Of a stretch of 64,000 nt of DNA, positions 1-64,000 are shown in pieces. Both the position numbers and the translations under genes were made by a program. The notes beneath the pieces were generated by a model. It worked only from the letters and a program-made list of their open reading frames with translations, was not told the DNA's origin and ran no database searches. The DNA comes from an uncultured Bacteroidia bacterium (GTDB lineage: Bacteria; Bacteroidota; Bacteroidia; Bacteroidales; F082): assembly GCA_913009755.1 (NCBI GenBank), contig CAJVWU010000008.1, positions 1 to 64,000 on the forward strand. Reading direction: 5' to 3'. The first letter of the stretch is position 1, and each line of letters starts with the position of its first letter.

Positions 1-2
1 CA

Positions 3-302
3 GAGACGGGATTAGAAATCAAAGTGTGCCACTTTCCTCCCGGAACAAGCAAGTGGAACAAAATAGAACATCGTTTGTTTTCTTTCATCAGCAAAAACTG
101 GCGAGGAAAACCATTGGAGAGTTTAGAGGTAATCGTTAATCTCATCGCCAATACTACCACACAAAAGGGATTAAAAGTAAAAGCCCTGGCAGACAGAAGT
201 CAATATGAAAAAGGGTTGAAAGTTACAGAGAAAGAATTAAAAAGTATAAAATTAGAACGTGATACGTTTAGAGGAGATTGGAATTATAAAATCCACCCAT
301 AA
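3..302 (+). CDS. ISAzo13-family transposase, C-terminal part (gene continues left of window)
   Basis: This is the last ~99 codons of a transposase whose start lies outside the window; the frame is open from the left edge. The sequence carries HFPPGTSKWNKIEHR, then NWRGKPL, and ends in a GDWNY-type motif, the characteristic C-terminus of ISAzo13-family transposases (recognised from family knowledge, not from a search). The stop codon lies inside the 3' end of rsgA on the opposite strand, giving a 35-bp tail-to-tail overlap. That indicates the element inserted into or right against the end of rsgA. The catalytic N-terminal part is not visible, so activity cannot be judged. Confidence 0.85.
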   Translation, partial: ETGLEIKVCHFPPGTSKWNKIEHRLFSFISKNWRGKPLESLEVIVNLIANTTTQKGLKVKALADRSQYEKGLKVTEKELKSIKLERDTFRGDWNYKIHP

Positions 303-1239
303 ATGTATCGTTTATTGTTAAACAATCACTTAACATCTTTAAATAATTCTCATATCTGAAAGGGCTGATCTCTCCCTTTTCCAGGGCATCAATTATGGCA
401 CAGCCGGGCTCGTCCACATGCAGGCAGTTGTTGAATCGGCACTTGTGCATCCTCTCTCTGAATTCGGGAAAGCGCTGTCCCAGCTCAGATTTTTCAAATT
501 CAACAAGGCCAAACTCTTTTATGCCCGGGGTATCAATAACAAAACCGCCAAATCCCAAAGGAAACATCTCGGCAAAAGTGGTCGTGTGTTTCCCTTTTTT
601 ATGATACTCGGAAATCTTCCCCACTTTCAGGTTCAGTTCAGGATTAACGGCATTGATGAGTTCCGATTTGCCCACGCCGCTTTGACCCGACAAAAGGCTT
701 ACCTTATTTTTCAACATGTTTTTGAACCCTTCCAGCCGCAGCCTGTCAGGAACGGATGTGATCAAAACCCGGTAACCGGCCATTTTGTATGATCCGGCAT
801 AATATTCGAGCAATTCCTTTTCCTGCTTATCATACAAGTCATGCTTATTGAAAACAACCACCGACGGAATGTGATAAGCCTCGGCAGTGGTTAAAAACCG
901 GTCAATGAAACCCGTGGGTGTTTTCGGCCTGTTCAACGAAGCGATCACCACGGCCTGGTCAATATTGGCTGCAATAATATGAACGGCTTTTGAAAGCTTG
1001 GTGGCTTTTCGGACAATGTAATTGTGCCGTTCATGGATTTTTACGATCACACCCGAGCCCATGTTTTCATCAAGGCTGTATTCAACCTCGTCGCCAACAG
1101 CAACGGGATTGGTTGTGCGGATCCCTTTTATCCTGAACCTGCCTTTCAGCCGGCAATCAACAACATTTCCGTCAGGGTCCGATACAGCATACCAACTACC
1201 GGTGGAACGCAACACTTTTCCCGGTATTAACCCACTCAT
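268..1239 (-). CDS. rsgA: Ribosome small-subunit-dependent GTPase RsgA (YjeQ/EngC)
   Basis: A circularly permuted GTPase that helps late maturation of the 30S subunit. An N-terminal OB-fold is followed by the permuted G motifs: FNKHD (G4), then the P-loop GQSGVGKS, then DTPG (G3). A C-terminal zinc knuckle reads CRFNNCLHVDEPGC. I start at the ATG that overlaps the upstream cupin stop as ATGA; a TTG two codons upstream is less likely. The last ~18 residues, after RYENYLKML, do not look like a normal RsgA end. They are partly encoded antisense to the transposase 3' end, so the native C-terminus was probably replaced by IS sequence. The GTPase and zinc regions are intact and function may be retained. 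Confidence 0.95.
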   Translation of the reverse strand: MSGLIPGKVLRSTGSWYAVSDPDGNVVDCRLKGRFRIKGIRTTNPVAVGDEVEYSLDENMGSGVIVKIHERHNYIVRKATKLSKAVHIIAANIDQAVVIASLNRPKTPTGFIDRFLTTAEAYHIPSVVVFNKHDLYDKQEKELLEYYAGSYKMAGYRVLITSVPDRLRLEGFKNMLKNKVSLLSGQSGVGKSELINAVNPELNLKVGKISEYHKKGKHTTTFAEMFPLGFGGFVIDTPGIKEFGLVEFEKSELGQRFPEFRERMHKCRFNNCLHVDEPGCAIIDALEKGEISPFRYENYLKMLSDCLTINDTFMGGFYNSNLL

Positions 1240-1505
1240 GGACAATTATAATATTTTTTCACCGGCACTTTGATATCCCAGACACATTTCAGGCCGTCTT
1301 TGAACGTAACAAAATCGCCGGGTTTAATCTGATAATTTCCATTATCGGTCTCTATGACAATCTCCCCGTCAATAATGTAACATTCTTCATCTCCTGAATA
1401 AGTCCAGTCGAAACGCGAAATTTCCTTGTTCCACACCGGCCATGAACGGATGCCCCGTGCTTCAATTTCGCTTTCACTCAGTTTTTGAACAATGACTTTT
1501 TCCAT
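1236..1505 (-). CDS. Small single-domain cupin protein
   Basis: An 89-residue beta-barrel protein with the cupin pattern: EECYIIDGEIVIET followed by PGDFVTFKDGLKCVWDI. It resembles the cupin_3 group (EutQ and ureidoglycine aminohydrolase-like cupins). The usual second-motif histidine is replaced, so metal binding is uncertain, and no substrate can be assigned. The stop overlaps the rsgA start as ATGA, so the two are translationally coupled. Confidence 0.8.
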   Translation of the reverse strand: MEKVIVQKLSESEIEARGIRSWPVWNKEISRFDWTYSGDEECYIIDGEIVIETDNGNYQIKPGDFVTFKDGLKCVWDIKVPVKKYYNCP

Positions 1506-1555
1506 AATTATTTCTTTAAAATTTTCGTGCAGGGACTAAAATTACAAACATTTCT

Positions 1556-1563
1556 TATTTTTG
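1556..1563 (+). promoter_or_regulatory. Bacteroidota -7 element TATTTTTG
   Basis: It matches TAnnTTTG and lies 28 bp before the ATG of the PrsW-like gene. No good TTTG is seen at -33. Assignment rests on the motif and its position. Confidence 0.45.
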
Positions 1564-1591
1564 GCAAAGAAACCAAAAAACAATAACTATT

Positions 1592-2284
1592 ATGAACGCA
1601 ACTGTTTACATTTCATTTGCTGTTGCCCCGGTGCTGATTTTGATTGGTATTATTTTATTAAACAGCAGCCGTTTTAACAACTGGAAAAGTATAGGCAACC
1701 TTCTGATATTCGGTTTGTTAAGCGTTGTTTTTGTCGTAGCGGCAAAGTACCTGATTGACCTGAGATGGCATGGCAATTATCATGGGCTGAAGAGGACGTT
1801 ATTTTATATTGTGATCGGCCTTGCACTCACCTCGGAAGTTTTCAAATACATTGCCCTCAGGATAGCGTTGCCTAAGCTTGCAGCCATAAAAAAGCCCGTG
1901 GACGGCGTTGTTTTCGGGATTTTTCTCGGTTTGGGTTTTGTAACAGCAGCTGATATTCTGATTGCATATAAAATTATCGGGTTAACACCTGCTTTTTACG
2001 AAAAATTTAAGGAATATTATTATATTTTCCTTTTTTCCTACCCTTTTGCCAATATTGTTTTTGGCATCACAATGGGTTATTTCGTCAGTATGGGCAGGTT
2101 GAAAAAAATTGCTTTTTTTGATGATCTTACGGCCATTTTTGCTGCTGCTTTTTTCCACAGTCTGTTTTATTTCAGCTTCTTCACCCACGACAATGTTTTA
2201 ATCAGCATCACTTCCCTCGGTTTTATCCTGATTGCAGCTATCCTGATCAGCCAGGCGATAAAAATATCGAGGCGGATGGATTAA
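1592..2284 (+). CDS. PrsW-like multi-pass membrane protein with degenerate protease motifs
   Basis: A 230-residue protein with about seven hydrophobic segments. The order and spacing fit PrsW-type intramembrane metalloproteases: SEVFK at residues 81-85 (family EExxK), DGVVFGIFLGLGF at 104-116, and a late FFHSLF containing H189. The first motif keeps only one glutamate, and the glutamate expected after the glycine-rich helix (family EN) is replaced by AD (residues 120-121). It is therefore either a non-catalytic PrsW relative or a divergent protease. Its stop overlaps the dprA stop tail to tail. Confidence 0.6.
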   Translation: MNATVYISFAVAPVLILIGIILLNSSRFNNWKSIGNLLIFGLLSVVFVVAAKYLIDLRWHGNYHGLKRTLFYIVIGLALTSEVFKYIALRIALPKLAAIKKPVDGVVFGIFLGLGFVTAADILIAYKIIGLTPAFYEKFKEYYYIFLFSYPFANIVFGITMGYFVSMGRLKKIAFFDDLTAIFAAAFFHSLFYFSFFTHDNVLISITSLGFILIAAILISQAIKISRRMD

Positions 2285-3378
2285 AGTGTATAAAGCTTTC
2301 CAGGCAGGCTTTGAACAATTCCCTCAAATTCGAGGTTCAATAAGGCAGCGGCTACTTTGGATGTTGAGAAGCCACTTTTGATCACAATCTGGTCAATGGC
2401 AATTTCATTTGATTCCCTGATCAGATCAAGGATTGCAGATTCTTCCTGCGTTAAATTGACAAACAACTCGGGTTGTTGCTTTTTGTCCACGGGTTTATCG
2501 TCCCAGCCCATCAGATAGGCAATATCATCACCGGTTTCACACAAAGCTGCCCGGTTGGTTTTTATCAGGAAATGACAACCTTTCGACATCTCATCGTTCA
2601 CACGTCCGGGAACTGCAAAAACATCACGGTTATATGAAACGGCCAGTTCAGCCGTTATCAGGGCGCCACCTTTTCGTCCCGACTCAACGACCAGGACGGC
2701 ATCGCTCATGCCCGCCACAATCCGGTTACGTCTGGGAAAATTTTCGCGGTCGGGTTTTGTATTCGACATAAATTCCGTGAGCAGTCCTCCTCGTTCAAGC
2801 ATTTTTTCCGCCAGTTTCATGTTTTGCCCCGGGTAAATCCTGTCGAGGCCATGACCCAGAACGCCAACGGTTTCCAAACCGTAGTCCAGCGATTTACGAT
2901 GGGCGCAACTATCAATTCCATAAGCCAGCCCACTTACCACCAATACATTCTTTTCTTTCAGTGAGTTTACAATTTCATCGCACCTGCTTTTTCCGTAATT
3001 TGTTGCCCTTCGTGTCCCGACAATGGCAATAACCCGTTTGGCATTCAAATTTGCCGTTCCCCTGTAATACAACATCATGGGGCCGTCATCGCACTGGAAC
3101 AGCCGGGCAGGATAGTCAGGGCCGGTATAAAATACCGGTTTTATTTTGTGCTTTTCAATGAATAAAATCTCTTCTTCGGCACGTTGAAAAACATGATGGC
3201 TAAGGATGTTGTTGACCGTTGAAGTGCCGATGCCGGGAATCTTCATCAGGGCTGATTTTTTCTCGTTGAAAACCGCTTCGGGGCTTCCGCAATAGGCTAC
3301 CAGATTTTTCCCGTTCACATCCCCGATACCCGGAATCAGGGTAATGGCAAGCTGATATAAAAGTGGTTCATTCAGCAT
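2281..3378 (-). CDS. dprA: DNA-processing protein DprA (Smf)
   Basis: A single-stranded-DNA-binding protein that loads RecA on incoming DNA in natural transformation. An N-terminal helix-hairpin-helix-like region (LIPGIGDVNGKNL) leads into the Rossmann-like DprA domain: GTRRATNYGKSRCD, SGLAYGIDSCAHR, NFPRRNRIVAGMSDAVLVV and GRKGGALITAELA. The last ~60 residues form the winged-helix module found in many DprA proteins, ending LPGKLYTL. At 365 residues it is normal length. It is also found in bacteria not known to be competent, so competence cannot be inferred from it alone. Confidence 0.96.
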   Translation of the reverse strand: MLNEPLLYQLAITLIPGIGDVNGKNLVAYCGSPEAVFNEKKSALMKIPGIGTSTVNNILSHHVFQRAEEEILFIEKHKIKPVFYTGPDYPARLFQCDDGPMMLYYRGTANLNAKRVIAIVGTRRATNYGKSRCDEIVNSLKEKNVLVVSGLAYGIDSCAHRKSLDYGLETVGVLGHGLDRIYPGQNMKLAEKMLERGGLLTEFMSNTKPDRENFPRRNRIVAGMSDAVLVVESGRKGGALITAELAVSYNRDVFAVPGRVNDEMSKGCHFLIKTNRAALCETGDDIAYLMGWDDKPVDKKQQPELFVNLTQEESAILDLIRESNEIAIDQIVIKSGFSTSKVAAALLNLEFEGIVQSLPGKLYTL

Positions 3379-3437
3379 GAGGCCAAAATTATCCTAAAAT
3401 TATCATTAAATTTTCCATCCATTCATCCAGTATTTCA

Positions 3438-3953
3438 TTATTCATTATGCTCTTTTTTTATTCTTTCCACCAATTCCGTCATATCAATATCAATCACATC
3501 AAGCGTAATCCCTGCCATTTGATAGTATGGAAGCCGGTTATCCAATCGCTCAATGATGGTATTTAATAACTCTGTTTCATTTTTTCCGGTAATTAGCGGC
3601 CTTTTGCGTTGTACGTTTTTAAGCCTTTCAACGATTCCCCCAACAGGCATCTTCAGATAAACCGTCAACCCGTTTAGGTTCATCTGCCCCATGGCATCGT
3701 GGTAGCAAACCGTGCCGCCCCCGGTTGCAACAACAACATTTGATATTTTGAAAGTTGAAGTAAGCAACTGATATTCCAGTTCCCGGAATAATTCTTCTCC
3801 GTATTTTTCAAAAAAACGATGAATGCTGATCTTGTATTTTTTTTCAAAAGCATCATCCAAATCAATGAAATTATATCCAAGTTCCCGTGCAAGCTTTTTC
3901 CCGATACTGCTTTTTCCCACACCCATAAAACCGATGAGATATACTTTGTTCAT
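3438..3953 (-). CDS. aroK: Shikimate kinase
   Basis: Phosphorylates shikimate at O3 with ATP in the chorismate pathway. The P-loop GFMGVGKS is at residues 8-15, followed by the shikimate-binding DLDD, the FRELE helix and the glycine-rich VATGGGTV. The lid region has QRKRPLI. At 171 residues it is a typical monofunctional kinase. It lies 60 bp beyond the dprA start on the same strand and may share its transcript. Confidence 0.97.
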   Translation of the reverse strand: MNKVYLIGFMGVGKSSIGKKLARELGYNFIDLDDAFEKKYKISIHRFFEKYGEELFRELEYQLLTSTFKISNVVVATGGGTVCYHDAMGQMNLNGLTVYLKMPVGGIVERLKNVQRKRPLITGKNETELLNTIIERLDNRLPYYQMAGITLDVIDIDMTELVERIKKEHNE

Positions 3954-4040
3954 TCCAGCTATATGCGTAAAAAAATTTATCGTGCTAAAATATTGATAAA
4001 TGTAACCGGGTCAGAGGTGGCCATATAAATTGTTCCTGTT

Positions 4041-4071
4041 TTTATTTACATCAATTAATTTTCTACTTTTA
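4041..4071 (+). promoter_or_regulatory. FNR-like box overlapping a candidate promoter
   Basis: TTTATTTACATCAA at the left differs by one base from the FNR half-site pattern TTGAT-N4-ATCAA. It is followed by TACTTTTA, a near match to the -7 element, ahead of the S9 peptidase. The identical 14-mer lies upstream of the Pit transporter. Regulation is inferred from the motif alone. Confidence 0.35.
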
Positions 4072-4094
4072 TCCATTCCAAAAACCCAAAATCC

Positions 4095-6227
4095 ATGAAA
4101 CCGAAGAACTTTGTTTTTTCAACTTTAATTATTTTTTTAATGGCAGGATGTACACAGGAAAAACGGTGTAATATTGAATACCCCAAAGCAAAGAAAGTGG
4201 ATTCGGTTGATGTATATTTCGGCCATAAAGTACCCGATCCTTATCGCTGGCTTGAAGATGACAACTCGAAAGAAACAGAAGAATGGGTAAAAGCCGAAAA
4301 CAAGATCACCGAGGCCTATTTATCCAAAATCCCTTTTCGGGAAAAACTGAAGGCACGGCTGACCAAAATCTGGAATTATCCAAAGTACGGAGTGCCTTTT
4401 AAAAGAGGGGGGAAATATTTCTTTTTTAAAAATGACGGGATACAGAATCAGAGTGTATTATATATTCAACAAGATTTAAACACGGTGCCTGAAGTCCTGC
4501 TTGACCCCAACAAACTGTCGAAAGACGGAACAGTGGCACTGGCAGGCATCGGCGTTTCGAAGGACGGGAAATATCTGGCATACAGTACTGCCAGTGGCGG
4601 CTCCGACTGGAATGAAATTTTTGTAATGAACATTCAGGACAGAAAAACACTGGAAGATCATATTCAATGGGTGAAGTTCTCAGGGATATCCTGGAAAGGT
4701 AACGGGTTTTTCTATTCGGCTTATGATGAGCCGAAAGAAGGGGATGAACTGTCGGGACAAAACCGTTTTCATAAAATATTTTATCACAAACCGGGGACAA
4801 ACCAAAAGCAAGACAAACTGATCTTTCAGGACAGAAAACATCCCCTGAGGAATTTTTATGCTTACCTCACCGAAGATAAAGATTTTGTTATCGTCAGCGA
4901 ATCGGAAAGCACCAGCGGAAATGCATTGTACGCCGCCAGGTCAGATGATGTGAACAACCTCAAATTTAAAAAACTGGCCAATGGCTTTGATTATGACTAC
5001 TCGGTGGTTGGCCACATCGGTGATCAGTTGCTGGTACAAACCAACGACCATGCGCCCAAAGGAAAACTCATACTGGTTGATTTTATTCATCCCGGGCCCC
5101 AAAACCGGATATCACTGATCGAAGAAAAGGACGATGTACTGGAAAGCGCTCAGATTGTCGGGGGACGGCTGTTTACGAAGTATTTAAAAGATGCCGGCAG
5201 CAGAGCTTACTTTTATGACCTTCAGGGCCATTATCAGAATGAACTGAAGTTGCCTGCTATTGGAACACTCACCGGTTTTAACGGGAAAGAAAATGAAAAT
5301 ACCGCCTTTTACGGTTTTACTTCTTTTACCTTTCCATCAAGTGTTTACCGTTATGATATTGGAACCGGCAAATCCATTCTGTACAAAACTTCGGAGGTGG
5401 ACTTTAACCCGGAAGATTACGAAACCGAACAGGTTTTTTATGAAAGCAAAGACGGGACACGGATCCCCATGTTCATTGTCCATAAAAAGGACCTGGTTAA
5501 AAATGGCGATAACCCTACCCTGCTTTACGGATATGGAGGTTTCAATATCAGCCTTACACCCAGTTTCAGCATCAGCCGTGTGGCTTTTCTGGAGCAGGGC
5601 GGCATTTATGCCATGGCCAATTTGCGGGGGGGTGGCGAATACGGCGAAAAGTGGCACGAAGCCGGTACAAAAATGAACAAACAAAATGTATTCGACGATT
5701 TTATTTATGCAGCAAAATGGCTGATCAACAACCAATATACTTCCAGTGATAAGCTGGCCATTATCGGCGGCTCGAATGGCGGCCTGCTGGTTGGCGCCTG
5801 TATGACTCAACAGCCTGATTTATTCAAGGTAGCCATTCCAATTGTCGGGGTAATGGATATGTTGCGTTATCAGAATTTTACCATCGGCTGGGCCTGGGCA
5901 TCCGATTACGGCACCAGTGCCGACAGCGAGAAAATGTTTAAATACCTCTACGGTTATTCTCCATTGCACAATATTAAGAAAGGAGTTGATTATCCGGCAA
6001 CACTGGCCATAACCGCCGATCATGATGACCGTGTGGTTCCGGCACATACCTTTAAGTTTATGGCTACCTTGCAGGAAGATAACGGAGGGGAAAATCCGGT
6101 TTTGGTCAGGATAGAAACCAGGGCAGGCCACGGTGCCGGGAAACCGACTGCCAAACAGATTGAAGAGTCGTCCGATATTTACAGTTTTATTATGTATAAC
6201 CTCGGCATGAAACCCAATTTCAGGTAA
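4095..6227 (+). CDS. Prolyl oligopeptidase family serine peptidase (S9A), lipoprotein
   Basis: A 710-residue two-domain peptidase that cleaves short peptides after proline. The N-terminus is a lipoprotein signal with lipobox LMAGC (Cys19), so the enzyme is probably anchored in the cell envelope. PDPYRWLED opens the mature chain and a beta-propeller domain follows. The C-terminal alpha/beta hydrolase has the triad Ser560 (GGSNGGLL), Asp near 645 (TADHDDRVVP) and His679 (AGHGAGKPT), plus NLRGGGEYGEKWH, typical of S9A. Length and triad are complete. It is monocistronic and has a candidate FNR-like site upstream. Confidence 0.95.
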   Translation: MKPKNFVFSTLIIFLMAGCTQEKRCNIEYPKAKKVDSVDVYFGHKVPDPYRWLEDDNSKETEEWVKAENKITEAYLSKIPFREKLKARLTKIWNYPKYGVPFKRGGKYFFFKNDGIQNQSVLYIQQDLNTVPEVLLDPNKLSKDGTVALAGIGVSKDGKYLAYSTASGGSDWNEIFVMNIQDRKTLEDHIQWVKFSGISWKGNGFFYSAYDEPKEGDELSGQNRFHKIFYHKPGTNQKQDKLIFQDRKHPLRNFYAYLTEDKDFVIVSESESTSGNALYAARSDDVNNLKFKKLANGFDYDYSVVGHIGDQLLVQTNDHAPKGKLILVDFIHPGPQNRISLIEEKDDVLESAQIVGGRLFTKYLKDAGSRAYFYDLQGHYQNELKLPAIGTLTGFNGKENENTAFYGFTSFTFPSSVYRYDIGTGKSILYKTSEVDFNPEDYETEQVFYESKDGTRIPMFIVHKKDLVKNGDNPTLLYGYGGFNISLTPSFSISRVAFLEQGGIYAMANLRGGGEYGEKWHEAGTKMNKQNVFDDFIYAAKWLINNQYTSSDKLAIIGGSNGGLLVGACMTQQPDLFKVAIPIVGVMDMLRYQNFTIGWAWASDYGTSADSEKMFKYLYGYSPLHNIKKGVDYPATLAITADHDDRVVPAHTFKFMATLQEDNGGENPVLVRIETRAGHGAGKPTAKQIEESSDIYSFIMYNLGMKPNFR

Positions 6228-6260
6228 CAAATGATTTAGTTAACAATTTCTTAATATGTA

Positions 6261-6303
6261 TTTATTTACATCAATACCTTCTTTGATTTCTTTTGTACTT
6301 TAA
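6261..6303 (+). promoter_or_regulatory. FNR-like box and weak -7 element upstream of pit
   Basis: The first 14 bases are TTTATTTACATCAA, identical to the site before the S9 peptidase. A TACTTTAA sequence 21 bp further on is a weak -7 candidate. The ~100-bp gap between the two genes holds nothing else that I recognise. Confidence 0.3.
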
Positions 6304-6325
6304 TTAAAGCCAAACCGTAAAAAAA

Positions 6326-8575
6326 GTGGAATCCATTTATTTGTTTTTTATTATCATCCTTATTTTGCTTGCCGTGTCCGACCTCATTGTGGGGGTCAGC
6401 AATGATGCGGTCAACTTTCTGAATGCAGCCATTGGCTCGCGTGTTGCCTCATTCCGTGTAATTATCATTGTGGCTGCAATTGGTATTTTGGTCGGGGCTG
6501 TGTTTTCAAGCGGCATGATGGAAGTGGCACGAAAAGGTATTTTTAATCCCGGGGAATTTTATTTCTCCGAAATCATGATCATTTTCCTGGCCGTAATGGT
6601 AACCGATGTCCTGTTGCTGGATGCATTCAATACCATCGGACTGCCCACATCAACCACTGTATCCATTGTCTTCGAATTGTTGGGTGCAGCGGTGGGCATG
6701 GCAACCATAAAATTGCTTCAAAGTGATGGGGGATTGACTATCGGGCAGTTTATCAACTCATCCAAAGCCCTGGCAATCATTACGGGTATTTTGTTGTCGG
6801 TGGGGATTGCCTTTACCGTGGGTGCATTAATTCAGTATTTTATCAGGATCGCATTCTCCTTTAATTTCAAGAAACGGATTAAATACCTGGGTGCCCTCTG
6901 GGGAGGGATTGCTTTTGCGGCCATGACTTATTTTATGCTGATCAAAGGAGCCAAAGGGGCATCGTTCATGTCGGAAGAAACCAAAGAATGGATCAGCATG
7001 AACAGTGGCATGATTATCCTCTTTAGCTGGATTGGCTGGACAGCTTTGCTTCAACTTTTAATCTGGTTAACCCGTTTAAATATCCTGAAAGTGATTGTCC
7101 TGGTTGGTACTTTTGCCCTGGCTATGGCCTTTGCCGGCAACGACCTGGTCAACTTTATCGGCGTGCCCATTGCCGGTTATAATTCTTACGAAATTTTTAT
7201 GGCTAACCCCGGTGCCGATCCGGGAAACTTTTTAATGAACGGGCTGGCCGGTAAAGTACCGACACCCACACTTTTTCTTGTGATTGCAGGGTTGATCATG
7301 GTACTCACCCTGTTTATTTCCACCAAGGCAAGGTCTGTTGTTCAGACTTCCCTCGATCTTGGCCGTCAGGATGAAGGTGACGAAAGGTTTAAATCAACAT
7401 GGATATCAAAGGTGCTGGTAAGGTCTTCCATGAATGTTTCCACAAATATAAAAAAGGTGTTGCCTTCCGGATTCGTCAGCGTGATTGAAAAACAATTTGA
7501 ACCCTACAAAGGAAAAGAACATTTAAAGAAGAAAGACCATCCGGAGTTTGACCTTATCAGAGCCTCGGTCATACTTACCGTATCCAGTATCCTGATTGCC
7601 CTTGGGACATCTTTAACATTACCCTTATCAACAACTTATGTAACTTTTATGGTGGCAATGGGTGCTTCATTGTCAGATAAAGCATGGGACAGGGAGAGTG
7701 CCGTTTACAGGATATCGGGTGTGTTTGCTGTTATCGGAGGATGGTTTATTACAGCCCTCACAGCCTTTACCGCTGCCTTTATCGTTGTTTATCTCTTTTA
7801 CTATACGGGAATAATCGGTATTGCACTTATGCTTGTTATCGTTGCCTATATGATTTATCGCACTTATGGCATTCATAAAAAAGTAAAACGGGAAAAAGAA
7901 GAAGAAGCGAACGAAGTGGATACCATCTCCGAAGAGAACATTGCCGAAAAGTCAACCCGGACTATCGTTAAAAATCTGAAAATAATTGTTTCCGAATATG
8001 GAAGGACTATTGACGGCCTGGAAAAAGAAAATGTTAAAGAGCTGAGAAAAGCAAAAAAAGATATAGAAAAGATTACGGCTAAGACAAAATATATGAAAGA
8101 TCATATCAATGTGATCGTAGAGAAACTGCGTGAGGATTCCATGGATACGGCCTATTATTTTGTTCAGGTGCTCGATTACCTGCGGGAGATGCTCCACAGT
8201 ATTTCATTTATTCTCGGGCCGGCCCTTAATCATGTTGACAATAATCATAAGCCATTGATCAAAGAGCAAATAGATGAATTGAGACAACTTCATTCATCAC
8301 TCGCGGAAATGGTCAATTTGATTGCCAACAGTATGGAATCAGGTGATTACAGTAAACAGGAAGATTTGCAGAAAATGCAGAAAAACATCCTCGAATTGAT
8401 TGCCACGATGAACAGGAATATGATCAAACGGCTCAAAAAAGCCGAAGTAGGTACCAAGAACAGCATGCTCTTTTTTAATATACTGAACGAGACGAAAAAC
8501 CTCGCCCTTCAGGCAGTAAACCTTTACAAGTCGCAACGCGATTTCGTCAACTTTAAAAACGGAAACTCTTTGTGA
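6326..8575 (+). CDS. Inorganic phosphate transporter, Pit family, with C-terminal PhoU-like domain
   Basis: A 749-residue membrane protein that imports phosphate by ion symport. The signature GVSNDAVNFLNAAIGSRVAS near the N-terminus and its internal repeat GNDLVNFIGVPIAGYNSY are Pit/PHO-4 hallmarks. Ten or more hydrophobic segments run to about residue 510. A charged, helical ~220-residue tail (KYMKDHINVIVEKLREDS, QVLDYLREMLHSI) then resembles PhoU/DUF47 helical bundles and suggests built-in phosphate-responsive control. Translation starts at GTG; no in-frame ATG fits the N-terminus better. Its stop overlaps the next gene as GTGA, implying coupling. Confidence 0.93.
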   Translation: MESIYLFFIIILILLAVSDLIVGVSNDAVNFLNAAIGSRVASFRVIIIVAAIGILVGAVFSSGMMEVARKGIFNPGEFYFSEIMIIFLAVMVTDVLLLDAFNTIGLPTSTTVSIVFELLGAAVGMATIKLLQSDGGLTIGQFINSSKALAIITGILLSVGIAFTVGALIQYFIRIAFSFNFKKRIKYLGALWGGIAFAAMTYFMLIKGAKGASFMSEETKEWISMNSGMIILFSWIGWTALLQLLIWLTRLNILKVIVLVGTFALAMAFAGNDLVNFIGVPIAGYNSYEIFMANPGADPGNFLMNGLAGKVPTPTLFLVIAGLIMVLTLFISTKARSVVQTSLDLGRQDEGDERFKSTWISKVLVRSSMNVSTNIKKVLPSGFVSVIEKQFEPYKGKEHLKKKDHPEFDLIRASVILTVSSILIALGTSLTLPLSTTYVTFMVAMGASLSDKAWDRESAVYRISGVFAVIGGWFITALTAFTAAFIVVYLFYYTGIIGIALMLVIVAYMIYRTYGIHKKVKREKEEEANEVDTISEENIAEKSTRTIVKNLKIIVSEYGRTIDGLEKENVKELRKAKKDIEKITAKTKYMKDHINVIVEKLREDSMDTAYYFVQVLDYLREMLHSISFILGPALNHVDNNHKPLIKEQIDELRQLHSSLAEMVNLIANSMESGDYSKQEDLQKMQKNILELIATMNRNMIKRLKKAEVGTKNSMLFFNILNETKNLALQAVNLYKSQRDFVNFKNGNSL

Positions 8576-9033
8576 GCTATCGGGTTGAAAAGATCATAAG
8601 CGGGGGGCAAACGGGCGTTGACCGGGCTGCCCTTGACTTTGCCATTCAAAACAACATTGCCTGTGGTGGCCGGTGCCCCAAAGGCCGCCTGGCCGAAGAT
8701 GGCAGGATTGATGATAAATATCCCCTGACCGAGACAAATACAACGTTGTATGTTGAGCGGACAAAGCGCAATGTGAAAGAGGGCGACGGGACGTTGATAC
8801 TCTATTCAGGTGAGTTGGGGAACGGTTCTGCATACACTGCCAAATATGCCCGGCAGAAAAAAAAACCATTGCTCGTAATAAGGACAGACGAACCCGATTT
8901 GAAAGAGACGACAGCACGATGGATTGAAAACAATCGGATTAAAGTACTCAACATCGCCGGGCCGCGTGAAAGTACCAGCCCGGGGATTTATAATGAAACG
9001 ATGAAAATATTGGAAATGGTTTTTAAAAAATAA
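8572..9033 (+). CDS. Circularly permuted YpsA-like SLOG family protein (formerly 'putative molybdenum carrier')
   Basis: 153 residues with the motif IISGGQTGVDRAALDFA, then CPKGRLAEDG and TLILYSGELGNGSAYT. These are the nucleotide-binding loops of the SLOG superfamily, in the cpYpsA arrangement. SLOG proteins bind nucleotides or nucleotide-derived ligands; the molybdenum label comes from older structural work and is not supported by anything here. It starts at a GTG overlapping the phosphate transporter stop, so it is probably co-translated with it. A role in phosphate or nucleotide sensing is only a guess. Confidence 0.8.
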   Translation: MSYRVEKIISGGQTGVDRAALDFAIQNNIACGGRCPKGRLAEDGRIDDKYPLTETNTTLYVERTKRNVKEGDGTLILYSGELGNGSAYTAKYARQKKKPLLVIRTDEPDLKETTARWIENNRIKVLNIAGPRESTSPGIYNETMKILEMVFKK

Positions 9034-9037
9034 TCTT

Positions 9038-9163
9038 ATCCTCGTTTGCAGCGAGGATGCTTTATTCGATCATTTGCAATGCTTACTTTGCTGTTTTGTT
9101 TTACTTGTTTAAACTGCATTCCAAATGCAGCAGGGAAACCCGTCCTCGTTGCAAACGAGGACG
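9038..9163. repeat. REP-like palindromic unit
   Basis: Three hairpins lie in 126 bp: ATCCTCG/CGAGGAT arms around 9038-9058, CTGCATT/AATGCAG at 9114-9130, and a near-perfect CGTCCTCGTT/AACGAGGACG palindrome with a 3-nt GCA loop at 9141-9163. The first and last share CCTCGTT-GCA. It fills the gap between convergent genes and could also stop transcription. The arrangement is typical of REP elements moved by RAYT transposases, but no RAYT gene is in the window. Confidence 0.55.
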
Positions 9164-9185
9164 GAATGGTGCCTATAATAGTAGA

Positions 9186-11459
9186 TTACTTCCCTGAAAC
9201 CATAACCTTCTTTTCGTCGCTGAAGTTTCCCGCTGTAATCCGGTAAAAATAAATACCGTCACTAACATTTCCTGCATTCCAGGAAACAGAATATTTCCCG
9301 GCAGATTTTTGTTCGTCAACCAGGGTGGCTATCAACTGCCCGGTGATGTTGTAAACTTTTAGCGTGACATGAGCGGTTTGCGGGAGGTTATATTGTATTG
9401 TGGTTGCCGTGTTAAAGGGATTGGGGTAATTCTGTGATAAATCAACTGTTCCGGGATTTGGTTCGTTTTCATCAATGCCTGTAATCAAGTCATTCTGAAA
9501 AATATACATTCCGTCATAGTAATCCGCCACATAAATGTAATTATCGCTAATGTAAACACCCACTGCAGAACTCCCTGTATCAAACAAACCAACTTCGGCT
9601 GGTGCTGCCGGGTTGCTCACATCAATTATGCGTAAACCACCATGCGCATTAGCCAAATAAGCGTATTTACCACTGACGTAAACATTCGCTGCAGAGTTTT
9701 CCGTATCAAAAAAACCAATTTCCACCGGTGTTTCCGGATGGCTCACATCTATGATGCGTAAACCATCACTTTTATCCGCCACATAAGCGTAATTGCCGTT
9801 GATGAAAACACCCAATGCGTAACTCTCCGTATCAAAAAAACCGACTTCGGTTGGTGCTGTAGGATCGCTCACATCTATGATACGTAAACCATCATCCCAA
9901 TCCGCCACATAAGCGTAATTGCCGACAACTTCAACATTTAATGCAACACTTCCCGTATTAAAAAACCCGACTTCGGTTGGTGCTGTAGGATCGCTCACAT
10001 CTATGATACGTAAGCCATCATTACCATCCGCCACATAAGCGTATTTACCGCTGACATAAACACCTTGTGCGGCATTCTCCGTATCAAAAAGACCAACTTC
10101 GGTCGGTGCTGTAGGATCACTCACATCTATGATACGCAAACCAGCAACGCCATTTGCCACATAAGCGTAATTACCGACGATGTAAACATCCCTTGCAGAA
10201 CTTTCCATTTCAAAAAAACCTACTTCGGTCGGTGCTGCCGGATTGCTCACATCTATTATGCGTAAACCATCATACCAGTCCGCTACATAAGCGTAATTGC
10301 CGACGACGTAAATATCATCTGTAATACTCCCCGTATCAAAAAAGCCGGCTTCCGCCGGTGCTGCCGGGTTGCTCACGTCTATAACGCGTACGCCATTAAA
10401 ATCATTCGCCACATAAGCGTAATTGCCAATGACGTAAACACTTCTTGTATAAGTTCCCATCTCCAAATAACCGGATTCAGACGGCGCTGCCGGGTCGCTC
10501 ACATCTATTATGCTTAAACCATCAGTCCAGGTCGTCACATAAGCGTAATTGCCGAGGACGTAAACGCCGCTTGCATAATATATTGCATCAAAAAAACCGG
10601 CTTCGGTTGGCGCTGCCGGATCGCTTACATCTATTATGCGCAAGCCATCAGCGCCGTCTGCCACATAGGCGTAATTGCCGAGGACATGAACACCCCTTGC
10701 AAAACTTTCCGTATCAAAAAAACCGGTTTCGGACGGTGCTGCCGGGTCGCTCACATCAATGATGCGTAAACCATCATACCCATCCGCCACATAAGCGTAA
10801 TTGCCGAGGACGTAAACACTCTTCGCATAACTCCCTGTATTAACAAAACCAACTTCGTCCGGTGCTGCCGGGTCGCTCACATCAATGATGCGTAAACCAT
10901 CATCCCCATTCGCCACATAGGCATAATTGCCATTGACAAAAACACCCTCTGCAAAACTACTCATATCAAAAAATCCAACTTCGTCCGGTGCTGCCGGATT
11001 GCTCACATCAATGATACGTAACCCATCAAAATAATCTGCCACATAAACGTAATTGCCACTGACTGCTATACCGTTAACAAGTGATGGTAAAAGAACTTTG
11101 CTTAGTTCTTGCGGGTTAGCGGGATCCTCAAAATCAACTATTTCAAGATAACCGCCGTTTCCAAAGTAAGCTGTGTTTCCTGTAACACCAACAGCAATGC
11201 AAGGTCCGTTAGCCCATCTGCCCACAAGCGTTACATTGGTGTCTGCCGTTGCAGAACCGTTAATATTTGTGTTTTTTTGTAATGGCCACTGATGCTGTGC
11301 GTTTCTGCTAAATGTGGGAGTTGTGCCCGTTATAATACCCTGACGGGTAAGATCAGCAGAACCCTGCGCCAGGGAACTGTCCATAAAAATTGTCCAGAAT
11401 ATTACAGATATAAAAAGTGTATATACAATGGAACGAATACGATTTTTAAACTTTTTCAT
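9186..11459 (-). CDS. LVIVD-repeat beta-propeller protein with T9SS sorting tail (paralogue 1)
   Basis: A 757-residue secreted protein. The signal peptide ends at SSLAQG. A run of 13 full and one half ~42-residue repeats follows, each with [19 protein letters not shown] and a PAAPxEVGFFDT-type linker. These are LVIVD repeats, which fold into propeller-like blades. The last ~78 residues are a type A T9SS sorting domain ([44 protein letters not shown]). It is therefore exported and anchored or released at the surface; the ligand is unknown. Signal region and tail are almost identical to those of the tandem paralogue upstream, while the repeats differ. Confidence 0.92.
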
Positions 11460-11537
11460 GATGATCTTTTTTTATTTTTAATTTTAATTGATCTGTTTTT
11501 GCTTTAACCGATTTCCATATAAACCAGCAACACTATA

Positions 11538-11602
11538 GCTCAGCGGCACCCTCTCTGTGAGCCGGGAAAAACTCAGGCGATAACCTGACATCCCAACAGA
11601 GG
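11538..11602 (-). other. Structured leader between the two LVIVD genes
   Basis: The 175-bp gap upstream of paralogue 1 holds several complementary arms: GCTCA/TGAGC (11538-11562), GGGA...TCCC enclosing TCAGG/CCTGA (11564-11594), and CTCTGT/ACAGAG (11553-11601). The first and last compete for the same bases, so two folds are possible. I do not recognise it as a known riboswitch. It could be a 5' UTR element, a terminator for paralogue 2 or a decayed palindromic repeat. Confidence 0.35.
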
Positions 11603-11634
11603 CAAACATTCATATAAAAGCCGCGGTACAAAAT

Positions 11635-13929
11635 TTACTTCCCTGAAACCATTACTTTCTTTTCGTCGCTGAAGTTTCCCGCTGTAATCCGGTAAAAATA
11701 AATACCGTCACTTACATTTCCTGCATTCCAGGAAACAGAATATTTCCCGGCAGGTTTTTGTTCGTCAACCAGGGTGGCTATCAACTGCCCGGTGATGTTG
11801 TAAACTTTCAGCGTGACATGAGCGGTTTGCGGGAGGTTATATTGTATTGTGGTTGCCGTGTTAAAGGGATTGGGGTAATTCTGTGATAAATCAACTGTTC
11901 CGGGATTTGGTTCGTTTTCATCAATGCCTGTAATCAAGTCATTCTGAAAAATATACATTCCGTCATAGTAATCTGCCATATAAATGTAATCGTCGCTGAC
12001 GTAAACACCCATTGCAGAACTCGGTGTATCAAAAAAACCAACTTCGGCCGGTGCTGTAGGATCGCTCACATCTATGATACGTAAACCAGTAAGGTTATTC
12101 GCCACATAAGCGTAATCGCCGCTGACGTAAACATCCCATGCAAGATTGTCCGTATCAAAAAAACCAACTTCGGTCGGTGCTTCCGGGTTGCTCACGTCTA
12201 TGATGCGTAAACCATCAATGTAACCCGCCACATAAGCATAATTGCCGAGGACGTAAACACGGTTTGCACGAATTCCCGAATAGAAGAAACCTACTTCGGT
12301 CGGTGTTGCCGGATCACTTACATCTATGATGCGTAAACCATCATCCCAATCCGCCACATAAGCATAATTGCCGACAACAAAAACATTCCTTGCCTCACTC
12401 CCCGTATCAAAAAAACCCACTTCGGCGGGTGCCGCCGGGTTGCTCACATCTATGATACGCATACCGTCGAACGCATCCGCCACATAAGCATAATTACCGA
12501 GGACGAAGACATTCTCCGCCAGACTCCCCGTATCAAAGAAACCCACTTCGGCGGGTGCCGCCGGATTGCTCACATCTATAATGCGTAAGCCGTCATAAGC
12601 ATCCGCCACATAAGCGTAATCGCCGCGAACGAAAACACTCCATGCATAACCTTCCGTATCAAAGGAACCCACTTCGGTTGGCGCTTCCGGGTTGCTCACA
12701 TCAATGATGCGTAAACCATCATACCAATCAGCCACATAAGCATAATTGCCAAGGACGTAAGTACCCATTGCATCACTCCCCGTATCAAAGAAACCGGTTT
12801 CGGTCGGCGCTGCCGGGTTGCTCACATCAATGATGCGTAAACCATCAAAGAAACTCGCTATATAAGCGGAATTGCCGAGGACGTAAACCCCATAAGTCCA
12901 CGGCCCGTCAAATATACTATTCCCCGGATTAAAAAACCCGGTTTCGGTCGGCGTTGCCGGATTGCTCACATCAACGATGTATAAACCACCACCGCCACCA
13001 ACCGCCACATAAGCGTAATTGCCGCTGAGGTAAACACCCCTTGCAAGACTCCCCACATTAAAAAAACCAACTTCGGCGGGTGCTGCCGGGTTGCTCACAT
13101 CAATGATGCGTAAACCATCATACCAATCCGCTACGTAAGCATAATTGCCGCTGACGAAAACACCGAGCGCAAAACTTTCCGTATCAAAGAAACCGGCTTC
13201 GGTAGGCGCTGCCGGATTGCTCACATCAATAATGCGTAAACCATCAAAGTAATCTGCCACATAAGCGTAATTGCCGCTGAGGTAAACATCGTACGCCCAC
13301 ATTCCCGTATCAAAAAAACCAATTTCGGCGGGTGCTGCCGGATTGCTCACATCAATGATGCGTAAACCATCTCCCCCATCCGCCACATAAGCGTAATTGC
13401 CGCTGACGAAAACACCTTTTGCTTCGCTCTCCGTATCAAGAAAACCGACTTCGGCAGGGGCCTCCGGATCGCTCACATCAATGATGCGTAAACCGTCATC
13501 ACCATTTGCCACATAAACGTAATTGCCGCTGATAGCTATATCGTAAATAAGTGACGGTAAAAGAACTTTGCTTAGAAGATCCGGATTAGACGGATCAGTT
13601 ATATCAAGTATTTGAAAATAACCACCGTTCCCGATATAAGCTTTGTTCCCTGAAACACCCACAGCAAAACAAGGCCCGTTGGCCCATCTGCCCACCAGGG
13701 TTACATTGCTGTCTGCCGTTGCGGTACGGTTAATCGTTGCATTTTTTTGTAATGGCCACTGATGCTGTGCGTTTCTGCTAAATGTGGGAGTTGTGCCCGT
13801 TATAATACCCTGACGGGTAAAATCAGCAGAACCCTGCGCCAGGGAACTGTCAATAAAAATTGTCCAAAATATTACAGATATAAAAAGTGTACATACAATG
13901 GAATGAATGACGTCTGTAATTCTTTTCAT
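11635..13929 (-). CDS. LVIVD-repeat beta-propeller protein with T9SS sorting tail (paralogue 2)
   Basis: The tandem partner of the downstream gene, with the same build: signal peptide ([12 protein letters not shown]...SLAQG), 13 full plus one half LVIVD repeats, and a type A T9SS tail differing from paralogue 1 at only one or two residues. The start is set at the ATG giving MKRITDVIH, which aligns with the paralogue's MKKFKNRIR; an upstream ATG would add 29 residues ahead of the signal peptide. One repeat carries a seven-residue insertion ([14 protein letters not shown]). It was probably produced by tandem duplication, with the ends kept alike by recent conversion. Confidence 0.92.
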
Positions 13930-14101
13930 GATGATTTTTTTTTTATTGTTAATTAATTGATTAATATATTTATTATTGAACAGATTTCTATAAAAGTTAA
14001 AGGCCCTGTTTATCAAGTGTTAGCCGTGAGATAATTCCGGAAATTCTTAGATGAATATCTTGCCCGTGTGTCTGATTTACCCGTGAGTATTTTATTTTTT
14101 A

Positions 14102-14121
14102 CAAAAATACAATTATTTTTG
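14102..14121. promoter_or_regulatory. Back-to-back -7 elements of a divergent promoter
   Basis: CAAAAATA, CAAT and TATTTTTG follow each other. Read on either strand this gives TATTTTTG, a perfect TAnnTTTG. One element would drive the AsmA gene (ATG 22 bp downstream) and the other the LVIVD paralogue 2 gene with a ~165-nt leader. Only 4 bp separate the two, so polymerase binding on the two strands should be mutually exclusive. Confidence 0.55.
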
Positions 14122-14143
14122 TTCGGATTATTACCTGAACCAC

Positions 14144-15592
14144 ATGAAAAAACTAAAAAAAATCCTGATCTGGTTTGTCGTCATCCTGGGCATCCTGATC
14201 ATCGGACTTTACGTGACCGCATCGGTCACTGTAAGCCATTTCAAACCACGTCTCGAAAATATCCTGACCGACGAGCTGGGTTATCAGACAAGAATAAACG
14301 GTTCATTGGCTTTGAAACTGCTTCCGGGGGTTAGTTTCGTTATTAACGATCTTAGGATCATCAATAATGAAACTTACCTGGTCCGGATTGAAAAAGCTGA
14401 AATTGCGGTGGATTACAGACAACTTTTTAATTCAGACATTGACATTACCGGTTTGTCGTTGGTAAAGCCTCAGGTTTTTATTGAACACAACACGGATGGA
14501 TCGTTTAATTATGATATACCTGAGCATGCTAAAAACCCCCATCCTGCTAAAAAAGGCCAAAGCCATCAAATTGACATCAGGCATATTTCGATAAAGAATG
14601 GCCGGTTGATTTATTTTGATAATGAACTCGGTGATACCCTGATTGCCAAAGGCATTGATGTTGTTTCAGATGAAATAAATTTTTCCGGAATCCTTGACCG
14701 GATGAATATGAAAAAACTCAGATTTACCGGTTCAATTCATCTCGGTTCTTTGAGGATCAATGAGATGAGGCTGGATTCAATTCAATGGAAAATAGAGGCC
14801 CGTTCGGGAAAAATATCTGTTCAGTCCCGGTCTCCCCGGTTTTTTGAAGGAAAATACAACGGAGTTACAACCATTGATTTCAATACAAAACCTGCACTGG
14901 TCAATATACAAAGCCACATTACCGGTTTGGATATTGGTGAATTCAGGGAGGCGGCACATTTAACCGGTTTGTTTTATGGCAGCCTGAATTATGATATGAA
15001 TCTCACTTTCAGATCGTTCAACTGGAAACAGGCCATGAGCACACTGGATGGTGACCTGATAATAACCGGTCAAAAGATGTTATTGCAAGGCATATCCCTC
15101 AATAGTATTATCCTGAATTATAAAGATTCAAAAGCATTTGATGTGGCAGGCTTTGCTGCTTTATTTATCACAGGCCCTTTCGGTACGGTTTTTACAAAAG
15201 ATATCCGTTTTGGCTATCAACCGGAAAATAATTCCGGTGTTTCGGAGGATATCAGCAGGATAGTTTCCAACTGGACAATTCATAACGGGGTAGCCCGGGC
15301 CCGGGATGTCGCTTTAGTTACCGATAGATACCGCCTGACCATGACCGGACAGATCAACCTTATCGGGGGAAACTATAATGATGTCAAGATCGCACTTATC
15401 AATAAATTCGGTTGCCCGGTCATCAGTTTACAAATGAACGGCCCTTTTCTTTCGCCTGAAAAGGAAAGCAGTTCCAGCATAAGCCCGTCAAACATTTCTA
15501 TGGTTGAATTTTGGAAAGACCTTGCCAATTCAACACGTAAATATTGCAAACCCGTGTATTCCGGTTCGTTAAAACCACCGGTAGCCCACTAA
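14144..15592 (+). CDS. AsmA family protein
   Basis: 482 residues. An N-terminal membrane anchor (KILIWFVVILGILIIGLYVT) is followed by the AsmA signature FKPRLENILTDELGYQTRI and LALKLLPGVSFVINDL. The rest is a beta-rich periplasmic region. AsmA-type proteins are relatives of VPS13/Mdm31 lipid-transfer bridges and affect outer-membrane lipid homeostasis. At 482 residues it is a short member compared with proteobacterial TamB/YhdP. It stands alone, divergent from the LVIVD genes. About 150 bp downstream hold only short CTCCTGCTCCCTGG-type repetitions before ppk2. Confidence 0.82.
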   Translation: MKKLKKILIWFVVILGILIIGLYVTASVTVSHFKPRLENILTDELGYQTRINGSLALKLLPGVSFVINDLRIINNETYLVRIEKAEIAVDYRQLFNSDIDITGLSLVKPQVFIEHNTDGSFNYDIPEHAKNPHPAKKGQSHQIDIRHISIKNGRLIYFDNELGDTLIAKGIDVVSDEINFSGILDRMNMKKLRFTGSIHLGSLRINEMRLDSIQWKIEARSGKISVQSRSPRFFEGKYNGVTTIDFNTKPALVNIQSHITGLDIGEFREAAHLTGLFYGSLNYDMNLTFRSFNWKQAMSTLDGDLIITGQKMLLQGISLNSIILNYKDSKAFDVAGFAALFITGPFGTVFTKDIRFGYQPENNSGVSEDISRIVSNWTIHNGVARARDVALVTDRYRLTMTGQINLIGGNYNDVKIALINKFGCPVISLQMNGPFLSPEKESSSSISPSNISMVEFWKDLANSTRKYCKPVYSGSLKPPVAH

Positions 15593-15739
15593 CATTTAAT
15601 TCCAGCTTAATACGATTAGTCCGAAGCCTGGTTGACATCCTGCTCCCGGCTCCTGCTCCCTGGTTCCTGGTTCTTGATTCCTGCTCCCTGGCTCATGGCT
15701 TTTGATTCTCCCCCACATTCAAAGTCCAACCGTCCGGTT

Positions 15740-16585
15740 TCAACCCTTTTCTTCTATTTTTTCCTGACCGGGATAGGGATAGTAATCTTTCACAAATGTC
15801 TGTTCCTGCATGGGCGGGCGGACATACCCTTTCTGTATTTTTCTCGGTTTCAGTTCAATGGACTCCGGTGTGAGGTCTTTATAAGGAATGGCCTCCAGCA
15901 GATGGTGGATGGTATTGAGACGGGCTTTTCGTTTATCATCGGCATTCACAACATACCAGGGCGAAAGTTTGGTGTCGGTATAAGCAAACATCTCATCCTT
16001 GGCCTTGGAATATTCCACCCACAAATCCCGTGATTTTAAATCCATATCGCTCAACTTCCATCTTTTGGTGGGGTCTTTCAGGCGATCCTGGAAACGGTGT
16101 TCCTGTTCTTCCATGCTGATGGAAAACCAGAATTTGATCAGGATGACCCCCGACCGGATGAGCATACGCTCGAAATTGGGACATGAACGCAGAAATTCCC
16201 AATAGTCATCATCGGAGCAAAACCCCATAACACGTTCAACACCGGCACGGTTGTACCACGAGCGGTCGAACAGGATCATCTCCCCCCCCGAAGGCAAATG
16301 GGGGACATAGCGCTGAAAATACCATTGCGTTTTTTCCTTTTCGGTGGGTATCCCCAGGGCGGCAACCCGGCTTATCCTGGGGTTTAATTTCTCGTTTATC
16401 CTTTTGATCACCCCCCCTTTGCCTGCTGCATCGCGGCCTTCGAAAATGACCACCACTTTGGCATTGGTATCCTTTATCCAGTATTGCAGCTTCACCAGTT
16501 CAATCTGCAACCTTTCCATCTCCTGAAAATAAAATTTGTATTCAAGCCTCCCTTTATTGTTAAACGGAATGTTCGGTTCTGACAT
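15740..16585 (-). CDS. ppk2: Polyphosphate kinase 2 (PPK2)
   Basis: Transfers phosphate between polyphosphate and nucleotides. The Walker A motif EGRDAAGKGG is at residues 49-58 and Walker B is MILFDRSWYNRAG. The lid module has KDPTKRWKLSDMD and the family block SPWYVVNADDKRKARLN follows. At 281 residues it is a one-domain class I-type PPK2; nucleotide preference cannot be read from sequence by eye. It has its own consensus promoter ~100 bp upstream, and a hairpin (arms near AATGA-AACCG and CGGTT-TCATT, 16632-16667) sits in its leader. The Pit transporter elsewhere in the window gives a loose phosphate theme only. Confidence 0.95.
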   Translation of the reverse strand: MSEPNIPFNNKGRLEYKFYFQEMERLQIELVKLQYWIKDTNAKVVVIFEGRDAAGKGGVIKRINEKLNPRISRVAALGIPTEKEKTQWYFQRYVPHLPSGGEMILFDRSWYNRAGVERVMGFCSDDDYWEFLRSCPNFERMLIRSGVILIKFWFSISMEEQEHRFQDRLKDPTKRWKLSDMDLKSRDLWVEYSKAKDEMFAYTDTKLSPWYVVNADDKRKARLNTIHHLLEAIPYKDLTPESIELKPRKIQKGYVRPPMQEQTFVKDYYPYPGQEKIEEKG

Positions 16586-16688
16586 GATGATAATTTAAAA
16601 GATTTTAAGATCATGAATTGGGGTTTCAAAAAATGAAAACCGTTTTTTGCAAAACCGGTTATTCATTACCCCTGTATTCATTGCTTTA

Positions 16689-16719
16689 CAAAAGTAAAGA
16701 ATTAGCTTGATAAAACAAA
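16689..16719 (-). promoter_or_regulatory. Consensus Bacteroidota promoter of ppk2
   Basis: On the minus strand TTTG, exactly 19 nt, then TACTTTTG. This is the full -33/-7 consensus with ideal spacing. Transcription should start near 16682, giving a ~97-nt leader. Confidence 0.75.
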
Positions 16720-16755
16720 AAGTAAGGCAACCCTGTTTTTATTTGTCCGATACGC

Positions 16756-16763
16756 TATCTTTG
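16756..16763 (+). promoter_or_regulatory. -7 element TATCTTTG of the TlpA-like gene
   Basis: It matches TAnnTTTG and ends 25 bp before the ATG. The -33 region is weak. It is divergent from the ppk2 promoter. Confidence 0.5.
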
Positions 16764-16788
16764 ACCCGGCAAATCATAAATTTTAGTC

Positions 16789-18144
16789 ATGAAAAAGGTT
16801 TTGCTTCTTCTTCTGCTTCTGACGGCAATGGTTGCCTATAGCCAGCAATATTCGATCAATGGAACAATTCCCGGCCTTGATAACAAAGATGTTTACCTGC
16901 TTCGTATAGCCGGTGATAACCGGAAGATTGTGGATACGGCAACCACCGACCAAACCGGATCGTTTGAGTTTTTACCGGACAAAAATTTCCCGGTAGGACA
17001 GTATGCCGTCGTCTCAGGCCCTACTCAAATGATTGAACTGATTTTCAACGATGAAAACATTCGTTTTGTCACCACCGGGAGCAGCGACCGGGACCAGGTG
17101 CAGATCATCGAATCCGTTGAAAACATGATCTATTACGATTACCTTTCCCTTAAAGGGGAAACCCTGTATAAACTTGACCTGCTTGATCCCATACTTCAAT
17201 ATTACCCCAAACCGGACACGTTTTACAGCAAAACACTGGCCGAAGCCAGGGCACTCCAGTCGTATTTAAACCAAAGGGTGGAAACGCTGATCGGGAACAA
17301 CCCCAACACCCTGGCAGCCCGGTTTATCAGGGTTGACAAACCGGTTTTTGCCGATCCTTCGCTATCGAAAAAAGAACAAAAGGCTTACCTGAAAAGCCAT
17401 TATTTTAATGATATGGATTTTCTGGATACCCTCCTGATGCGGAGCAATATCCTCACTTCAAAGATTGTGGGTTACATGGGCCTGTATCAAAAAAAGGGGA
17501 TGACAAAACAGGAAATGGAAGACCAGTTGCTGATGGCTGTGGATACCGTCATGGATAAATCTTTTGTTGACCAGAAAATGTATGAATTTGTCATTGGCTT
17601 TATGCTCAACGGCTTTGAACACATCGGCTTTGAGCGCGGGCTGGAATATATTGCCAACAAAAATATGCTGAATGAGTTTTGTGTGAATTCCGACCGGAAA
17701 AAAGAACTGGAAAATAAATTGGAACTGATTAAAAAACTGGCATTGGGCAAGACAGCCCCCGGATTTGAAGCGGTTGACATGAAGGGGGATACCATAAGGT
17801 TGAAGGATATCCGGTCGCAAACCACCCTTTTGGTTTTTTGGGCCAGTTGGTGCCCACATTGCAGTGAAACGCTTCCTTTGCTGAAAAACTATTATGACCC
17901 GCAACATACCGGCCGGCTCCAGATTGTTGCCGTGAGCATTGACAAAAGCAAGAGCGATTTGACAAAAGCCATTGCCGAAAACGGTTACGACTGGATCAAC
18001 ATCGGAGAACTGAAAGGATGGAATGGCCCCATTGTGAACGAATACGGTGTGGTGGCCACGCCCACATTCTTTGTGCTCGACAAGGACAAAAAGATCATTG
18101 GCAAACCCGTGAGTATGGATGAGTTGAAGAATTTCCTGGAATAA
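16789..18144 (+). CDS. TlpA-like thiol-disulfide oxidoreductase with N-terminal DUF4369-type domain
   Basis: 451 residues, exported by a signal peptide ending at AYSQQ. The N-terminal ~120 residues are beta-rich (ING...NKDVYLLRIAGD...VDTATTDQTGSFEF), as in DUF4369 domains common before thioredoxin folds in Bacteroidota. The C-terminal ~140 residues are an AhpC/TlpA thioredoxin domain with the active site WASWCPHC (Cys355, Cys358) and the cis-proline loop VVATPTFFVLD. It is likely a periplasmic reductant. The middle helical region has no assigned function. It is monocistronic. Confidence 0.9.
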   Translation: MKKVLLLLLLLTAMVAYSQQYSINGTIPGLDNKDVYLLRIAGDNRKIVDTATTDQTGSFEFLPDKNFPVGQYAVVSGPTQMIELIFNDENIRFVTTGSSDRDQVQIIESVENMIYYDYLSLKGETLYKLDLLDPILQYYPKPDTFYSKTLAEARALQSYLNQRVETLIGNNPNTLAARFIRVDKPVFADPSLSKKEQKAYLKSHYFNDMDFLDTLLMRSNILTSKIVGYMGLYQKKGMTKQEMEDQLLMAVDTVMDKSFVDQKMYEFVIGFMLNGFEHIGFERGLEYIANKNMLNEFCVNSDRKKELENKLELIKKLALGKTAPGFEAVDMKGDTIRLKDIRSQTTLLVFWASWCPHCSETLPLLKNYYDPQHTGRLQIVAVSIDKSKSDLTKAIAENGYDWINIGELKGWNGPIVNEYGVVATPTFFVLDKDKKIIGKPVSMDELKNFLE

Positions 18145-18236
18145 TTTGGCAAGATGAGGGTTCACTTGTACTTCGTGATTCTTTTTCCTTTTCTTTTGAA
18201 AAAGACAACTGAAGAAATCAGGAAGATTGTTTACCT

Positions 18237-18353
18237 TTGAAAAAACTGAAAAAATTTGGTTTTATATTCTACCGTCAAGCATCAGGCAGTCACGAAATTT
18301 GGTATAATGAAAAGACTGAAAAATTTACGACTATTCCAAATCATACAGGTGAT
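18237..18353 (+). pseudogene. hicA toxin remnant
   Basis: One frame reads LKKLKKFGFIFYRQASGSHE, then IWYN, ending TTIPNHTGD. This is the core of a HicA mRNA-interferase toxin, including the G-S-H catalytic histidine. The N-terminal start is missing, with an in-frame stop a few codons upstream. The C-terminal ~20 residues are lost where the frame runs into the end of the neighbouring minus-strand gene. No HicB antitoxin follows. A decayed toxin-antitoxin module is the simplest reading. Confidence 0.65.
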
Positions 18354-18363
18354 TGTCCGGGTT

Positions 18364-20643
18364 TTATCTCACCACCGCCATTTTCCCGGTATAAACGGCA
18401 GAAGGAGTTGTAATCTTCACCACATACAAACCATTTGGCAACCATGTAATATTCAGCCGGTATCTCCCCGCCACATTAAGTTGAATCGTTTTTGACAGCA
18501 CCAGGTTGCCTTCCACTGTGAAAATGCTTAAATGCACGTTTTGGTTGTCCGAATTAAATGACAATACAGCCCGGTCTTTCACCGGATTGGGAAAAATGTA
18601 CAGTGGGTTGATGTTTGTATGGTGTTTGGTGATCCCCGGTGAAACTTCTGCATTGCCATTAAAATACTCCAGCCCGCCCGAATAATTTCCCACAATCATT
18701 TCAGCCTGCCCGTTATGATTGATATCCCCGATGGCAGCAGCCGTCCTCATCCCCCTGTCCCAGGAAACACCCGTTGTGTCGAGCAATTCGTCCAGACTGT
18801 CCGTCAGGGTGAATTTTCCATTGAGGTTGCCGTCAATGTTTGTGTAGTGGAATATTTTGCCTTGTTCCGAACCCACCACCAGCTGCACAGGCCCGTTGCC
18901 AACTCTGAAAAACCACGGGGTGCTGTAACCTGTGTACGAAAGTGCGTAGTCCGTCACATTCACTTCTCCGAGGCTGTCATTCATGAGGGTAAAAACCGGG
19001 TTGCCGGTTGTTCCCTCGTTGTGGTAATAATACAGTGTCCCCCTTTTTTCACCGATGATCAGGTCTTTGGCCCCGTCATCATCCAGATCGAATAATTGGG
19101 GGGCAGAAAAATCCCCCACGTCAATATCTGCATAGTGGTCAGTTTCAAAAATCAAATTGTTATTTCCGTCATTGGTTGCCAGAATGAGTTTTCCCGCTTC
19201 ATAACCGGCCAGCATATCCACATCACCGTCGCCGTCCAGGTCGGCAAAAGCAGGGATCAGGCCCAGGTAGCCTTTTTCAAATAAATCACCCACATCGTCA
19301 TCCATCAGGGTAAAGGCGGGCTGTTGCGCGGTGCCCGTATTCTGATACCAGGCAATCTTAGACGTATGAACCGAATACAGCCGCTTAAAATCGTCATAAT
19401 ATGAATATTGGTAAAAACCGTAATCGCCCACAAACAGATCATCCAGCCCGTCACCGTTCCAGTCATACAGCACAGGATAAGCCCCGGCCCCGCGGTCAAT
19501 CATTTGCGATTGCAGAAAACTTTTGGTTTTACGTATAAAAAACGGATGGTCGTTGGCACCGGTGTTCATATACAACCAAACGCTGTGTTTATTCTGCGAT
19601 TTTTCGGGTGTCGGGTCAAAAGGGGATACCAACATGTCTTTCACAAAGTCATTGTTTACATCAATATAGGCAGCCACCGGCATGGAGTAAAGGCCAATCG
19701 GTTTGTTCCCCGCCGGATAAGAAGTATCAAACGAAGTGATGAAGGCTTCTTGGCGCGTCCCCCCATTGTACAGGGCAAACAGGGAGGGGTAATCCACATC
19801 GCCAAGCAGCAGGTCAAGGACACTGTCGCGGTTCAGATCAATCATCAAAAAAGTAGAACCGGTGTGCCGCTCCTTTTTCTGTGAACGGGCAACAGGCTGA
19901 TAATTTGTAAAACAGGTATCCAGATAAATGGCGTTGGACTCATCACTTTCGGCAATCCTGCCCCAGCAATATTCTTCCAGTGCATAGTCCAGCGAGTCAG
20001 GCGTTCCGTATTTTTCCATGGAAAGGTTCTTGTGATAATTTACAAAAGAGCCATATCCCCAAAATGACAAAATATCCAGATCGCCGTCATAATCCAGATC
20101 GGCAATGGCCGGATAATCGGCTTCGGTAACCAGCAGGTTGATATACATGTTCTCCTGAAAACTTTTCAGGTACGGATAGACTACGCGTTTAAATTTCAAT
20201 GTGCTTTCCGAAACATTTTTATACACCTGTATGCCTGCCCAATCCGGCGAGTAAGCAAAAATATCGGTCCTGCCATCCATATCGTAATCGGCAAATATCG
20301 CCCAGTCAGAAATATCGGGGATCAGTTTCACATATTGCGGGGCAAAAACATAATCAACCTGGTTATAAACGCCGCTGTTGACAAAACACATCATCCGGTT
20401 TCCATTGCGGTCGAAAGCCACCAGGTCCTTTATCCCGTCGCGGTTCACATCCACCGCACCAAACTGAATGGAATTCATCCCTCCCGCCCAGGGATATTTT
20501 AAAAGTACTTTATCCTGCCCAAAAACTTTGGCCGGCACATTTTGTTGTCCGTTCAGCAGATTGAATGACCCCAGCATAAGGAGCAAAAAAAAGAAATAAG
20601 GATTTATGGATTTAACTGTTTTCAACGATCCGGGTTTCTGCAA
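18364..20643 (-). CDS. VCBS/FG-GAP repeat protein with T9SS sorting tail
   Basis: A 759-residue secreted protein: signal peptide (FFFLLLMLGSFNLLNGQQ), then at least nine calcium-binding-loop repeats of the form DxNxDGxxD (for example DVNRDGIKD, DYDMDGRTD, DLDYDGDLD, DWNGDGLDD, DLDGDGDVD), each followed by a short hydrophobic strand. This is the integrin-like FG-GAP/VCBS propeller. The C-terminus (YIFPNPVKDRAVLSF ... LPNGLYVVKIT ... KMAVVR) is a T9SS type A sorting domain. It is probably a surface protein; the binding partner is unknown. Its 3' end abuts the hicA remnant. Confidence 0.92.
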   Translation of the reverse strand: MQKPGSLKTVKSINPYFFFLLLMLGSFNLLNGQQNVPAKVFGQDKVLLKYPWAGGMNSIQFGAVDVNRDGIKDLVAFDRNGNRMMCFVNSGVYNQVDYVFAPQYVKLIPDISDWAIFADYDMDGRTDIFAYSPDWAGIQVYKNVSESTLKFKRVVYPYLKSFQENMYINLLVTEADYPAIADLDYDGDLDILSFWGYGSFVNYHKNLSMEKYGTPDSLDYALEEYCWGRIAESDESNAIYLDTCFTNYQPVARSQKKERHTGSTFLMIDLNRDSVLDLLLGDVDYPSLFALYNGGTRQEAFITSFDTSYPAGNKPIGLYSMPVAAYIDVNNDFVKDMLVSPFDPTPEKSQNKHSVWLYMNTGANDHPFFIRKTKSFLQSQMIDRGAGAYPVLYDWNGDGLDDLFVGDYGFYQYSYYDDFKRLYSVHTSKIAWYQNTGTAQQPAFTLMDDDVGDLFEKGYLGLIPAFADLDGDGDVDMLAGYEAGKLILATNDGNNNLIFETDHYADIDVGDFSAPQLFDLDDDGAKDLIIGEKRGTLYYYHNEGTTGNPVFTLMNDSLGEVNVTDYALSYTGYSTPWFFRVGNGPVQLVVGSEQGKIFHYTNIDGNLNGKFTLTDSLDELLDTTGVSWDRGMRTAAAIGDINHNGQAEMIVGNYSGGLEYFNGNAEVSPGITKHHTNINPLYIFPNPVKDRAVLSFNSDNQNVHLSIFTVEGNLVLSKTIQLNVAGRYRLNITWLPNGLYVVKITTPSAVYTGKMAVVR

Positions 20644-20801
20644 TGTTAATTAGAATGACAAAGTTAATTACAAAATGGTTCTCGTGGCAGGATTAATTGA
20701 TATTTGAAAAAAAACATCCGCTAACTTTTATGATTGCGTATTTTTGAAAAAATATTTAAAGAAAAATAGATTGTTGGATTCAATTTTAAAAAAAAACAAA
20801 G

Positions 20802-21965
20802 ATGGCCAAGATACTTGTTGTTGATGATGAAAGCAGTATCCGCAGAACACTGAAAGACATTCTTGAATTTGAAAAACATACCGTAGAACTGGCACCCAAC
20901 GGCCCTGAAGCACTTGAAATGTTCAGGGACGATGAGTATGATGCCGTTTTGCTCGACATCAAGATGCCCGAGATGGACGGGTTGGAAGTATTGGAAAAGA
21001 TGATGCAGGTGCGCGAAGTGCCGGTGATCATGATTTCGGGTCACGGCACCATCGAAACAGCCGTTGAAGCCATCAAAAAAGGGGCTTATGACTTTATTGT
21101 CAAGCCGCCCGACCTGAACCGGCTGTTGATCACCATCAGGAATGCGGTGGAGAAAAAAGAATTGGTAAACCAAACCCGGCAACTGAAACGCGAAATTGAT
21201 AAGAAATATGAAATTGTGGGCGAATCGGAAAGCATAAGGGCTTTAAAAAAAATGATTGCCCGGATTGCCCCTACCCTGTCAAGGGTACTGATTATTGGCG
21301 AAAACGGCACAGGTAAAGAATTGGTTGCCCGCCAGATCCATGAGCAGAGCTCACGGGCCAAATCCCCGTTTATTGAGGTGAACTGTGCGGCCATTCCCTC
21401 CGAATTGATCGAGAGCCAGTTGTTTGGCCACGAAAAAGGCTCGTTTACTTCAGCCATTAAACAGCGGCACGGGGATTTTGAACTGGCCAGCGGCGGAACA
21501 CTTTTTCTGGATGAGATCGGCGATATGAGCCTTTCGGCACAGTCCAAGGTATTGCGTGCCTTGCAGGAAAATAAAATCGTGAGGGTTGGTGGAGAACAGG
21601 ATATCCCGGTGGATGTCAGGGTGATTGCCGCCACAAACAAAAACCTGAAAGAAGAAATAAAAAAAGAGAGGTTCAGGGAAGACCTGTATCACCGCCTGAG
21701 CGTGATCATCATTGAAGTGCCGCCACTCAGGGAACGAAAGAATGATATCGAGTTACTGGTCAAACATTTTGTTCAGGAGATATCAGACATACAGGGAAAA
21801 GCACCCCTTAAAGTTATGGCTGATGCCCTGAAAATGCTCGAAGGCTTTCACTGGAGCGGCAATGTGCGCGAGTTGCATAATGTGGTGGAAAGGCTGGTTA
21901 TTCTCAGCGACCAGCAGATTACTTCCGATGACATAAAAACGTATGTTGAACCCCTGATGTTGTAA
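20802..21965 (+). CDS. Sigma-54-interacting response regulator without DNA-binding domain
   Basis: An NtrC-type response regulator of 387 residues. The receiver domain has VVDDESS and phospho-acceptor Asp52 (LLDIKMPEMDG). The AAA+ domain has Walker A GENGTGKE (166-173), Walker B TLFLDEIGD (233-241) and the R-finger region FREDLYHRLSV. Two features are odd. The sigma-54 contact loop is GSFTSA (213-218) instead of GAFTGA, and the protein ends at YVEPLML just after the AAA+ lid, with no Fis-type helix-turn-helix. It may therefore act from solution or through a partner. No histidine kinase gene is adjacent. Confidence 0.92.
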   Translation: MAKILVVDDESSIRRTLKDILEFEKHTVELAPNGPEALEMFRDDEYDAVLLDIKMPEMDGLEVLEKMMQVREVPVIMISGHGTIETAVEAIKKGAYDFIVKPPDLNRLLITIRNAVEKKELVNQTRQLKREIDKKYEIVGESESIRALKKMIARIAPTLSRVLIIGENGTGKELVARQIHEQSSRAKSPFIEVNCAAIPSELIESQLFGHEKGSFTSAIKQRHGDFELASGGTLFLDEIGDMSLSAQSKVLRALQENKIVRVGGEQDIPVDVRVIAATNKNLKEEIKKERFREDLYHRLSVIIIEVPPLRERKNDIELLVKHFVQEISDIQGKAPLKVMADALKMLEGFHWSGNVRELHNVVERLVILSDQQITSDDIKTYVEPLML

Positions 21966-22055
21966 AAGCAGGCATTTTACGGGTCGGCAGTTTTCAGTCG
22001 GCAGTCAGTATCCGGCATCCAGTATCCGGCTTCAACAACAAATCACAATATTTTG

Positions 22056-22063
22056 TACCTTTG
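22056..22063 (+). promoter_or_regulatory. -7 element TACCTTTG of the tmRNA gene
   Basis: It matches TAnnTTTG exactly and lies 33 bp before the mature tmRNA 5' end, leaving a short leader for RNase P to remove. The preceding 90 bp hold repeated CAGTATCCGGC copies and nothing else recognisable. Confidence 0.6.
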
Positions 22064-22095
22064 CATTCCTTTTAAAAAATTGTTCTTTGACATAA

Positions 22096-22495
22096 GGGGC
22101 TGACCGGTTTTGACAGCAGGTTGAATCTTTAGGTAAGCATGTCGAGCCATGTGATAAAGCTCGTAAATCCGTGTCACACACTTTTTATTTGGCGAATATA
22201 ATTTTGCTCTCGCAGCCTAACCGAAGTTTAGTAAGTTAAGGCCTAATTCCCTGGTCAAGGTTACCGGGGACGGGACGGTCCGCAGGTGGAGATGTCTGAT
22301 TCCGGCCTGATCACGGACCGCACGCAACTTCAGACTGGTTCAGGGTTTGCTTCGCACCCGGGATGAGAAACAGAGGCTAAGACAGTGTTTAGGATGCTTG
22401 TTTCCTTGCACTGCCCGAAAATCAACAACAAGCTAAGCATGTAGAAAGCTTATCGGTTGCCTGTTTGGACGAGGGTTCGAATCCCTCCAGCTCCA
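22096..22495 (+). ncRNA. ssrA: Transfer-messenger RNA (tmRNA)
   Basis: A one-piece tmRNA that rescues stalled ribosomes. The 5' end GGGGCTGACCGGTTTTGACA pairs with the 3' end CCAGCTCC, and the T-arm GGGTTCGAATCCC is present. The tag reading frame encodes GEYNFALAA followed by TAA (22191-22220), close to tags known from Bacteroidota and ending in the ALAA degron. The encoded 3' end reads ACGA rather than ACCA, so CCA must be added after transcription. Coordinates end at the discriminator base. Confidence 0.95.
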
Positions 22496-22580
22496 CGATG
22501 GAGTGTTGAGTGTTGAGTGTTGAGTGATGGATGGGAATATTTCATAATTTTATCTGTAATAACTTTTAAATAATAAAATT

Positions 22581-22934
22581 ATGAGTGGGGAAAATTTAGT
22601 GCTTCGTACAAAAGCATTTGCCGTGGATTGTGTAAAAGCGGCTGAAAAACCAGATAATTCATTTTTAGCAAAGCATATAAAAGGGCAATTGATAAGGTGT
22701 TCAACCTCTGTTGCGGCGAATTATCGTGCGACAAGACTGGAACAAACAAAGGCTGCCTTTATCGCAAAGTTGAGTATAGTAATAGAAGAGGCTGATGAGT
22801 CAGAGTTTTGGCTGGATTTTGCGCTTGCATTTGATTTATTCAAAAAGGATGAAATCGAACTGCTCATGAAAGAAGCCAATGAATTAACATCAATTTTTAT
22901 TGCTTCCAGAAAAACAGCACAAGGAAACAGATAA
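22581..22934 (+). CDS. Four-helix-bundle protein (S23/IVS-encoded family)
   Basis: 117 residues, mostly helical. The family pattern is clear: LVLRTKAFAVDCVKAAEK, then QLIRCSTSVAANYRATR, then AAFIAKLSIVIEEADESEFWL. Members are encoded in rRNA intervening sequences or stand alone in Bacteroidota genomes; the molecular function is not established. It lies between tmRNA and tRNA-Arg, a location compatible with insertion next to RNA genes, but I found no flanking direct repeat. Short GAGTGTT direct repeats precede it (22501-22525). Confidence 0.85.
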   Translation: MSGENLVLRTKAFAVDCVKAAEKPDNSFLAKHIKGQLIRCSTSVAANYRATRLEQTKAAFIAKLSIVIEEADESEFWLDFALAFDLFKKDEIELLMKEANELTSIFIASRKTAQGNR

Positions 22935-23005
22935 GTATATGCACTTATTCTATTTCATAAAACAAAACTTATCGTTTATCATTCGAAATTCATCACTCTT
23001 GTCCC

Positions 23006-23077
23006 GGTCCCGTAGTTCAATGGATAGAATGTGAGATTCCGGTTCTCATGATTCGGGTTCGAATCCCGGCGGGATCA
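23006..23077 (+). tRNA. tRNA-Arg (anticodon CCG)
   Basis: A complete cloverleaf: acceptor GGTCCCG pairs with CGGGATC (one G-U), D-stem GTTC/GAAT, anticodon stem TGAGA/TCTCA around loop TTCCGGT, and T-arm TCGGG-TTCGAAT-CCCGG. Anticodon CCG reads CGG. CCA is not encoded. Confidence 0.95.
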
Positions 23078-23092
23078 CAAATTAGAACAAAA

Positions 23093-23121
23093 GCCTTTCA
23101 CGAAAATGAAAGGCATTTTTT
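23093..23121 (+). terminator. Rho-independent terminator after tRNA-Arg
   Basis: GCCTTTCA, a 6-nt loop and TGAAAGGC form a perfect 8-bp stem followed by ATTTTTT. It starts 16 bp after the tRNA. Confidence 0.85.
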
Positions 23122-23292
23122 CATTGTGTAGGCCTGAAAACTTGTTTGCCCAATTGGTGCGGGATTTATATAACGCCACAGGATGTGCCAGAGACAATTT
23201 CCTTATTTCAAAAACAAGGTTAAAAAATATTACTCATTATTTTTTGGAAATCAGTGTCATCTGCTTTTACAAAACCATGAAACAGATTTTAC

Positions 23293-23300
23293 TATTTTTG
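23293..23300 (+). promoter_or_regulatory. -7 element TATTTTTG of the cell-wall gene pair
   Basis: A perfect TAnnTTTG, 20 bp before the glucosaminidase ATG. It rules out the longer in-frame start further upstream, which would lie ahead of the promoter. The segment between the tRNA terminator and here (23122-23292) has no other recognisable feature. Confidence 0.55.
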
Positions 23301-23320
23301 GGCAATTGATAATTGAAGCT

Positions 23321-24241
23321 ATGTTAAACCGGCGGTTTGTTTCTTTACTGGTAATCAGCATCCTGTTGATTTCATGCAAAAACCGGGAAGAGATAAAAAG
23401 TGACCGTGAAGTGGCTTTGCTTTCCGATAAAGTTGTGAACACGACCCCCCGGCGCCAGCCTGAAAAGCCCGGGCATAATCAGGTTCAGCCTGTTGAAAAA
23501 AAGAGGGGAAACAGCAAGACAAAAAGTGCTGATCCGGCTTATAACTTAAGAAAGTACGATCATGTCCGGGATTTCTATTCACGCATCAGCGGGCCGGCCA
23601 TCCGGTTGTGTGTGGACAACAATGTGCCCCCCGCGGCAGTTTTGGCCATCGCCGGGCTTGAATCGGGATGGAACAGGGGTTACGTGGGCAGAATAACCGG
23701 TAATATCCTAAGCCTCGGGGCCGGCGGCAATGATCCCGAACTGCCGGCATTAAGGCTTCCGCGGCTGAAATCCAACGGGCAGATTTTATTCGATTCCCTC
23801 GAAATCATCCGGTATAAGCCCGATGAACTGACATGGGAAAAGCGCCCGCCGAGCCTGAAAAAGGATTATCGTCCCAAACCCATTGCCGGCACCCGCTATC
23901 AGCTTGCCTATTTTAAATATCATAAAGATGAAAAAGCCCGGGCACAGGTCGAAAATATCAACGATTTTTTAACGGGTTTTATCAGCCGGAACAGTAGAAT
24001 AAGGGCTTACCGCCGGGCACGCCACCTGATGGACAGCCTGGTTTCGGTTGACGGCAAGCCGGTACTTTTTGAACAAAAAACGATTGAACGGTTTATCAAC
24101 ACCATCGGAGGTCATCCCAATTCGTTTAATTTTCGTAAAACATGGCCACGGAAGGTGATGCTCATTGTGAACAATGCCGGATTGGCAATGCTGTCGAAAC
24201 AGTTGTATCTTGAGCACAAAAATTTTAACGGGGTATGGTAA
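23321..24241 (+). CDS. Glucosaminidase-domain lipoprotein (peptidoglycan hydrolase)
   Basis: 306 residues. A lipoprotein signal with lipobox LLISC precedes a charged linker. The catalytic domain is in the mannosyl-glycoprotein endo-beta-N-acetylglucosaminidase-like family: VPPAAVLAIAGLESGWNRG with the general-acid glutamate, GNILSLGAG, the GTRYQLAYFKYH segment and a C-terminal INTIGGHPNSFNF. It should cut glycan strands in the periplasm. The start is the ATG directly before the lipobox region. It overlaps the next gene by 7 bp (ATGGTAA), so it is coupled to the L,D-transpeptidase. Confidence 0.86.
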   Translation: MLNRRFVSLLVISILLISCKNREEIKSDREVALLSDKVVNTTPRRQPEKPGHNQVQPVEKKRGNSKTKSADPAYNLRKYDHVRDFYSRISGPAIRLCVDNNVPPAAVLAIAGLESGWNRGYVGRITGNILSLGAGGNDPELPALRLPRLKSNGQILFDSLEIIRYKPDELTWEKRPPSLKKDYRPKPIAGTRYQLAYFKYHKDEKARAQVENINDFLTGFISRNSRIRAYRRARHLMDSLVSVDGKPVLFEQKTIERFINTIGGHPNSFNFRKTWPRKVMLIVNNAGLAMLSKQLYLEHKNFNGVW

Positions 24242-24882
24242 AAAAATCAGGATATCTTGCACTTGCGCTGTTTGTTGTTGCACTGATCATTTTTCTGTCA
24301 ACCACTTTTGTTGCAGTCAACCCGCCTGAGAAAGTGGAAATAGCGGACAGCCTCGGAAAAGAAATCATTAAATCTTTTTCACAGCAAAACAAGGGGGATT
24401 TTGTTGTTGTGGACAAAGGGGGTTTTACTCTGAGCCTTTACCAACATTATATAAAAATGAAAGAGTATAAGGTGACCATCGGGAAAAAGCACGGGAACAA
24501 ACGGGCTTCGGGCGATGACCGCACACCGGAAGGGATTTTCAGGATACAATCCATTGAAAGATCATCGTACTGGGAGTATGATTTTCCTGACGACACCTTG
24601 CCCGCTTTGACAGGCGCTTACGGGCCCTGGTTCATCCGGCTTGACGTACCCGGTTTTCACGGCATTGGCATTCACGGGTTTTTAAATGATGATGAACTCG
24701 GCAAAAGAAAAAGCAACGGTTGCATCAGGCTGAATAATAAGAAGCTTGAGGAACTGGTTCAGTTTATCAGGCCGGGGATGCCCGTGATCATCGAACCTTC
24801 ACCGCAGGATCTGGTCGTGGACCGTAAAAATGAAAGCGCCCCAAACATTTTATCAAAAGAAAATGTAGTCAGGAACAATTAA
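24235..24882 (+). CDS. L,D-transpeptidase (YkuD family)
   Basis: 215 residues with one N-terminal membrane segment (LALALFVVALIIFLSTTFVA). The YkuD catalytic domain is complete: VVVDKGGFTLSLY, TPEGIFRI, His147 in GIGIHGF and nucleophile Cys163 in SNGCIRL. Such enzymes make 3-3 peptidoglycan cross-links or attach proteins to the wall. Coupled translation with the glucosaminidase points to a cell-wall remodelling pair: one cuts glycan, the other joins peptides. The YafK/ErfK-like compact form lacks LysM domains. Confidence 0.92.
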   Translation: MVKKSGYLALALFVVALIIFLSTTFVAVNPPEKVEIADSLGKEIIKSFSQQNKGDFVVVDKGGFTLSLYQHYIKMKEYKVTIGKKHGNKRASGDDRTPEGIFRIQSIERSSYWEYDFPDDTLPALTGAYGPWFIRLDVPGFHGIGIHGFLNDDELGKRKSNGCIRLNNKKLEELVQFIRPGMPVIIEPSPQDLVVDRKNESAPNILSKENVVRNN

Positions 24883-25080
24883 AGATATCATTCAAAAATT
24901 TTTCCATCCTGATCCGCCACAATTACTTTTTCATGACTGTATTCCAGAGGATGATTGCCGGGATATATTGTAAATTCTATTTCCACGAAAGTTGTGTAGC
25001 GGCAGATAATTCCCAGCCGGTATCGTTCGCGAAGAAAGATCATATACAATTTTATCCACCGGTACTTCACCGTGTTTTTG

Positions 25081-25088
25081 TATTTTTG
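25081..25088 (+). promoter_or_regulatory. -7 element TATTTTTG upstream of the etf/fix operon
   Basis: A perfect TAnnTTTG, 116 bp before etfB. The 24883-25204 gap otherwise holds only a short minus-strand frame (24888-25094) that I could not identify. Confidence 0.45.
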
Positions 25089-25204
25089 CCTCACGCAACA
25101 AAATGTTTGTTTTTAGTTCTTTTGAATATTAAATACGAATTGTTGATTTCTAACGTGAGAAATGTTAGTCACCCGATTCTTAAATTCTTAATAAAGCTAT
25201 ATTT

Positions 25205-26014
25205 ATGCATGCTTTGGTATTTATAAAACAAGTTCCCGATGCTTCGCAGGTAAGAGTGAACTATGAAACGGGAACATTAATCCGGGAAGGTGTTCCGGCC
25301 ATCCTGAATCCTTTTGAGTCCCACGCCGTCGAAGAAGCGGTAAAATTAAGGGAAAAGCACGGCGGAAAAGTTACCGTTATCACCATGGGGCCTCCACAGG
25401 CAACCGAAGCTTTAAAAGAATGTTTATCACGGGGGGCAGACAAGGCTTATCTTTTGTCCGATCGTGTTTTTGCCGGTTCCGATACGCTGGCCACTTCCTA
25501 CGCACTTTTTGAAGGTGCCAAAAAAATTATTGAACTGGAAGGGGAAGTTGACCTTTTCTTTACCGGCAAACAAGCCATTGACGGTGATACGGCCCAGACA
25601 GGGCCCGGTATTGCCACCCGGTTCGACATACCGTTGGTGACCTATCTGATTAAACTGGATGAAGTAAACTTTGAAGAAAAACGGGCTGTTGCCACAAGGT
25701 TAACCGAATTTGGGCAGGAAACCCTGCAGGTTCCGCTGCCGGCCTTGTTTACGGTTGAGGAAAGTTTGAATGAACTTTCTCATTCCCCGTTACCGTGGTT
25801 AATCAAAGCGGCCCGATCAAAAATTGAAAAGTTGTCCGGCGAAAACATTAACCTTGACCTGGAACAATGTGGTTTGAAACATTCGCCTACCAAAGTTAAA
25901 AAAGCGTTTACACCTGAAAAACGACAACGAGGCGAAACCCTGACCGGTTCCGTTGAGGAACTGGTTCAAAAAACTTCAGATATCTTAATACCGTTTTTAA
26001 ATAAAGATTTATAA
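25205..26014 (+). CDS. etfB: Electron transfer flavoprotein beta subunit (FixA/EtfB)
   Basis: 269 residues. It begins MHALVFIKQVPDASQVRVN and has ILNPFESHAVEEAVKLREK and VTVITMGPPQATEAL, then DLFFTGKQAIDGDTAQTGP, all typical of the nucleotide/FAD-binding beta subunit. It is the first gene of a four-gene run with etfA, fixC and fixX, spaced 1 bp or overlapping. That composition marks the Fix/bifurcating ETF family, in which electrons from NADH are split between a low-potential acceptor and quinone. Whether this one bifurcates cannot be proved by eye. Confidence 0.95.
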   Translation: MHALVFIKQVPDASQVRVNYETGTLIREGVPAILNPFESHAVEEAVKLREKHGGKVTVITMGPPQATEALKECLSRGADKAYLLSDRVFAGSDTLATSYALFEGAKKIIELEGEVDLFFTGKQAIDGDTAQTGPGIATRFDIPLVTYLIKLDEVNFEEKRAVATRLTEFGQETLQVPLPALFTVEESLNELSHSPLPWLIKAARSKIEKLSGENINLDLEQCGLKHSPTKVKKAFTPEKRQRGETLTGSVEELVQKTSDILIPFLNKDL

Positions 26015-26015
26015 C

Positions 26016-27074
26016 ATGGGCAAAACGATTGATTTAACCGAAAAAGATCACGAAATATCCCGTTATAAAAATATTTGGGTGTTCATAGAACAAACCAACG
26101 GGATAGCCAACCCGGTGTCTTTTGAACTGTTAACCAAAGCGCGGGAACTGGCAAAACAGCTTGATTGTCATGTGGGTGCCGTTTCCATTGGGCGGTCTGT
26201 TTCCCATCTCGCTAAAGAAGTTTTCAGGTTTGGTGCAGATAAATTTTACCTTGTTGAAGATGAAATCTTTAAAGATTACCGAACCGAACCTTTCCGTGAT
26301 ACGCTTTCAGGTTTAGTACGGAAAAATAAACCGGAAATTTTTCTAATCGGCGCAACCACGCAGGGCCGTGACCTCTCCGGTACGGTGGCCACGGAATTAA
26401 AAACCGGGTTGACAGCAGATACCACAAAACAGGAAATTGATCCCCAAACCGGCATGCTGTTAATGACCCGCCCTACTTTTGGCGGTAGTTTAATGGCTAC
26501 CATTGTTTGTCCGAAGCATCGTCCGCAAATGTCAACGGTAAGACCCGGCGTCTTTAAGGCCATTCCCGTTGAGCATCCTAAAGAAGGAGAAATAATAAGA
26601 GGAAAAACGAATTTAACAGAAGCACAAATTGTTAAAAAGATACTGAAAAAAGTTGTTTCCTCCGAAGGCAATATAAATCTCGGCTTTTATGATGTTATTG
26701 TAGCCGGGGGAAAGGGAATGGGAAACAAAGATAATTTTAATATGATAAAGGAACTGGCAGAAGTGCTTGGTGGCACGTGGGCCGGTTCCCGGAAAGCCGT
26801 TGAATTGGGGTATATTCCACAGACGCGGCAGGTGGGACAAACCGGGCAAACAGTTCACTCCAAATTATATATTGCCTGCGGTATTTCGGGAGCTATCCAG
26901 CATTTGGTGGGTATGCAAACTTCCGATGTCATCATTTCCGTTAATACCGATAAAGACGCACCTGTATTCGATGTCTCTACTTATTGTATTGTGGAAGATG
27001 CCATTAAGTTTATTCCCAAACTGATTGCGGAATTAAAAAAACAAAAATTAACACCAGTGAACAATGAGCAGTAA
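26016..27074 (+). CDS. etfA: Electron transfer flavoprotein alpha subunit (FixB/EtfA)
   Basis: 352 residues. The N-terminal domain has KNIWVFIEQTNGIANPVSFE. The C-terminal FAD domain has GLTADTT, RPTFGGSLMATIV, MSTVRPGVF, VAGGKGMGNKDNF, GSRKAVELGYIP, QVGQTGQTVHSKLYIACGI and a late INTDKDAPVF-type motif (here VNTDKDAPVFDVS). It pairs with EtfB. It starts 1 bp after the etfB stop and overlaps fixC by 11 bp. No N-terminal ferredoxin domain is present, unlike some clostridial EtfA. Confidence 0.95.
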   Translation: MGKTIDLTEKDHEISRYKNIWVFIEQTNGIANPVSFELLTKARELAKQLDCHVGAVSIGRSVSHLAKEVFRFGADKFYLVEDEIFKDYRTEPFRDTLSGLVRKNKPEIFLIGATTQGRDLSGTVATELKTGLTADTTKQEIDPQTGMLLMTRPTFGGSLMATIVCPKHRPQMSTVRPGVFKAIPVEHPKEGEIIRGKTNLTEAQIVKKILKKVVSSEGNINLGFYDVIVAGGKGMGNKDNFNMIKELAEVLGGTWAGSRKAVELGYIPQTRQVGQTGQTVHSKLYIACGISGAIQHLVGMQTSDVIISVNTDKDAPVFDVSTYCIVEDAIKFIPKLIAELKKQKLTPVNNEQ

Positions 27075-28362
27075 GTTAAAATATGATGTGATCGTTGTGG
27101 GGGCCGGCCCTGCCGGTCTTGCAGCAGCCATTGTGCTTGCCAAAGCCGGAGTCCGGGTTGTGGTTATAGAAAGAGGACGATTTCCCGGCTCAAAAAATGT
27201 GATGGGGGGTGTTTTTTACAGCGACTGCATGAAGGGTATTGTAGATGAATTCCCTGGAGATGCCCCTGTCGAAAGGCATGTCATTGATCAAAGAATCTGT
27301 ATCCTCGATCAGGATTCTTCTGTGGGGTTTAACCATAAAAACGAAATCTTTAACAAAAAACCTTACAACTGTCATACTGTTTTCAGGGCTAAATTCGATC
27401 GCTGGCTTGCCGGCGAGGCTGAAAAAGCAGGCGCTTTAATTATAAACAGTACCGTGGTGAAAGAGGCACTGGTGGAAAACGGAAACGTGATTGGTGTGAA
27501 AACCGGTCGCCCTCATGGCGACGTGTTCGCCAATTGCGTTATTGCTTCTGATGGAGTAAATTCTCTTTTTGCAAAGTCGTTGGGCCTCCGAAAGAAGATT
27601 GAACCGGCTGCTGTGGCCATCGCTGTGAAAGAAGTCATTGGCCTGGATGAACAAGTCATCAATGACCGGTTTAATGTGAAAAGCGATGAGGGGGTTACTA
27701 TTGAAATGACAGGGAGTTTCTTTAACGGAGAAGCCATGGCTTTTCTTTATACCAATAAAAAATCCGTATCACTCGGTGTGGGCATGGTGCTAAAAGATGT
27801 GCTTAAAAATAAAATCAATCCGAACGACCTCATCGAGCGCTTAAAAAAGCATCCTTCCGTAGCTCCCTTTATCGAAGGGGGGCAAACCAAGGAGTTTTTG
27901 GCCCATTTGATTCCCGAAGGAGGATACAGAGCCATGCCAAAACTTGTGGGTAACGGGGTAATGATAGCCGGTGATGCGGCCATGATGGTGGATGCCATCC
28001 ACAGAGAAGGTTCAAATCTTGCCATTACTTCCGGAAAACTCGCTGCCGAAACTTATCTTGAAGTTGCTCAACAGGGTGATTTCTCAGAAAAAACCTTGTT
28101 GCTGTATGTGAAAAAACTTCAGGATAGTTTTGTCCTGAAGGACCTCAAAAAATATAAAAGAGTTCCCGCACTGCTTCAAACCAACAAACACCTGTTGCTG
28201 CAATATCCAAAACTGCTGAATCAGGCGGCCTTTGAAATGTTGAATGTTGATGGCATTCCCAAAAAGGATAAAGAAAAATTAATCTGGAAAAACGTGAAAC
28301 AGGAAATAGGGATACGTAACCTTGTGATAGACCTGTTTAAACTATGGAGGAATATGGGATGA
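27064..28362 (+). CDS. fixC: FAD-dependent ETF-quinone oxidoreductase FixC
   Basis: 432 residues. The Rossmann motif DVIVVGAGPAGLAAAIVLAKAG is followed by VIERGRFPGSKNVMGG, and the second FAD motif is GVMIAGDAAMMVDAIHREG, typical of the GR2/geranylgeranyl-reductase-like flavoproteins FixC and ETF-QO. It passes electrons from EtfAB to the quinone pool (menaquinone in this phylum) together with FixX. It overlaps fixX as ATGA. No nitrogenase genes are nearby, so a general redox-balancing role is more likely than nitrogen fixation. Confidence 0.94.
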   Translation: MSSKLKYDVIVVGAGPAGLAAAIVLAKAGVRVVVIERGRFPGSKNVMGGVFYSDCMKGIVDEFPGDAPVERHVIDQRICILDQDSSVGFNHKNEIFNKKPYNCHTVFRAKFDRWLAGEAEKAGALIINSTVVKEALVENGNVIGVKTGRPHGDVFANCVIASDGVNSLFAKSLGLRKKIEPAAVAIAVKEVIGLDEQVINDRFNVKSDEGVTIEMTGSFFNGEAMAFLYTNKKSVSLGVGMVLKDVLKNKINPNDLIERLKKHPSVAPFIEGGQTKEFLAHLIPEGGYRAMPKLVGNGVMIAGDAAMMVDAIHREGSNLAITSGKLAAETYLEVAQQGDFSEKTLLLYVKKLQDSFVLKDLKKYKRVPALLQTNKHLLLQYPKLLNQAAFEMLNVDGIPKKDKEKLIWKNVKQEIGIRNLVIDLFKLWRNMG

Positions 28363-28637
28363 GATTGGAAGACAAATTATATTTGGATGGCTTTAAAACA
28401 GATGAAACAGGCGGTTCGCACCTGGTGATAAAAGACACATCGGTTTGCGAGTTGTGCGTGTTGAAACAATGCTTGTTTGTATGCGCGTGCAGTGTTTACG
28501 AACAAAATGAAAACAGCGGCCGGATCGAAGTAAATTATGCAGCCTGTGTAGAATGTGGCACCTGCCGGATAGCCTGTGATAATATTGATTGGCGCTATCC
28601 CCGTGGGGGATTTGGGATTGCCTATAAATTCGGTTGA
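28359..28637 (+). CDS. fixX: Ferredoxin-like protein FixX
   Basis: 92 residues with a cysteine-rich C-terminal half: CELCVLKQCLFVC, then ACVECGTCRIAC, and the family ending WRYPRGGFGIAYKFG. It supplies the iron-sulfur cluster that links FixC to quinone. I choose the ATG overlapping the fixC stop (ATGA): GGAGG lies eight bases upstream and the protein then begins MRLEDKLYLDGF. An ATG five codons earlier would place that GGAGG inside the gene. It is the last gene of the operon. Confidence 0.93.
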   Translation: MRLEDKLYLDGFKTDETGGSHLVIKDTSVCELCVLKQCLFVCACSVYEQNENSGRIEVNYAACVECGTCRIACDNIDWRYPRGGFGIAYKFG

Positions 28638-28668
28638 ACCGTTTCCCGCCTGTTTCGTCAATTGACTG

Positions 28669-28887
28669 TTATTCGCTTGCATGCATCGTTAAACCGTTCA
28701 TTGCCATTTCAAAGTATGAAATGCCGGTTTTGTTTGTTTTCACCTGATAAAAAGAAATTTTGACAGAGCGGGTAACGGGATTGGGCGTAACCATCAGCGG
28801 CACCGGGCAGGCGATCAAACAGCCCAATGATTTATCATGCCTTCCACCCTTCTTCCAATCAATTATTACCCCGATTTCAATCCACAA
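28669..28887 (-). other. Possible T9SS-tail-like remnant
   Basis: The only gene-like content of the 28638-28913 gap is a 72-codon minus-strand frame whose end, PNPVTRSVKISFY...ISYFEMAMNG, resembles the first half of a T9SS sorting domain. No secreted protein precedes it. It is either a decayed gene end or chance. Confidence 0.25.
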
Positions 28888-28913
28888 AAGATAAAACCCC
28901 TTACTTTGCAGTT

Positions 28914-29780
28914 ATGCAATGGAAAAGCAACAAACTTACATATCTGAAAAAGCAATATGCCGATGAGCTTTATGAGTTTTATGAAAAGGGGGAGGCCAAC
29001 ACGATCCTTTCAATACTGATCAAAAGTTTTTTCGGGTTTTCGCGGATAGACATTGCCCTTAACCCTGACTTCAGGCTCAGCGAGTCGGAAATGCTGAAGT
29101 TACATTTTGCCGTTAAAGAATTAAAAAATTACAAACCCGTTCAATACATTATCAAAAAAACGGATTTCCTCAATGTCAGGCTCATGGTGAACGAGTCGGT
29201 ACTGATCCCCAGGCCGGAAACCGAGGAGATGGTCAGCCTGATCATTGACCGTGAAAAAGAGGAAGGCCTGCATGTTCTGGATATAGGCACCGGTAGCGGC
29301 TGCATTGCCATTGCCCTGGCAAAAAATCTGAAAAACCCCGAAGTGTGGGGTGCCGACATCTCTGCCGGGGCCTTGTCAACGGCTTCAAAGAATGCTTTTT
29401 TTAATGAAGTGATGATTCACCTGAGTGAGTTTGACATCCTGAAACCAACAGAACCAAAAGCATTGGGCGAATTCGACATCATCGTCAGCAACCCCCCTTA
29501 TGTTACCGGGTCTGACAAAGTGTTGATGAAAGAAAATGTCATCAGGTTTGAACCTCATGAAGCCCTTTTTGTCCCGGGTGACGATGCCTTGCTTTTTTAC
29601 CGCGCGATCCTTTATTTTGCCGGGGAGCATCTCGTAAAAAACGGAAGGATTTATTTTGAGGTCAATGAACTTTATGGCGAAAAAGTAACCGGACTGCTTT
29701 CGTCGCAAGGCTATACTTCCGTTGAATTATTCAAAGACATCAACGGCAAAAACCGGTTTGTTTCCGGCGTTAAAGGATGA
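28914..29780 (+). CDS. prmC: Peptide chain release factor N5-glutamine methyltransferase
   Basis: 288 residues. It methylates the GGQ glutamine of release factors. The helical N-domain has KPVQYIIKKTDFLNVRLMV. The catalytic domain has IPRPETEEMV, the SAM loop LDIGTGSGCIAIALA and the NPPY active-site motif (IIVSNPPYV). I start at the ATG giving MQWKSNKLTY. A near-consensus -7 sequence (TTACTTTG, 28901-28908) ends six bases before it, so the transcript would have almost no leader. Longer in-frame starts would lie upstream of that element. Confidence 0.95.
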   Translation: MQWKSNKLTYLKKQYADELYEFYEKGEANTILSILIKSFFGFSRIDIALNPDFRLSESEMLKLHFAVKELKNYKPVQYIIKKTDFLNVRLMVNESVLIPRPETEEMVSLIIDREKEEGLHVLDIGTGSGCIAIALAKNLKNPEVWGADISAGALSTASKNAFFNEVMIHLSEFDILKPTEPKALGEFDIIVSNPPYVTGSDKVLMKENVIRFEPHEALFVPGDDALLFYRAILYFAGEHLVKNGRIYFEVNELYGEKVTGLLSSQGYTSVELFKDINGKNRFVSGVKG

Positions 29781-29876
29781 GTATCCGAACAGAAAGGTTT
29801 CTGATTTCTAATTTCTAATGGGTAACCCTGTATTGAGAATTTTGGATTTAGACATTAGATTAATTAGGTCAATTAA

Positions 29877-31352
29877 TTACGACAGGTTAAACCACTGCAC
29901 AATCCTGGGAGTTTTATCTTTCGGTTCTTTTTTATGATAAAATTCGTTGTTGTGTGGATCGTAATCGTAATCTTTGGCCCAGTCTTCATGGTTCTCCCCA
30001 ATTTCCTTGACGGCATTGATAATGAAAGCCAGTTCCTCATCCGTCATGGTAGGATGTAGTGAAATGCGGACAAATCCCGGTTTTTCGGAAAGGTCGCCTT
30101 CCCGGATCAGTTTGATAATGTGTTCTGACTTTTCGGGTGTTACGTTGAGCAGAAAATGGCCGTAAGTCCCGGCGCAGGCACAACCTCCGCGCACCTGGAT
30201 GCCATAGCGGTCGTTCAGCAGTTTTACGATCAGGTTAAAATGGACATTCTCAAACCAGAAAGAAAAGATGCCGAGCCGGTCTTTGATATGCCCGGCAAGA
30301 ATATGAAGCCCATTAATTTTGCCAAAACCATCCAAAGCCTGTTTTACCAGTTCCTGTTCGCGTTGCTTCATCAACCGCGTATCCATTTGTTTTTTCACTT
30401 CAATGGTTAGGGCAGCCCGTATGGCCTGAAGAAATCCGGGGGTCCCCCCGTCTTCCCTCAATTCAATATCTTCGATGTACTGGTGTCCGCCCCAGGGGTT
30501 TGTCCACTCTACCGTTCCCCCTCCCGGATTGTCGGGGACAGGCCTTTTATACAGGTTTTTATTAAAAATAAGCACGCCTGAACTTCCCGGCCCGCCAAGG
30601 AATTTATGGGGTGAGAAGAATATGGCATCCAGTTGCTTCAACGAGTCTTCAGGATGCATGTCAATATCAACATAAGGGGCAGAGCCCGCAAAATCTATAA
30701 ATGCCAATCCTCCGTTTTCGTGCATGATGGATGCCAGTTCATAATAATCGGGTATAATGCCAGTAACGTTGGAGCACGCGGTGAAAGCCCCTATTTTTCG
30801 CTTCCGGTTTCTGTACCTTACAATTAGTTTTCTCAATTCATCCGGATCAACCAGGTTGTTTTCATCCGGTGGTATAAGCACCACATCGGCATACGTTTCA
30901 AGCCACGAGGTATGGTTGGAGTGATGTTCCATGTGGGTGACAAAAACCACCGGCTTTTCCACTTTCTCCTTACACTCCCCGTCGTCAAAACTACAACAGG
31001 ATTTCAATCCGAGGATGCGCTGAAACTTGTTCACCACGGCGGTCATACCAAAACCGGCGGTAATGATAACGTCATCATTATTTGCATTGACATGGGCTTT
31101 TATCAATTTATGGGCATATTGATAGGCTTTGGTCATCAGCGTACCCGTTTCAGAGGTTTCGGTATGAGTATTACCGATATAAGGCCCGATTTGTTTTGCA
31201 ATCCTTTCTTCAATTAGGGTATATAGCCGCCCACTGGCTATCCAGTCGGCATACACCATTTTTTTTGTGCCATAAGGGGTCTCAAACTCCTGGTCAATTC
31301 CGACAATATTTTTTCTGAAATGATTAAAATGTCGTTCTAATTTACTCTTCAT
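29877..31352 (-). CDS. PLP-dependent aminotransferase class V (cysteine desulfurase/selenocysteine lyase-like)
   Basis: 491 residues of fold-type I PLP enzyme. It shows the conserved HMEHHSNHTSWLE (as in SufS/CsdA HHSN), IDFAGSAPYVDID, the PLP lysine in FFSPHKFLGGPGSSGVL, and the late RGGCACAGTYGH, where SufS-type enzymes carry the catalytic cysteine. It is longer than SufS (~405) and has inserts such as the CCSFDDGECKEK segment, so it is a Bacteroidota subgroup of unknown substrate. It is monocistronic with no iron-sulfur assembly genes around. Confidence 0.88.
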   Translation of the reverse strand: MKSKLERHFNHFRKNIVGIDQEFETPYGTKKMVYADWIASGRLYTLIEERIAKQIGPYIGNTHTETSETGTLMTKAYQYAHKLIKAHVNANNDDVIITAGFGMTAVVNKFQRILGLKSCCSFDDGECKEKVEKPVVFVTHMEHHSNHTSWLETYADVVLIPPDENNLVDPDELRKLIVRYRNRKRKIGAFTACSNVTGIIPDYYELASIMHENGGLAFIDFAGSAPYVDIDMHPEDSLKQLDAIFFSPHKFLGGPGSSGVLIFNKNLYKRPVPDNPGGGTVEWTNPWGGHQYIEDIELREDGGTPGFLQAIRAALTIEVKKQMDTRLMKQREQELVKQALDGFGKINGLHILAGHIKDRLGIFSFWFENVHFNLIVKLLNDRYGIQVRGGCACAGTYGHFLLNVTPEKSEHIIKLIREGDLSEKPGFVRISLHPTMTDEELAFIINAVKEIGENHEDWAKDYDYDPHNNEFYHKKEPKDKTPRIVQWFNLS

Positions 31353-31416
31353 TACCGGTTACTTTTACAAATTACGGGTAAAAATACAAATTCTACAAAA
31401 GGGGGAAACATAAGAA

Positions 31417-31737
31417 CTATTCGAGCCAGGGATCGAGGTTGGTATTCGGACTGGCATAAATATCATTACCACTGAAACGCAATATTGTGGACAGGTGTTC
31501 TATCTGGCCCGTTGCCAGTTTATCATTGTTGTCGTAAGAAAGGATAAGGCGATAATCGTTAACCGCTTCACCGAATTCCTGTAATTTAACATGCAGTTCC
31601 GCCCGGGCATGCAACAGGGGAATATCTTTAGCCGTATTTTTCAGGTTCTTATTCAATAATGAAATTGTATTCCTGATATTCTTCTCACCCCTGGCATTTT
31701 TAGCTTTCCCGATCAGGCTGCTGAACTTTTCATCCAT
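31417..31737 (-). CDS. Small TPR-like protein
   Basis: 106 residues, predicted all-helical. One tetratricopeptide-like unit is visible (DIPLLHARAELHVKLQEFGEAVNDYRLILSYD split across two helices). I use the ATG giving MDEKFSSLIG, 9 bp after the ppnP stop; a TTG three codons earlier is possible. It probably shares the ppnP transcript. No function can be assigned. Confidence 0.6.
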   Translation of the reverse strand: MDEKFSSLIGKAKNARGEKNIRNTISLLNKNLKNTAKDIPLLHARAELHVKLQEFGEAVNDYRLILSYDNNDKLATGQIEHLSTILRFSGNDIYASPNTNLDPWLE

Positions 31738-31746
31738 CAGTTTCAA

Positions 31747-32028
31747 CTATTCATAATAACAAATGTAGGCGCTAACTTCACTTGTTTTCAGTTTGAAGTT
31801 TTTATGGCCCGGAACCTCAAATCTTTCTTCCTCACCTGCTGTCTTCCAGTCGTCCTGACCATCGAACCAGAAACTGATGTTGCCGTGGATTACTTTAAAA
31901 ACTTCTTTTTTCATTGAGCCAAATTCATATTCCCCCGGAGAAATAATCCCCACCGAAAAGGCAAGTTTTCCATCATCATAAGTCAGGGACTGAACTTTGT
32001 CGCCGTGATATTTTCTTAATTGGTACAT
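31747..32028 (-). CDS. ppnP: Pyrimidine/purine nucleoside phosphorylase PpnP
   Basis: 93 residues, a small cupin-fold enzyme (YaiE, DUF1255) that phosphorolyses several nucleosides. The family run is clear: GDKVQSLTY, SVGIISPGEYEFGS, KEVFKVIHGNISFW and FEVPGHKNFKLK, ending SAYICYYE. Full length. It is upstream of and probably co-transcribed with the small TPR protein. Confidence 0.92.
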   Translation of the reverse strand: MYQLRKYHGDKVQSLTYDDGKLAFSVGIISPGEYEFGSMKKEVFKVIHGNISFWFDGQDDWKTAGEEERFEVPGHKNFKLKTSEVSAYICYYE

Positions 32029-32151
32029 TGCTGTTTATATTTGTTAAATTATTGAATTCTTTCTTTAATCAAAAATAACGGTTTTTTTTTTAAAGAGGGG
32101 CGAACATATCACGTAAAGTTTTATTAATTATACAGGTTTCTAAATAAAGTG

Positions 32152-34860
32152 CTATTCGGCAGTTGATATCCTCACCAGTTTGATTTCGATATTTCCACCC
32201 TCGGGATAGATGGAGAGCCAGTTGTTGTCGTCCGAGAACCATTTGTACTGATTGCCCACCCGGATAATGAAATCGTTGTATTCATTACTTGCCGGTACCT
32301 GCACGACAAACCCGCCGTTTTTCCCTTTGCTGCTTCCGTAACTAAAGATAATTTTAAAGGATTTATCACCGAGGTTTTTGGCTTTGACGAGAACGTAGTT
32401 TGATTTTCTCACTTTTACAGGTACGGGTTCAAAATCAAATTTTTCAGTAGTGCCCGAATTGATTTGAACGATTTTTTTCACCACGTCAACAATGGCATTT
32501 TCTTCGATGTAACGGGTAATTTTGTTGATCATCCCGCGTGCATACGGTTCGTCAGGCATCAGGCCTTCCGCCTTTTTGTAGGCAAGGATGGCTTTATCGT
32601 ATATTTTGGCTGCATACAGTTTATCACCGTTGGCAATGGCAATGTCGTAGCTGGCTTTATTTTTCCGAAGCTGTTCTTCAATTTTCGTATTGCACTCGGC
32701 CAGCCGGCGCAAGGGATAATCTTCGGCAGGTTTGATGCTGGTTGCCACTTTGTATTGCCTTGCCGCGTCATTGAAGTTACCCTGTCCGAAAAGGTTGTCG
32801 GCTTTGGCAACGGCTTCCTGGTATCTTTGTTCTTTTTCGGCCTCCAGCCGTTTAAGGGTAATATTGATCTCGCCGATTTGTTGTTTGGGGTACGATTCCG
32901 AATTTTTCAGATTGAGAGCTTTCTGGTATTCAACCTTTGCCAGTTCATAGTTTTCCTCTTTCAACAGCTTGTCCCCTTCCTGAATGGCTTTTGTATAAGC
33001 GGCTTCCCTGGCCAGTGCTCTTTCGTAGCTGCTTTTCATGGTGCGGGCTTTTAACCGTTTTTCATCCGCTTCCCGGCCTTTGGGTTTGACGTCCATCGCC
33101 TGGCTGTAAAGGGCAATGGCCTCATCATAATTTTTCAGTTCAACAAGTGAGTCAGCCTGTGCAATCAAATCTTTGTATTGCCTGTCAATTTCGGCTTGTT
33201 GTATCCTGGCATCAATAACACTGTCAATACGGGTGATTTCATTTTGGGGCAACGGGTCTCCGGGCTTTAGTTCCAGGGCATTCCGATAGGCCTTTTTCGA
33301 TTCGTCCAACTTATCTTCATCGTATAATTTCCCGGCCAGCAGGATCAATTGTCCGAATTTTTCGTCAATTTCTTTTTGCTTTGCGGCACTGGCAAGCAAC
33401 TGCCTGATTTGGTCAATCTGATGCACAGGGTAATTATCCATGGATTTAACAGCCTGTGCCTCCGTGTATTTTTTTATTGCCAGTTCGTAATGCCCTTCGT
33501 TATAAAGCCGGTCGGCTTCGTTGATAATATCCTGATAAATTGCATTCTGTTGCGCAGTTAGTGCAAGCAGTTCAAGCTGTTTCTCAATCTCGTTAAGCTT
33601 TTGACCGGGATATTCGTCTTCAGGATTTATTTTTAAAGCCAGTTGGTATTGCGCTTTGGCTTCGTTATATTTTTTTTCCTGAAACAACTTATCGGCTTCG
33701 GCAATTTTCTTGTTGTAATCGGCTTCAAAAGCTTTTTGCTGTTGGGCAAGATATCCTGCAATGTCATTCAACCTTGATCTCGGATATTTTTCGTCAGGTT
33801 TTAGTGTCAGGGCCATGTTATAATCCCCTTTTGCCGTAACATATTCTTTGAGTTGATAAAGGCTGTCAGCCGAGTGTATATAACGCCGGTAATTCTTGTC
33901 CAGGTTTTTGCGCTGTTCGGCCAGCAGGTCATCAATCTTTTGCATCATATCCTTCGGATAGTTGTTGCCCGGCCAGGCTTTCAGGGCATCTTTGTATTTC
34001 TCGCGTGCAGCGATAAAGTTTTTGCTGACGTAAAAATTATCCGCTTCGTCAATCAGCCGGTTATATTTAAGTTGTTTATCGGCCAGGGGCTGAATATTTT
34101 TTATTTTTTTGTTGACCTCCTTGTTACCGGGAAAAATAAAATGCGCTTTTTGGTAATAAGACAATGTCGTTACATAATCTTTGATCAGCAAATACCGGCC
34201 GGCCTGCTCCATGGCTTCTTTAAACAATTTGAGCTTTTCCTGATAACCCGACTGCATTTGTTTGGCCAAAGCAATCTTTTCGCCGGGTTCTTTCCGGTCG
34301 GGAAGCAGACGATGGGCTTCACGGTAAACGATGATTGCACTGTCATATTTATCAATCCCAGCCAGCCGGGCCCCGTCACGCATGGCCAGGTTGTAACTGA
34401 TGAGTTTATCCTTTTGCTCTGCCTTCTTCCTTAAAATCTCATCTACCTTGTCCTTAGCATAAGCATCACCCGGTATCACATTCAGTGCTTTCCGGTACTG
34501 GACAAGCGCTTTGCTGTATGCTTTTTGGTCGTAAAAAACATCGGCCAGGTCAATGATGTCATAATATTCCTCTTCTTTGGCCTGATTATTTTTCATCTTG
34601 TTAACTACCACCCGGATTTGTTTTATGGCATAAGGATCATTTGGTTTCAGTTTCAGGGCCATCTGGTAATAAGCCTTGGCATTCAGCAGTTGCTGTGTAT
34701 TCAAATACGTATCCGCTTTTTTAATGGCCTCTTCATAAGTTGGCCCTTGCTGGGCCATGGCCGTGAAATAGATTAAGGTGATAGCTGTTATGACGGCCAT
34801 CCTAAAAAAAACCAGGGCCTTTTGAAGATATCGTTGGTGCATATATTTTTGAGTGATCAA
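32152..34860 (-). CDS. Exported TPR protein with 13 repeats and C-terminal beta domain
   Basis: 902 residues. A signal peptide (VITAITLIYFTAMAQQ) is followed by 13 units of ADxLYxxKxYxxAxxxYxxALxLxPxDxYP, each joined by a charged helix of ~25 residues. This spacing gives elongated TPR-coiled rods rather than a tight superhelix. The last ~100 residues are beta-rich (FVVQVPASNEYNDFIIRVG, KWFSDDNNWLSIYPEGG), resembling a carbohydrate-binding sandwich. It may be an envelope scaffold binding glycan. It lies 11 bp downstream of lolD, on the same strand, so lipoprotein export and this protein may be linked in expression. Confidence 0.8.
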   Translation of the reverse strand: MITQKYMHQRYLQKALVFFRMAVITAITLIYFTAMAQQGPTYEEAIKKADTYLNTQQLLNAKAYYQMALKLKPNDPYAIKQIRVVVNKMKNNQAKEEEYYDIIDLADVFYDQKAYSKALVQYRKALNVIPGDAYAKDKVDEILRKKAEQKDKLISYNLAMRDGARLAGIDKYDSAIIVYREAHRLLPDRKEPGEKIALAKQMQSGYQEKLKLFKEAMEQAGRYLLIKDYVTTLSYYQKAHFIFPGNKEVNKKIKNIQPLADKQLKYNRLIDEADNFYVSKNFIAAREKYKDALKAWPGNNYPKDMMQKIDDLLAEQRKNLDKNYRRYIHSADSLYQLKEYVTAKGDYNMALTLKPDEKYPRSRLNDIAGYLAQQQKAFEADYNKKIAEADKLFQEKKYNEAKAQYQLALKINPEDEYPGQKLNEIEKQLELLALTAQQNAIYQDIINEADRLYNEGHYELAIKKYTEAQAVKSMDNYPVHQIDQIRQLLASAAKQKEIDEKFGQLILLAGKLYDEDKLDESKKAYRNALELKPGDPLPQNEITRIDSVIDARIQQAEIDRQYKDLIAQADSLVELKNYDEAIALYSQAMDVKPKGREADEKRLKARTMKSSYERALAREAAYTKAIQEGDKLLKEENYELAKVEYQKALNLKNSESYPKQQIGEINITLKRLEAEKEQRYQEAVAKADNLFGQGNFNDAARQYKVATSIKPAEDYPLRRLAECNTKIEEQLRKNKASYDIAIANGDKLYAAKIYDKAILAYKKAEGLMPDEPYARGMINKITRYIEENAIVDVVKKIVQINSGTTEKFDFEPVPVKVRKSNYVLVKAKNLGDKSFKIIFSYGSSKGKNGGFVVQVPASNEYNDFIIRVGNQYKWFSDDNNWLSIYPEGGNIEIKLVRISTAE

Positions 34861-34871
34861 CGTATTAACGG

Positions 34872-35543
34872 TTAAACAGGCTTATTATTTTCTGAGTTTA
34901 CCAGCCCGTCTTTAATAATTAGTTTTCTGTCGGCCATATCGGCCAGTTCTTTGTTGTGGGTAGCTATGATAAAGGTCTGCCCCAGCGTATCGCGCAAGTT
35001 AAAAAACAATTGATGGAGTACCAGTGATGATTGGGAATCGAGATTGCCACTGGGTTCGTCGGCAAACACCACGGCAGGCTCATTGATCAGGGCACGGGCA
35101 ATGGCCACACGCTGCTGTTCACCACCCGAGAGTTCCGAAGGCTTATGATCTTTCCTGTTGGTCAACGACATAAAATCAAGCAGGTAAAGCGCTTTTTCTT
35201 CAGCTTCTTTAGTGCTTTTTCCGGCAATATACGCCGGGATACAAACATTCTCGAGTGCGGTAAACTCAGGCAAAAGGTGATGAAACTGGAAAACAAAACC
35301 GATGTTTGTATTTCGAAACCCGGAAAGCGCTTTATCATTTAATAAAGAAAGATCAATCCCGTGAATTTTTATTTCCCCCCTGTCCGGCTTTTCAATCGTC
35401 CCCAGCACATGCAGCAAGGTGGATTTCCCGGCACCCGACGCACCGACAATGGAAACGATCTCGCTTTTTTCGACTGACAAATCAATTCCTTTTAAAACCT
35501 TAAGTTCTCCGTAAGATTTATGTATATTCCGGGCTTTCAGCAT
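34872..35543 (-). CDS. lolD: Lipoprotein-releasing ABC transporter ATPase LolD-like
   Basis: 223 residues of ABC ATPase in the MacB/LolD group: Walker [12 protein letters not shown]-loop [18 protein letters not shown], signature [15 protein letters not shown], Walker B AVVFADEP and the H-loop ATHNKEL. The LLPEFTA motif is typical of LolD. It should power transfer of lipoproteins from the inner membrane. The ATG used lies 19 bases after a -7 element; a TTG seven codons earlier falls inside that element and cannot be the start. The partner permease (LolC/E) is not in the window. Confidence 0.9.
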
Positions 35544-35561
35544 ACTGTTTTCATTCGGTGG

Positions 35562-35569
35562 CAAAGATA
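35562..35569 (-). promoter_or_regulatory. -7 element TATCTTTG of lolD
   Basis: A perfect TAnnTTTG on the minus strand in the 18-bp gap before the membrane-protein gene extended into the lolD 5' region. It decides the lolD start codon. Confidence 0.55.
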
Positions 35570-35582
35570 ATAATTCCGACTT

Positions 35583-37406
35583 CTATCTGCTATACGTAAA
35601 AAGCTTTATAGCGATACGGTTGATATAAAAAGTTTGTTTTTCTTTATTCCAGACATAAAATTTTATCTTTTCCGTTGCGGGTGTAATGGCAGGCAATTTA
35701 AACCCGATGCTTGCCTGCCGCCATTCCCCTGTTTTTTGATCGGGCAAACGTTTCATGCGGAATGCTTTGTAAAAAAGCCTTTCCCCCGGTTTGCCGGTCA
35801 CATCCACAACGAACAAAGCCCCAAGTGCAGCATCAGGGACAGGTTCAAAATATTGCGCTTTAAAAACAACATATAAATTACCTTTCCCGGCAAGTCCTTC
35901 GGGTACATGATAGGTAAATGAGGGGCTGTAAACATGATGGCTGTCCATTTTTACGACAGGATGTTGCATTCCATCCAAAACAACCACATTCGATGGGCTC
36001 GTCCATCCTTTGGAGACTTTTCCGGGTTGAAAAGAAGATTCAAAAAAAGGTTGGCCTGATAACGTACCGTAAAAATATTCATCCTCGTCACCGATAACAT
36101 GACGGTACTTACTGCCTGTCTTCAAAAACACATACCAATAAGCCTCTCTGGTCATCGAATCGGGATGGAGTATCCCCGTGGCATACTGATAGGTTTGCAC
36201 CAGGTTGAGCAACAAGGTGAACACCACAAAAATAACAAGCAAAATTTTTAAACTATTTTTCTTTACTGCTTTAACCATCAGTGCAATAACCAGGAAGAAC
36301 AACGCATAGAAATCAACCATGGGGCGCATGCCGAAACTATCGCCGTAAAGCCAGTTCCACCAGGCGGAAAACAAATAAACCAAAACAATCAGAAAAGCCA
36401 AAAAGCTGATCATTTCAAATTTCGACCGTTTCCACAAGGCAAGCAGCGCCGGGAAAAGCAACAACATGAAAGGGGTATAAACAAACCATCCTTTGCGGTA
36501 GCTGAAGAGGAATTTCAGCATTTCAGGGTGACCCCAGTAAAAGCCTTCGTTTTGATACCCGTAAACCAACAACTTGCCCGTTTGTAATATGTTGATGATG
36601 ATCTGTGGTGAAACAGCCAGCAGAAACAATAAAACGGGAATGATAAAATCCTTGCTGCTGATTTTTTTCCGGATGGTTTGAAAAAACACTTGCGGGGAAG
36701 AGGCCAGGAACGGCAGAGCAAGAACAATCACAATATCCACCGGCCTGACCAACGTGATCAGCCCCAATAAAAAGGAGGCTGTATAAAGCGGTTTTTTATT
36801 ATACCGGACAAACAATTTTTTGGCATAATAAAGAAAAGCAGCCCCCAGTGAAAACGAGTAAGCATGCGATGCCGACGGATTGACAACAGTGTAAAACAAC
36901 AAATTGGTGCTTAAAAATCCGGCCAAAATCATTATCCAGGCTTTTGTTTCGGAAATGCCGTACAACCTTAACAACCTGACAGAATAGACAATCCCGACCC
37001 CAACCCAAAAAAGTCCTGCCAGGGCCACGGCATATTGAAAAAGTATATTGTAACCGTCAGGCGGCAATCCGAATATCAATGATAAAAGCCAGGCAAGTAA
37101 AAAAAACGGCATTTCCAGCAAAGCGGTACCGCACCAGAATTTATTGATCATCACCCGGCCGGCCTTGTGGTAATTGTGCCCCTGATAGCCGGTGGGACGT
37201 TTTGATTTTTCATAATTAAAAACAGGGGTAAAATCAGCCGTCTTATAAACAAAAATGGCAGGCAGATAAGCATACAGTCCACTGCCATCGCCATCAATCA
37301 CGGTTAACCTCGGATTTTCAGGAACATAAAAGTTAACCAGAAAAAAAGCGGCCAGCATAAAAGTTGCAAAAAGCACTGTATTCCGTTTTTCGTTTCCTGA
37401 TCCCAT
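35583..37406 (-). CDS. Multi-pass membrane protein, probable GT-C-type glycosyltransferase
   Basis: 607 residues with about ten transmembrane segments followed by a ~170-residue extracytoplasmic beta-rich domain. An acidic first loop (VIDGDGSGLYAYLPAIF) and later YSFSLGAAFLYYA and LITLVRPVDIVIVL (an RP-D motif after a helix) resemble the architecture of GT-C transferases that use lipid-linked sugars. No close family name is recognised, so donor and acceptor are unknown. It is transcribed toward lolD and divergent from the methionine gamma-lyase-like gene. Confidence 0.6.
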   Translation of the reverse strand: MGSGNEKRNTVLFATFMLAAFFLVNFYVPENPRLTVIDGDGSGLYAYLPAIFVYKTADFTPVFNYEKSKRPTGYQGHNYHKAGRVMINKFWCGTALLEMPFFLLAWLLSLIFGLPPDGYNILFQYAVALAGLFWVGVGIVYSVRLLRLYGISETKAWIMILAGFLSTNLLFYTVVNPSASHAYSFSLGAAFLYYAKKLFVRYNKKPLYTASFLLGLITLVRPVDIVIVLALPFLASSPQVFFQTIRKKISSKDFIIPVLLFLLAVSPQIIINILQTGKLLVYGYQNEGFYWGHPEMLKFLFSYRKGWFVYTPFMLLLFPALLALWKRSKFEMISFLAFLIVLVYLFSAWWNWLYGDSFGMRPMVDFYALFFLVIALMVKAVKKNSLKILLVIFVVFTLLLNLVQTYQYATGILHPDSMTREAYWYVFLKTGSKYRHVIGDEDEYFYGTLSGQPFFESSFQPGKVSKGWTSPSNVVVLDGMQHPVVKMDSHHVYSPSFTYHVPEGLAGKGNLYVVFKAQYFEPVPDAALGALFVVDVTGKPGERLFYKAFRMKRLPDQKTGEWRQASIGFKLPAITPATEKIKFYVWNKEKQTFYINRIAIKLFTYSR

Positions 37407-37459
37407 TAAAATACTATTTTAAATTACCGGCTAAATATACACAAAAGCCTTTTGTTTCT

Positions 37460-37467
37460 TAATTTTG
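37460..37467 (+). promoter_or_regulatory. -7 element TAATTTTG upstream of the Cys/Met-lyase gene
   Basis: It matches TAnnTTTG, 25 bp before the ATG. The -33 box is poor. Confidence 0.45.
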
Positions 37468-37492
37468 TAAAGAATATTAAACCATAAAAATT

Positions 37493-38698
37493 ATGTCGAA
37501 AAAATTTGATCCGGCAACAGCCATACAAGACCTGAAACAATTTGGCGAATTTGGGGGAGTAAACCCTTCCATCACGGATTCGGCCACCTTCACCTTTTTG
37601 GATGAAGAAACCATGATCGAAACTTTTAAGGGGGAAACCGAAGGGTGTTTTCTTTATTCAAGGCACTGGAACCCGTCAAACAAATACCTCGCCGGGGCCA
37701 TGGCTACCCTCGAAGGAACAGAATCGGCCTGGGTAACCGCTTCGGGCATGGCTGCCATTACCACCACGCTATTGCAATTGTGCAATTCGGGCGACCACAT
37801 CATAACCAGCGTAACCACTTATGGTGGCACTTATGCTTTTCTGGCCAACTACCTTAAAAAATTCAATATCGAAGTTACGTTTGTCAACATCACCGACCTG
37901 GAAAGTGTAAAAGCGGCTTTCAGGCCAAACACCAAAGTGCTTTATACCGAAAGCATGACCAACCCCATGCTTCAGATTTCCAATATCCCCGAACTGGCAA
38001 AAATGACGGGAAATAACGGGACAAAACTGGTGGTTGACAACACCTTTACCCCGATGATCATCAGCCCTTTCCAACTGGGCGCCGACATTGTGGTTTACAG
38101 TATGACCAAATTTATCAACGGGAAAAACGACTGCGTAGCCGGGGCAATTTGTGCCGATGAGGAATTTATTGATGCCATCAGCAATGTAAATGCGGGGACG
38201 GCCATGCTACTGGGCCCTGTCCTTGATCCGTTGAGATCATCAAGTATTTTGAAAAACCTGGTCACACTCCACATCCGCATGCAGAAGCACAGTGAAAATG
38301 CCATGTACCTGGCCAAACGGTTTGACAAACTGGATTTGAAATTTATTTATCCCGGCCTGCCGCAGCATCCGCAGTATGATCTGATGAAATCGCTGATGAA
38401 CGAAGAATTCGGGTTTGGCGGAATGATTGCCATTGACCTGGAGACTGCCGAACGGGCCGCCCCGTTCATGGAACTGATGCAGGAAAGGGGTGTGGGTTAC
38501 CATGCGGTCAGCCTCGGCTATTTTAAAACACTGTTTTCCAATTCAGGGAAAAGCACCTCATCGGAAGTTCCCGAAGAAATCCAGAAAGAAATGGGGCTTT
38601 CACCCGGACTGATCCGGTTTTCAGTGGGCCTTGATCATGACATTGAACGCACTTACGATTTGATTTATTTGTGCCTCGCTGATTTGAAATATTTGTAA
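37493..38698 (+). CDS. Cys/Met-metabolism PLP enzyme, methionine gamma-lyase-like
   Basis: 401 residues in the cystathionine gamma-synthase superfamily. It shows YSRHWNPSNKYLAGAMATLEG, ASGMAAITTTLL, VDNTFTPMIISPFQLGADIVVYS, the PLP lysine Lys206 in SMTKFINGKND, and RFSVGLDH near the end. The RHWNPS and FTPM variants differ from the common RY-NPT and FATP of E. coli MetB and suggest the methionine gamma-lyase/aminotransferase-like subgroup widespread in Bacteroidota. It could release methanethiol and ammonia from methionine; the substrate is unproved. Confidence 0.85.
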   Translation: MSKKFDPATAIQDLKQFGEFGGVNPSITDSATFTFLDEETMIETFKGETEGCFLYSRHWNPSNKYLAGAMATLEGTESAWVTASGMAAITTTLLQLCNSGDHIITSVTTYGGTYAFLANYLKKFNIEVTFVNITDLESVKAAFRPNTKVLYTESMTNPMLQISNIPELAKMTGNNGTKLVVDNTFTPMIISPFQLGADIVVYSMTKFINGKNDCVAGAICADEEFIDAISNVNAGTAMLLGPVLDPLRSSSILKNLVTLHIRMQKHSENAMYLAKRFDKLDLKFIYPGLPQHPQYDLMKSLMNEEFGFGGMIAIDLETAERAAPFMELMQERGVGYHAVSLGYFKTLFSNSGKSTSSEVPEEIQKEMGLSPGLIRFSVGLDHDIERTYDLIYLCLADLKYL

Positions 38699-38759
38699 GG
38701 TTGATGCTGGGAAAAAAAAACGGTTTATTTGTCAGAGAATTAGTTAAGAAACAGTTTCT

Positions 38760-38963
38760 ATGGAAACAGTAATTCTTTCATCAACCTCACAACAGAACAT
38801 GAACCTGATTCTTCAATTAGCAAAGAAACCGGGAATCTCAATTAAAAAATTATCCAAAGATGAGATTGAAGAAATAGGTCTTTCTATGGCCATCAAAAAA
38901 GGAAGAACAGGTGAGTATGTTGATGCCGATTCTTTTCTTAAAGAATTAGATCATACAAGTTAG
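38760..38963 (+). CDS. Type II antitoxin (partner of a RelE-type toxin)
   Basis: 67 residues: an N-terminal beta strand (METVILSSTS), a leucine-rich helix (MNLILQLAKKPGISIKKLS) and a helix with EIEEIGLSMAIKKGRTGEY. This matches the small antitoxins that precede RelE/ParE toxins in Bacteroidota. The gene looks intact. The toxin reading frame directly after it is broken, so the antitoxin is now an orphan. Confidence 0.7.
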   Translation: METVILSSTSQQNMNLILQLAKKPGISIKKLSKDEIEEIGLSMAIKKGRTGEYVDADSFLKELDHTS

Positions 38964-39067
38964 AATTGATAAGTCATTTGAAAAGGATATTAAAAAAATT
39001 AAAGAAAAAACCATCTTAAAACGAATCCCGTATTCGTATTGGACATTATAGCCTGATTAATTCATAA
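38950..39067 (+). pseudogene. RelE/ParE-family toxin remnant with internal deletion
   Basis: The frame overlapping the antitoxin end reads QVRIDKSFEKDIKKIKEK then TILKRI, the N-terminus of a RelE-type mRNA interferase. It changes frame directly into RIRIGHYSLI, which matches the family's late YRIRIGDYRIG block. About 50 middle residues and the C-terminus are missing. The right edge meets a repeated sequence starting CCTGATTAATTCAT, so insertion of a repeat probably removed the end of the gene. Confidence 0.7.
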
Positions 39068-39211
39068 ACTACATTCTCTGATTAAATTTTGCCCCGTCCT
39101 TCAGGGCGGGGATAATCAAATGTAAGATTTTAAGGGCTTTAGCCATTAATCAAAAAGAAAGAGAAAAAATTAATGGCTTAACCCGCCGGGTAGATTTATT
39201 CCCGGCGGGTT
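39052..39211. repeat. Palindromic repeat cluster (REP-like)
   Basis: A 53-bp leader that recurs at 46614-46665 is followed by three hairpins: CCCCGTCCT/AGGGCGGGG (39092-39111), AGCCATTAAT/ATTAATGGCT (39141-39178) and AACCCGCCGGG/CCCGGCGGGTT (39180-39211). The last arm pair recurs at 56811-56891. Such clusters are usual for REP/RAYT elements in Bacteroidota. The rest of the gap to the BlaI operators (39212-39362) shows nothing recognisable. Confidence 0.6.
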
Positions 39212-39362
39212 GAAAAATATCCAACGTATTGAATGCGGAGGAAAATAAAGAGAGGGAAAAGCACCCCGTATGCAGGGTTCAACAAAATACCATTAAAAAT
39301 AATACTTTTTTTCCTGTCTAAATAACGGATATAAAGCCGATTAATAACGCATCCATAAATTT

Positions 39363-39382
39363 ATAACTAATTTTTTAGTTAT
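39363..39382. promoter_or_regulatory. BlaI-type operator 1
   Basis: ATAACTAA-TTTT-TTAGTTAT, a perfect 8-bp inverted repeat with a 4-bp spacer, upstream of the BlaI-like repressor gene. A second copy with identical arms lies 61 bp downstream, centre to centre. Confidence 0.75.
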
Positions 39383-39423
39383 TTCCTTGACTTATTCTAA
39401 CTTTTTTATTTTCTTTGCAATAA

Positions 39424-39443
39424 ATAACTAATGTTTTAGTTAT
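39424..39443. promoter_or_regulatory. BlaI-type operator 2
   Basis: ATAACTAA-TGTT-TTAGTTAT, with arms identical to operator 1, ending 9 bp before the repressor's start codon. The 61-bp spacing is close to six helical turns and brackets the promoter region, as expected for cooperative binding of dimers. Confidence 0.75.
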
Positions 39444-39452
39444 ATAAAAAGT

Positions 39453-39842
39453 ATGAACATGAAACAACTTACAAAAGCTGAAGAGCAGGTCATGCAAATT
39501 CTCTGGGATTTAAAGAAGGGGTTTGTGCGGGATATATTGGATAAATTACCACGGCCCAAGCCAGCTTACAACACGGTTTCAACCATAATCAGGATACTTG
39601 AGAAAAAAGGGGTTGTCGGTTACAAGGCTTTTGGTAAAACCCATGAGTACTATCCCCTGGTCACAAAAAAGGCTTACCGGAAAAAATATTTTAAGGGCTT
39701 TCTGAACAACTACTTCAGCAATTCGTACATGGCGCTGACTTCATTCTTTACAAAGGAACAGGACCTGAGCCTTGAGGAGTTAGAGGCGATTAAGAAATTA
39801 ATTGACGAAGAAATCGAACAGAAGAAAAACACCAACCATTAA
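39453..39842 (+). CDS. BlaI/MecI/CopY-family transcriptional repressor
   Basis: 129 residues. The winged-helix domain has LTKAEEQVMQILWDLKKGFVRDI split over helices 1-2 and PAYNTVSTIIRILEKKGVVGY as recognition helix and wing. A C-terminal dimerisation helix follows. In BlaI systems the repressor is cleaved after the paired membrane sensor is activated. The start is the first ATG, with another two codons in. Two operators with matching arms lie just upstream, so autoregulation is likely. It is followed directly by the sensor-type gene. Confidence 0.93.
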   Translation: MNMKQLTKAEEQVMQILWDLKKGFVRDILDKLPRPKPAYNTVSTIIRILEKKGVVGYKAFGKTHEYYPLVTKKAYRKKYFKGFLNNYFSNSYMALTSFFTKEQDLSLEELEAIKKLIDEEIEQKKNTNH

Positions 39843-39855
39843 AACAGCATCAGTC

Positions 39856-41301
39856 ATGGATTTCTTATTTATATATTTAATCAAATCATCACTGAGCCTG
39901 GCCATACTTTATTTGATTTACGAACTTTTTTTCAGGAAAGAAATTTATTTCAGGTTCAGCAGGTTACTGCTCTTATTCACGATGGTGATTGTAATTGTTT
40001 TGCCATTGCTGCCTTACAACGCCGGACATATCATCTCGGCAGCCTCTGTTCCGGTCGGGGAAATAATTGCCGTTCCACAGTTGGCACAATTCACACTGTA
40101 TGAGGTTGTTATCAGGGCTGCAGGTACTGCACCCTCCCCCATTGCAGATGTCCCTGTGGGAATGATAATCCTGACAATCTATCTCGCGGGGGTATTGTTC
40201 AAAACCCTTCAGTTTTTATTTCGGCTTACGCAGATTGGTTGGCTGGTCCGCAAATCGGAAACTTCCGAACACAGCGGGTTCAACTTTGTTTTTACTGAAA
40301 AGGGCTCCCCTACCTATTCATTTTTAAACCGGATATTCATTGATCCCGAATTGTTTCAGGATGAAGATGTACTGGCAGGTATCATTGCCCACGAGAAAAT
40401 ACATATTGAACACGGGCACACTTATGATTTGATCATTGCAGAAATACTCACGATTATTCAGTGGTTTAACCCGTTTGCCTGGCTGCTGAAAAAAGCCATC
40501 AAAGAAAACCATGAATACATAGCCGACGGCACCGTTATCAATCATTATCATAATGCCAATGCTTACCGGATGTTGCTGTTCAACCATTCGAGCATTATAA
40601 AAACAAACAGTCTGACACATAATTTTAGTTATTCACTTTTAAAAAGGAGGTTGAAAATGATGAACAAATCAAAACACCCGTTACGGTTCGCCCTGGGCAT
40701 CCTGTTCCTGACATCTACGCTTACCGTTTTGTTTTTTGCCTGCTCCAGGCCGGAAGACCGGCAGGCAGGTATCAAACCGATCAAAGATCAGCATACTGTC
40801 GTTGAGATCAGGCCCAACCAACCGGGAGGATTGGATAGCCTGAAGGTTTTCCGTGATCGTTATAATAAATGGCCCGATGAGATCAGGGTGGTAACCATGG
40901 AAAACGGAAAAGAAGAAAGCAAAACCATAAAAACAACCGGTATGGTAGCTGTCGTTCCGACCCAATTAAATGATGGAGCGGATAGTATTTACGGTGTTGT
41001 TGCAACCATGCCTGAATATCCCGGGGGTGTAAAAGCCCTGATGGCCTATTTTGTGCAAAACATCAAATACCCCGAACAAGCCAGACACGATTCAATCCAG
41101 GGAAGGGTGTTTGTTACTTTTGTAATTGAGAAAGATGGCCGGGTAACCCATGTTAAAGTACTGCGCGGTATCGGTGGTGGTTGCGATGAGGAAGCCATGA
41201 GGGTCGTTCGTGCCATGCCCGCATGGAAACCGGGTTTAAACAAAAAAGGTGAGGCTGTAAGGGTCCGCTACAACATTCCGGTTAAATATACTTTGCAATA
41301 A
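39856..41301 (+). CDS. BlaR1-like M56 metallopeptidase with C-terminal TonB domain
   Basis: 481 residues. Four membrane helices surround the M56 peptidase motif HEKIH (179-183, HExxH) with the downstream glutamate in KENHEYIADG. A further membrane helix at about residue 280 precedes a periplasmic segment that ends in a TonB C-terminal domain (YPGGVKALMAYFVQNIKYPE, GRVFVTFVIEKDGRV, MPAWKPG). The penicillin-binding sensor domain of BlaR1 is absent, so the signal is something other than beta-lactam binding. I start at the ATG giving MDFLFIYLIKSS, 13 bp after the repressor stop. Confidence 0.9.
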   Translation: MDFLFIYLIKSSLSLAILYLIYELFFRKEIYFRFSRLLLLFTMVIVIVLPLLPYNAGHIISAASVPVGEIIAVPQLAQFTLYEVVIRAAGTAPSPIADVPVGMIILTIYLAGVLFKTLQFLFRLTQIGWLVRKSETSEHSGFNFVFTEKGSPTYSFLNRIFIDPELFQDEDVLAGIIAHEKIHIEHGHTYDLIIAEILTIIQWFNPFAWLLKKAIKENHEYIADGTVINHYHNANAYRMLLFNHSSIIKTNSLTHNFSYSLLKRRLKMMNKSKHPLRFALGILFLTSTLTVLFFACSRPEDRQAGIKPIKDQHTVVEIRPNQPGGLDSLKVFRDRYNKWPDEIRVVTMENGKEESKTIKTTGMVAVVPTQLNDGADSIYGVVATMPEYPGGVKALMAYFVQNIKYPEQARHDSIQGRVFVTFVIEKDGRVTHVKVLRGIGGGCDEEAMRVVRAMPAWKPGLNKKGEAVRVRYNIPVKYTLQ

Positions 41302-41322
41302 AATTATCCCAATATTCTTTTC

Positions 41323-41354
41323 GACCCGGCGGGTGCAAGCCCACCCGCCGGGTC
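41323..41354. repeat. GC-rich palindrome, REP family (copy 1)
   Basis: GACCCGGCGGGTG pairs with CACCCGCCGGGTC around loop CAAGCC, between convergent genes. It may double as a bidirectional terminator. It shares its frame with the palindrome at 46497-46528, where three stem positions differ but are compensated. Confidence 0.65.
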
Positions 41355-41366
41355 AGCTTTTAATCC

Positions 41367-41903
41367 TTACTTACCTGCCTCACCCACAAAATAATCCTCT
41401 TTGCTGTCGAACAAAACATTGAAGCTGGTCAGGCTGCCGTAAATGCGGGTAATGTATTGCTGTATGGCTACCTTTTCTTCGTTATCCAGATTTTTGGAGG
41501 AGTTGACTTTTTGTTCCAACACACGCACCCGGTCGCGCAACATCACGATTTTATGGAAAAAAGTGTCAATGGGGATTTCCTTGTTTTGCAGGTCCTGCCT
41601 GCCGGGGACAAGGACCAGTTTCCCTCCTTTCCACTTATCGCCGATATGGACAATGTGTTGGATGTCGGTCAGGGAAGTAAGCAGTTTGCGAAATACCCTT
41701 TCCACCTTTTCAAAACTCAACAGGTCATCTTCAGAACCGTGATAATCAATCACTTTCAGTTTATCGAACGTCCGGGCAACAGACTTCACACCGTAATCCA
41801 TAAAAGTAATCTCATAAACATCATCATACACCTGAATGACCACCCCTTTTCCAAAATCGGGATGCTCAATGCGGGAGCCGATCCCCAATGCCAGTTCTTC
41901 CAT
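41367..41903 (-). CDS. Conserved Bacteroidota protein with UvrD/PcrA C-terminal Tudor-like domain
   Basis: 178 residues. The start GSRIEHPDFGKGVVIQVYDDVYEITFMD (two beta strands and a hairpin, given here in part as HPDFGKGVV) resembles the Tudor-like module at the C-terminus of UvrD/PcrA, which contacts RNA polymerase or nucleic acid. The rest is helical and unassigned. The start codon overlaps the coaE stop by one base (TAATG), so the gene is the last in the yajC-ybbR-coaE operon. Function unknown. Confidence 0.6.
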   Translation of the reverse strand: MEELALGIGSRIEHPDFGKGVVIQVYDDVYEITFMDYGVKSVARTFDKLKVIDYHGSEDDLLSFEKVERVFRKLLTSLTDIQHIVHIGDKWKGGKLVLVPGRQDLQNKEIPIDTFFHKIVMLRDRVRVLEQKVNSSKNLDNEEKVAIQQYITRIYGSLTSFNVLFDSKEDYFVGEAGK

Positions 41904-42490
41904 TATTTTATTGCTTTTAAAGTTTTATCAATTTCAAGTATCTGGGGGATAATGAAATGGTCCCCGTCGTTTATGATAACAAAATCAGCCTTCTTCACTT
42001 TTTTTTCATCAGGCCACTGATTAACCATGCGCGCCCTGACCTGTTCTTCCGTAATGTTATCCCGTTTCATTACCCGTTTTAACCGTATGGCCTCCGGTGC
42101 GACAACAACGATGATCCTGTCGAAACGGGAAGTCAGGTTGTTTTCAAAAAGTATGGCCGATTCATGAATGGTGTATGGTGTCTCCCGATGTCTGTCCAGC
42201 CATTTTTGATATTTCTTATAAACAAACGGATGGATAATGCCGTTTACCGTTTTCAGGGCTTTTGTGTCGTTAAAAATAACATCGGCCAGCACGTTGGTAT
42301 TGACTTCGCCGTCCGGATCAAAAATCCGGTTACCCAGTTTTTGTTTAAGTATTTTTTTCACGTCCTCACGGTAATACAACAGGCGGGCTTCAATATCGGC
42401 AATAAAAACCGGGATGTCCAGCGTTTTGAATATACGGGTGACAACACTCTTCCCGCTGCCTATATTTCCTGTGAGTGCAACTTTGATCAT
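41903..42490 (-). CDS. coaE: Dephospho-CoA kinase
   Basis: 195 residues, the last step of CoA synthesis. It has the P-loop GNIGSGKSVV at the N-terminus, then the family elements IADIEARLLYY (for D-A-D), DPDGEVNT (normally DGxxxR), VVVVAPEAIRLKRVMKRD and QWPDEKKVKKADFVIIND. Full length. It is placed after ybbR as in many Bacteroidota. Confidence 0.95.
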   Translation of the reverse strand: MIKVALTGNIGSGKSVVTRIFKTLDIPVFIADIEARLLYYREDVKKILKQKLGNRIFDPDGEVNTNVLADVIFNDTKALKTVNGIIHPFVYKKYQKWLDRHRETPYTIHESAILFENNLTSRFDRIIVVVAPEAIRLKRVMKRDNITEEQVRARMVNQWPDEKKVKKADFVIINDGDHFIIPQILEIDKTLKAIK

Positions 42491-42534
42491 GATTTGATGT
42501 TTGATTGTTCTATTGTTTCATCCTTCCAATTCCT

Positions 42535-43500
42535 TTATTTAATAATCAGAAACTCCACATTGGCCGGGGTGATCCATTCATTTCTGATAAAATCTGGTTT
42601 TTTCGTTAACACCAAATGAAGTTCCTGCACAATATGAAGGTTAACGCCTTTGGTTTCGGGAACTACTTTAAACTGACCCGGCTGGACGTTGTTGAAATCT
42701 TTTTGTGCAACCTGGAAGTTGACTTTCACAATGGCAGGAAAGGTCTTTATTTTCAGCTTAACGCCGCTCAGGTCAACGGGGGTTTCTATACTTGATTCCG
42801 TAAACTTCTCAACCCTGATCGTAATATTGACTATTTCAGGGTCAAATTGCAGCTTTCCCGGGGCAGGGTTTAAAATCCCGACACCAATTTTCCGATCGGC
42901 ATCCACTTTTTTCAGGATAACTTTTTGTGTAAAAACACCTGACAAAGTATCAAGTATTGAGGGTGGTCCAAATACCTTTATTTTTGAAGGGGTGACGACA
43001 GGGTTTTCATATAAATCGTACTGTTCCTCAAAACCCAGATCCAGGTTGGCAGAAACCGGCACCACCTTTTTAGAGAGTTGTTCAAGAACGAACCCCAGGG
43101 TTGATTTGGAAAATTTGACATCAGAGTTGGGGATACCAATTGCCTTTCCAATTTTAGTCTTCAGCATGTCGGTATTTACATAATAAACATTGCCTTCCCT
43201 GCTCATCAGCCCCATATTTTTCAGGTTGATGTTAAGGTTCTTCATGTTTTCAAAAAGATTAAGCCTGAGGATGGTAAACCCTTTTGCTTTAATGGTTACA
43301 TCCAGGGTACTGTCAATTACCCGACTGAGGTTCTTACCGTCGGGCACATTAGAATAATTGACTTTGAAATGATAAGTTTCGTTGTAAACGCCCGACAATT
43401 TAATTAAGAGCCAGAAGATTGCAGCAATAATGAAGCAAATAAAAAAAACAAGGTTGTCGCTTTTTCTTCTTGCTTTTTTTTCTGACGGGGATGTGGGCAT
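42535..43500 (-). CDS. YbbR-like domain protein
   Basis: 321 residues. A single N-terminal membrane helix (LVFFICFIIAAIFWLLIKLSG, quoted in part) anchors repeated YbbR-type beta modules in the periplasm, for example KVFGPPSILDTLSGVFTQKV and IETPVDLSGVKLK. In Firmicutes YbbR controls the diadenylate cyclase CdaA; here no cyclase gene is adjacent, and the neighbours are yajC and coaE, a conserved Bacteroidota order. The role is unknown. Confidence 0.85.
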   Translation of the reverse strand: MPTSPSEKKARRKSDNLVFFICFIIAAIFWLLIKLSGVYNETYHFKVNYSNVPDGKNLSRVIDSTLDVTIKAKGFTILRLNLFENMKNLNINLKNMGLMSREGNVYYVNTDMLKTKIGKAIGIPNSDVKFSKSTLGFVLEQLSKKVVPVSANLDLGFEEQYDLYENPVVTPSKIKVFGPPSILDTLSGVFTQKVILKKVDADRKIGVGILNPAPGKLQFDPEIVNITIRVEKFTESSIETPVDLSGVKLKIKTFPAIVKVNFQVAQKDFNNVQPGQFKVVPETKGVNLHIVQELHLVLTKKPDFIRNEWITPANVEFLIIK

Positions 43501-43587
43501 TCGTAACCTGTTTTTGTTTAAGAGGCTGTAAAGTTAACTATTACAACGAAAAAAAACAGGGTATGCCTCAGAATAAATTCACAAAGG

Positions 43588-43908
43588 CTATTTCCTGATC
43601 TGGCCCACATTACTGCCATCAACGCCAATAGCGGACTTTTCAACCGTCATTTTGATCTGATTCCCTACTTCAAGGATGACTGTGGTTTCCTTAATCTCAA
43701 CAATTTTACCGTGAACACCTCCGATGGTAACCACTTTATCCCCTTTTTTAAGGGCCTCCCTGAATTTTTTTTGATCTTTATTCTTTTTGGTCTGTGGCCG
43801 GATGAAGAAAAAGTAAAAAACGATCAGGATCAGGAACAAAGGCAGCAAAGACATCCATCCGCTCTCTTTTCCGCTATCGGCCTGAAGCAATAAAAATAAT
43901 GTTTTCAT
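43588..43908 (-). CDS. yajC: Preprotein translocase subunit YajC
   Basis: 106 residues. One membrane helix (LLPLFLILIVFYFFFIRPQ) with the family RPQTKKNKDQKKF, then KGDKVVTIGGVHGKIVEI. It is an accessory subunit of SecDF-YajC, helping Sec-dependent export. It lies downstream of the DUF1573 lipoprotein by ~25 bp in the same operon. secD/secF are not in the window. Confidence 0.95.
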   Translation of the reverse strand: MKTLFLLLQADSGKESGWMSLLPLFLILIVFYFFFIRPQTKKNKDQKKFREALKKGDKVVTIGGVHGKIVEIKETTVILEVGNQIKMTVEKSAIGVDGSNVGQIRK

Positions 43909-43932
43909 GGATTAAAAAATATAATTAAAAAT

Positions 43933-44394
43933 TTATTTGTTCTCAGGTACTACAACCATTCCTTTTAAAAAAAGCATGGTATGGTTGGGCTGGGTATTTG
44001 TGAGTACGGTAATGGTCTTGTTCTGAACACCTTTTTTGTTATGGCTGTCAAATACCACATCTATTTTGGCACTATCGCCTGGTTTTATCGGATAATGTGG
44101 ATAATTAGTCGCTGTGCAGCCGCAACTGGTACTCACTTTTGAAAGCATCAGGTCAGCACGGCCGGCATTGGTAAAATAAAAAGTATGCTCAATTTTTTCG
44201 CCCTGAATGATTTTGCCAAAATTATAGGTGGTTTCCTTGAACATAATCTGGGGCCGCTCATAAGGTTTTTTTCCTTTTTTTGCAGTTTTTGTGTTTTTGA
44301 CAATCCCTGTCGTAACTTTTCTTTCACCATTGTTGTTGCAGGCAAACAGGCTGACTGCAATCAACAGGATCAATAATACTTTTACTTTTTTCAT
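43933..44394 (-). CDS. DUF1573 lipoprotein
   Basis: 153 residues. The lipoprotein signal has lipobox SLFAC. The mature part is an Ig-like DUF1573 domain: TTYNFGKIIQGEKIEHTF, FTNAGRADLMLSKVSTSCGC, then PGDSAKIDVVFDS and a GVQNKTITVLTN strand. These ASH-like modules occur in many exported Bacteroidota proteins; function is not established. It is commonly found next to yajC in the phylum, as here. Confidence 0.88.
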   Translation of the reverse strand: MKKVKVLLILLIAVSLFACNNNGERKVTTGIVKNTKTAKKGKKPYERPQIMFKETTYNFGKIIQGEKIEHTFYFTNAGRADLMLSKVSTSCGCTATNYPHYPIKPGDSAKIDVVFDSHNKKGVQNKTITVLTNTQPNHTMLFLKGMVVVPENK

Positions 44395-44412
44395 TTTTAT
44401 AAAATTTTTAAA

Positions 44413-45615
44413 TTACTGTTTTGTTTTCCCAAAAATGGTTACCGACCCTTTGTAAACTTCGTCGCTTATTGCACCATGTGCTTTCAAAACATAAAAATAA
44501 ACCCCGTCGGGCAGTTTGCCCCCATCCCAATCGTTTTGATAATTGGTTGATTTATAAACAATCCTCCCCCAGCGGTTGAAAATATACAATTCGGTTGATT
44601 CGTAATAATCGTTAACCGTTTTGATACCGTTCCCATCTGCGGCAACGGATTTCTGTCCTCCCTGGCCACCGTCTGATTTAGGTTTGGCCTCGGTAATGAC
44701 AAATTTATCGTTCACCCCGTCTCCGTTTGGTGTAAAAACATTGGGAATAAATAAATCAACCGGTTTCACAAGTATTGTGTCCAGGTATATTGAATCACAA
44801 CCCTGAAAATTAAAAGCTGTCAGGATTGGGTAATAAGTTCCTTCTTCCTGATAAGCATGTGTAGGGTTCTCCTGGTCGGTGGTCGGCGTATCATCACCAA
44901 AATCCCAAAAACTGTTTATCACGGAAATGGAATCTTCCGATAAATTGACAAACGAAAAGGTAACAAAAGGATTTTGAAGATAAGCCGTGTCAGGATCAGC
45001 CGTAATCCGGATATCTGCATTGGGATAACCAATCGTCCAGGCTGTATCTTTAACAAGGCAACCGAAATTGTCTTTTACGGTAATAGAATATTTTTGATAG
45101 GCCATCAATCCCACAGCCACGGATGAATCGCCCGGCGCAACCTGTATGGGTTTTACATCCCAAAAATAATGGTACTGGCCCGGGTCAAGGTCTCCTTTGG
45201 CAATAGCCTGCATTTTGGCCGTATTTCCGTTCGCCGTGTCAGAATTGGTGCAGGTCAACTGCAATTGCTTAAAATTAATAATAAATGTGGGATGAACAGG
45301 GATGGTTAAAGTGCTTGAACAGGTTTCGGAAGTCAGCGTGTCGGTCACTGTCAGTTGAATAACAGAGGTCAGGCTATCAATAATTATAAACACTTCGTTA
45401 TCATGGTCATCCTGGGGGTTTCCGTCTTTTTCCCAATCATAAACTGCATTTTCATAAAAAGGGGCCGAAAAAGTGTATTCCTGATTAGGGCAGACCGGTA
45501 ATGTTGAATTTACTGAAATATCACAGGTAATCTGCCCCTGTACCGTTTGGCCGGTAATGAAAGCAAAGAGGATGCTCAAATGAATAACTGTATTATTTTT
45601 GAAAATTTTTATCAT
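44413..45615 (-). CDS. PKD-domain protein with gliding-motility/T9SS type B C-terminal domain
   Basis: 400 residues from the chosen start. A signal peptide (IHLSILFAFITGQTVQG) precedes Ig-like regions and a PKD domain (SFWDFGDDTPTTDQENPTHAY). The C-terminus is the type B sorting domain: LFIPNVFTPNGDGVNDKF, ELYIFNRWGRIVYKS, WDGGKLPDGVYFYVL, GSVTIFG. It is therefore a secreted surface protein. The upstream -7 element rules out longer starts. It heads the operon that continues with the DUF1573 lipoprotein, yajC, ybbR and coaE, an unusual lead gene for that housekeeping set. Confidence 0.88.
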   Translation of the reverse strand: MIKIFKNNTVIHLSILFAFITGQTVQGQITCDISVNSTLPVCPNQEYTFSAPFYENAVYDWEKDGNPQDDHDNEVFIIIDSLTSVIQLTVTDTLTSETCSSTLTIPVHPTFIINFKQLQLTCTNSDTANGNTAKMQAIAKGDLDPGQYHYFWDVKPIQVAPGDSSVAVGLMAYQKYSITVKDNFGCLVKDTAWTIGYPNADIRITADPDTAYLQNPFVTFSFVNLSEDSISVINSFWDFGDDTPTTDQENPTHAYQEEGTYYPILTAFNFQGCDSIYLDTILVKPVDLFIPNVFTPNGDGVNDKFVITEAKPKSDGGQGGQKSVAADGNGIKTVNDYYESTELYIFNRWGRIVYKSTNYQNDWDGGKLPDGVYFYVLKAHGAISDEVYKGSVTIFGKTKQ

Positions 45616-45651
45616 TAACATTAAACCGGTTTCCTGCCTGAAATGACCGTG

Positions 45652-45659
45652 CAAAAGTA
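45652..45659 (-). promoter_or_regulatory. -7 element TACTTTTG of the six-gene operon
   Basis: A perfect TAnnTTTG on the minus strand, 36 bp before the chosen ATG. A TTTG lies only 10 nt upstream, too close for a -33 box. Confidence 0.5.
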
Positions 45660-45695
45660 AAAATAAATGCAAACGGATACCGGTTATTCTTTAAG

Positions 45696-46070
45696 TTAAA
45701 ATATCCCGGCATTTAACATGACCAGGGTACAGTTTTCCACGGTTTCAATATTATTTTGCCGGGCCATTTCCATAAAATCAATATTTTCCGTACCCGGGTT
45801 AAAGATTATCCTTCTGGGGTTCAGGCTGAGTACATAATCGTAAAGCTGCGGTTGACGAGCCGGGCCAACATACAAGGTTACCGTATCAACATCTTCAAAA
45901 TGCGGATTGCCGGTTTCAATTTTTACCCCTTCCACCTCTGCTTCCCTGCCACCGGTTGAAACCACCGGATAACCATAGCGCAATAGCAGGCGTATAGCTT
46001 TATTTGAGTATCTGTCAGGGTTGGTGCTACCCCCAATCACCAGTGTCTTTTTATTATCATTTTTAGTCAT
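45696..46070 (-). CDS. CoA-binding domain protein (YccU-like)
   Basis: 124 residues of Rossmann-like CoA_binding_2 fold: TLVIGGSTNPDRYSNKAIRL, YGYPVVSTGGREAEVEGV, VDTVTLYVGP, RRIIFNPGTEN and a final NCTLVMLNAG. It binds CoA in homologues, with unknown purpose. The start is the ATG giving MTKNDNKKTLV; an earlier in-frame start adds a non-conserved extension. Confidence 0.88.
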   Translation of the reverse strand: MTKNDNKKTLVIGGSTNPDRYSNKAIRLLLRYGYPVVSTGGREAEVEGVKIETGNPHFEDVDTVTLYVGPARQPQLYDYVLSLNPRRIIFNPGTENIDFMEMARQNNIETVENCTLVMLNAGIF

Positions 46071-46228
46071 AAATAGTTCCCGGTTTGATTCCATTTCAGA
46101 AACAACCAACTTATTTGTTAACGGAATGACGGGAGTTTTATTTTAGCAACGCGGAGTTTGGAGTTTGTCTGAAGCCATTCAAAATTCAAAAGCAGTTGTA
46201 TTTTGTTGCAATGGGTACACAAACGCTA

Positions 46229-46361
46229 ATCCACCCCCTTAATCCCCCGCCGGCGGGGGAAATGTCTCCGAAAATTCAACACAGGAAGGTATTTAAATTG
46301 GGTTAAATCATCAACAGAAACACAGAACTTCTCCCCCGCCGGCGGGGGCCGGGGGGTGGAT
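46229..46361. repeat. Terminal-inverted-repeat element, MITE-like
   Basis: The ends are ATCCACCCCC and GGGGGGTGGAT, and a 16-bp palindrome CCCCCGCCGGCGGGGG occurs twice inside (46244-46259, 46333-46348). The 46130-46800 gap contains no gene; it is built of this unit plus the two repeats listed next. Confidence 0.5.
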
Positions 46362-46496
46362 AGCTCCCCATCGTCCACAGGACATCCGGGATTCAAAGTT
46401 CCGTTTTGGGTTTTATTATCAATTCGACATGTGACAAAGACCAGTCTCATCCTGAACTCGGGCTGACTGCCGACTGCCGACCGGAGACTGAATTTC

Positions 46497-46528
46497 GACC
46501 CGCTGAGTGCAAGGCCACTCAGCGGGTC
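46497..46528. repeat. GC-rich palindrome, REP family (copy 2)
   Basis: GACCCGCTGAGTG pairs with CACTCAGCGGGTC around loop CAAGGC. Both this and the copy at 41323-41354 are preceded by TTTC. A half-palindrome AACCCGTCGGGTAGCATTTG follows at 46541-46560, related to the start of the 56811 repeat. Confidence 0.6.
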
Positions 46529-46613
46529 AGGTTGCACCTTAACCCGTCGGGTAGCATTTGTGAACACGAATGAATTAGAAACCTTGAGCAAAGACTCAAA
46601 ACTCCGACTCTAA

Positions 46614-46665
46614 CCTGATTAATTCATAAATTACATTCTCTGATTAAATTTTGCCCCTCCTTCAG
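46614..46665. repeat. Second copy of the 53-bp repeat from 39052
   Basis: CCTGATTAATTCATAAA through TTTTGCCCC and TCCTTCAG matches 39052-39104 with one substitution and one missing G. The hairpins that follow the first copy are absent here. Confidence 0.7.
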
Positions 46666-46804
46666 ACTTTAAACTAAATCCCCACAAGACATATTGACAG
46701 ATATAATTAATATTAACTGCCATTTATTCAGTTTGTTAGAGATATTTGTCAATTGGTAAACTTTTTGACAAGGTTAGGCATAAATAATAAAAGGAAAATA
46801 AAAT

Positions 46805-49396
46805 ATGAACTTAAATAAATTCACAATAAAATCACAGGAGGCCGTACAAAAGGCCCAGGAAATAGCCGGTAGCAACAACAACCAGGCTATCGAAAGCATC
46901 CATTTGCTGAAAGGTATCCTTTTGGCAGATGAGAATGTTATCCCGTTTTTATTGAAAAAACTGAATGTCAATTATCCGGTTTTTTCAAAGGCAGTGGACA
47001 AGATCATTGAGTCGCTTCCCAAAGTTTCCGGGGGCAATCAGTATCTGTCCAACGAAGCTGCCGATGTACTGAACAAAGCCCAGGGATACCTCAAAGAGTT
47101 CGGTGACGAGTTTGCCTCCATCGAACACATACTGCTAAGTATTCTTGAGGTGAAAAGCAGTGCTTCGCAACTGCTCAAAGATAACGGCATCACCAAAAAA
47201 GACCTGATTACCGCTATCAAAGACCTCAGAAAAGGGTCAACGGTCAACAGCCAGAGTGCCGAAGACCAGTACAATGCGCTGAACCGTTATGCCCGTAACC
47301 TGAATGATCTGGCTGCCGGCGGCAAACTGGATCCGGTCATTGGCCGCGATGATGAGATCAGACGTGTTTTACAGATTTTATCGCGCCGGACGAAAAACAA
47401 CCCTATCCTTATCGGCGAACCCGGTGTGGGCAAAACCGCCATTGCCGAAGGGATTGCTTACCGGATTGTAAACGGCGATGTACCCGACAACCTGAAAACG
47501 AAACATCTGTATTCACTGGATATGGGCTCGCTGATTGCCGGGGCCAAATACAAGGGTGAATTTGAGGAAAGACTGAAAAGCGTCATTAAAGAAGTGGTGG
47601 AATCGGATGGAGAGATCATCCTGTTTATTGATGAAATCCATACCCTCGTGGGGGCAGGTGCTTCGGAAGGCGCTATGGATGCGGCCAATATCCTGAAACC
47701 TGCCCTCGCCCGTGGCGAACTCAGGGCCATTGGTGCCACAACTTTGAAAGAATACCAGAAGTATTTTGAAAAAGACAAGGCACTTGAAAGAAGGTTCCAG
47801 ACGATTATCGTCAATGAGCCCGACACCATTTCTGCCATCTCAATCCTCAGGGGGTTAAAAGAACGTTACGAGACCCACCATAAAGTGAGGATAAAAGACG
47901 AAGCCATCATTGCGGCTGTGGAATTATCCCAACGTTACATTACCGACAGGTTTTTGCCCGACAAAGCCATTGACCTGATTGATGAAGCCGGAGCGAAACT
48001 GAGGCTTGAGATCAATTCGTTGCCTGAAGAACTGGAAACCGTTGAACGCAGGATCAGGCAACTCGAAATTGAACGCGAAGCCATCAAACGTGAGAATGAT
48101 AAAAACAAGTTGAATAAGATCAACGAAGAACTGGCCAACCTGAATGATCAACGCAACACACTGAGATCGAAATGGCAGGCCGAAAAAGAACTGGTTGACA
48201 AAATACAGCAGAGTAAGCAGTTGATTGAAGATTACAAGCTGCAGGCTGAACAGGCAGAACGTGACGGCGATTTCGGAAAAGTAGCGGAGATAAGGTATGG
48301 TAAAATACAGGAAGCACAGGCTCAACTGGAAAGTGCCAAAGCCCGGTTGGAAGAGTTGCAGGGCGACAAACCCATGATCAACGAAGAAGTGGGCGCTGAG
48401 GAAGTGGCCGAAGTGGTTTCAAAATGGACGGGCATCCCGGTCAACCGGATGTTGCAAAGCGAACGTGAAAAATTATTGCATCTTGAAAAGGAACTGCACA
48501 ACCGTGTGGTGGGACAGGACAATGCCATCCGGGCCATTTCGGATGCCATCCGCCGGAGCAGGGCCGGGTTACAGGATGAAAAACGGCCCATCGGCTCGTT
48601 TATCTTCCTGGGAACAACGGGAGTTGGCAAAACCGAACTGGCAAAAGCCCTGGCCGAATTTCTGTTCAACAACGAAAATGCCATCGTACGAATTGACATG
48701 TCCGAATACCAGGAACGCCATTCGGTGTCAAGACTGATTGGCGCGCCTCCGGGATATGTGGGCTATGAAGAAAGCGGGCAACTGACAGAAGCCGTCAGAC
48801 GTAAACCTTATTCGGTGGTCCTGCTGGACGAAATCGAAAAAGCACATCCCGATGTGTTCAACATCCTGCTTCAGGTGCTGGATGACGGACGGCTGACTGA
48901 TAACAAAGGACGTACTGTGGACTTTAAAAACACGATCATCATCATGACCTCCAACATCGGATCGCACATCATCCAGGAACGGTTTGCCAACCTGACAGAC
49001 GAAAACAGGGAGCAGGTTATTGAAGTTACGCGCAAAGAGGTGATGGCACTGCTGAAAAAAACCATCCGCCCCGAGTTTTTGAACAGGATTGACGAGATCA
49101 TCATGTTCACGCCGCTGACAAAAGCGGAAATCCACGATATTGTCAGGTTGATGTTTAACGAGGTGAAGAAGATGCTGTTGAAAAACAATATCCGCATCAA
49201 CATCACCGATGAAGCGGTCACCAAACTGGCACAGATCGGATATGATCCGCAATTCGGTGCCCGGCCGCTGAAACGGGTGATCCAGAAAGAGGTGCTGAAC
49301 GAATTGTCAAAGATGATCCTCGCCGGTGAAGTGAGCAGTGAACATGAGATTGTTGTGGGTGTTGACGGTGACAGTTTTGTATTCAAAAACGAATAA
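46805..49396 (+). CDS. clpB: ATP-dependent chaperone ClpB
   Basis: 863 residues, a hexameric disaggregase that works with DnaK. It has an N-terminal Clp repeat domain ([20 protein letters not shown]), NBD1 with Walker [14 protein letters not shown], a coiled-coil M-domain at about 410-530 (typical of ClpB and absent from ClpA/C), and NBD2 with [14 protein letters not shown] and SNIGS. The end has [14 protein letters not shown]. Full length and intact. No CIRCE or other heat-shock operator was seen in the 130 bp upstream. The stretch to the regulator remnant (49397-49570) holds no gene. Confidence 0.97.
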
Positions 49397-49570
49397 CCAC
49401 CACATTGACCCGCTAATGTACTAATCCGCCCGAGATGACAACCAGGCTTTTTTGTCATCGAACCCGGGTGGGTTGGTTCTTTATTGGAAAGACTTGATAT
49501 TACTGGATTTTTCCATAATTTTATTACGGAGATTTTAAACAATTTCAATTGATCTTCATCATAGATAGGC

Positions 49571-49642
49571 TTATCCGTTTAACCAAATCTTCTCAAGCAT
49601 ATTCGGCTTTAGGATATCTATTTTCTTTCCGTTAACCGCAAT
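49571..49642 (-). pseudogene. 3' end of the Crp/Fnr gene, cut off by IS110
   Basis: On the minus strand these bases encode (I)AVNGKKIDILKPNMLEKIW, then LNG and a stop. That is the usual C-terminal wing and last helix of a Crp/Fnr regulator (family pattern VNGKKIxIL..LE). Joined to the ATT codon at 51300-51298, they continue the frame of the regulator gene exactly, giving a 239-residue protein before insertion. Confidence 0.88.
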
Positions 49643-49910
49643 CCCCCTACCATAAAAATTCCACTTGAATATTTTCGATAACGGGAGTACTTTTGCAGGG
49701 AGTTCCTTGCAAAGACCGGTTTTTTGAATGGTGCTTTTAAAGTTCGGGCGCAATCATGGTCAGGATGTAAAAAGTAATAGTAGTATTTATTACTTGGGTT
49801 TGAATTAAGTGGTGAGTCCTTTTTAACTGGACATCCCGATTGGAATAATTTCAAAGTTAGGAGTTACATCCCTCGGAGCTCATATTATTAATCAATTTAA
49901 ACAGTTTATT
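49643..49910 (+). ncRNA. Candidate bridge RNA locus in the IS110 left end
   Basis: The non-coding left end is where IS110-group elements encode the bridge RNA that pairs with donor and target DNA. Visible support: GCGCAAT (49748-49754) repeats CGCAAT of the left target plus core; TTGGAAT (49840-49846) repeats the right IS end plus core; and a perfect hairpin AAGTAATA/TATTACTT (49772-49795) lies between. The right-hand guides are not convincing by eye. Exact RNA ends are unknown. Confidence 0.55.
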
Positions 49911-51287
49911 ATGAGCAAAAAACATGTATCATTAGAAGTTGTCAATCCAAATGCTGCAGGTATCGACATCGGTAGTCGTAGTCATTGGGTAGCTGTAGGA
50001 CAAGACGCACAAGATGTAAGGGAATTTGGTGTTTACACCGAAGATTACCAAAAACTTAGTGTATGGTTAAAGAAACATCAGGTTACCACAATTGCCATGG
50101 AAAGTACAGGAACTTATTGGCAGAATGTTTTTTCATATCTTGTAGCAGAAGGGTTTGATGTTATTTTGGTTAATGGCCGTCAAACCAAAAACATCAAAGG
50201 AAAAAAGACAGACATAAAAGATTGCCAGTGGATTCAAAAACTTCACACACTTGGTTTACTAAGTAGCAGTTTTCTACCTGATAGCACAACAGATGTTATC
50301 AGAACATATTCCAGACACAGGCAAAATATATTAAAGCAATCCGGGGCAACAGTTCAAAAGATGCAAAAATACCTAAGACTCATGAACCTAAGGTTAGATG
50401 TCGTGGTCAATGACATTGTTGGTTTAACAGGTAAAAAAATTATTACTGCTTTTATTGCCGGTGAGAAATCAGGAAAAGAATTGGCAAAACACAGACATTA
50501 TAATATCCGAAAGCCCGAAGAAGAAATAGCAAAAGCATTACAATACAATGGGCGTGAAGATTATTTCTTTGCCCTTAAACAAGAATGGAAGACCTATCTT
50601 CATCTTCAGAAGCAAATAGACGAAACAGATAAAGAGATTAAGAAACTGCTCAAGAATATTATCAAGAATGATGATAATAAGAAAAACCAGATAGCAAAAA
50701 AAAAAGACTATAAACGAAAAAACAAAAATGCAATAAGGAATACTGACATGAACAAAATAGGAGTTCAGTATTTTGAAGGAATCGACTTAATGGCTATTGA
50801 GGGCGTAAATGATGCTACTGTAATGGCTTTTATAAGTGAAATAGGGTTAGAGGGTATTAAGAAGTTCAAAACGGCAAAAGAATTCACTGCATGGCTCAGG
50901 CTTGCACCCAATAATAAAATAAGTGGTGGAAAAGTTTTGAGCCACCACCTCCCAAAAGGTTCCAATAGACTAAAAATAGCTTTACGCCAATCTGCAAATG
51001 TGATTGGAAACTTAAAAGAAGGTCATTTAAATAATTTTTTTAGACGCATAAACTACAAAAAAGGACGTGCAACTGCAATAAGTGCAACTGCAAGAAAACT
51101 GGCAGTAATAATCTGGAATATGCTCACAAAAGGTGTACAATATCAACCTCCAATCGAATATCTGTTCCTTGACCAAAAAAGAAAACTCAGATTAGTGTCC
51201 CGTATAAGAAAAAACATTGCTAAATTTGACATCAAACCGCAAGATGTTGGATTTGATAAAATGCTGAATACCAGTGTCGAAATTTGA
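49911..51287 (+). CDS. IS110-family transposase (bridge-RNA-guided recombinase type)
   Basis: 458 residues. The RuvC-like DEDD domain is complete: Asp19 (GIDIGSRSHWVAVG), Glu64 (AMESTGTYW), Asp101 and Asp104 (KKTDIKDCQWIQKLH). A lysine-rich coiled segment (about 225-280) leads to the transposase_20 domain: IEGVNDATVMAFISEIG, FTAWLRLAPNNKISGG with Ser338 as the likely nucleophile, and GSNRLKIALRQSAN. No frameshift or stop is present, so it may be active. Its 3' end reads antisense as the artificial C-terminus of the Crp/Fnr gene. Confidence 0.93.
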   Translation: MSKKHVSLEVVNPNAAGIDIGSRSHWVAVGQDAQDVREFGVYTEDYQKLSVWLKKHQVTTIAMESTGTYWQNVFSYLVAEGFDVILVNGRQTKNIKGKKTDIKDCQWIQKLHTLGLLSSSFLPDSTTDVIRTYSRHRQNILKQSGATVQKMQKYLRLMNLRLDVVVNDIVGLTGKKIITAFIAGEKSGKELAKHRHYNIRKPEEEIAKALQYNGREDYFFALKQEWKTYLHLQKQIDETDKEIKKLLKNIIKNDDNKKNQIAKKKDYKRKNKNAIRNTDMNKIGVQYFEGIDLMAIEGVNDATVMAFISEIGLEGIKKFKTAKEFTAWLRLAPNNKISGGKVLSHHLPKGSNRLKIALRQSANVIGNLKEGHLNNFFRRINYKKGRATAISATARKLAVIIWNMLTKGVQYQPPIEYLFLDQKRKLRLVSRIRKNIAKFDIKPQDVGFDKMLNTSVEI

Positions 51288-51948
51288 CGTTAGTTGGAAT
51301 AAGTCCAGCTTCGTGAAATTGGCTGAGTATCCTTGATAAGCTTTCAAACGAAACCACACACAAGGCGCTTAATTCTTTCCGTGACAAATGCAGGAGAAAA
51401 CTATCCGCATTATAAAAATCACGGGCCAGATAAAGCAATGTTCCGGCAACCCTTCCGGGATTTTTCTTATTCAACAAATTAATCATACGTAATTGTATAA
51501 AATAATTGTGTTGCTGCATCTTTGTGAAGAAGGCTTTTCTGAAATGCTTGTTGTTATTAAAAATCTCCTCAATAAGTTGAAAATCAACAAAGCAAACAGA
51601 TGAATTTGTGATAGCCGCAACCGAATAATCATGAACATTGTCGAAAAGCATACCATAACCGATGATAAACGCGGTCGGTTTAATTAATCTAAGAATTATT
51701 TCTCCGTGCCTGTCCTCAACATACACTTTTGCTGTTCCATGCGTAAACGAAATACAATGTGTGGAATGGATGCCTTGTTTAAAAATGAGTTCCCCAGCTT
51801 TGTAATTTACCTGGAATTTGTTTCGTGTTACCTGTTCCAGTTCGCTGTCGGTCATGAAATTAAACTCGTCTGACCTGCAAAAACAACTTTTGCAATCAGG
51901 ATTATCAATTCCTGTTTCTGAAAATATACATTCAACCTCCTGTAACAT
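51232..51948 (-). CDS. Crp/Fnr-family regulator with C-terminus replaced by IS110 sequence
   Basis: 238 residues as it now stands; the first 217 are native. The N-terminus carries Cys7, Cys19, Cys22 and Cys24 (DCKSCFC), a possible iron-sulfur ligand set. The cyclic-nucleotide-binding-like domain has YKAGELIFKQGIHSTHCISF and the helix-turn-helix is LSRKELSALCVVSFESLSRIL. After HEAGLI the last residues come from IS110. The helix-turn-helix is intact but the wing and final helix are lost, so DNA binding may be impaired. The ATG lies four bases after a -7 element (51953-51960), implying a leaderless mRNA. Confidence 0.88.
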   Translation of the reverse strand: MLQEVECIFSETGIDNPDCKSCFCRSDEFNFMTDSELEQVTRNKFQVNYKAGELIFKQGIHSTHCISFTHGTAKVYVEDRHGEIILRLIKPTAFIIGYGMLFDNVHDYSVAAITNSSVCFVDFQLIEEIFNNNKHFRKAFFTKMQQHNYFIQLRMINLLNKKNPGRVAGTLLYLARDFYNADSFLLHLSRKELSALCVVSFESLSRILSQFHEAGLIPTNVKFRHWYSAFYQIQHLAV

Positions 51949-52021
51949 AAAACAAAAATACGAGGTTTTACTAAAGGCGTTAATTTATTTTAAACTTTTT
52001 TTAATTTATGTTAAACATGCG

Positions 52022-52056
52022 TTGATTTATATCAATATTTTCCTGATTTGCATCAA
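52022..52056. promoter_or_regulatory. Two FNR-like boxes upstream of the Crp/Fnr gene
   Basis: TTGATTTATATCAA (52022-52035) is a perfect TTGAT-N4-ATCAA. CTGATTTGCATCAA (52043-52056) has one mismatch. Their centres are 21 bp apart, two helical turns, at about -80 and -101 from the predicted start. Autoregulation is the natural reading. Confidence 0.6.
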
Positions 52057-52140
52057 TGCCTTGTTTGGGAAGATACGTATTTTAACACGGTAAATAAACC
52101 GGATTTTTTGCCTGCTTTTGGTTATGGCCAGATACCTTAA

Positions 52141-52180
52141 AAAAACAAAAAGAACCGCTCTATTACAGAAGCGGTTCTTT
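52141..52180 (-). terminator. Rho-independent terminator after pruA
   Basis: AAAAGAACCGCT pairs with AGCGGTTCTTTT around a 10-nt loop. On the minus strand the stem is followed by a T-rich run, separating pruA from the Crp/Fnr gene. Confidence 0.8.
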
Positions 52181-52236
52181 TGTCAGATTTACAACCCGGT
52201 TGGATTCCACACCAACTGGTATAGAAACAACCGTTT

Positions 52237-53868
52237 TTATTTTTTCTCCATAAACGGATACCTGTATTCTGTCGGCGGAAGAAAGTTTTCCTTGATTGTC
52301 CGCGGTGAGGTCCAGCGGATCAAATTCAGATAGGAACCGGCCTTGTCGTTTGTACCCGATGCACGGGCGCCGCCAAAAGGTTGCTGACCAACAACGGCTC
52401 CGGTGGGCTTATCGTTGATGTAGAAATTACCGGCTGCCTGAGAAAGATATTTCGTGGCCTGTTCGGTGGCATACCTGTCGTTGGAAAATACGGCTCCCGT
52501 CAGTGCATATATTGAAGTTGTATCAAGCAGTTCAAGGGCTTCTTCCCATTTATCGGCTTCGTAAACGTAAATGGTAAGTACCGGCCCGAACAGTTCTTCT
52601 TCCATGGTTACATAATGGGGATCGCCGGCTACGATAACTGTAGGTCTGATGAACCAGCCTTTGGATTTATCATACTCACCTCCCGCAATGATTTCCGCGT
52701 CTTTGTCTTTTTTCGCATGGTCAATAAACAGAGCCAGTTTATCATAAGAAGCTTCATCAATGACGGCACACATAAAATTGGTAAAGTCTTCGGGGTCACC
52801 CATTCTGATGCCTGCAACCTGTTCAATGAGTTTTTCTTTCAGTTCGGGCCATAAATTATCGGGAATATAAGCCCGTGAGGCAGCCGAACATTTTTGTCCC
52901 TGAAACTCAAAAGCACCCCGAATCAGGGCCGTAACCACCTGGTCAACGTTGGCTGTTTTATGAACCATCACAAAATCTTTCCCCCCGGTCTCACCCACAA
53001 TGCGCGGATAGGTTTTGTATTTGGAAATATTGGTTCCGATGGTCTTCCAGATGGACTGAAATACAGCAGTTGACCCTGTAAAATGGAACCCGGCAAAATC
53101 AGGATGTTCCATCACTACTTTTCCGCCGACAGGACCGGACGGGAATACCAGATTGATCACTCCGGGAGGCACGCCGGCTTCTTCGTACAGATCCATCAGC
53201 ACGTTGGCTGAGTAAACCTGCGTGTTTGAACATTTCCAAACTACAACATTACCCATCAGGGCAGGGGCCGTGGGCAGGTTTCCTGCAATGGAAGTAAAGT
53301 TGAACGGCGTCAGTGCATAGACAAATCCTTCCAGCGGCCTGTATTCAAGACGGTTCCATGTGGTTTTGTCCGATGCGGGCTGATGTGCATAAATCTCGGT
53401 CATGTATTGAACATTGAACCGGTAAAAATCGGCCAGCTCACAGGCCGCGTCAATCTCAGCCTGATGAACCGTTTTCGACTGCGCAAGCATGGTAGCGGCA
53501 TTGATCCTGTCGCGGTAAGGCCCTGAAAGCAGGTCGGCAGCCTTCAGGAAGATGGTAGCCCGGTGCTCCCAGGGCATGGCAGCCCAGTCCTTTGCTGCTT
53601 TCAGTGCTGCTTCTATGGCCAGGGTTACATGTTCTGCATCACTTTTGTAATAATAACCCAGTACATGTCCGTGATCGTGTGGTGGATGGATAGCTATCTT
53701 TTTATCCGATTTAACTCTTTTGCCCCCGATCACCATTGGGATTTCAATTTCTTCCGATTTCATCATTGCGAGCATGGCTTTGATGGATGCCCTTTCGGGG
53801 GAGTCCGGGGCATAGCTTTTTATGGGCTCGTTATATGCCTTTGGCACACTTTGAAGGTCTTTATACAT
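52237..53868 (-). CDS. pruA: L-glutamate gamma-semialdehyde dehydrogenase (delta-1-pyrroline-5-carboxylate dehydrogenase)
   Basis: 543 residues. It oxidises glutamate semialdehyde to glutamate with NAD in proline degradation. Aldehyde-dehydrogenase motifs are complete: TPFNFTSIAGNLP, GFHFTGSTAVF, the catalytic glutamate in VGETGGKDFV, the catalytic cysteine in FEFQGQKCSAASRAY, and EELFGPVLTIYVY. The N-terminus (NEPIKSYAPDSPER) fits the group of monofunctional eukaryote-like P5CDH enzymes found in Bacteroidota, without a fused proline dehydrogenase. No putA or proline dehydrogenase is nearby. It is divergent from the KamA-like gene; the 230-bp gap between them has no clear consensus promoter. 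Confidence 0.95.
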   Translation of the reverse strand: MYKDLQSVPKAYNEPIKSYAPDSPERASIKAMLAMMKSEEIEIPMVIGGKRVKSDKKIAIHPPHDHGHVLGYYYKSDAEHVTLAIEAALKAAKDWAAMPWEHRATIFLKAADLLSGPYRDRINAATMLAQSKTVHQAEIDAACELADFYRFNVQYMTEIYAHQPASDKTTWNRLEYRPLEGFVYALTPFNFTSIAGNLPTAPALMGNVVVWKCSNTQVYSANVLMDLYEEAGVPPGVINLVFPSGPVGGKVVMEHPDFAGFHFTGSTAVFQSIWKTIGTNISKYKTYPRIVGETGGKDFVMVHKTANVDQVVTALIRGAFEFQGQKCSAASRAYIPDNLWPELKEKLIEQVAGIRMGDPEDFTNFMCAVIDEASYDKLALFIDHAKKDKDAEIIAGGEYDKSKGWFIRPTVIVAGDPHYVTMEEELFGPVLTIYVYEADKWEEALELLDTTSIYALTGAVFSNDRYATEQATKYLSQAAGNFYINDKPTGAVVGQQPFGGARASGTNDKAGSYLNLIRWTSPRTIKENFLPPTEYRYPFMEKK

Positions 53869-54100
53869 AACTTATTCTATTAAAATATTTAACAAAATTT
53901 TGAGGAGCAAAAGTAGGAATTAAAAGGGTAAGCTGTTATTAAATAAACATTTAATTTCATTCGATGTTTCCATGAAAACTTCTTCCGTATTTTTTTTGAT
54001 TCCTGTCCGTAATTTTGTAACTTTGTAAGTCTTCAACTTGAATAGTAAGCACTACTCTATCAATTTTTGGATACATTAATAAAATAATAATCGGAGCACA

Positions 54101-56329
54101 ATGAACAAGTTACTTAAAAAAGACCGGATTGGGCTGGATATAAAGTCGCTTCAAGTTGTGAAAACACTGCTCTATGAGAACCCTGAAATAAAAATAATAT
54201 TTGAAGGTTCCGAAACCGAGCTTGAGGTACGTATTAAACTCCGCGAATGGGTTGTTGAGGATATGAATAAGAATCCGTTAACAAAAAATTATTATTTAAA
54301 AAAAGCAAGGGGCATGTCTGTTTTAAAAAGAATTTCTTTTCGCGATAAGGCTGCCTTAAGATTGATGGATTACCTGGATAATGAAGGGCGTTCATTTCAT
54401 GATCCGAACCGCAACAACAAGGAATTGGTCAGCAGCCCGATCAAGAACCTCTGGCTTGCCGTTAAATATGGAAAAGGTGCTGCCAATGAGGACTTTTTTT
54501 TGGATATGCTCTATCTTTTCAGGCAGATCAACGGAAGGCTTTCCCGCCGGATACCCAATAAAGAACAAATCCTCAATTGGATGGAGCGTCACCCTTCAGG
54601 ACTGGAAGAGGACATGATCAGAATAAGGAAAAAAAATAAAGAGCGTATTTTACGTAAGATCATCCGCAAGATAGAAAAGGGGGAAATGAAAAGTAAGCGA
54701 TTTTATTTTGAAGACGGGCTGACAGAAGAAGAAAAATACCAGAAAGCACAGGAGTGGTGGAACGATCATCGTTTTCATCTTGTTTTTGCTATTCGTTCCC
54801 CCGAATTGTTAAATGAAATGCTCGACTATTCGCTGAGGGATAAAACAGTAAAACTGCTTAAAAAAGCAAAGGCCAAAGGCATTCCCATTTTTATTAACCC
54901 CTATTACCTTTCACTGATCAGTGTGGAGATCACCCCCTGGAAAACCGGTGGGGACAAAACTTTACGGGATTATATATTTGCCAACAATGAGTTGATCAAC
55001 ACCTTTGGCGATATCCATGCCTGGGAAAAAGAAGATATGGTACAGCCCGGCGAACCCAATGCGGCCGGATGGTTACTTCCACCCTATCCCAATATACATC
55101 GCCGTTATCCCGAGGTGGCTATTTTTATCCCTGACACAGCAGGACGCGCCTGTGGCGGACTGTGTGTGTCGTGCCAGCGGATGTACGATTTTCAAAGCGG
55201 ACGGTTTAATTTTAACCTGGAAAAACTGAACCCGAAGATCACCTGGCCGGAAAAAATGAAACTACTGCTTAAGTATTGGGAAAGTGATACCCAGTTGCGT
55301 GATATTCTGATCACCGGGGGTGATGCTTTCATGAATTCAGACGAATCGTTGAAAATGATCGTTGATGAAGTGTATAATATGGCATTGCGCAAAAAAAACG
55401 CCAACCTATACCGGCCCCAGGGAAAGAAGTTTGCGGAGGTTATCAGGGTAAGGCTTGGCACACGTCTTCCGGTTTACCTGCCACAACGCATTACACCCAA
55501 ATTGGTTAATCTGTTAAAGGCATTTAAAACAAAAGCTTCCGAAATCGGTATCCGGCAGTTTGTTGTTCAGACGCATATTGAGTCAGCCATGGAAATTACG
55601 CCGGAAGCTAAAAAAGCAATTTACCGGCTGACATCCGCCGGATGGCTTATTACCAACCAACTTGTATTTACCACAGCCGCTTCAAGAAGGGGGCACACGG
55701 CAAAACTCAGGAAAGTACTAAATGGTATCGGGGTAATTCCTTATTACACTTTTACGGTGAAAGGTTACATGGAAAATCATCACAACTTTGCCACTAACGA
55801 AAGATCGGTACAGGAAAGGACGGAAGAAAAATACCTGGGTCGTATTTGTGAAAAAAATTATGAAAAGATACAGCACCTGACTGACGATATGGAACATATC
55901 ATCGAAAACCTGAATGGCCTGCGACACGAATATAATACGCCTTTCATCGCATGCGACCGGTCGGTACTCAACCTGCCGGGCGTGGGCAAAAGCATGACCT
56001 ACCGGACAATAGGCATAACCGATGATGGCAGGCGGATACTTGAATTTGACCATGACACCACACGAAAACACAGCCCCATAATCGGCCAGATGGGAACCGT
56101 TATCATTATTGAATCGAAATCCATAAACAGCTACCTGAAACAAATGGAAAAGATGGGGGAAGACATCCGGGATTATAAAACCATCTGGGGTTATTCTGCC
56201 AGTGAAACCGAAAAGAGATCCCCACTTTTTCTTTATCCGGATTATGGCTTCCGGGTAACGGAAGACCTTACCAATTTTATGCTTGAACCGAAAACGATAA
56301 AAGAAGATGAATTAATTTTGAAAGATTAA
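54101..56329 (+). CDS. Large KamA-family radical SAM protein (lysine 2,3-aminomutase-like)
   Basis: 742 residues, far longer than lysine 2,3-aminomutase (~420). The radical SAM core has the cysteine triad Cys351, Cys355 and Cys358 (CGGLCVSC, spacing x3 then x2), ILITGGDAFM as the SAM-binding GG motif, and KAM-like TNQLVFT. The ~300-residue N-terminal extension is helical and charged (REWVVEDMNKNPLTKNYYL). An HNFATNERSVQERTEE segment and a C-terminal beta region follow. It is annotated in related genomes as KamA family, but substrate and product are unknown; the kamD/kamE lysine-fermentation genes are absent here. Confidence 0.82.
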   Translation: MNKLLKKDRIGLDIKSLQVVKTLLYENPEIKIIFEGSETELEVRIKLREWVVEDMNKNPLTKNYYLKKARGMSVLKRISFRDKAALRLMDYLDNEGRSFHDPNRNNKELVSSPIKNLWLAVKYGKGAANEDFFLDMLYLFRQINGRLSRRIPNKEQILNWMERHPSGLEEDMIRIRKKNKERILRKIIRKIEKGEMKSKRFYFEDGLTEEEKYQKAQEWWNDHRFHLVFAIRSPELLNEMLDYSLRDKTVKLLKKAKAKGIPIFINPYYLSLISVEITPWKTGGDKTLRDYIFANNELINTFGDIHAWEKEDMVQPGEPNAAGWLLPPYPNIHRRYPEVAIFIPDTAGRACGGLCVSCQRMYDFQSGRFNFNLEKLNPKITWPEKMKLLLKYWESDTQLRDILITGGDAFMNSDESLKMIVDEVYNMALRKKNANLYRPQGKKFAEVIRVRLGTRLPVYLPQRITPKLVNLLKAFKTKASEIGIRQFVVQTHIESAMEITPEAKKAIYRLTSAGWLITNQLVFTTAASRRGHTAKLRKVLNGIGVIPYYTFTVKGYMENHHNFATNERSVQERTEEKYLGRICEKNYEKIQHLTDDMEHIIENLNGLRHEYNTPFIACDRSVLNLPGVGKSMTYRTIGITDDGRRILEFDHDTTRKHSPIIGQMGTVIIIESKSINSYLKQMEKMGEDIRDYKTIWGYSASETEKRSPLFLYPDYGFRVTEDLTNFMLEPKTIKEDELILKD

Positions 56330-56359
56330 TGGTAGCTGTCCCATTCAAATTTTCGAAAG

Positions 56360-56388
56360 TTTGAAAAACTGTTATATGATTACTTTTG
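56360..56388 (+). promoter_or_regulatory. Promoter of the acyl-CoA thioesterase gene
   Basis: TTTG, 17 nt, then TACTTTTG: a good -33/-7 pair with slightly short spacing. It ends 16 bp before the chosen ATG. Confidence 0.55.
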
Positions 56389-56404
56389 TTATAAACAATT
56401 GAAT

Positions 56405-56770
56405 ATGAAACTCATCTCCACAAAACTTTGTAAAACAAGCGACATCGGGGTAAACAACAACCTTTTTGGCGGCATCATGCTGGCATGGCTTGATGAAGCC
56501 GGTGGCATTCTGGCTTCTACCATTGCCCGTTCGGGCAATGTGATCACTTTAAAAATGGATGAAGTTTTGTTTAAACATCCGGTCAAAGTTAAAGAGCAGA
56601 TCAGGATTTACGGAAAGATGGACAAGATGGGGAAGACCTCTGTCTCATTATTTCTAGAGGCAAGGAGGGCAAACCTGAAAGATGAAACAGAGGAAGTGGT
56701 TTGTTCGACCAAAATGGTGTTTGTAAGGATTGACAAAGATGGGAGACCGGCACCGATTGAGTTGGGATAA
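56405..56770 (+). CDS. Acyl-CoA thioesterase, hotdog fold (YciA-like)
   Basis: 121 residues of single hotdog domain: DIGVNNNLFGGIMLAWLDEAG (helix with the conserved Asp, quoted in part as LFGGIMLAWLDEAGG), ITLKMDEVLFKHPVKVKEQI and KTSVSLFLEARR. YciA-type enzymes hydrolyse acyl-CoAs of various lengths. I start at the ATG (MKLISTKL); a TTG two codons earlier would sit at the transcription start. It is monocistronic. Confidence 0.88.
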   Translation: MKLISTKLCKTSDIGVNNNLFGGIMLAWLDEAGGILASTIARSGNVITLKMDEVLFKHPVKVKEQIRIYGKMDKMGKTSVSLFLEARRANLKDETEEVVCSTKMVFVRIDKDGRPAPIELG

Positions 56771-56810
56771 TTGGAGACTGGACACAGGATGCCGGATACT
56801 GGGATGGGGG

Positions 56811-56891
56811 TTAACCCGCCGGGTAGTATTTTTAAACATAAAAACTTTATAATCACACTTTGCCACAATCAAAAATTTCCCGGCGGGTTAA
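56811..56891. repeat. Palindromic repeat with TTAACCCGCCGGG ends
   Basis: The 13-bp arms TTAACCCGCCGGG and CCCGGCGGGTTAA enclose 55 bp of AT-rich sequence. The same arms with only a 10-bp interior lie at 39180-39211. It separates the two convergent thioesterase genes. Confidence 0.65.
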
Positions 56892-56941
56892 AAATAAAAT
56901 GGATGTCCTGCAGTTGTTGGTAATTTGTGAAAAAGACCTGA

Positions 56942-57409
56942 TCAAAACTTCTCAAATCCCGGATAGCTCAGTTTCTCTCTTGCAATTTCTTCGCGGAAAG
57001 TATAATAAGTGATCAACCCTTCTGCCCCCAGGCTGCCATCAGGATTGTACAACTCAACCCACACATCGGCAAGGTTTCGTCTTTTTTCCTGCAGGCGGGC
57101 CACCAGGTGCAACGGCCCCTCATTGATGGGAACAGGGCGTTTGAGGTGCACATCTAATTTGGAAGTCATCCCGGCGGTTTTCAGTTTAACCTGAACCAGC
57201 CAGGCCGCAATTTCATCCATCAGCGTAGCCTGGATGCCACCGTGCAACACATTGAAATAGCCCTGCAAGAAACCACGGGGCTCCCAGTCACAAATGATGT
57301 TGTCGCCGTCTTCAAAAAATTCCATGCGGAGGCCGTTCTCATTATTGGGCGAACAACCGAAACAGTTGTAGCCCTCCACCTGCCGGTATGGGTTTAGCAA
57401 TTTTCTCAT
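56942..57409 (-). CDS. PaaI-type hotdog thioesterase
   Basis: 155 residues. The PaaI/4HBT signature is FNVLHGGIQATLMDEIAAW (His-Gly-Gly and the Asp-Glu helix), followed by SKLDVHLKRPVPINEG. A short CFGCSP segment near the start is common in this subgroup. It should hydrolyse thioesters; the acyl group is unknown. Its ATG overlaps the stop of the MORN-repeat gene by four bases (ATGA), so the two are coupled. Confidence 0.88.
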   Translation of the reverse strand: MRKLLNPYRQVEGYNCFGCSPNNENGLRMEFFEDGDNIICDWEPRGFLQGYFNVLHGGIQATLMDEIAAWLVQVKLKTAGMTSKLDVHLKRPVPINEGPLHLVARLQEKRRNLADVWVELYNPDGSLGAEGLITYYTFREEIAREKLSYPGFEKF

Positions 57410-58149
57410 TTTACTTCCCCGCCTTTTTTAAATTTCTTTTTACTGACCACCTTTCCTTCTTCATCATATTCAATCCATAAACCGGTCTTCAGGCCGTTTT
57501 TGTAAGAACCTTTCATCTGTACATTCCCGTTGGGATAATACACTGTCTTTTCACCTATCGGGATATTGTTCTCATAATTCTCTTCCGACCGCAAAGAACC
57601 ATCAGGATAATAACTTTTTTGCCAGCCGGCAAATTCGCCGTCCTTGTAATTGTAGATGGCAATGAGCTTTCCTTTCTCGTCAAACCATCTTGTCTCGCCA
57701 TCGCGGTTACCGTTTATATAATTTCCCTGTTCCTGGATACCACCCCGTGCATAATAGATTATCTTTTCACCGTTGAGTTTTCCGTGTTTATAGGTTTCGG
57801 CAGATAACAATTTTCCACTCGTGCCAAACTGCAGGCGCTTACCATTAAGGCTGTCGTTCAGGTACTCTGCCTGTTCCTTCAGATTGCCCCTGCGGTCAAT
57901 GTTTAAATAGAGCCCGTTTTTCAGACCGTTTCTGTAGCTTTCAACAAAATGTACCTGCCCGTTTGAAAAACCGGTAAACCAGGTACCGGTCCTTTTGTGA
58001 TTTTCAAAATATCCGGTTACTTTTACCCCTCTGTGGTTGATTTCAAATCTGCCATTTGCAACGGTGTCGGGGATAAGATGGTCAGGAATTTGCGCATTGG
58101 TTGTAATGCCTGCCGTGAGCATGGCGATAATTAAGAAATACTTTTTCAT
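57406..58149 (-). CDS. Exported MORN-repeat protein (YwqK-like)
   Basis: 247 residues. A signal peptide (FLIIAMLTAGITTNAQ) is followed by about nine MORN_2 units such as NGLKNGLYLNIDRRGNLKEQ, HGKLNGEKIIYYARGG, KDGEFAGWQKSYYPDGSL and KNGLKTGLWIEYDEEGKV. Databases call many of these YwqK-family antitoxins, but no toxin is present and export argues against that role. It is translationally coupled to the PaaI-type thioesterase downstream. Confidence 0.85.
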   Translation of the reverse strand: MKKYFLIIAMLTAGITTNAQIPDHLIPDTVANGRFEINHRGVKVTGYFENHKRTGTWFTGFSNGQVHFVESYRNGLKNGLYLNIDRRGNLKEQAEYLNDSLNGKRLQFGTSGKLLSAETYKHGKLNGEKIIYYARGGIQEQGNYINGNRDGETRWFDEKGKLIAIYNYKDGEFAGWQKSYYPDGSLRSEENYENNIPIGEKTVYYPNGNVQMKGSYKNGLKTGLWIEYDEEGKVVSKKKFKKGGEVK

Positions 58150-58264
58150 TTCTTTTTACTATTTAAAAGGCAAAATTACCGGAATGATTCGGAGATGCAA
58201 ATTTATTTTTAGAGTTGTGAACCCCGACGCGAAGGCCGGGGTAAGTGATTCGGGTTTTGCTGAA

Positions 58265-59554
58265 TTATTCAATCTGGCCGTAAAGGTCGAAAAAATCGGC
58301 TTTGGCGATAGTGATATTATAGAATTTGCCTACCTTTAAATTATTTCCTTTCCCAGGGATGAGGACTTCGTTATCCACTTCGGGGGAGTCGAATTCGGTA
58401 CGGCCGATATAATAATCGCCCTCTTTTCGGTCAATAATGGTTTTGAAGGTTTTCCCTTCTTTATCTTTGTTCAATTCAAAAGAAATCTCCTGTTGCAGCA
58501 TCATCAGGCGGTCGGCACGGTCCTGCTTTACTTCTTCCGGAATGTCATCTTTCAGCAGACAGGCCTGGGTATGCTCCTCGGCGGAATAGGTAAAAACACC
58601 GAGCCGGTCGAAGCGATATTTTTTTACAAAGTCCATAAGCTGTTGAAACTCTTCTTCAGTCTCACCGGGATAACCGACAATAAGCGTCGTTCGTAAAGCT
58701 ACATCCGGTACTTCTTTCTTTATTTTCCCGATCAGGGCCATCGTTCCTTTTGAGTCAATCCGGCGATTCATCGAACGCAAAATCCTGTTGCTGATGTGCT
58801 GAAGGGGAATGTCAACGTAGTTGCAGACTTTTGGGGTTTCAGCCATTACTTTCAGCAAATCATCCGGAAATGCATGGGGATAAAGATAATGCAACCTGAT
58901 CCATTCAATGCCGTCCACTTCAGTAATTTGCTCCACCAGGCCGGCCAGTTCACGCTTATGATAGAGGTCAATGCCATAATAGGTCAGGTCCTGGGCAATG
59001 AGCAGCAACTCCTTTACTCCTTGTGAAGCGAGATACTGCGCTTCCGCAATGATTTCTTCCTTTGTTTTTGACTTATGTTTTCCACGAATAAGCGGGATGG
59101 CACAAAAAGAGCAGGTACGATCGCAACCTTCCGATATTTTCAGATAGGCATAATGGCCGGGCGTAGTCAGCTTCCTTTCGCCAACCAACTCTTTTTTATA
59201 GTCAACATGCAGGGCTTTCAGGATTTCAGGAATTTCGTTGACTCCGAAAAAACCGTCCACCTGGTCAATTTCTGCCTGCAAGTCTTTTTTGTATCGCTGC
59301 GACAAACAGCCAGTCACGTAAACTTTTTTCAGGTCGCCGGCTTTTTTGGATTCAACCGCCCGCAGGATGGTATCCACCGATTCCTCCCTGGCATCGTGGA
59401 TAAATCCGCAGGTATTGATGATCACCACATCGGATTTTTCATCCGAATCGTGTACGATACGATAATGATCGCCAAGCTGACCCATCAAAACCTCCGAATC
59501 AACGAGGTTTTTCGAGCAGCCGAGGGTGATGATGTTTATTTTTTGCCGGGGCAT
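58265..59554 (-). CDS. rimO: Ribosomal protein S12 methylthiotransferase RimO
   Basis: 429 residues. It adds a methylthio group to an aspartate of ribosomal protein S12. The N-terminal domain has the cysteines of the second cluster (ITLGCSKNLVDSE, NTCGFIHDAREES, TGCLSQRY). The radical SAM triad is CDRTCSFCAIPLIRGKH. A C-terminal TRAM domain follows (KEGKTFKTIIDRKEGDYYIG). The start MPRQKINIITLGCSK follows a -7 element (TAACTTTG, 59561-59568) by only six bases; the longer in-frame start is upstream of it. It lies ~100 bp after ftsY in a conserved Bacteroidota order. Confidence 0.95.
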   Translation of the reverse strand: MPRQKINIITLGCSKNLVDSEVLMGQLGDHYRIVHDSDEKSDVVIINTCGFIHDAREESVDTILRAVESKKAGDLKKVYVTGCLSQRYKKDLQAEIDQVDGFFGVNEIPEILKALHVDYKKELVGERKLTTPGHYAYLKISEGCDRTCSFCAIPLIRGKHKSKTKEEIIAEAQYLASQGVKELLLIAQDLTYYGIDLYHKRELAGLVEQITEVDGIEWIRLHYLYPHAFPDDLLKVMAETPKVCNYVDIPLQHISNRILRSMNRRIDSKGTMALIGKIKKEVPDVALRTTLIVGYPGETEEEFQQLMDFVKKYRFDRLGVFTYSAEEHTQACLLKDDIPEEVKQDRADRLMMLQQEISFELNKDKEGKTFKTIIDRKEGDYYIGRTEFDSPEVDNEVLIPGKGNNLKVGKFYNITIAKADFFDLYGQIE

Positions 59555-59651
59555 AGTTTCCAAAGTTAAATTAGTTCTCTGTGTCAGACCCACAGCTAAA
59601 GCAGGGGGTAACTGATGCGTTCCATAACTGCATCTCCTGGTAACTGATTTG

Positions 59652-60611
59652 CTAATTAATATGGAACAGGGTTTCAACAAACTCCTTTTTGTTAAAGACC
59701 TGCAAGTCTTCTTTTTGTTCGCCGACGCCGATGTATTTGACCGGGATTTTGAACTGGTCGGAAATACCGATGACCACGCCGCCTTTGGCTGTGCCGTCGA
59801 GCTTAGTCAGGGCGATGGCATTTACGTCGGTAGCCGCTATGAATTGTCTGGCCTGTTCAATGGCATTCTGGCCTGTGGAGGCATCAAGGATAAGTAATAT
59901 TTCATGTGGTGCGTCCGGTATCAGTTTTTGCATTACCCGGTTCACCTTTGAAAGTTCATTCATCAGGTTGACTTTGTTGTGAAGCCGGCCGGCCGTGTCA
60001 ATGATGACCACATCCACATCACGTGAGATGGCCGATTTCAGGGTATCGTAAGCTACCGAAGCCGGATCGGCACCCATGCCCTGGCTGACGATGGGTACGC
60101 CCACACGCTCTGCCCAAATGGTCAACTGATCAACGGCTGCCGCACGAAAAGTATCGGCTGCACCAAGCAGGACTGATTTTCCAACCCTTTTGAAATTGTA
60201 AGCCAGCTTCCCGATGGTGGTTGTTTTTCCCACACCGTTCACGCCTACCACCATAATTACATAAGGTTTTTTATCCGGAGGAAGTTCAAAATCAGTTCCG
60301 TCTTTCGTATTGTTTTCGGCAAAAAGATTTTCGATCTCTTCGCGAAGCATATTGTTCAGTTCATCCGTTCCCAGATATTTATCACGGGCCACACGGGCTT
60401 CAATACGTTCAATGATCTTTAAGGTGGTTTTCACTCCCACATCGGAAGTCACCAATGCTTCTTCGAGGTTATCGAGTACCTCATCATCAATTTTTGATTT
60501 GCCGACAACAGCCTTCGACAATTTTGAGAATACGCTTTGGCGCGTTTTTTCCAACCCTTTATCCAGGTTTTCTTTTTGTTTTTTATTTGAAAATACGGAG
60601 AATATGCCCAT
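59652..60611 (-). CDS. ftsY: Signal recognition particle receptor FtsY
   Basis: 319 residues, the SRP GTPase that docks ribosomes at the membrane. The N-domain helix bundle begins VFSKLSKAVVGKSKID. G motifs: GVNGVGKTTTIGKLA, DTFRAAAVDQL, VVIIDTAGRLHN, LTKLDGTAKGG and the closing loop YIGVGEQKEDLQVF. The acidic A-domain of proteobacterial FtsY is missing, as is common outside that group. It sits between DUF4295 and rimO. Confidence 0.96.
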   Translation of the reverse strand: MGIFSVFSNKKQKENLDKGLEKTRQSVFSKLSKAVVGKSKIDDEVLDNLEEALVTSDVGVKTTLKIIERIEARVARDKYLGTDELNNMLREEIENLFAENNTKDGTDFELPPDKKPYVIMVVGVNGVGKTTTIGKLAYNFKRVGKSVLLGAADTFRAAAVDQLTIWAERVGVPIVSQGMGADPASVAYDTLKSAISRDVDVVIIDTAGRLHNKVNLMNELSKVNRVMQKLIPDAPHEILLILDASTGQNAIEQARQFIAATDVNAIALTKLDGTAKGGVVIGISDQFKIPVKYIGVGEQKEDLQVFNKKEFVETLFHIN

Positions 60612-60813
60612 GTTTGTTCTGTGTTATTTTAGATGATTATTTATTCGATCCCCGCCCTAAAGGACTGGGCAACTGATTTGTTTCAAAATATTATATTTTC
60701 TTCGCTGTTACCCTTCCATCATTCCACCATTCATTCCTTCATCCCACAAAAAAAGCTTTCTCCCATGAACAGGAAAAAGCTTTTCATTCAAGTCAATAAA
60801 TATCTTGGGCCGG

Positions 60814-60966
60814 TTATTTCTTTACGAAATATTCTTTTACCTGGTCTGTCGGGATAATATTTTCTTTAAAGGCGTAAGCACCTGATTTTGGTGATTTAAC
60901 CATCCTGATGACCCTGGCAAAATCTTTTCCTGAACTCTGTAATGTAGCAACTACTTTTTTAGCCAT
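60814..60966 (-). CDS. DUF4295 family small basic protein (Bacteroidota-specific, ribosome-associated)
   Basis: A 50-residue protein beginning MAKKVVATLQSSGKDFARVI and ending DQVKEYFVKK. It belongs to DUF4295, conserved in Bacteroidota between rpmG and ftsY. To my knowledge this family corresponds to an extra large-subunit protein seen in a Bacteroidota ribosome structure (named bL38); I state that from memory. The small size, basic charge and position 8 bp after rpmG support a ribosomal role. Confidence 0.85.
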   Translation of the reverse strand: MAKKVVATLQSSGKDFARVIRMVKSPKSGAYAFKENIIPTDQVKEYFVKK

Positions 60967-60974
60967 GATTCAAA

Positions 60975-61163
60975 TTATTTAATTTCTCGGTGAACAGTCA
61001 TTTTTTTCATGATGGGGTTGTACTTTTTCAGTTCCAACCGTTCAGGTGAATTTTTTTTGTTTTTCGTAGTAATATACCGCGATGTTCCGGGCAATCCACT
61101 GTTTTTGTGCTCAGTACACTCCAGTATCACCTGTATCCTTGCCCCTTTGGTCTTCTTTGCCAT
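60975..61163 (-). CDS. rpmG: 50S ribosomal protein L33 (bL33)
   Basis: 62 residues: [20 protein letters not shown], then [11 protein letters not shown] and [20 protein letters not shown]. The zinc-binding cysteine pairs of the C+ form are absent (only one Cys), so this is the C- type. A consensus promoter and AGGGAG before the ATG are visible. rpmB, which usually precedes it in this phylum, is missing: the gene is the first of its operon here. Confidence 0.95.
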
Positions 61164-61191
61164 TTTATCTCCCTGTTAAATTTTCGGACGG

Positions 61192-61222
61192 CAAAAGTAT
61201 TAACTTTTTGTTAAACAGCAAA
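61192..61222 (-). promoter_or_regulatory. Consensus Bacteroidota promoter of rpmG
   Basis: TTTG, exactly 19 nt, then TACTTTTG on the minus strand, 28 bp before the rpmG ATG. It is the best promoter in the window together with that of ppk2. Confidence 0.8.
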
Positions 61223-61331
61223 AGATTAATTCCGAAAAGTTAAAATTATTTCAGAATAAATTTTTATACCTTTATGCAAAATATTGAGGAAGCCGGAAAC
61301 AGCCTTGTTTCAAAACCAAAAACCTGACAAG

Positions 61332-62312
61332 ATGAAAAGCGAAACACAACAGCAGAAAGTCGTTGAGTATAACAAGGTATTTGATGAAAAAGACTACAAA
61401 AAACGAACGAAGAAAGCCCAGCATGCTACGGATAATTTTTACGACCTCATCACAAAATTCTATGAACGGGGATGGGGAGAATCTTTTCATTTTGCTCCGA
61501 GATATAAGGGCGAAGATTTCAAAGCCAGCATTCTCAGACATGAATATCTGCTGGGAGCGAAACTGGGCCTGACGGAAAAAGACAATGTGCTTGACGTGGG
61601 TTGCGGCATTATGGGTCCGGCCAGGAACCTTGCCCGGATTTCGGGTGCATACATCACGGGACTGACCATCAACCAATACCAGGCGGACAGGGCGAATGTG
61701 CTGAACAACACTTCTTCGGTAAGCCATCTGCTGGACATCAGGCAGGGTGATTTTATGGATATTCCTTTTCCGGATAATACGTTTGATAAAATGTATGCTA
61801 TCGAAGCCCTTTGTCACGCACCCGACCTGGTCGGTGTTTACAAACAAATCCTGAAAAAGCTGAAACCCGGTGGAAAAGCCGCGTTTTACCAGTGGGGGAT
61901 GACCGAGAAATACGATCCGGAAAATTCCGAACACGTCAGGATCAGAGAACAGATCGAGTACGGCAACAGCATTACCAAATTGAGAACTTTAAAAGAGATT
62001 GACAAAGCCATAGAAGAATCCGGACTAATAAAAGAAGAAACTGTTGATCTGGTGCAAACCAATTATGGTAACGATGTGCCCTGGTACAGCACTTTGCAAA
62101 GCGGGTGGTCACTTAAACAGATCAGGCAGACCAAGGGCAGCCGGATGGTGATGAAACAGGTGTTCAAAACGCTGGAAGCTTTAAGGGTAGTGAAAAAAGG
62201 TGTAGTCAAAACCCAGCATATTCTGCTGGTGGCTGCCGATGCGCTTGTGGAAGCCGGAAAACTGGAAATTTTTACGCCGATGTACCTGATGGTGGTGAGG
62301 AAGCAGAAATAG
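61332..62312 (+). CDS. Sterol C-24 methyltransferase-like SAM-dependent methyltransferase (Erg6/SMT family)
   Basis: 326 residues. The SMT blocks occur in order: FYERGWGESFHFAPR (43-57), RHEYLLGAKLGL, the SAM loop LDVGCGIMGPARNLA (87-101), GDFMDIPFPDNTFDKMYAIE, the substrate-region CHAPD (161-165), MTEKYDPENSEH, NDVPWYSTL (247-255), and the SMT C-terminal domain ending ADALVEAGKLEIFTPMYLMV. Yeast Erg6 has the same blocks, including CHAP, PWYYPL and the FTPM end; only its ~50-residue N-terminal extension is missing. The chosen ATG follows a weak -7 (TACCTTTA). It is monocistronic with no squalene or sterol genes nearby; the substrate is unknown. Confidence 0.82.
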   Translation: MKSETQQQKVVEYNKVFDEKDYKKRTKKAQHATDNFYDLITKFYERGWGESFHFAPRYKGEDFKASILRHEYLLGAKLGLTEKDNVLDVGCGIMGPARNLARISGAYITGLTINQYQADRANVLNNTSSVSHLLDIRQGDFMDIPFPDNTFDKMYAIEALCHAPDLVGVYKQILKKLKPGGKAAFYQWGMTEKYDPENSEHVRIREQIEYGNSITKLRTLKEIDKAIEESGLIKEETVDLVQTNYGNDVPWYSTLQSGWSLKQIRQTKGSRMVMKQVFKTLEALRVVKKGVVKTQHILLVAADALVEAGKLEIFTPMYLMVVRKQK

Positions 62313-62361
62313 GTTCCCAATACATATCCGGTTTTTTTGATTGATGTTGTCTTTCAAATTC

Positions 62362-62394
62362 ATACGATTTTGCATTTTAATTGCAAAATCGTAT
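62362..62394. terminator. Strong hairpin downstream of the methyltransferase
   Basis: ATACGATTTTGCA and TGCAAAATCGTAT form a perfect 13-bp stem with a 7-nt loop, followed by AATTTT. It is a probable terminator for the methyltransferase gene. Confidence 0.6.
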
Positions 62395-62506
62395 AATTTT
62401 ATTGAAATACCGCCTGCACATAAAGCATAACTCCGGAAAAGAAGAACTCCATTGCGATTATGAGAAGGCACGAAAATGTTTTGGAAATATCATCAGTGTT
62501 TTATCT

Positions 62507-62548
62507 ATAAAAAATCCCCCGAACCTTAACCGAAACGGGAGATTTTAT
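62507..62548 (-). terminator. Terminator of the broken T9SS gene
   Basis: AAAATC-CCCG and CGGG-GATTTT arms; on the minus strand the stem ends in a T-run (GATTTTTTAT). It lies ~35 bp after the last tail codons of the peptidase-like gene. Confidence 0.65.
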
Positions 62549-62584
62549 AAAAAGATTACGCGGTTTCCCGCTCTGCTGGTAAAT

Positions 62585-64000
62585 TTATAACGACACCATT
62601 TTCTTTGTATCAGACAGTTGACCATTTACAAATATTGAATAGAAATAAATGCCTGACGGCAAATCGCCCATATCCAATTTTATCTTTGTTAACAGGTTTT
62701 TCATAATATGTCGGATGATAAATATCATAATGATGATAACCATTAGGCGACCATACATCCATATCATCGGCATACGCGAAAGCCTCTTCCATTTGCACAA
62801 ATCCGTCACTATTCAAATCGGGATTATGATCACCTGGATGGTCGCTAAACGGATAATATTGATCAAATGGAAATAAACCAGGTTCATAGTCATAGGTTTT
62901 TCAAGGCTCATCAAAAATAGGATATCCTTTTCTTGCGGCAGCAGTCCAGTAAAACGAATATTCTGCGTAGCGTAGGTTAGTCATATAAATTTCGGCAGTA
63001 GCATATAAATCGTCAGATGTTGCAGTATGCACCGAGCGATTTTTACAAATTGCGGTGTAATTGTCATAATCGGTTAATTCAGTAGCAAAATTGCCAGAAA
63101 AACAGGGCTGTATTAAAAACAACATTTGTGCGCAATTAATATTTTCAACGTGTTGGGCAAGTTCATTATCATATAAATAATCGTATTGTTGTTGATTGGG
63201 ATCGGGCTTGACACATCCTAAAGTAGAATGATTGTTAATATTTTTCCCTTGTCCGTCAATAAATACAAAAAGTTGGTCGCTCGGCGTAAGTGCAGGAATA
63301 TTCGGGTCGGAATTGCTGGTGCCGGCCAAATTATCAAAAGTTTCCAAAATACGTGACTTGGAAGCGTTATAATCAATGTCGTTTGATGGAAAATCAGGTC
63401 CATCTAAATCATTTCCTGATTTTGGGCTTGTGCCGTCGTAATAATGCACATAAATATTATCTTTACTGTACCCGTAAACATTTACAAGCGTACAAAACAT
63501 GGCGGAAGCGTCATCCCAAAAAAAGTTATGATATTCTTGATGTGGATTAAGCACCGCGTCTTCGGAAACAATTATTACCGCATACAAATGATCGTTAACG
63601 GTAATCGAACTTGTTTGTGTATTTTGGTTGGGAGGCATGTTGGCAGAAGGATAGCGATAAATCTGTTTAACTAAATCAAAATCAACACTATCGGCTGTGC
63701 CAAAAGCGAAAGGATAAAAATCTTCATCCGTTATTTGAAAATTGCCGGTAATGGTATCCATAAAAATATAACGACAATCGTGTGCCCAACCTGAATTGGG
63801 ATGGTCGTCAACCATTTCGCCGAGATAAAATGATTTTCTATAATAGTTTCCTCCATCGGTGGAGATGATATATAAGCTATAGGAAGAGTATAGAATATCC
63901 GGATAGGTGTTATTAAAAACAGTATCAACAAATAGATTCCGGTTAGAGCCAAGAAAGTCTTTGTTAATAGAATCCATATAGGTAAAATAACCTTTTCCAT
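62585..64000 (-). pseudogene. Broken T9SS-secreted C13/caspase-like cysteine peptidase gene (5' end beyond window)
   Basis: The gene enters from the right edge and is open to a TGA at 62901-62903. YAVIIVSEDAVLNPHQ, YGYSKDNIYVHYYDG, FVFIDGQGKNINNH and LIQPCFSGNF resemble legumain-type (C13) peptidases: the last holds the nucleophile cysteine, but the catalytic DHG is DGQG. After the TGA the same frame continues (KTYDYEPG, LNSDGFVQMEEAFAY) to about YEKPVN, then jumps frame into KIKLDMGDLPSGIYFYSI, the end of a T9SS tail whose first half is missing. One nonsense change plus a deletion/frameshift make it a pseudogene, unless these are assembly errors. Confidence 0.72.

Follow-up and report, generated by a model that had tools for sequence, protein, structure and literature searches.

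A putative sterol C-24 methyltransferase and a cycloartenol-type cyclase encoded in the genome of an uncultured Bacteroidales bacterium

Described sterol methyltransferases and the focal genome

The sterol C-24 methyltransferase (SMT) of plants, SMT1, is the cycloartenol C-24 methyltransferase (EC 2.1.1.41). C-24-alkylated steranes are taken to indicate eukaryotes, and undemethylated triterpenols are seen as remnants of early sterol pathways. It has been reported that 24 bacterial SMTs were assayed in vitro, most of which were active on sterol side chains (Brown et al. 2023, PMC10070321); the substrates given there are desmosterol and 24-methylenecholesterol, not cycloartenol, and no SMT from Bacteroidota is named in the text consulted. 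Sterol gene clusters, often flanked by SMT genes, were described in 2022 in MAGs of Ircinia sponge symbionts from ten phyla, including Rhodothermia of the Bacteroidota (PMC9531527). The view of the first-pass annotation that there are few bacterial examples is thus outdated. In Fluviicola taffensis (Bacteroidetes), cycloartenol was the only product and there were no downstream genes (Wei et al. 2016, PMC4919349). Bsr, a homologue of geranylgeranyl reductase (GGR), was reported to be a bacterial sterol C-24 reductase (PMC12004948).

The DNA analysed here, called the window, is a stretch of 64,000 nucleotides from contig CAJVWU010000008.1 of an uncultured Bacteroidia bacterium (GCA_913009755.1; Bacteroidales, F082). 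It carries an SMT gene, and genome-wide profile searches located clustered genes for squalene synthase, squalene epoxidase and oxidosqualene cyclase on another contig of the genome, C20. Like the SMTs of Brown et al. (PMC10070321), the focal protein is full-length with a methyltransferase domain and a PF08498 domain; theirs often occur with a bacterial oxidosqualene cyclase, and many of their clusters contain genes for C-4/C-14 demethylation, whereas none was found in the focal genome, whose cyclase is of the cycloartenol type. In the Ircinia-symbiont clusters (PMC9531527), a lanosterol synthase is accompanied by ERG24 and CYP51; in the focal genome the cyclase is of the cycloartenol type, and neither ERG24 nor CYP51 was detected. 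F. taffensis (PMC4919349) is similar in having squalene epoxidase and a cycloartenol-type cyclase but no demethylation genes, and differs in that the focal genome has an SMT and a GGR-like flavoprotein besides. As with Bsr (PMC12004948), the flavoprotein adjoining the focal cyclase belongs to the GGR superfamily. The focal SMT is 42% identical to an Arabidopsis SMT1 reference sequence and its predicted substrate is the same, since cycloartenol is the predicted product of the cyclase; unlike plant SMT1, it is encoded by a bacterial gene, is accompanied by no detected downstream plant sterol enzymes and falls into a separate clade in a small tree. Bacterial SMTs, SMT-flanked sterol clusters of Bacteroidota and cycloartenol in one Bacteroidetes species were already known. 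What appears to be new is the combination, in this lineage, of an SMT with a cycloartenol-type cyclase without detected demethylation genes, of which no description was found in the literature searched, where few subscription papers were covered.

The methyltransferase gene and the sterol gene cluster

Open-reading-frame analysis gave a frame of 326 aa at 61332-62312 on the forward strand of the window, starting at ATG, with an alternative in-frame TTG 48 nt upstream. Two Pfam domains were matched, PF08241 (methyltransferase) on residues 87-185 (E=3.9e-18) and PF08498 (Sterol_MT_C) on residues 264-324 (E=2.4e-20; 72.8 bits, cut-off 21.7), so the profile check proposed by the first-pass annotation came out positive. 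In the genome profile search, the latter domain (62121-62303, forward strand, contig C8, E=8.7e-21) was the single PF08498 match in the focal genome, and 0 of 14 control genomes had one. The SMT blocks FYERGWGESFHFAPR, VLDVGCGIMGP, EALCHAPD, NDVPWY and EIFTPM occur in this order. Block I, YERGWGESFHFAPR (residues 44-57; 61461-61502), matches Y81, E82 and H90 of yeast Erg6 in the alignment; the SAM-binding motif VLDVGCGIMGPARN (residues 86-99; 61587-61628) lies within the PF08241 match region; and EALCHAPD (residues 158-165; 61803-61826) matches Erg6 E195 and C198, all three on the forward strand. The reference copies of Erg6 and Arabidopsis SMT1 in this alignment, and the set of key Erg6 residues, serve as a guide only, and the Erg6 copy (380 residues) may contain small errors. 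All eight Erg6-aligned residues Y81, E82, H90, D125, E195, C198, E246 and D276 of this reference are conserved, and identity to the two reference proteins is 41-42%. AlphaFold2 predicted one full-length fold with confidence (mean pLDDT 85.9, pTM 0.86), in which the C-terminal helices and the last strand are folded. The frame is not a chance one, because three other Bacteroidota MAGs encode relatives that are 88, 66 and 62% identical to it. By its domains and conserved residues, the window ORF is confirmed as a sterol C-24 methyltransferase homologue with putative activity, and the earlier description of a full-length homologue with all signature blocks stands.

The first-pass annotation had seen no sterol gene, which is correct for the window. 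For the genome it is not, since the genome-wide search that it suggested found the cluster on C20 (locus L019). This cluster contains squalene epoxidase (L019 7035-8456, reverse strand; PF08491, E=3.9e-74), squalene synthase (8526-9659, reverse; TIGR01559, E=6.8e-129, 429.9 bits, cut-off 286.75), a GGR-like (geranylgeranyl-reductase-like) flavoprotein assigned by superfamily similarity (9901-11187, forward; TIGR02032, E=1.3e-10, under the cut-off) and oxidosqualene cyclase (11165-13462, forward). Next come two reverse-strand genes, at 13463-14443 and 14540-15487, which encode a polyprenyl diphosphate synthase and a mevalonate-kinase-like GHMP kinase, respectively. A second PF00494 match, on contig C48, was weak, spanned 27 positions and was set aside. 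The top PDB match of the cyclase is human lanosterol synthase (E=2.9e-214, against 3e-39 for hopene cyclase), with 47% identity over 661 columns, and its TDCTGEG motif is of the DCTxE type that replaces the DXDD of hopene cyclases. It also carries Y381, H449 and I453 (human numbering, by alignment), the triplet that marks cycloartenol synthase, I453 showing complete correlation with cycloartenol production among the bacteria tested (Wei et al. 2016, PMC4919349). A hopene cyclase was ruled out by the DCTxE motif, the Y/H/I residues and the PDB ranking, and the enzyme is assigned to the cycloartenol type, with cycloartenol as its predicted product. These genes, with their domains and diagnostic residues, are observed together in one genome. 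Since the SMT gene and the cluster lie on separate contigs, no operon links them.

It is fairly likely that the bacterium's own genome encodes a short sterol pathway of plant-like type in which the SMT acts as the tailoring enzyme. In such a pathway, squalene synthase would form squalene, squalene epoxidase would convert it with O2 to 2,3-oxidosqualene, and the cyclase would turn the latter into cycloartenol. The SMT, as the final or penultimate step, would then move the methyl group of SAM, held at its DVGCGIMGP site, onto C-24 of the delta-24 side chain of cycloartenol to give 24-methylenecycloartanol. By the accepted SMT mechanism, the C-24 alkene would attack the methyl group, the cation would pass to C-25 via a hydride shift, and loss of a C-28 proton would leave a 24(28)-methylene group. 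A possible role for the GGR-like flavoprotein encoded next to the cyclase, suggested by the example of Bsr, is side-chain reduction. In this scheme, what each enzyme does, its substrate, the order of the steps and the final product are predicted from gene content, and on that prediction the bacterium probably produces a methylated sterol of the plant, fungal or algal kind. If this is true, 24-alkylated cycloartanes would have a source outside the eukaryotes, and a complete sterol pathway would not be required for alkylation.

Each downstream step absent from the scheme was searched for with one family model, which an unrelated demethylase would escape. No P450 was found in the focal genome at E<=1 (PF00067 search), and hence no CYP51. 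For ERG24 (PF01222), the best match in the genome reached 21.2 bits, under the cut-off of 27; this match, on contig C50, was rejected as ERG24, the protein being DUF1295/steroid-dehydrogenase-like. A KshA-type Rieske oxygenase was not found in the focal genome either, the one resemblance being weak, partial and within a 646-aa frame. Since no C-14 demethylase was found, the ring methyls are probably retained.

Relatives, history of the two loci and alternative substrates

Of 396 sampled genomes of the phylum, 10 had a PF08498 match; the counts were 1 out of 295 for the order and 2 out of 173 for the family, the latter two both from the focal genus. The divergent MAG G687 (locus L003) has an SMT at 66% identity and a sterol cluster of the same order as in the focal genome (SE-SQS-OSC-IDS; 48-54% identity), its cyclase carrying the same Y/H/I triplet. 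It also has a KshA-type Rieske oxygenase, and its cluster contains no homologue of the GGR-like gene. In G688 (locus L004; SMT 62%), a Rieske oxygenase (PF19298 KshA_C, E=3.3e-28) lies 9 bp 3' of the SMT gene, and a cyclase was searched for and not found. This region, with a divergent TetR gene (L004:1733-4523), resembles a small sterol-modification operon. In an unrooted tree of 14 SMT-type sequences, the focal SMT and those of L002 (a MAG contig described below), L003 and L004 form one clade (support 100/100), separate from two clades of distant Bacteroidota, and the two eukaryotic reference sequences lie between them on long branches that affect their placement. The label "eukaryote-like" given to the gene earlier agrees with its sequence identity to the yeast and plant reference enzymes, but this small unrooted tree does not reveal whether the focal SMT descends from eukaryotes.

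In three distant Bacteroidota genomes (G393, G302 and G271), the SMT adjoins a fused squalene epoxidase-oxidosqualene cyclase, and these genomes resemble the Ircinia-symbiont clusters (PMC9531527) in having an SMT beside sterol genes in Bacteroidota. The fused proteins are 1139-1176 aa long (L028:9148-12567, reverse; L029:7467-10958, forward; L030:7673-11200, forward) and come from families f39 and f53. Both domains were identified by Pfam in L028 and by BLAST in L029 and L030, and A/H/V occupy positions 381/449/453 of the cyclases. The fusion is a possible candidate for a substrate-channelling enzyme, and no description of it was found in the literature searched. Beyond the fused cyclase of G393 (L028:12564-17316), a P450, an ERG24-type reductase, a Rieske oxygenase and a 3-beta-HSD-like protein make up a complete-looking sterol cluster. 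The SMT frames of G271 are broken or partial (L033:9740-10213 and L030:11460-12269), which may reflect sequencing errors or decaying copies. Compared with these distant clusters, the focal arrangement is shorter and different.

The closest comparison is with a MAG of the same genus (G716/G686, 92% complete), which carries the SMT gene at the same site as the focal genome and in which a cyclase was searched for and not found. In its menaquinone locus, sfsA lies between menB and menD and encodes an intact SfsA of 230 aa (L052:5437-6129), whereas the focal locus has menB, a 73-aa sfsA remnant (L019:6596-6817) whose N-terminus is fused to the C-terminus by an internal deletion, the sterol cluster and menD. 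The flanks are 96% (menB), 75% (menA) and 72% (menF) identical to those of the same-genus genome. With an intact gene in one genome and a remnant plus cluster in the other, the cluster was probably inserted later. The most economical history is that it entered a focal lineage that already had the SMT beside ftsY; a loss of the cluster accompanied by sfsA repair is less likely. No convincing inverted or direct repeats were found as insertion marks around the cluster. Since the GC content of the cluster is like that of its flanks, the insertion was not necessarily recent, or the donor was of similar composition. SMT genes with and without the cluster in the same genus, at an insertion scar, offer a natural experiment on a borrowed-sterol origin of bacterial SMTs.

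The SMT genes of G716/G686 and G688, in which no cyclase was found, indicate that the cluster is not required for an SMT in every genome, and the enzyme may additionally act on acquired sterols. The same two cases, namely the SMT at the same place beside an undisturbed menaquinone locus and the SMT in tandem with a KshA-type steroid Rieske oxygenase, also favour an explanation in which the focal SMT acts mainly on sterols from eukaryotes or debris and the C20 cluster is a separate, later acquisition. A precedent is a Chlamydiae MAG that has an active SMT but lacks all further sterol genes, and for whose SMT uptake of sterols has been proposed (PMC10070321). However, the focal genome and G687 each carry a complete route to a delta-24 sterol, and the MAGs lacking a cyclase may be incomplete: G688 was not rated, and absence from G716/G686 is no proof at 92% completeness. 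We regard this explanation as rather unlikely. The sterol genes on C20 make it more likely that the bacterium produces the substrate itself than that the enzyme uses acquired sterols alone or an unrelated alkene, two of the options that the first-pass annotation had considered. For the preferred pathway, the most specific version, de novo formation of 24-methylenecycloartanol as the end product by a later-inserted cyclase cluster joined to an older stand-alone SMT, is offered tentatively, with its chances put somewhat below even; on this version, alkylation of the side chain would not depend on ring demethylation in the lineage.

Still less probable is a different position or substrate for this SMT-family enzyme, such as methylation of ring C-4 or of a carbon in a polyprenyl alkene that is not a sterol. 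A sterol methyltransferase acting at C4 has been reported from nematodes (PMC6997595). The closest PDB folds of the SMT model are RebM-like and geranyl-diphosphate C-methyltransferases, class I enzymes acting on small molecules, and Erg6 D152 is replaced by Q in the focal protein. Since no solved SMT structure is among the PDB matches listed, this fold search cannot separate SMTs from other methyltransferases, and D152 lies at a position that is also variable in other SMTs in the alignment. Among the NCBIfam models matching the protein there was no SMT model, and the other methyltransferase models all scored far under their cut-offs. In contrast, the PF08498 domain is intact and absent from the control genomes, the remaining Erg6 residues tested are conserved, and the same genome encodes the synthesis of a likely delta-24 sterol substrate. 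C-24 methylation of a sterol side chain is therefore the preferred predicted activity.

Genomic neighbourhood of the SMT gene

The SMT gene forms a transcription unit of its own, pointing away from rpmG (60975-61163) and ftsY (59652-60611), which lie with rimO (58265-59680) on the reverse strand, as the first-pass annotation had placed them. The conserved divergent segment from ftsY to rpmG (59652-61163, reverse strand) also contains a 50-aa ORF (60814-60966). A candidate terminator of the SMT gene, an inverted repeat with a 13-bp stem followed by a T-rich tail, was found at 62362-62394 (forward strand) in a consensus scan. In L002, a contig of a MAG (JAOZOO010000041.1), ftsY and rimO adjoin the SMT gene too, with 88% identity for SMT and 94% for FtsY; a 3183-bp stretch of this contig is identical in G716, which is listed in the focal genus. 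The SMT is chromosomal by this gene order, and the earlier argument against contamination is borne out by the L002 synteny and by the neighbours of both loci. Contamination during assembly or binning, eukaryotic or bacterial, is a barely credible source of the SMT or the sterol contig: the draft has 165 contigs, with the SMT and the cluster on different ones, but the flanks of both match one and the same same-genus genome, the SMT-ftsY synteny recurs in an independent MAG, the GC contents of the SMT (0.46) and the cluster (0.44) equal those of their own flanks, and completeness and contamination of the genome are 98.35% and 0.67%. At the end of the window, a reverse-strand frame (62901-63998) that runs past the window end has a weak match to Peptidase_C13 (PF01650, E=2.6e-4, slightly under the cut-off), a family of legumain/caspase-like fold.
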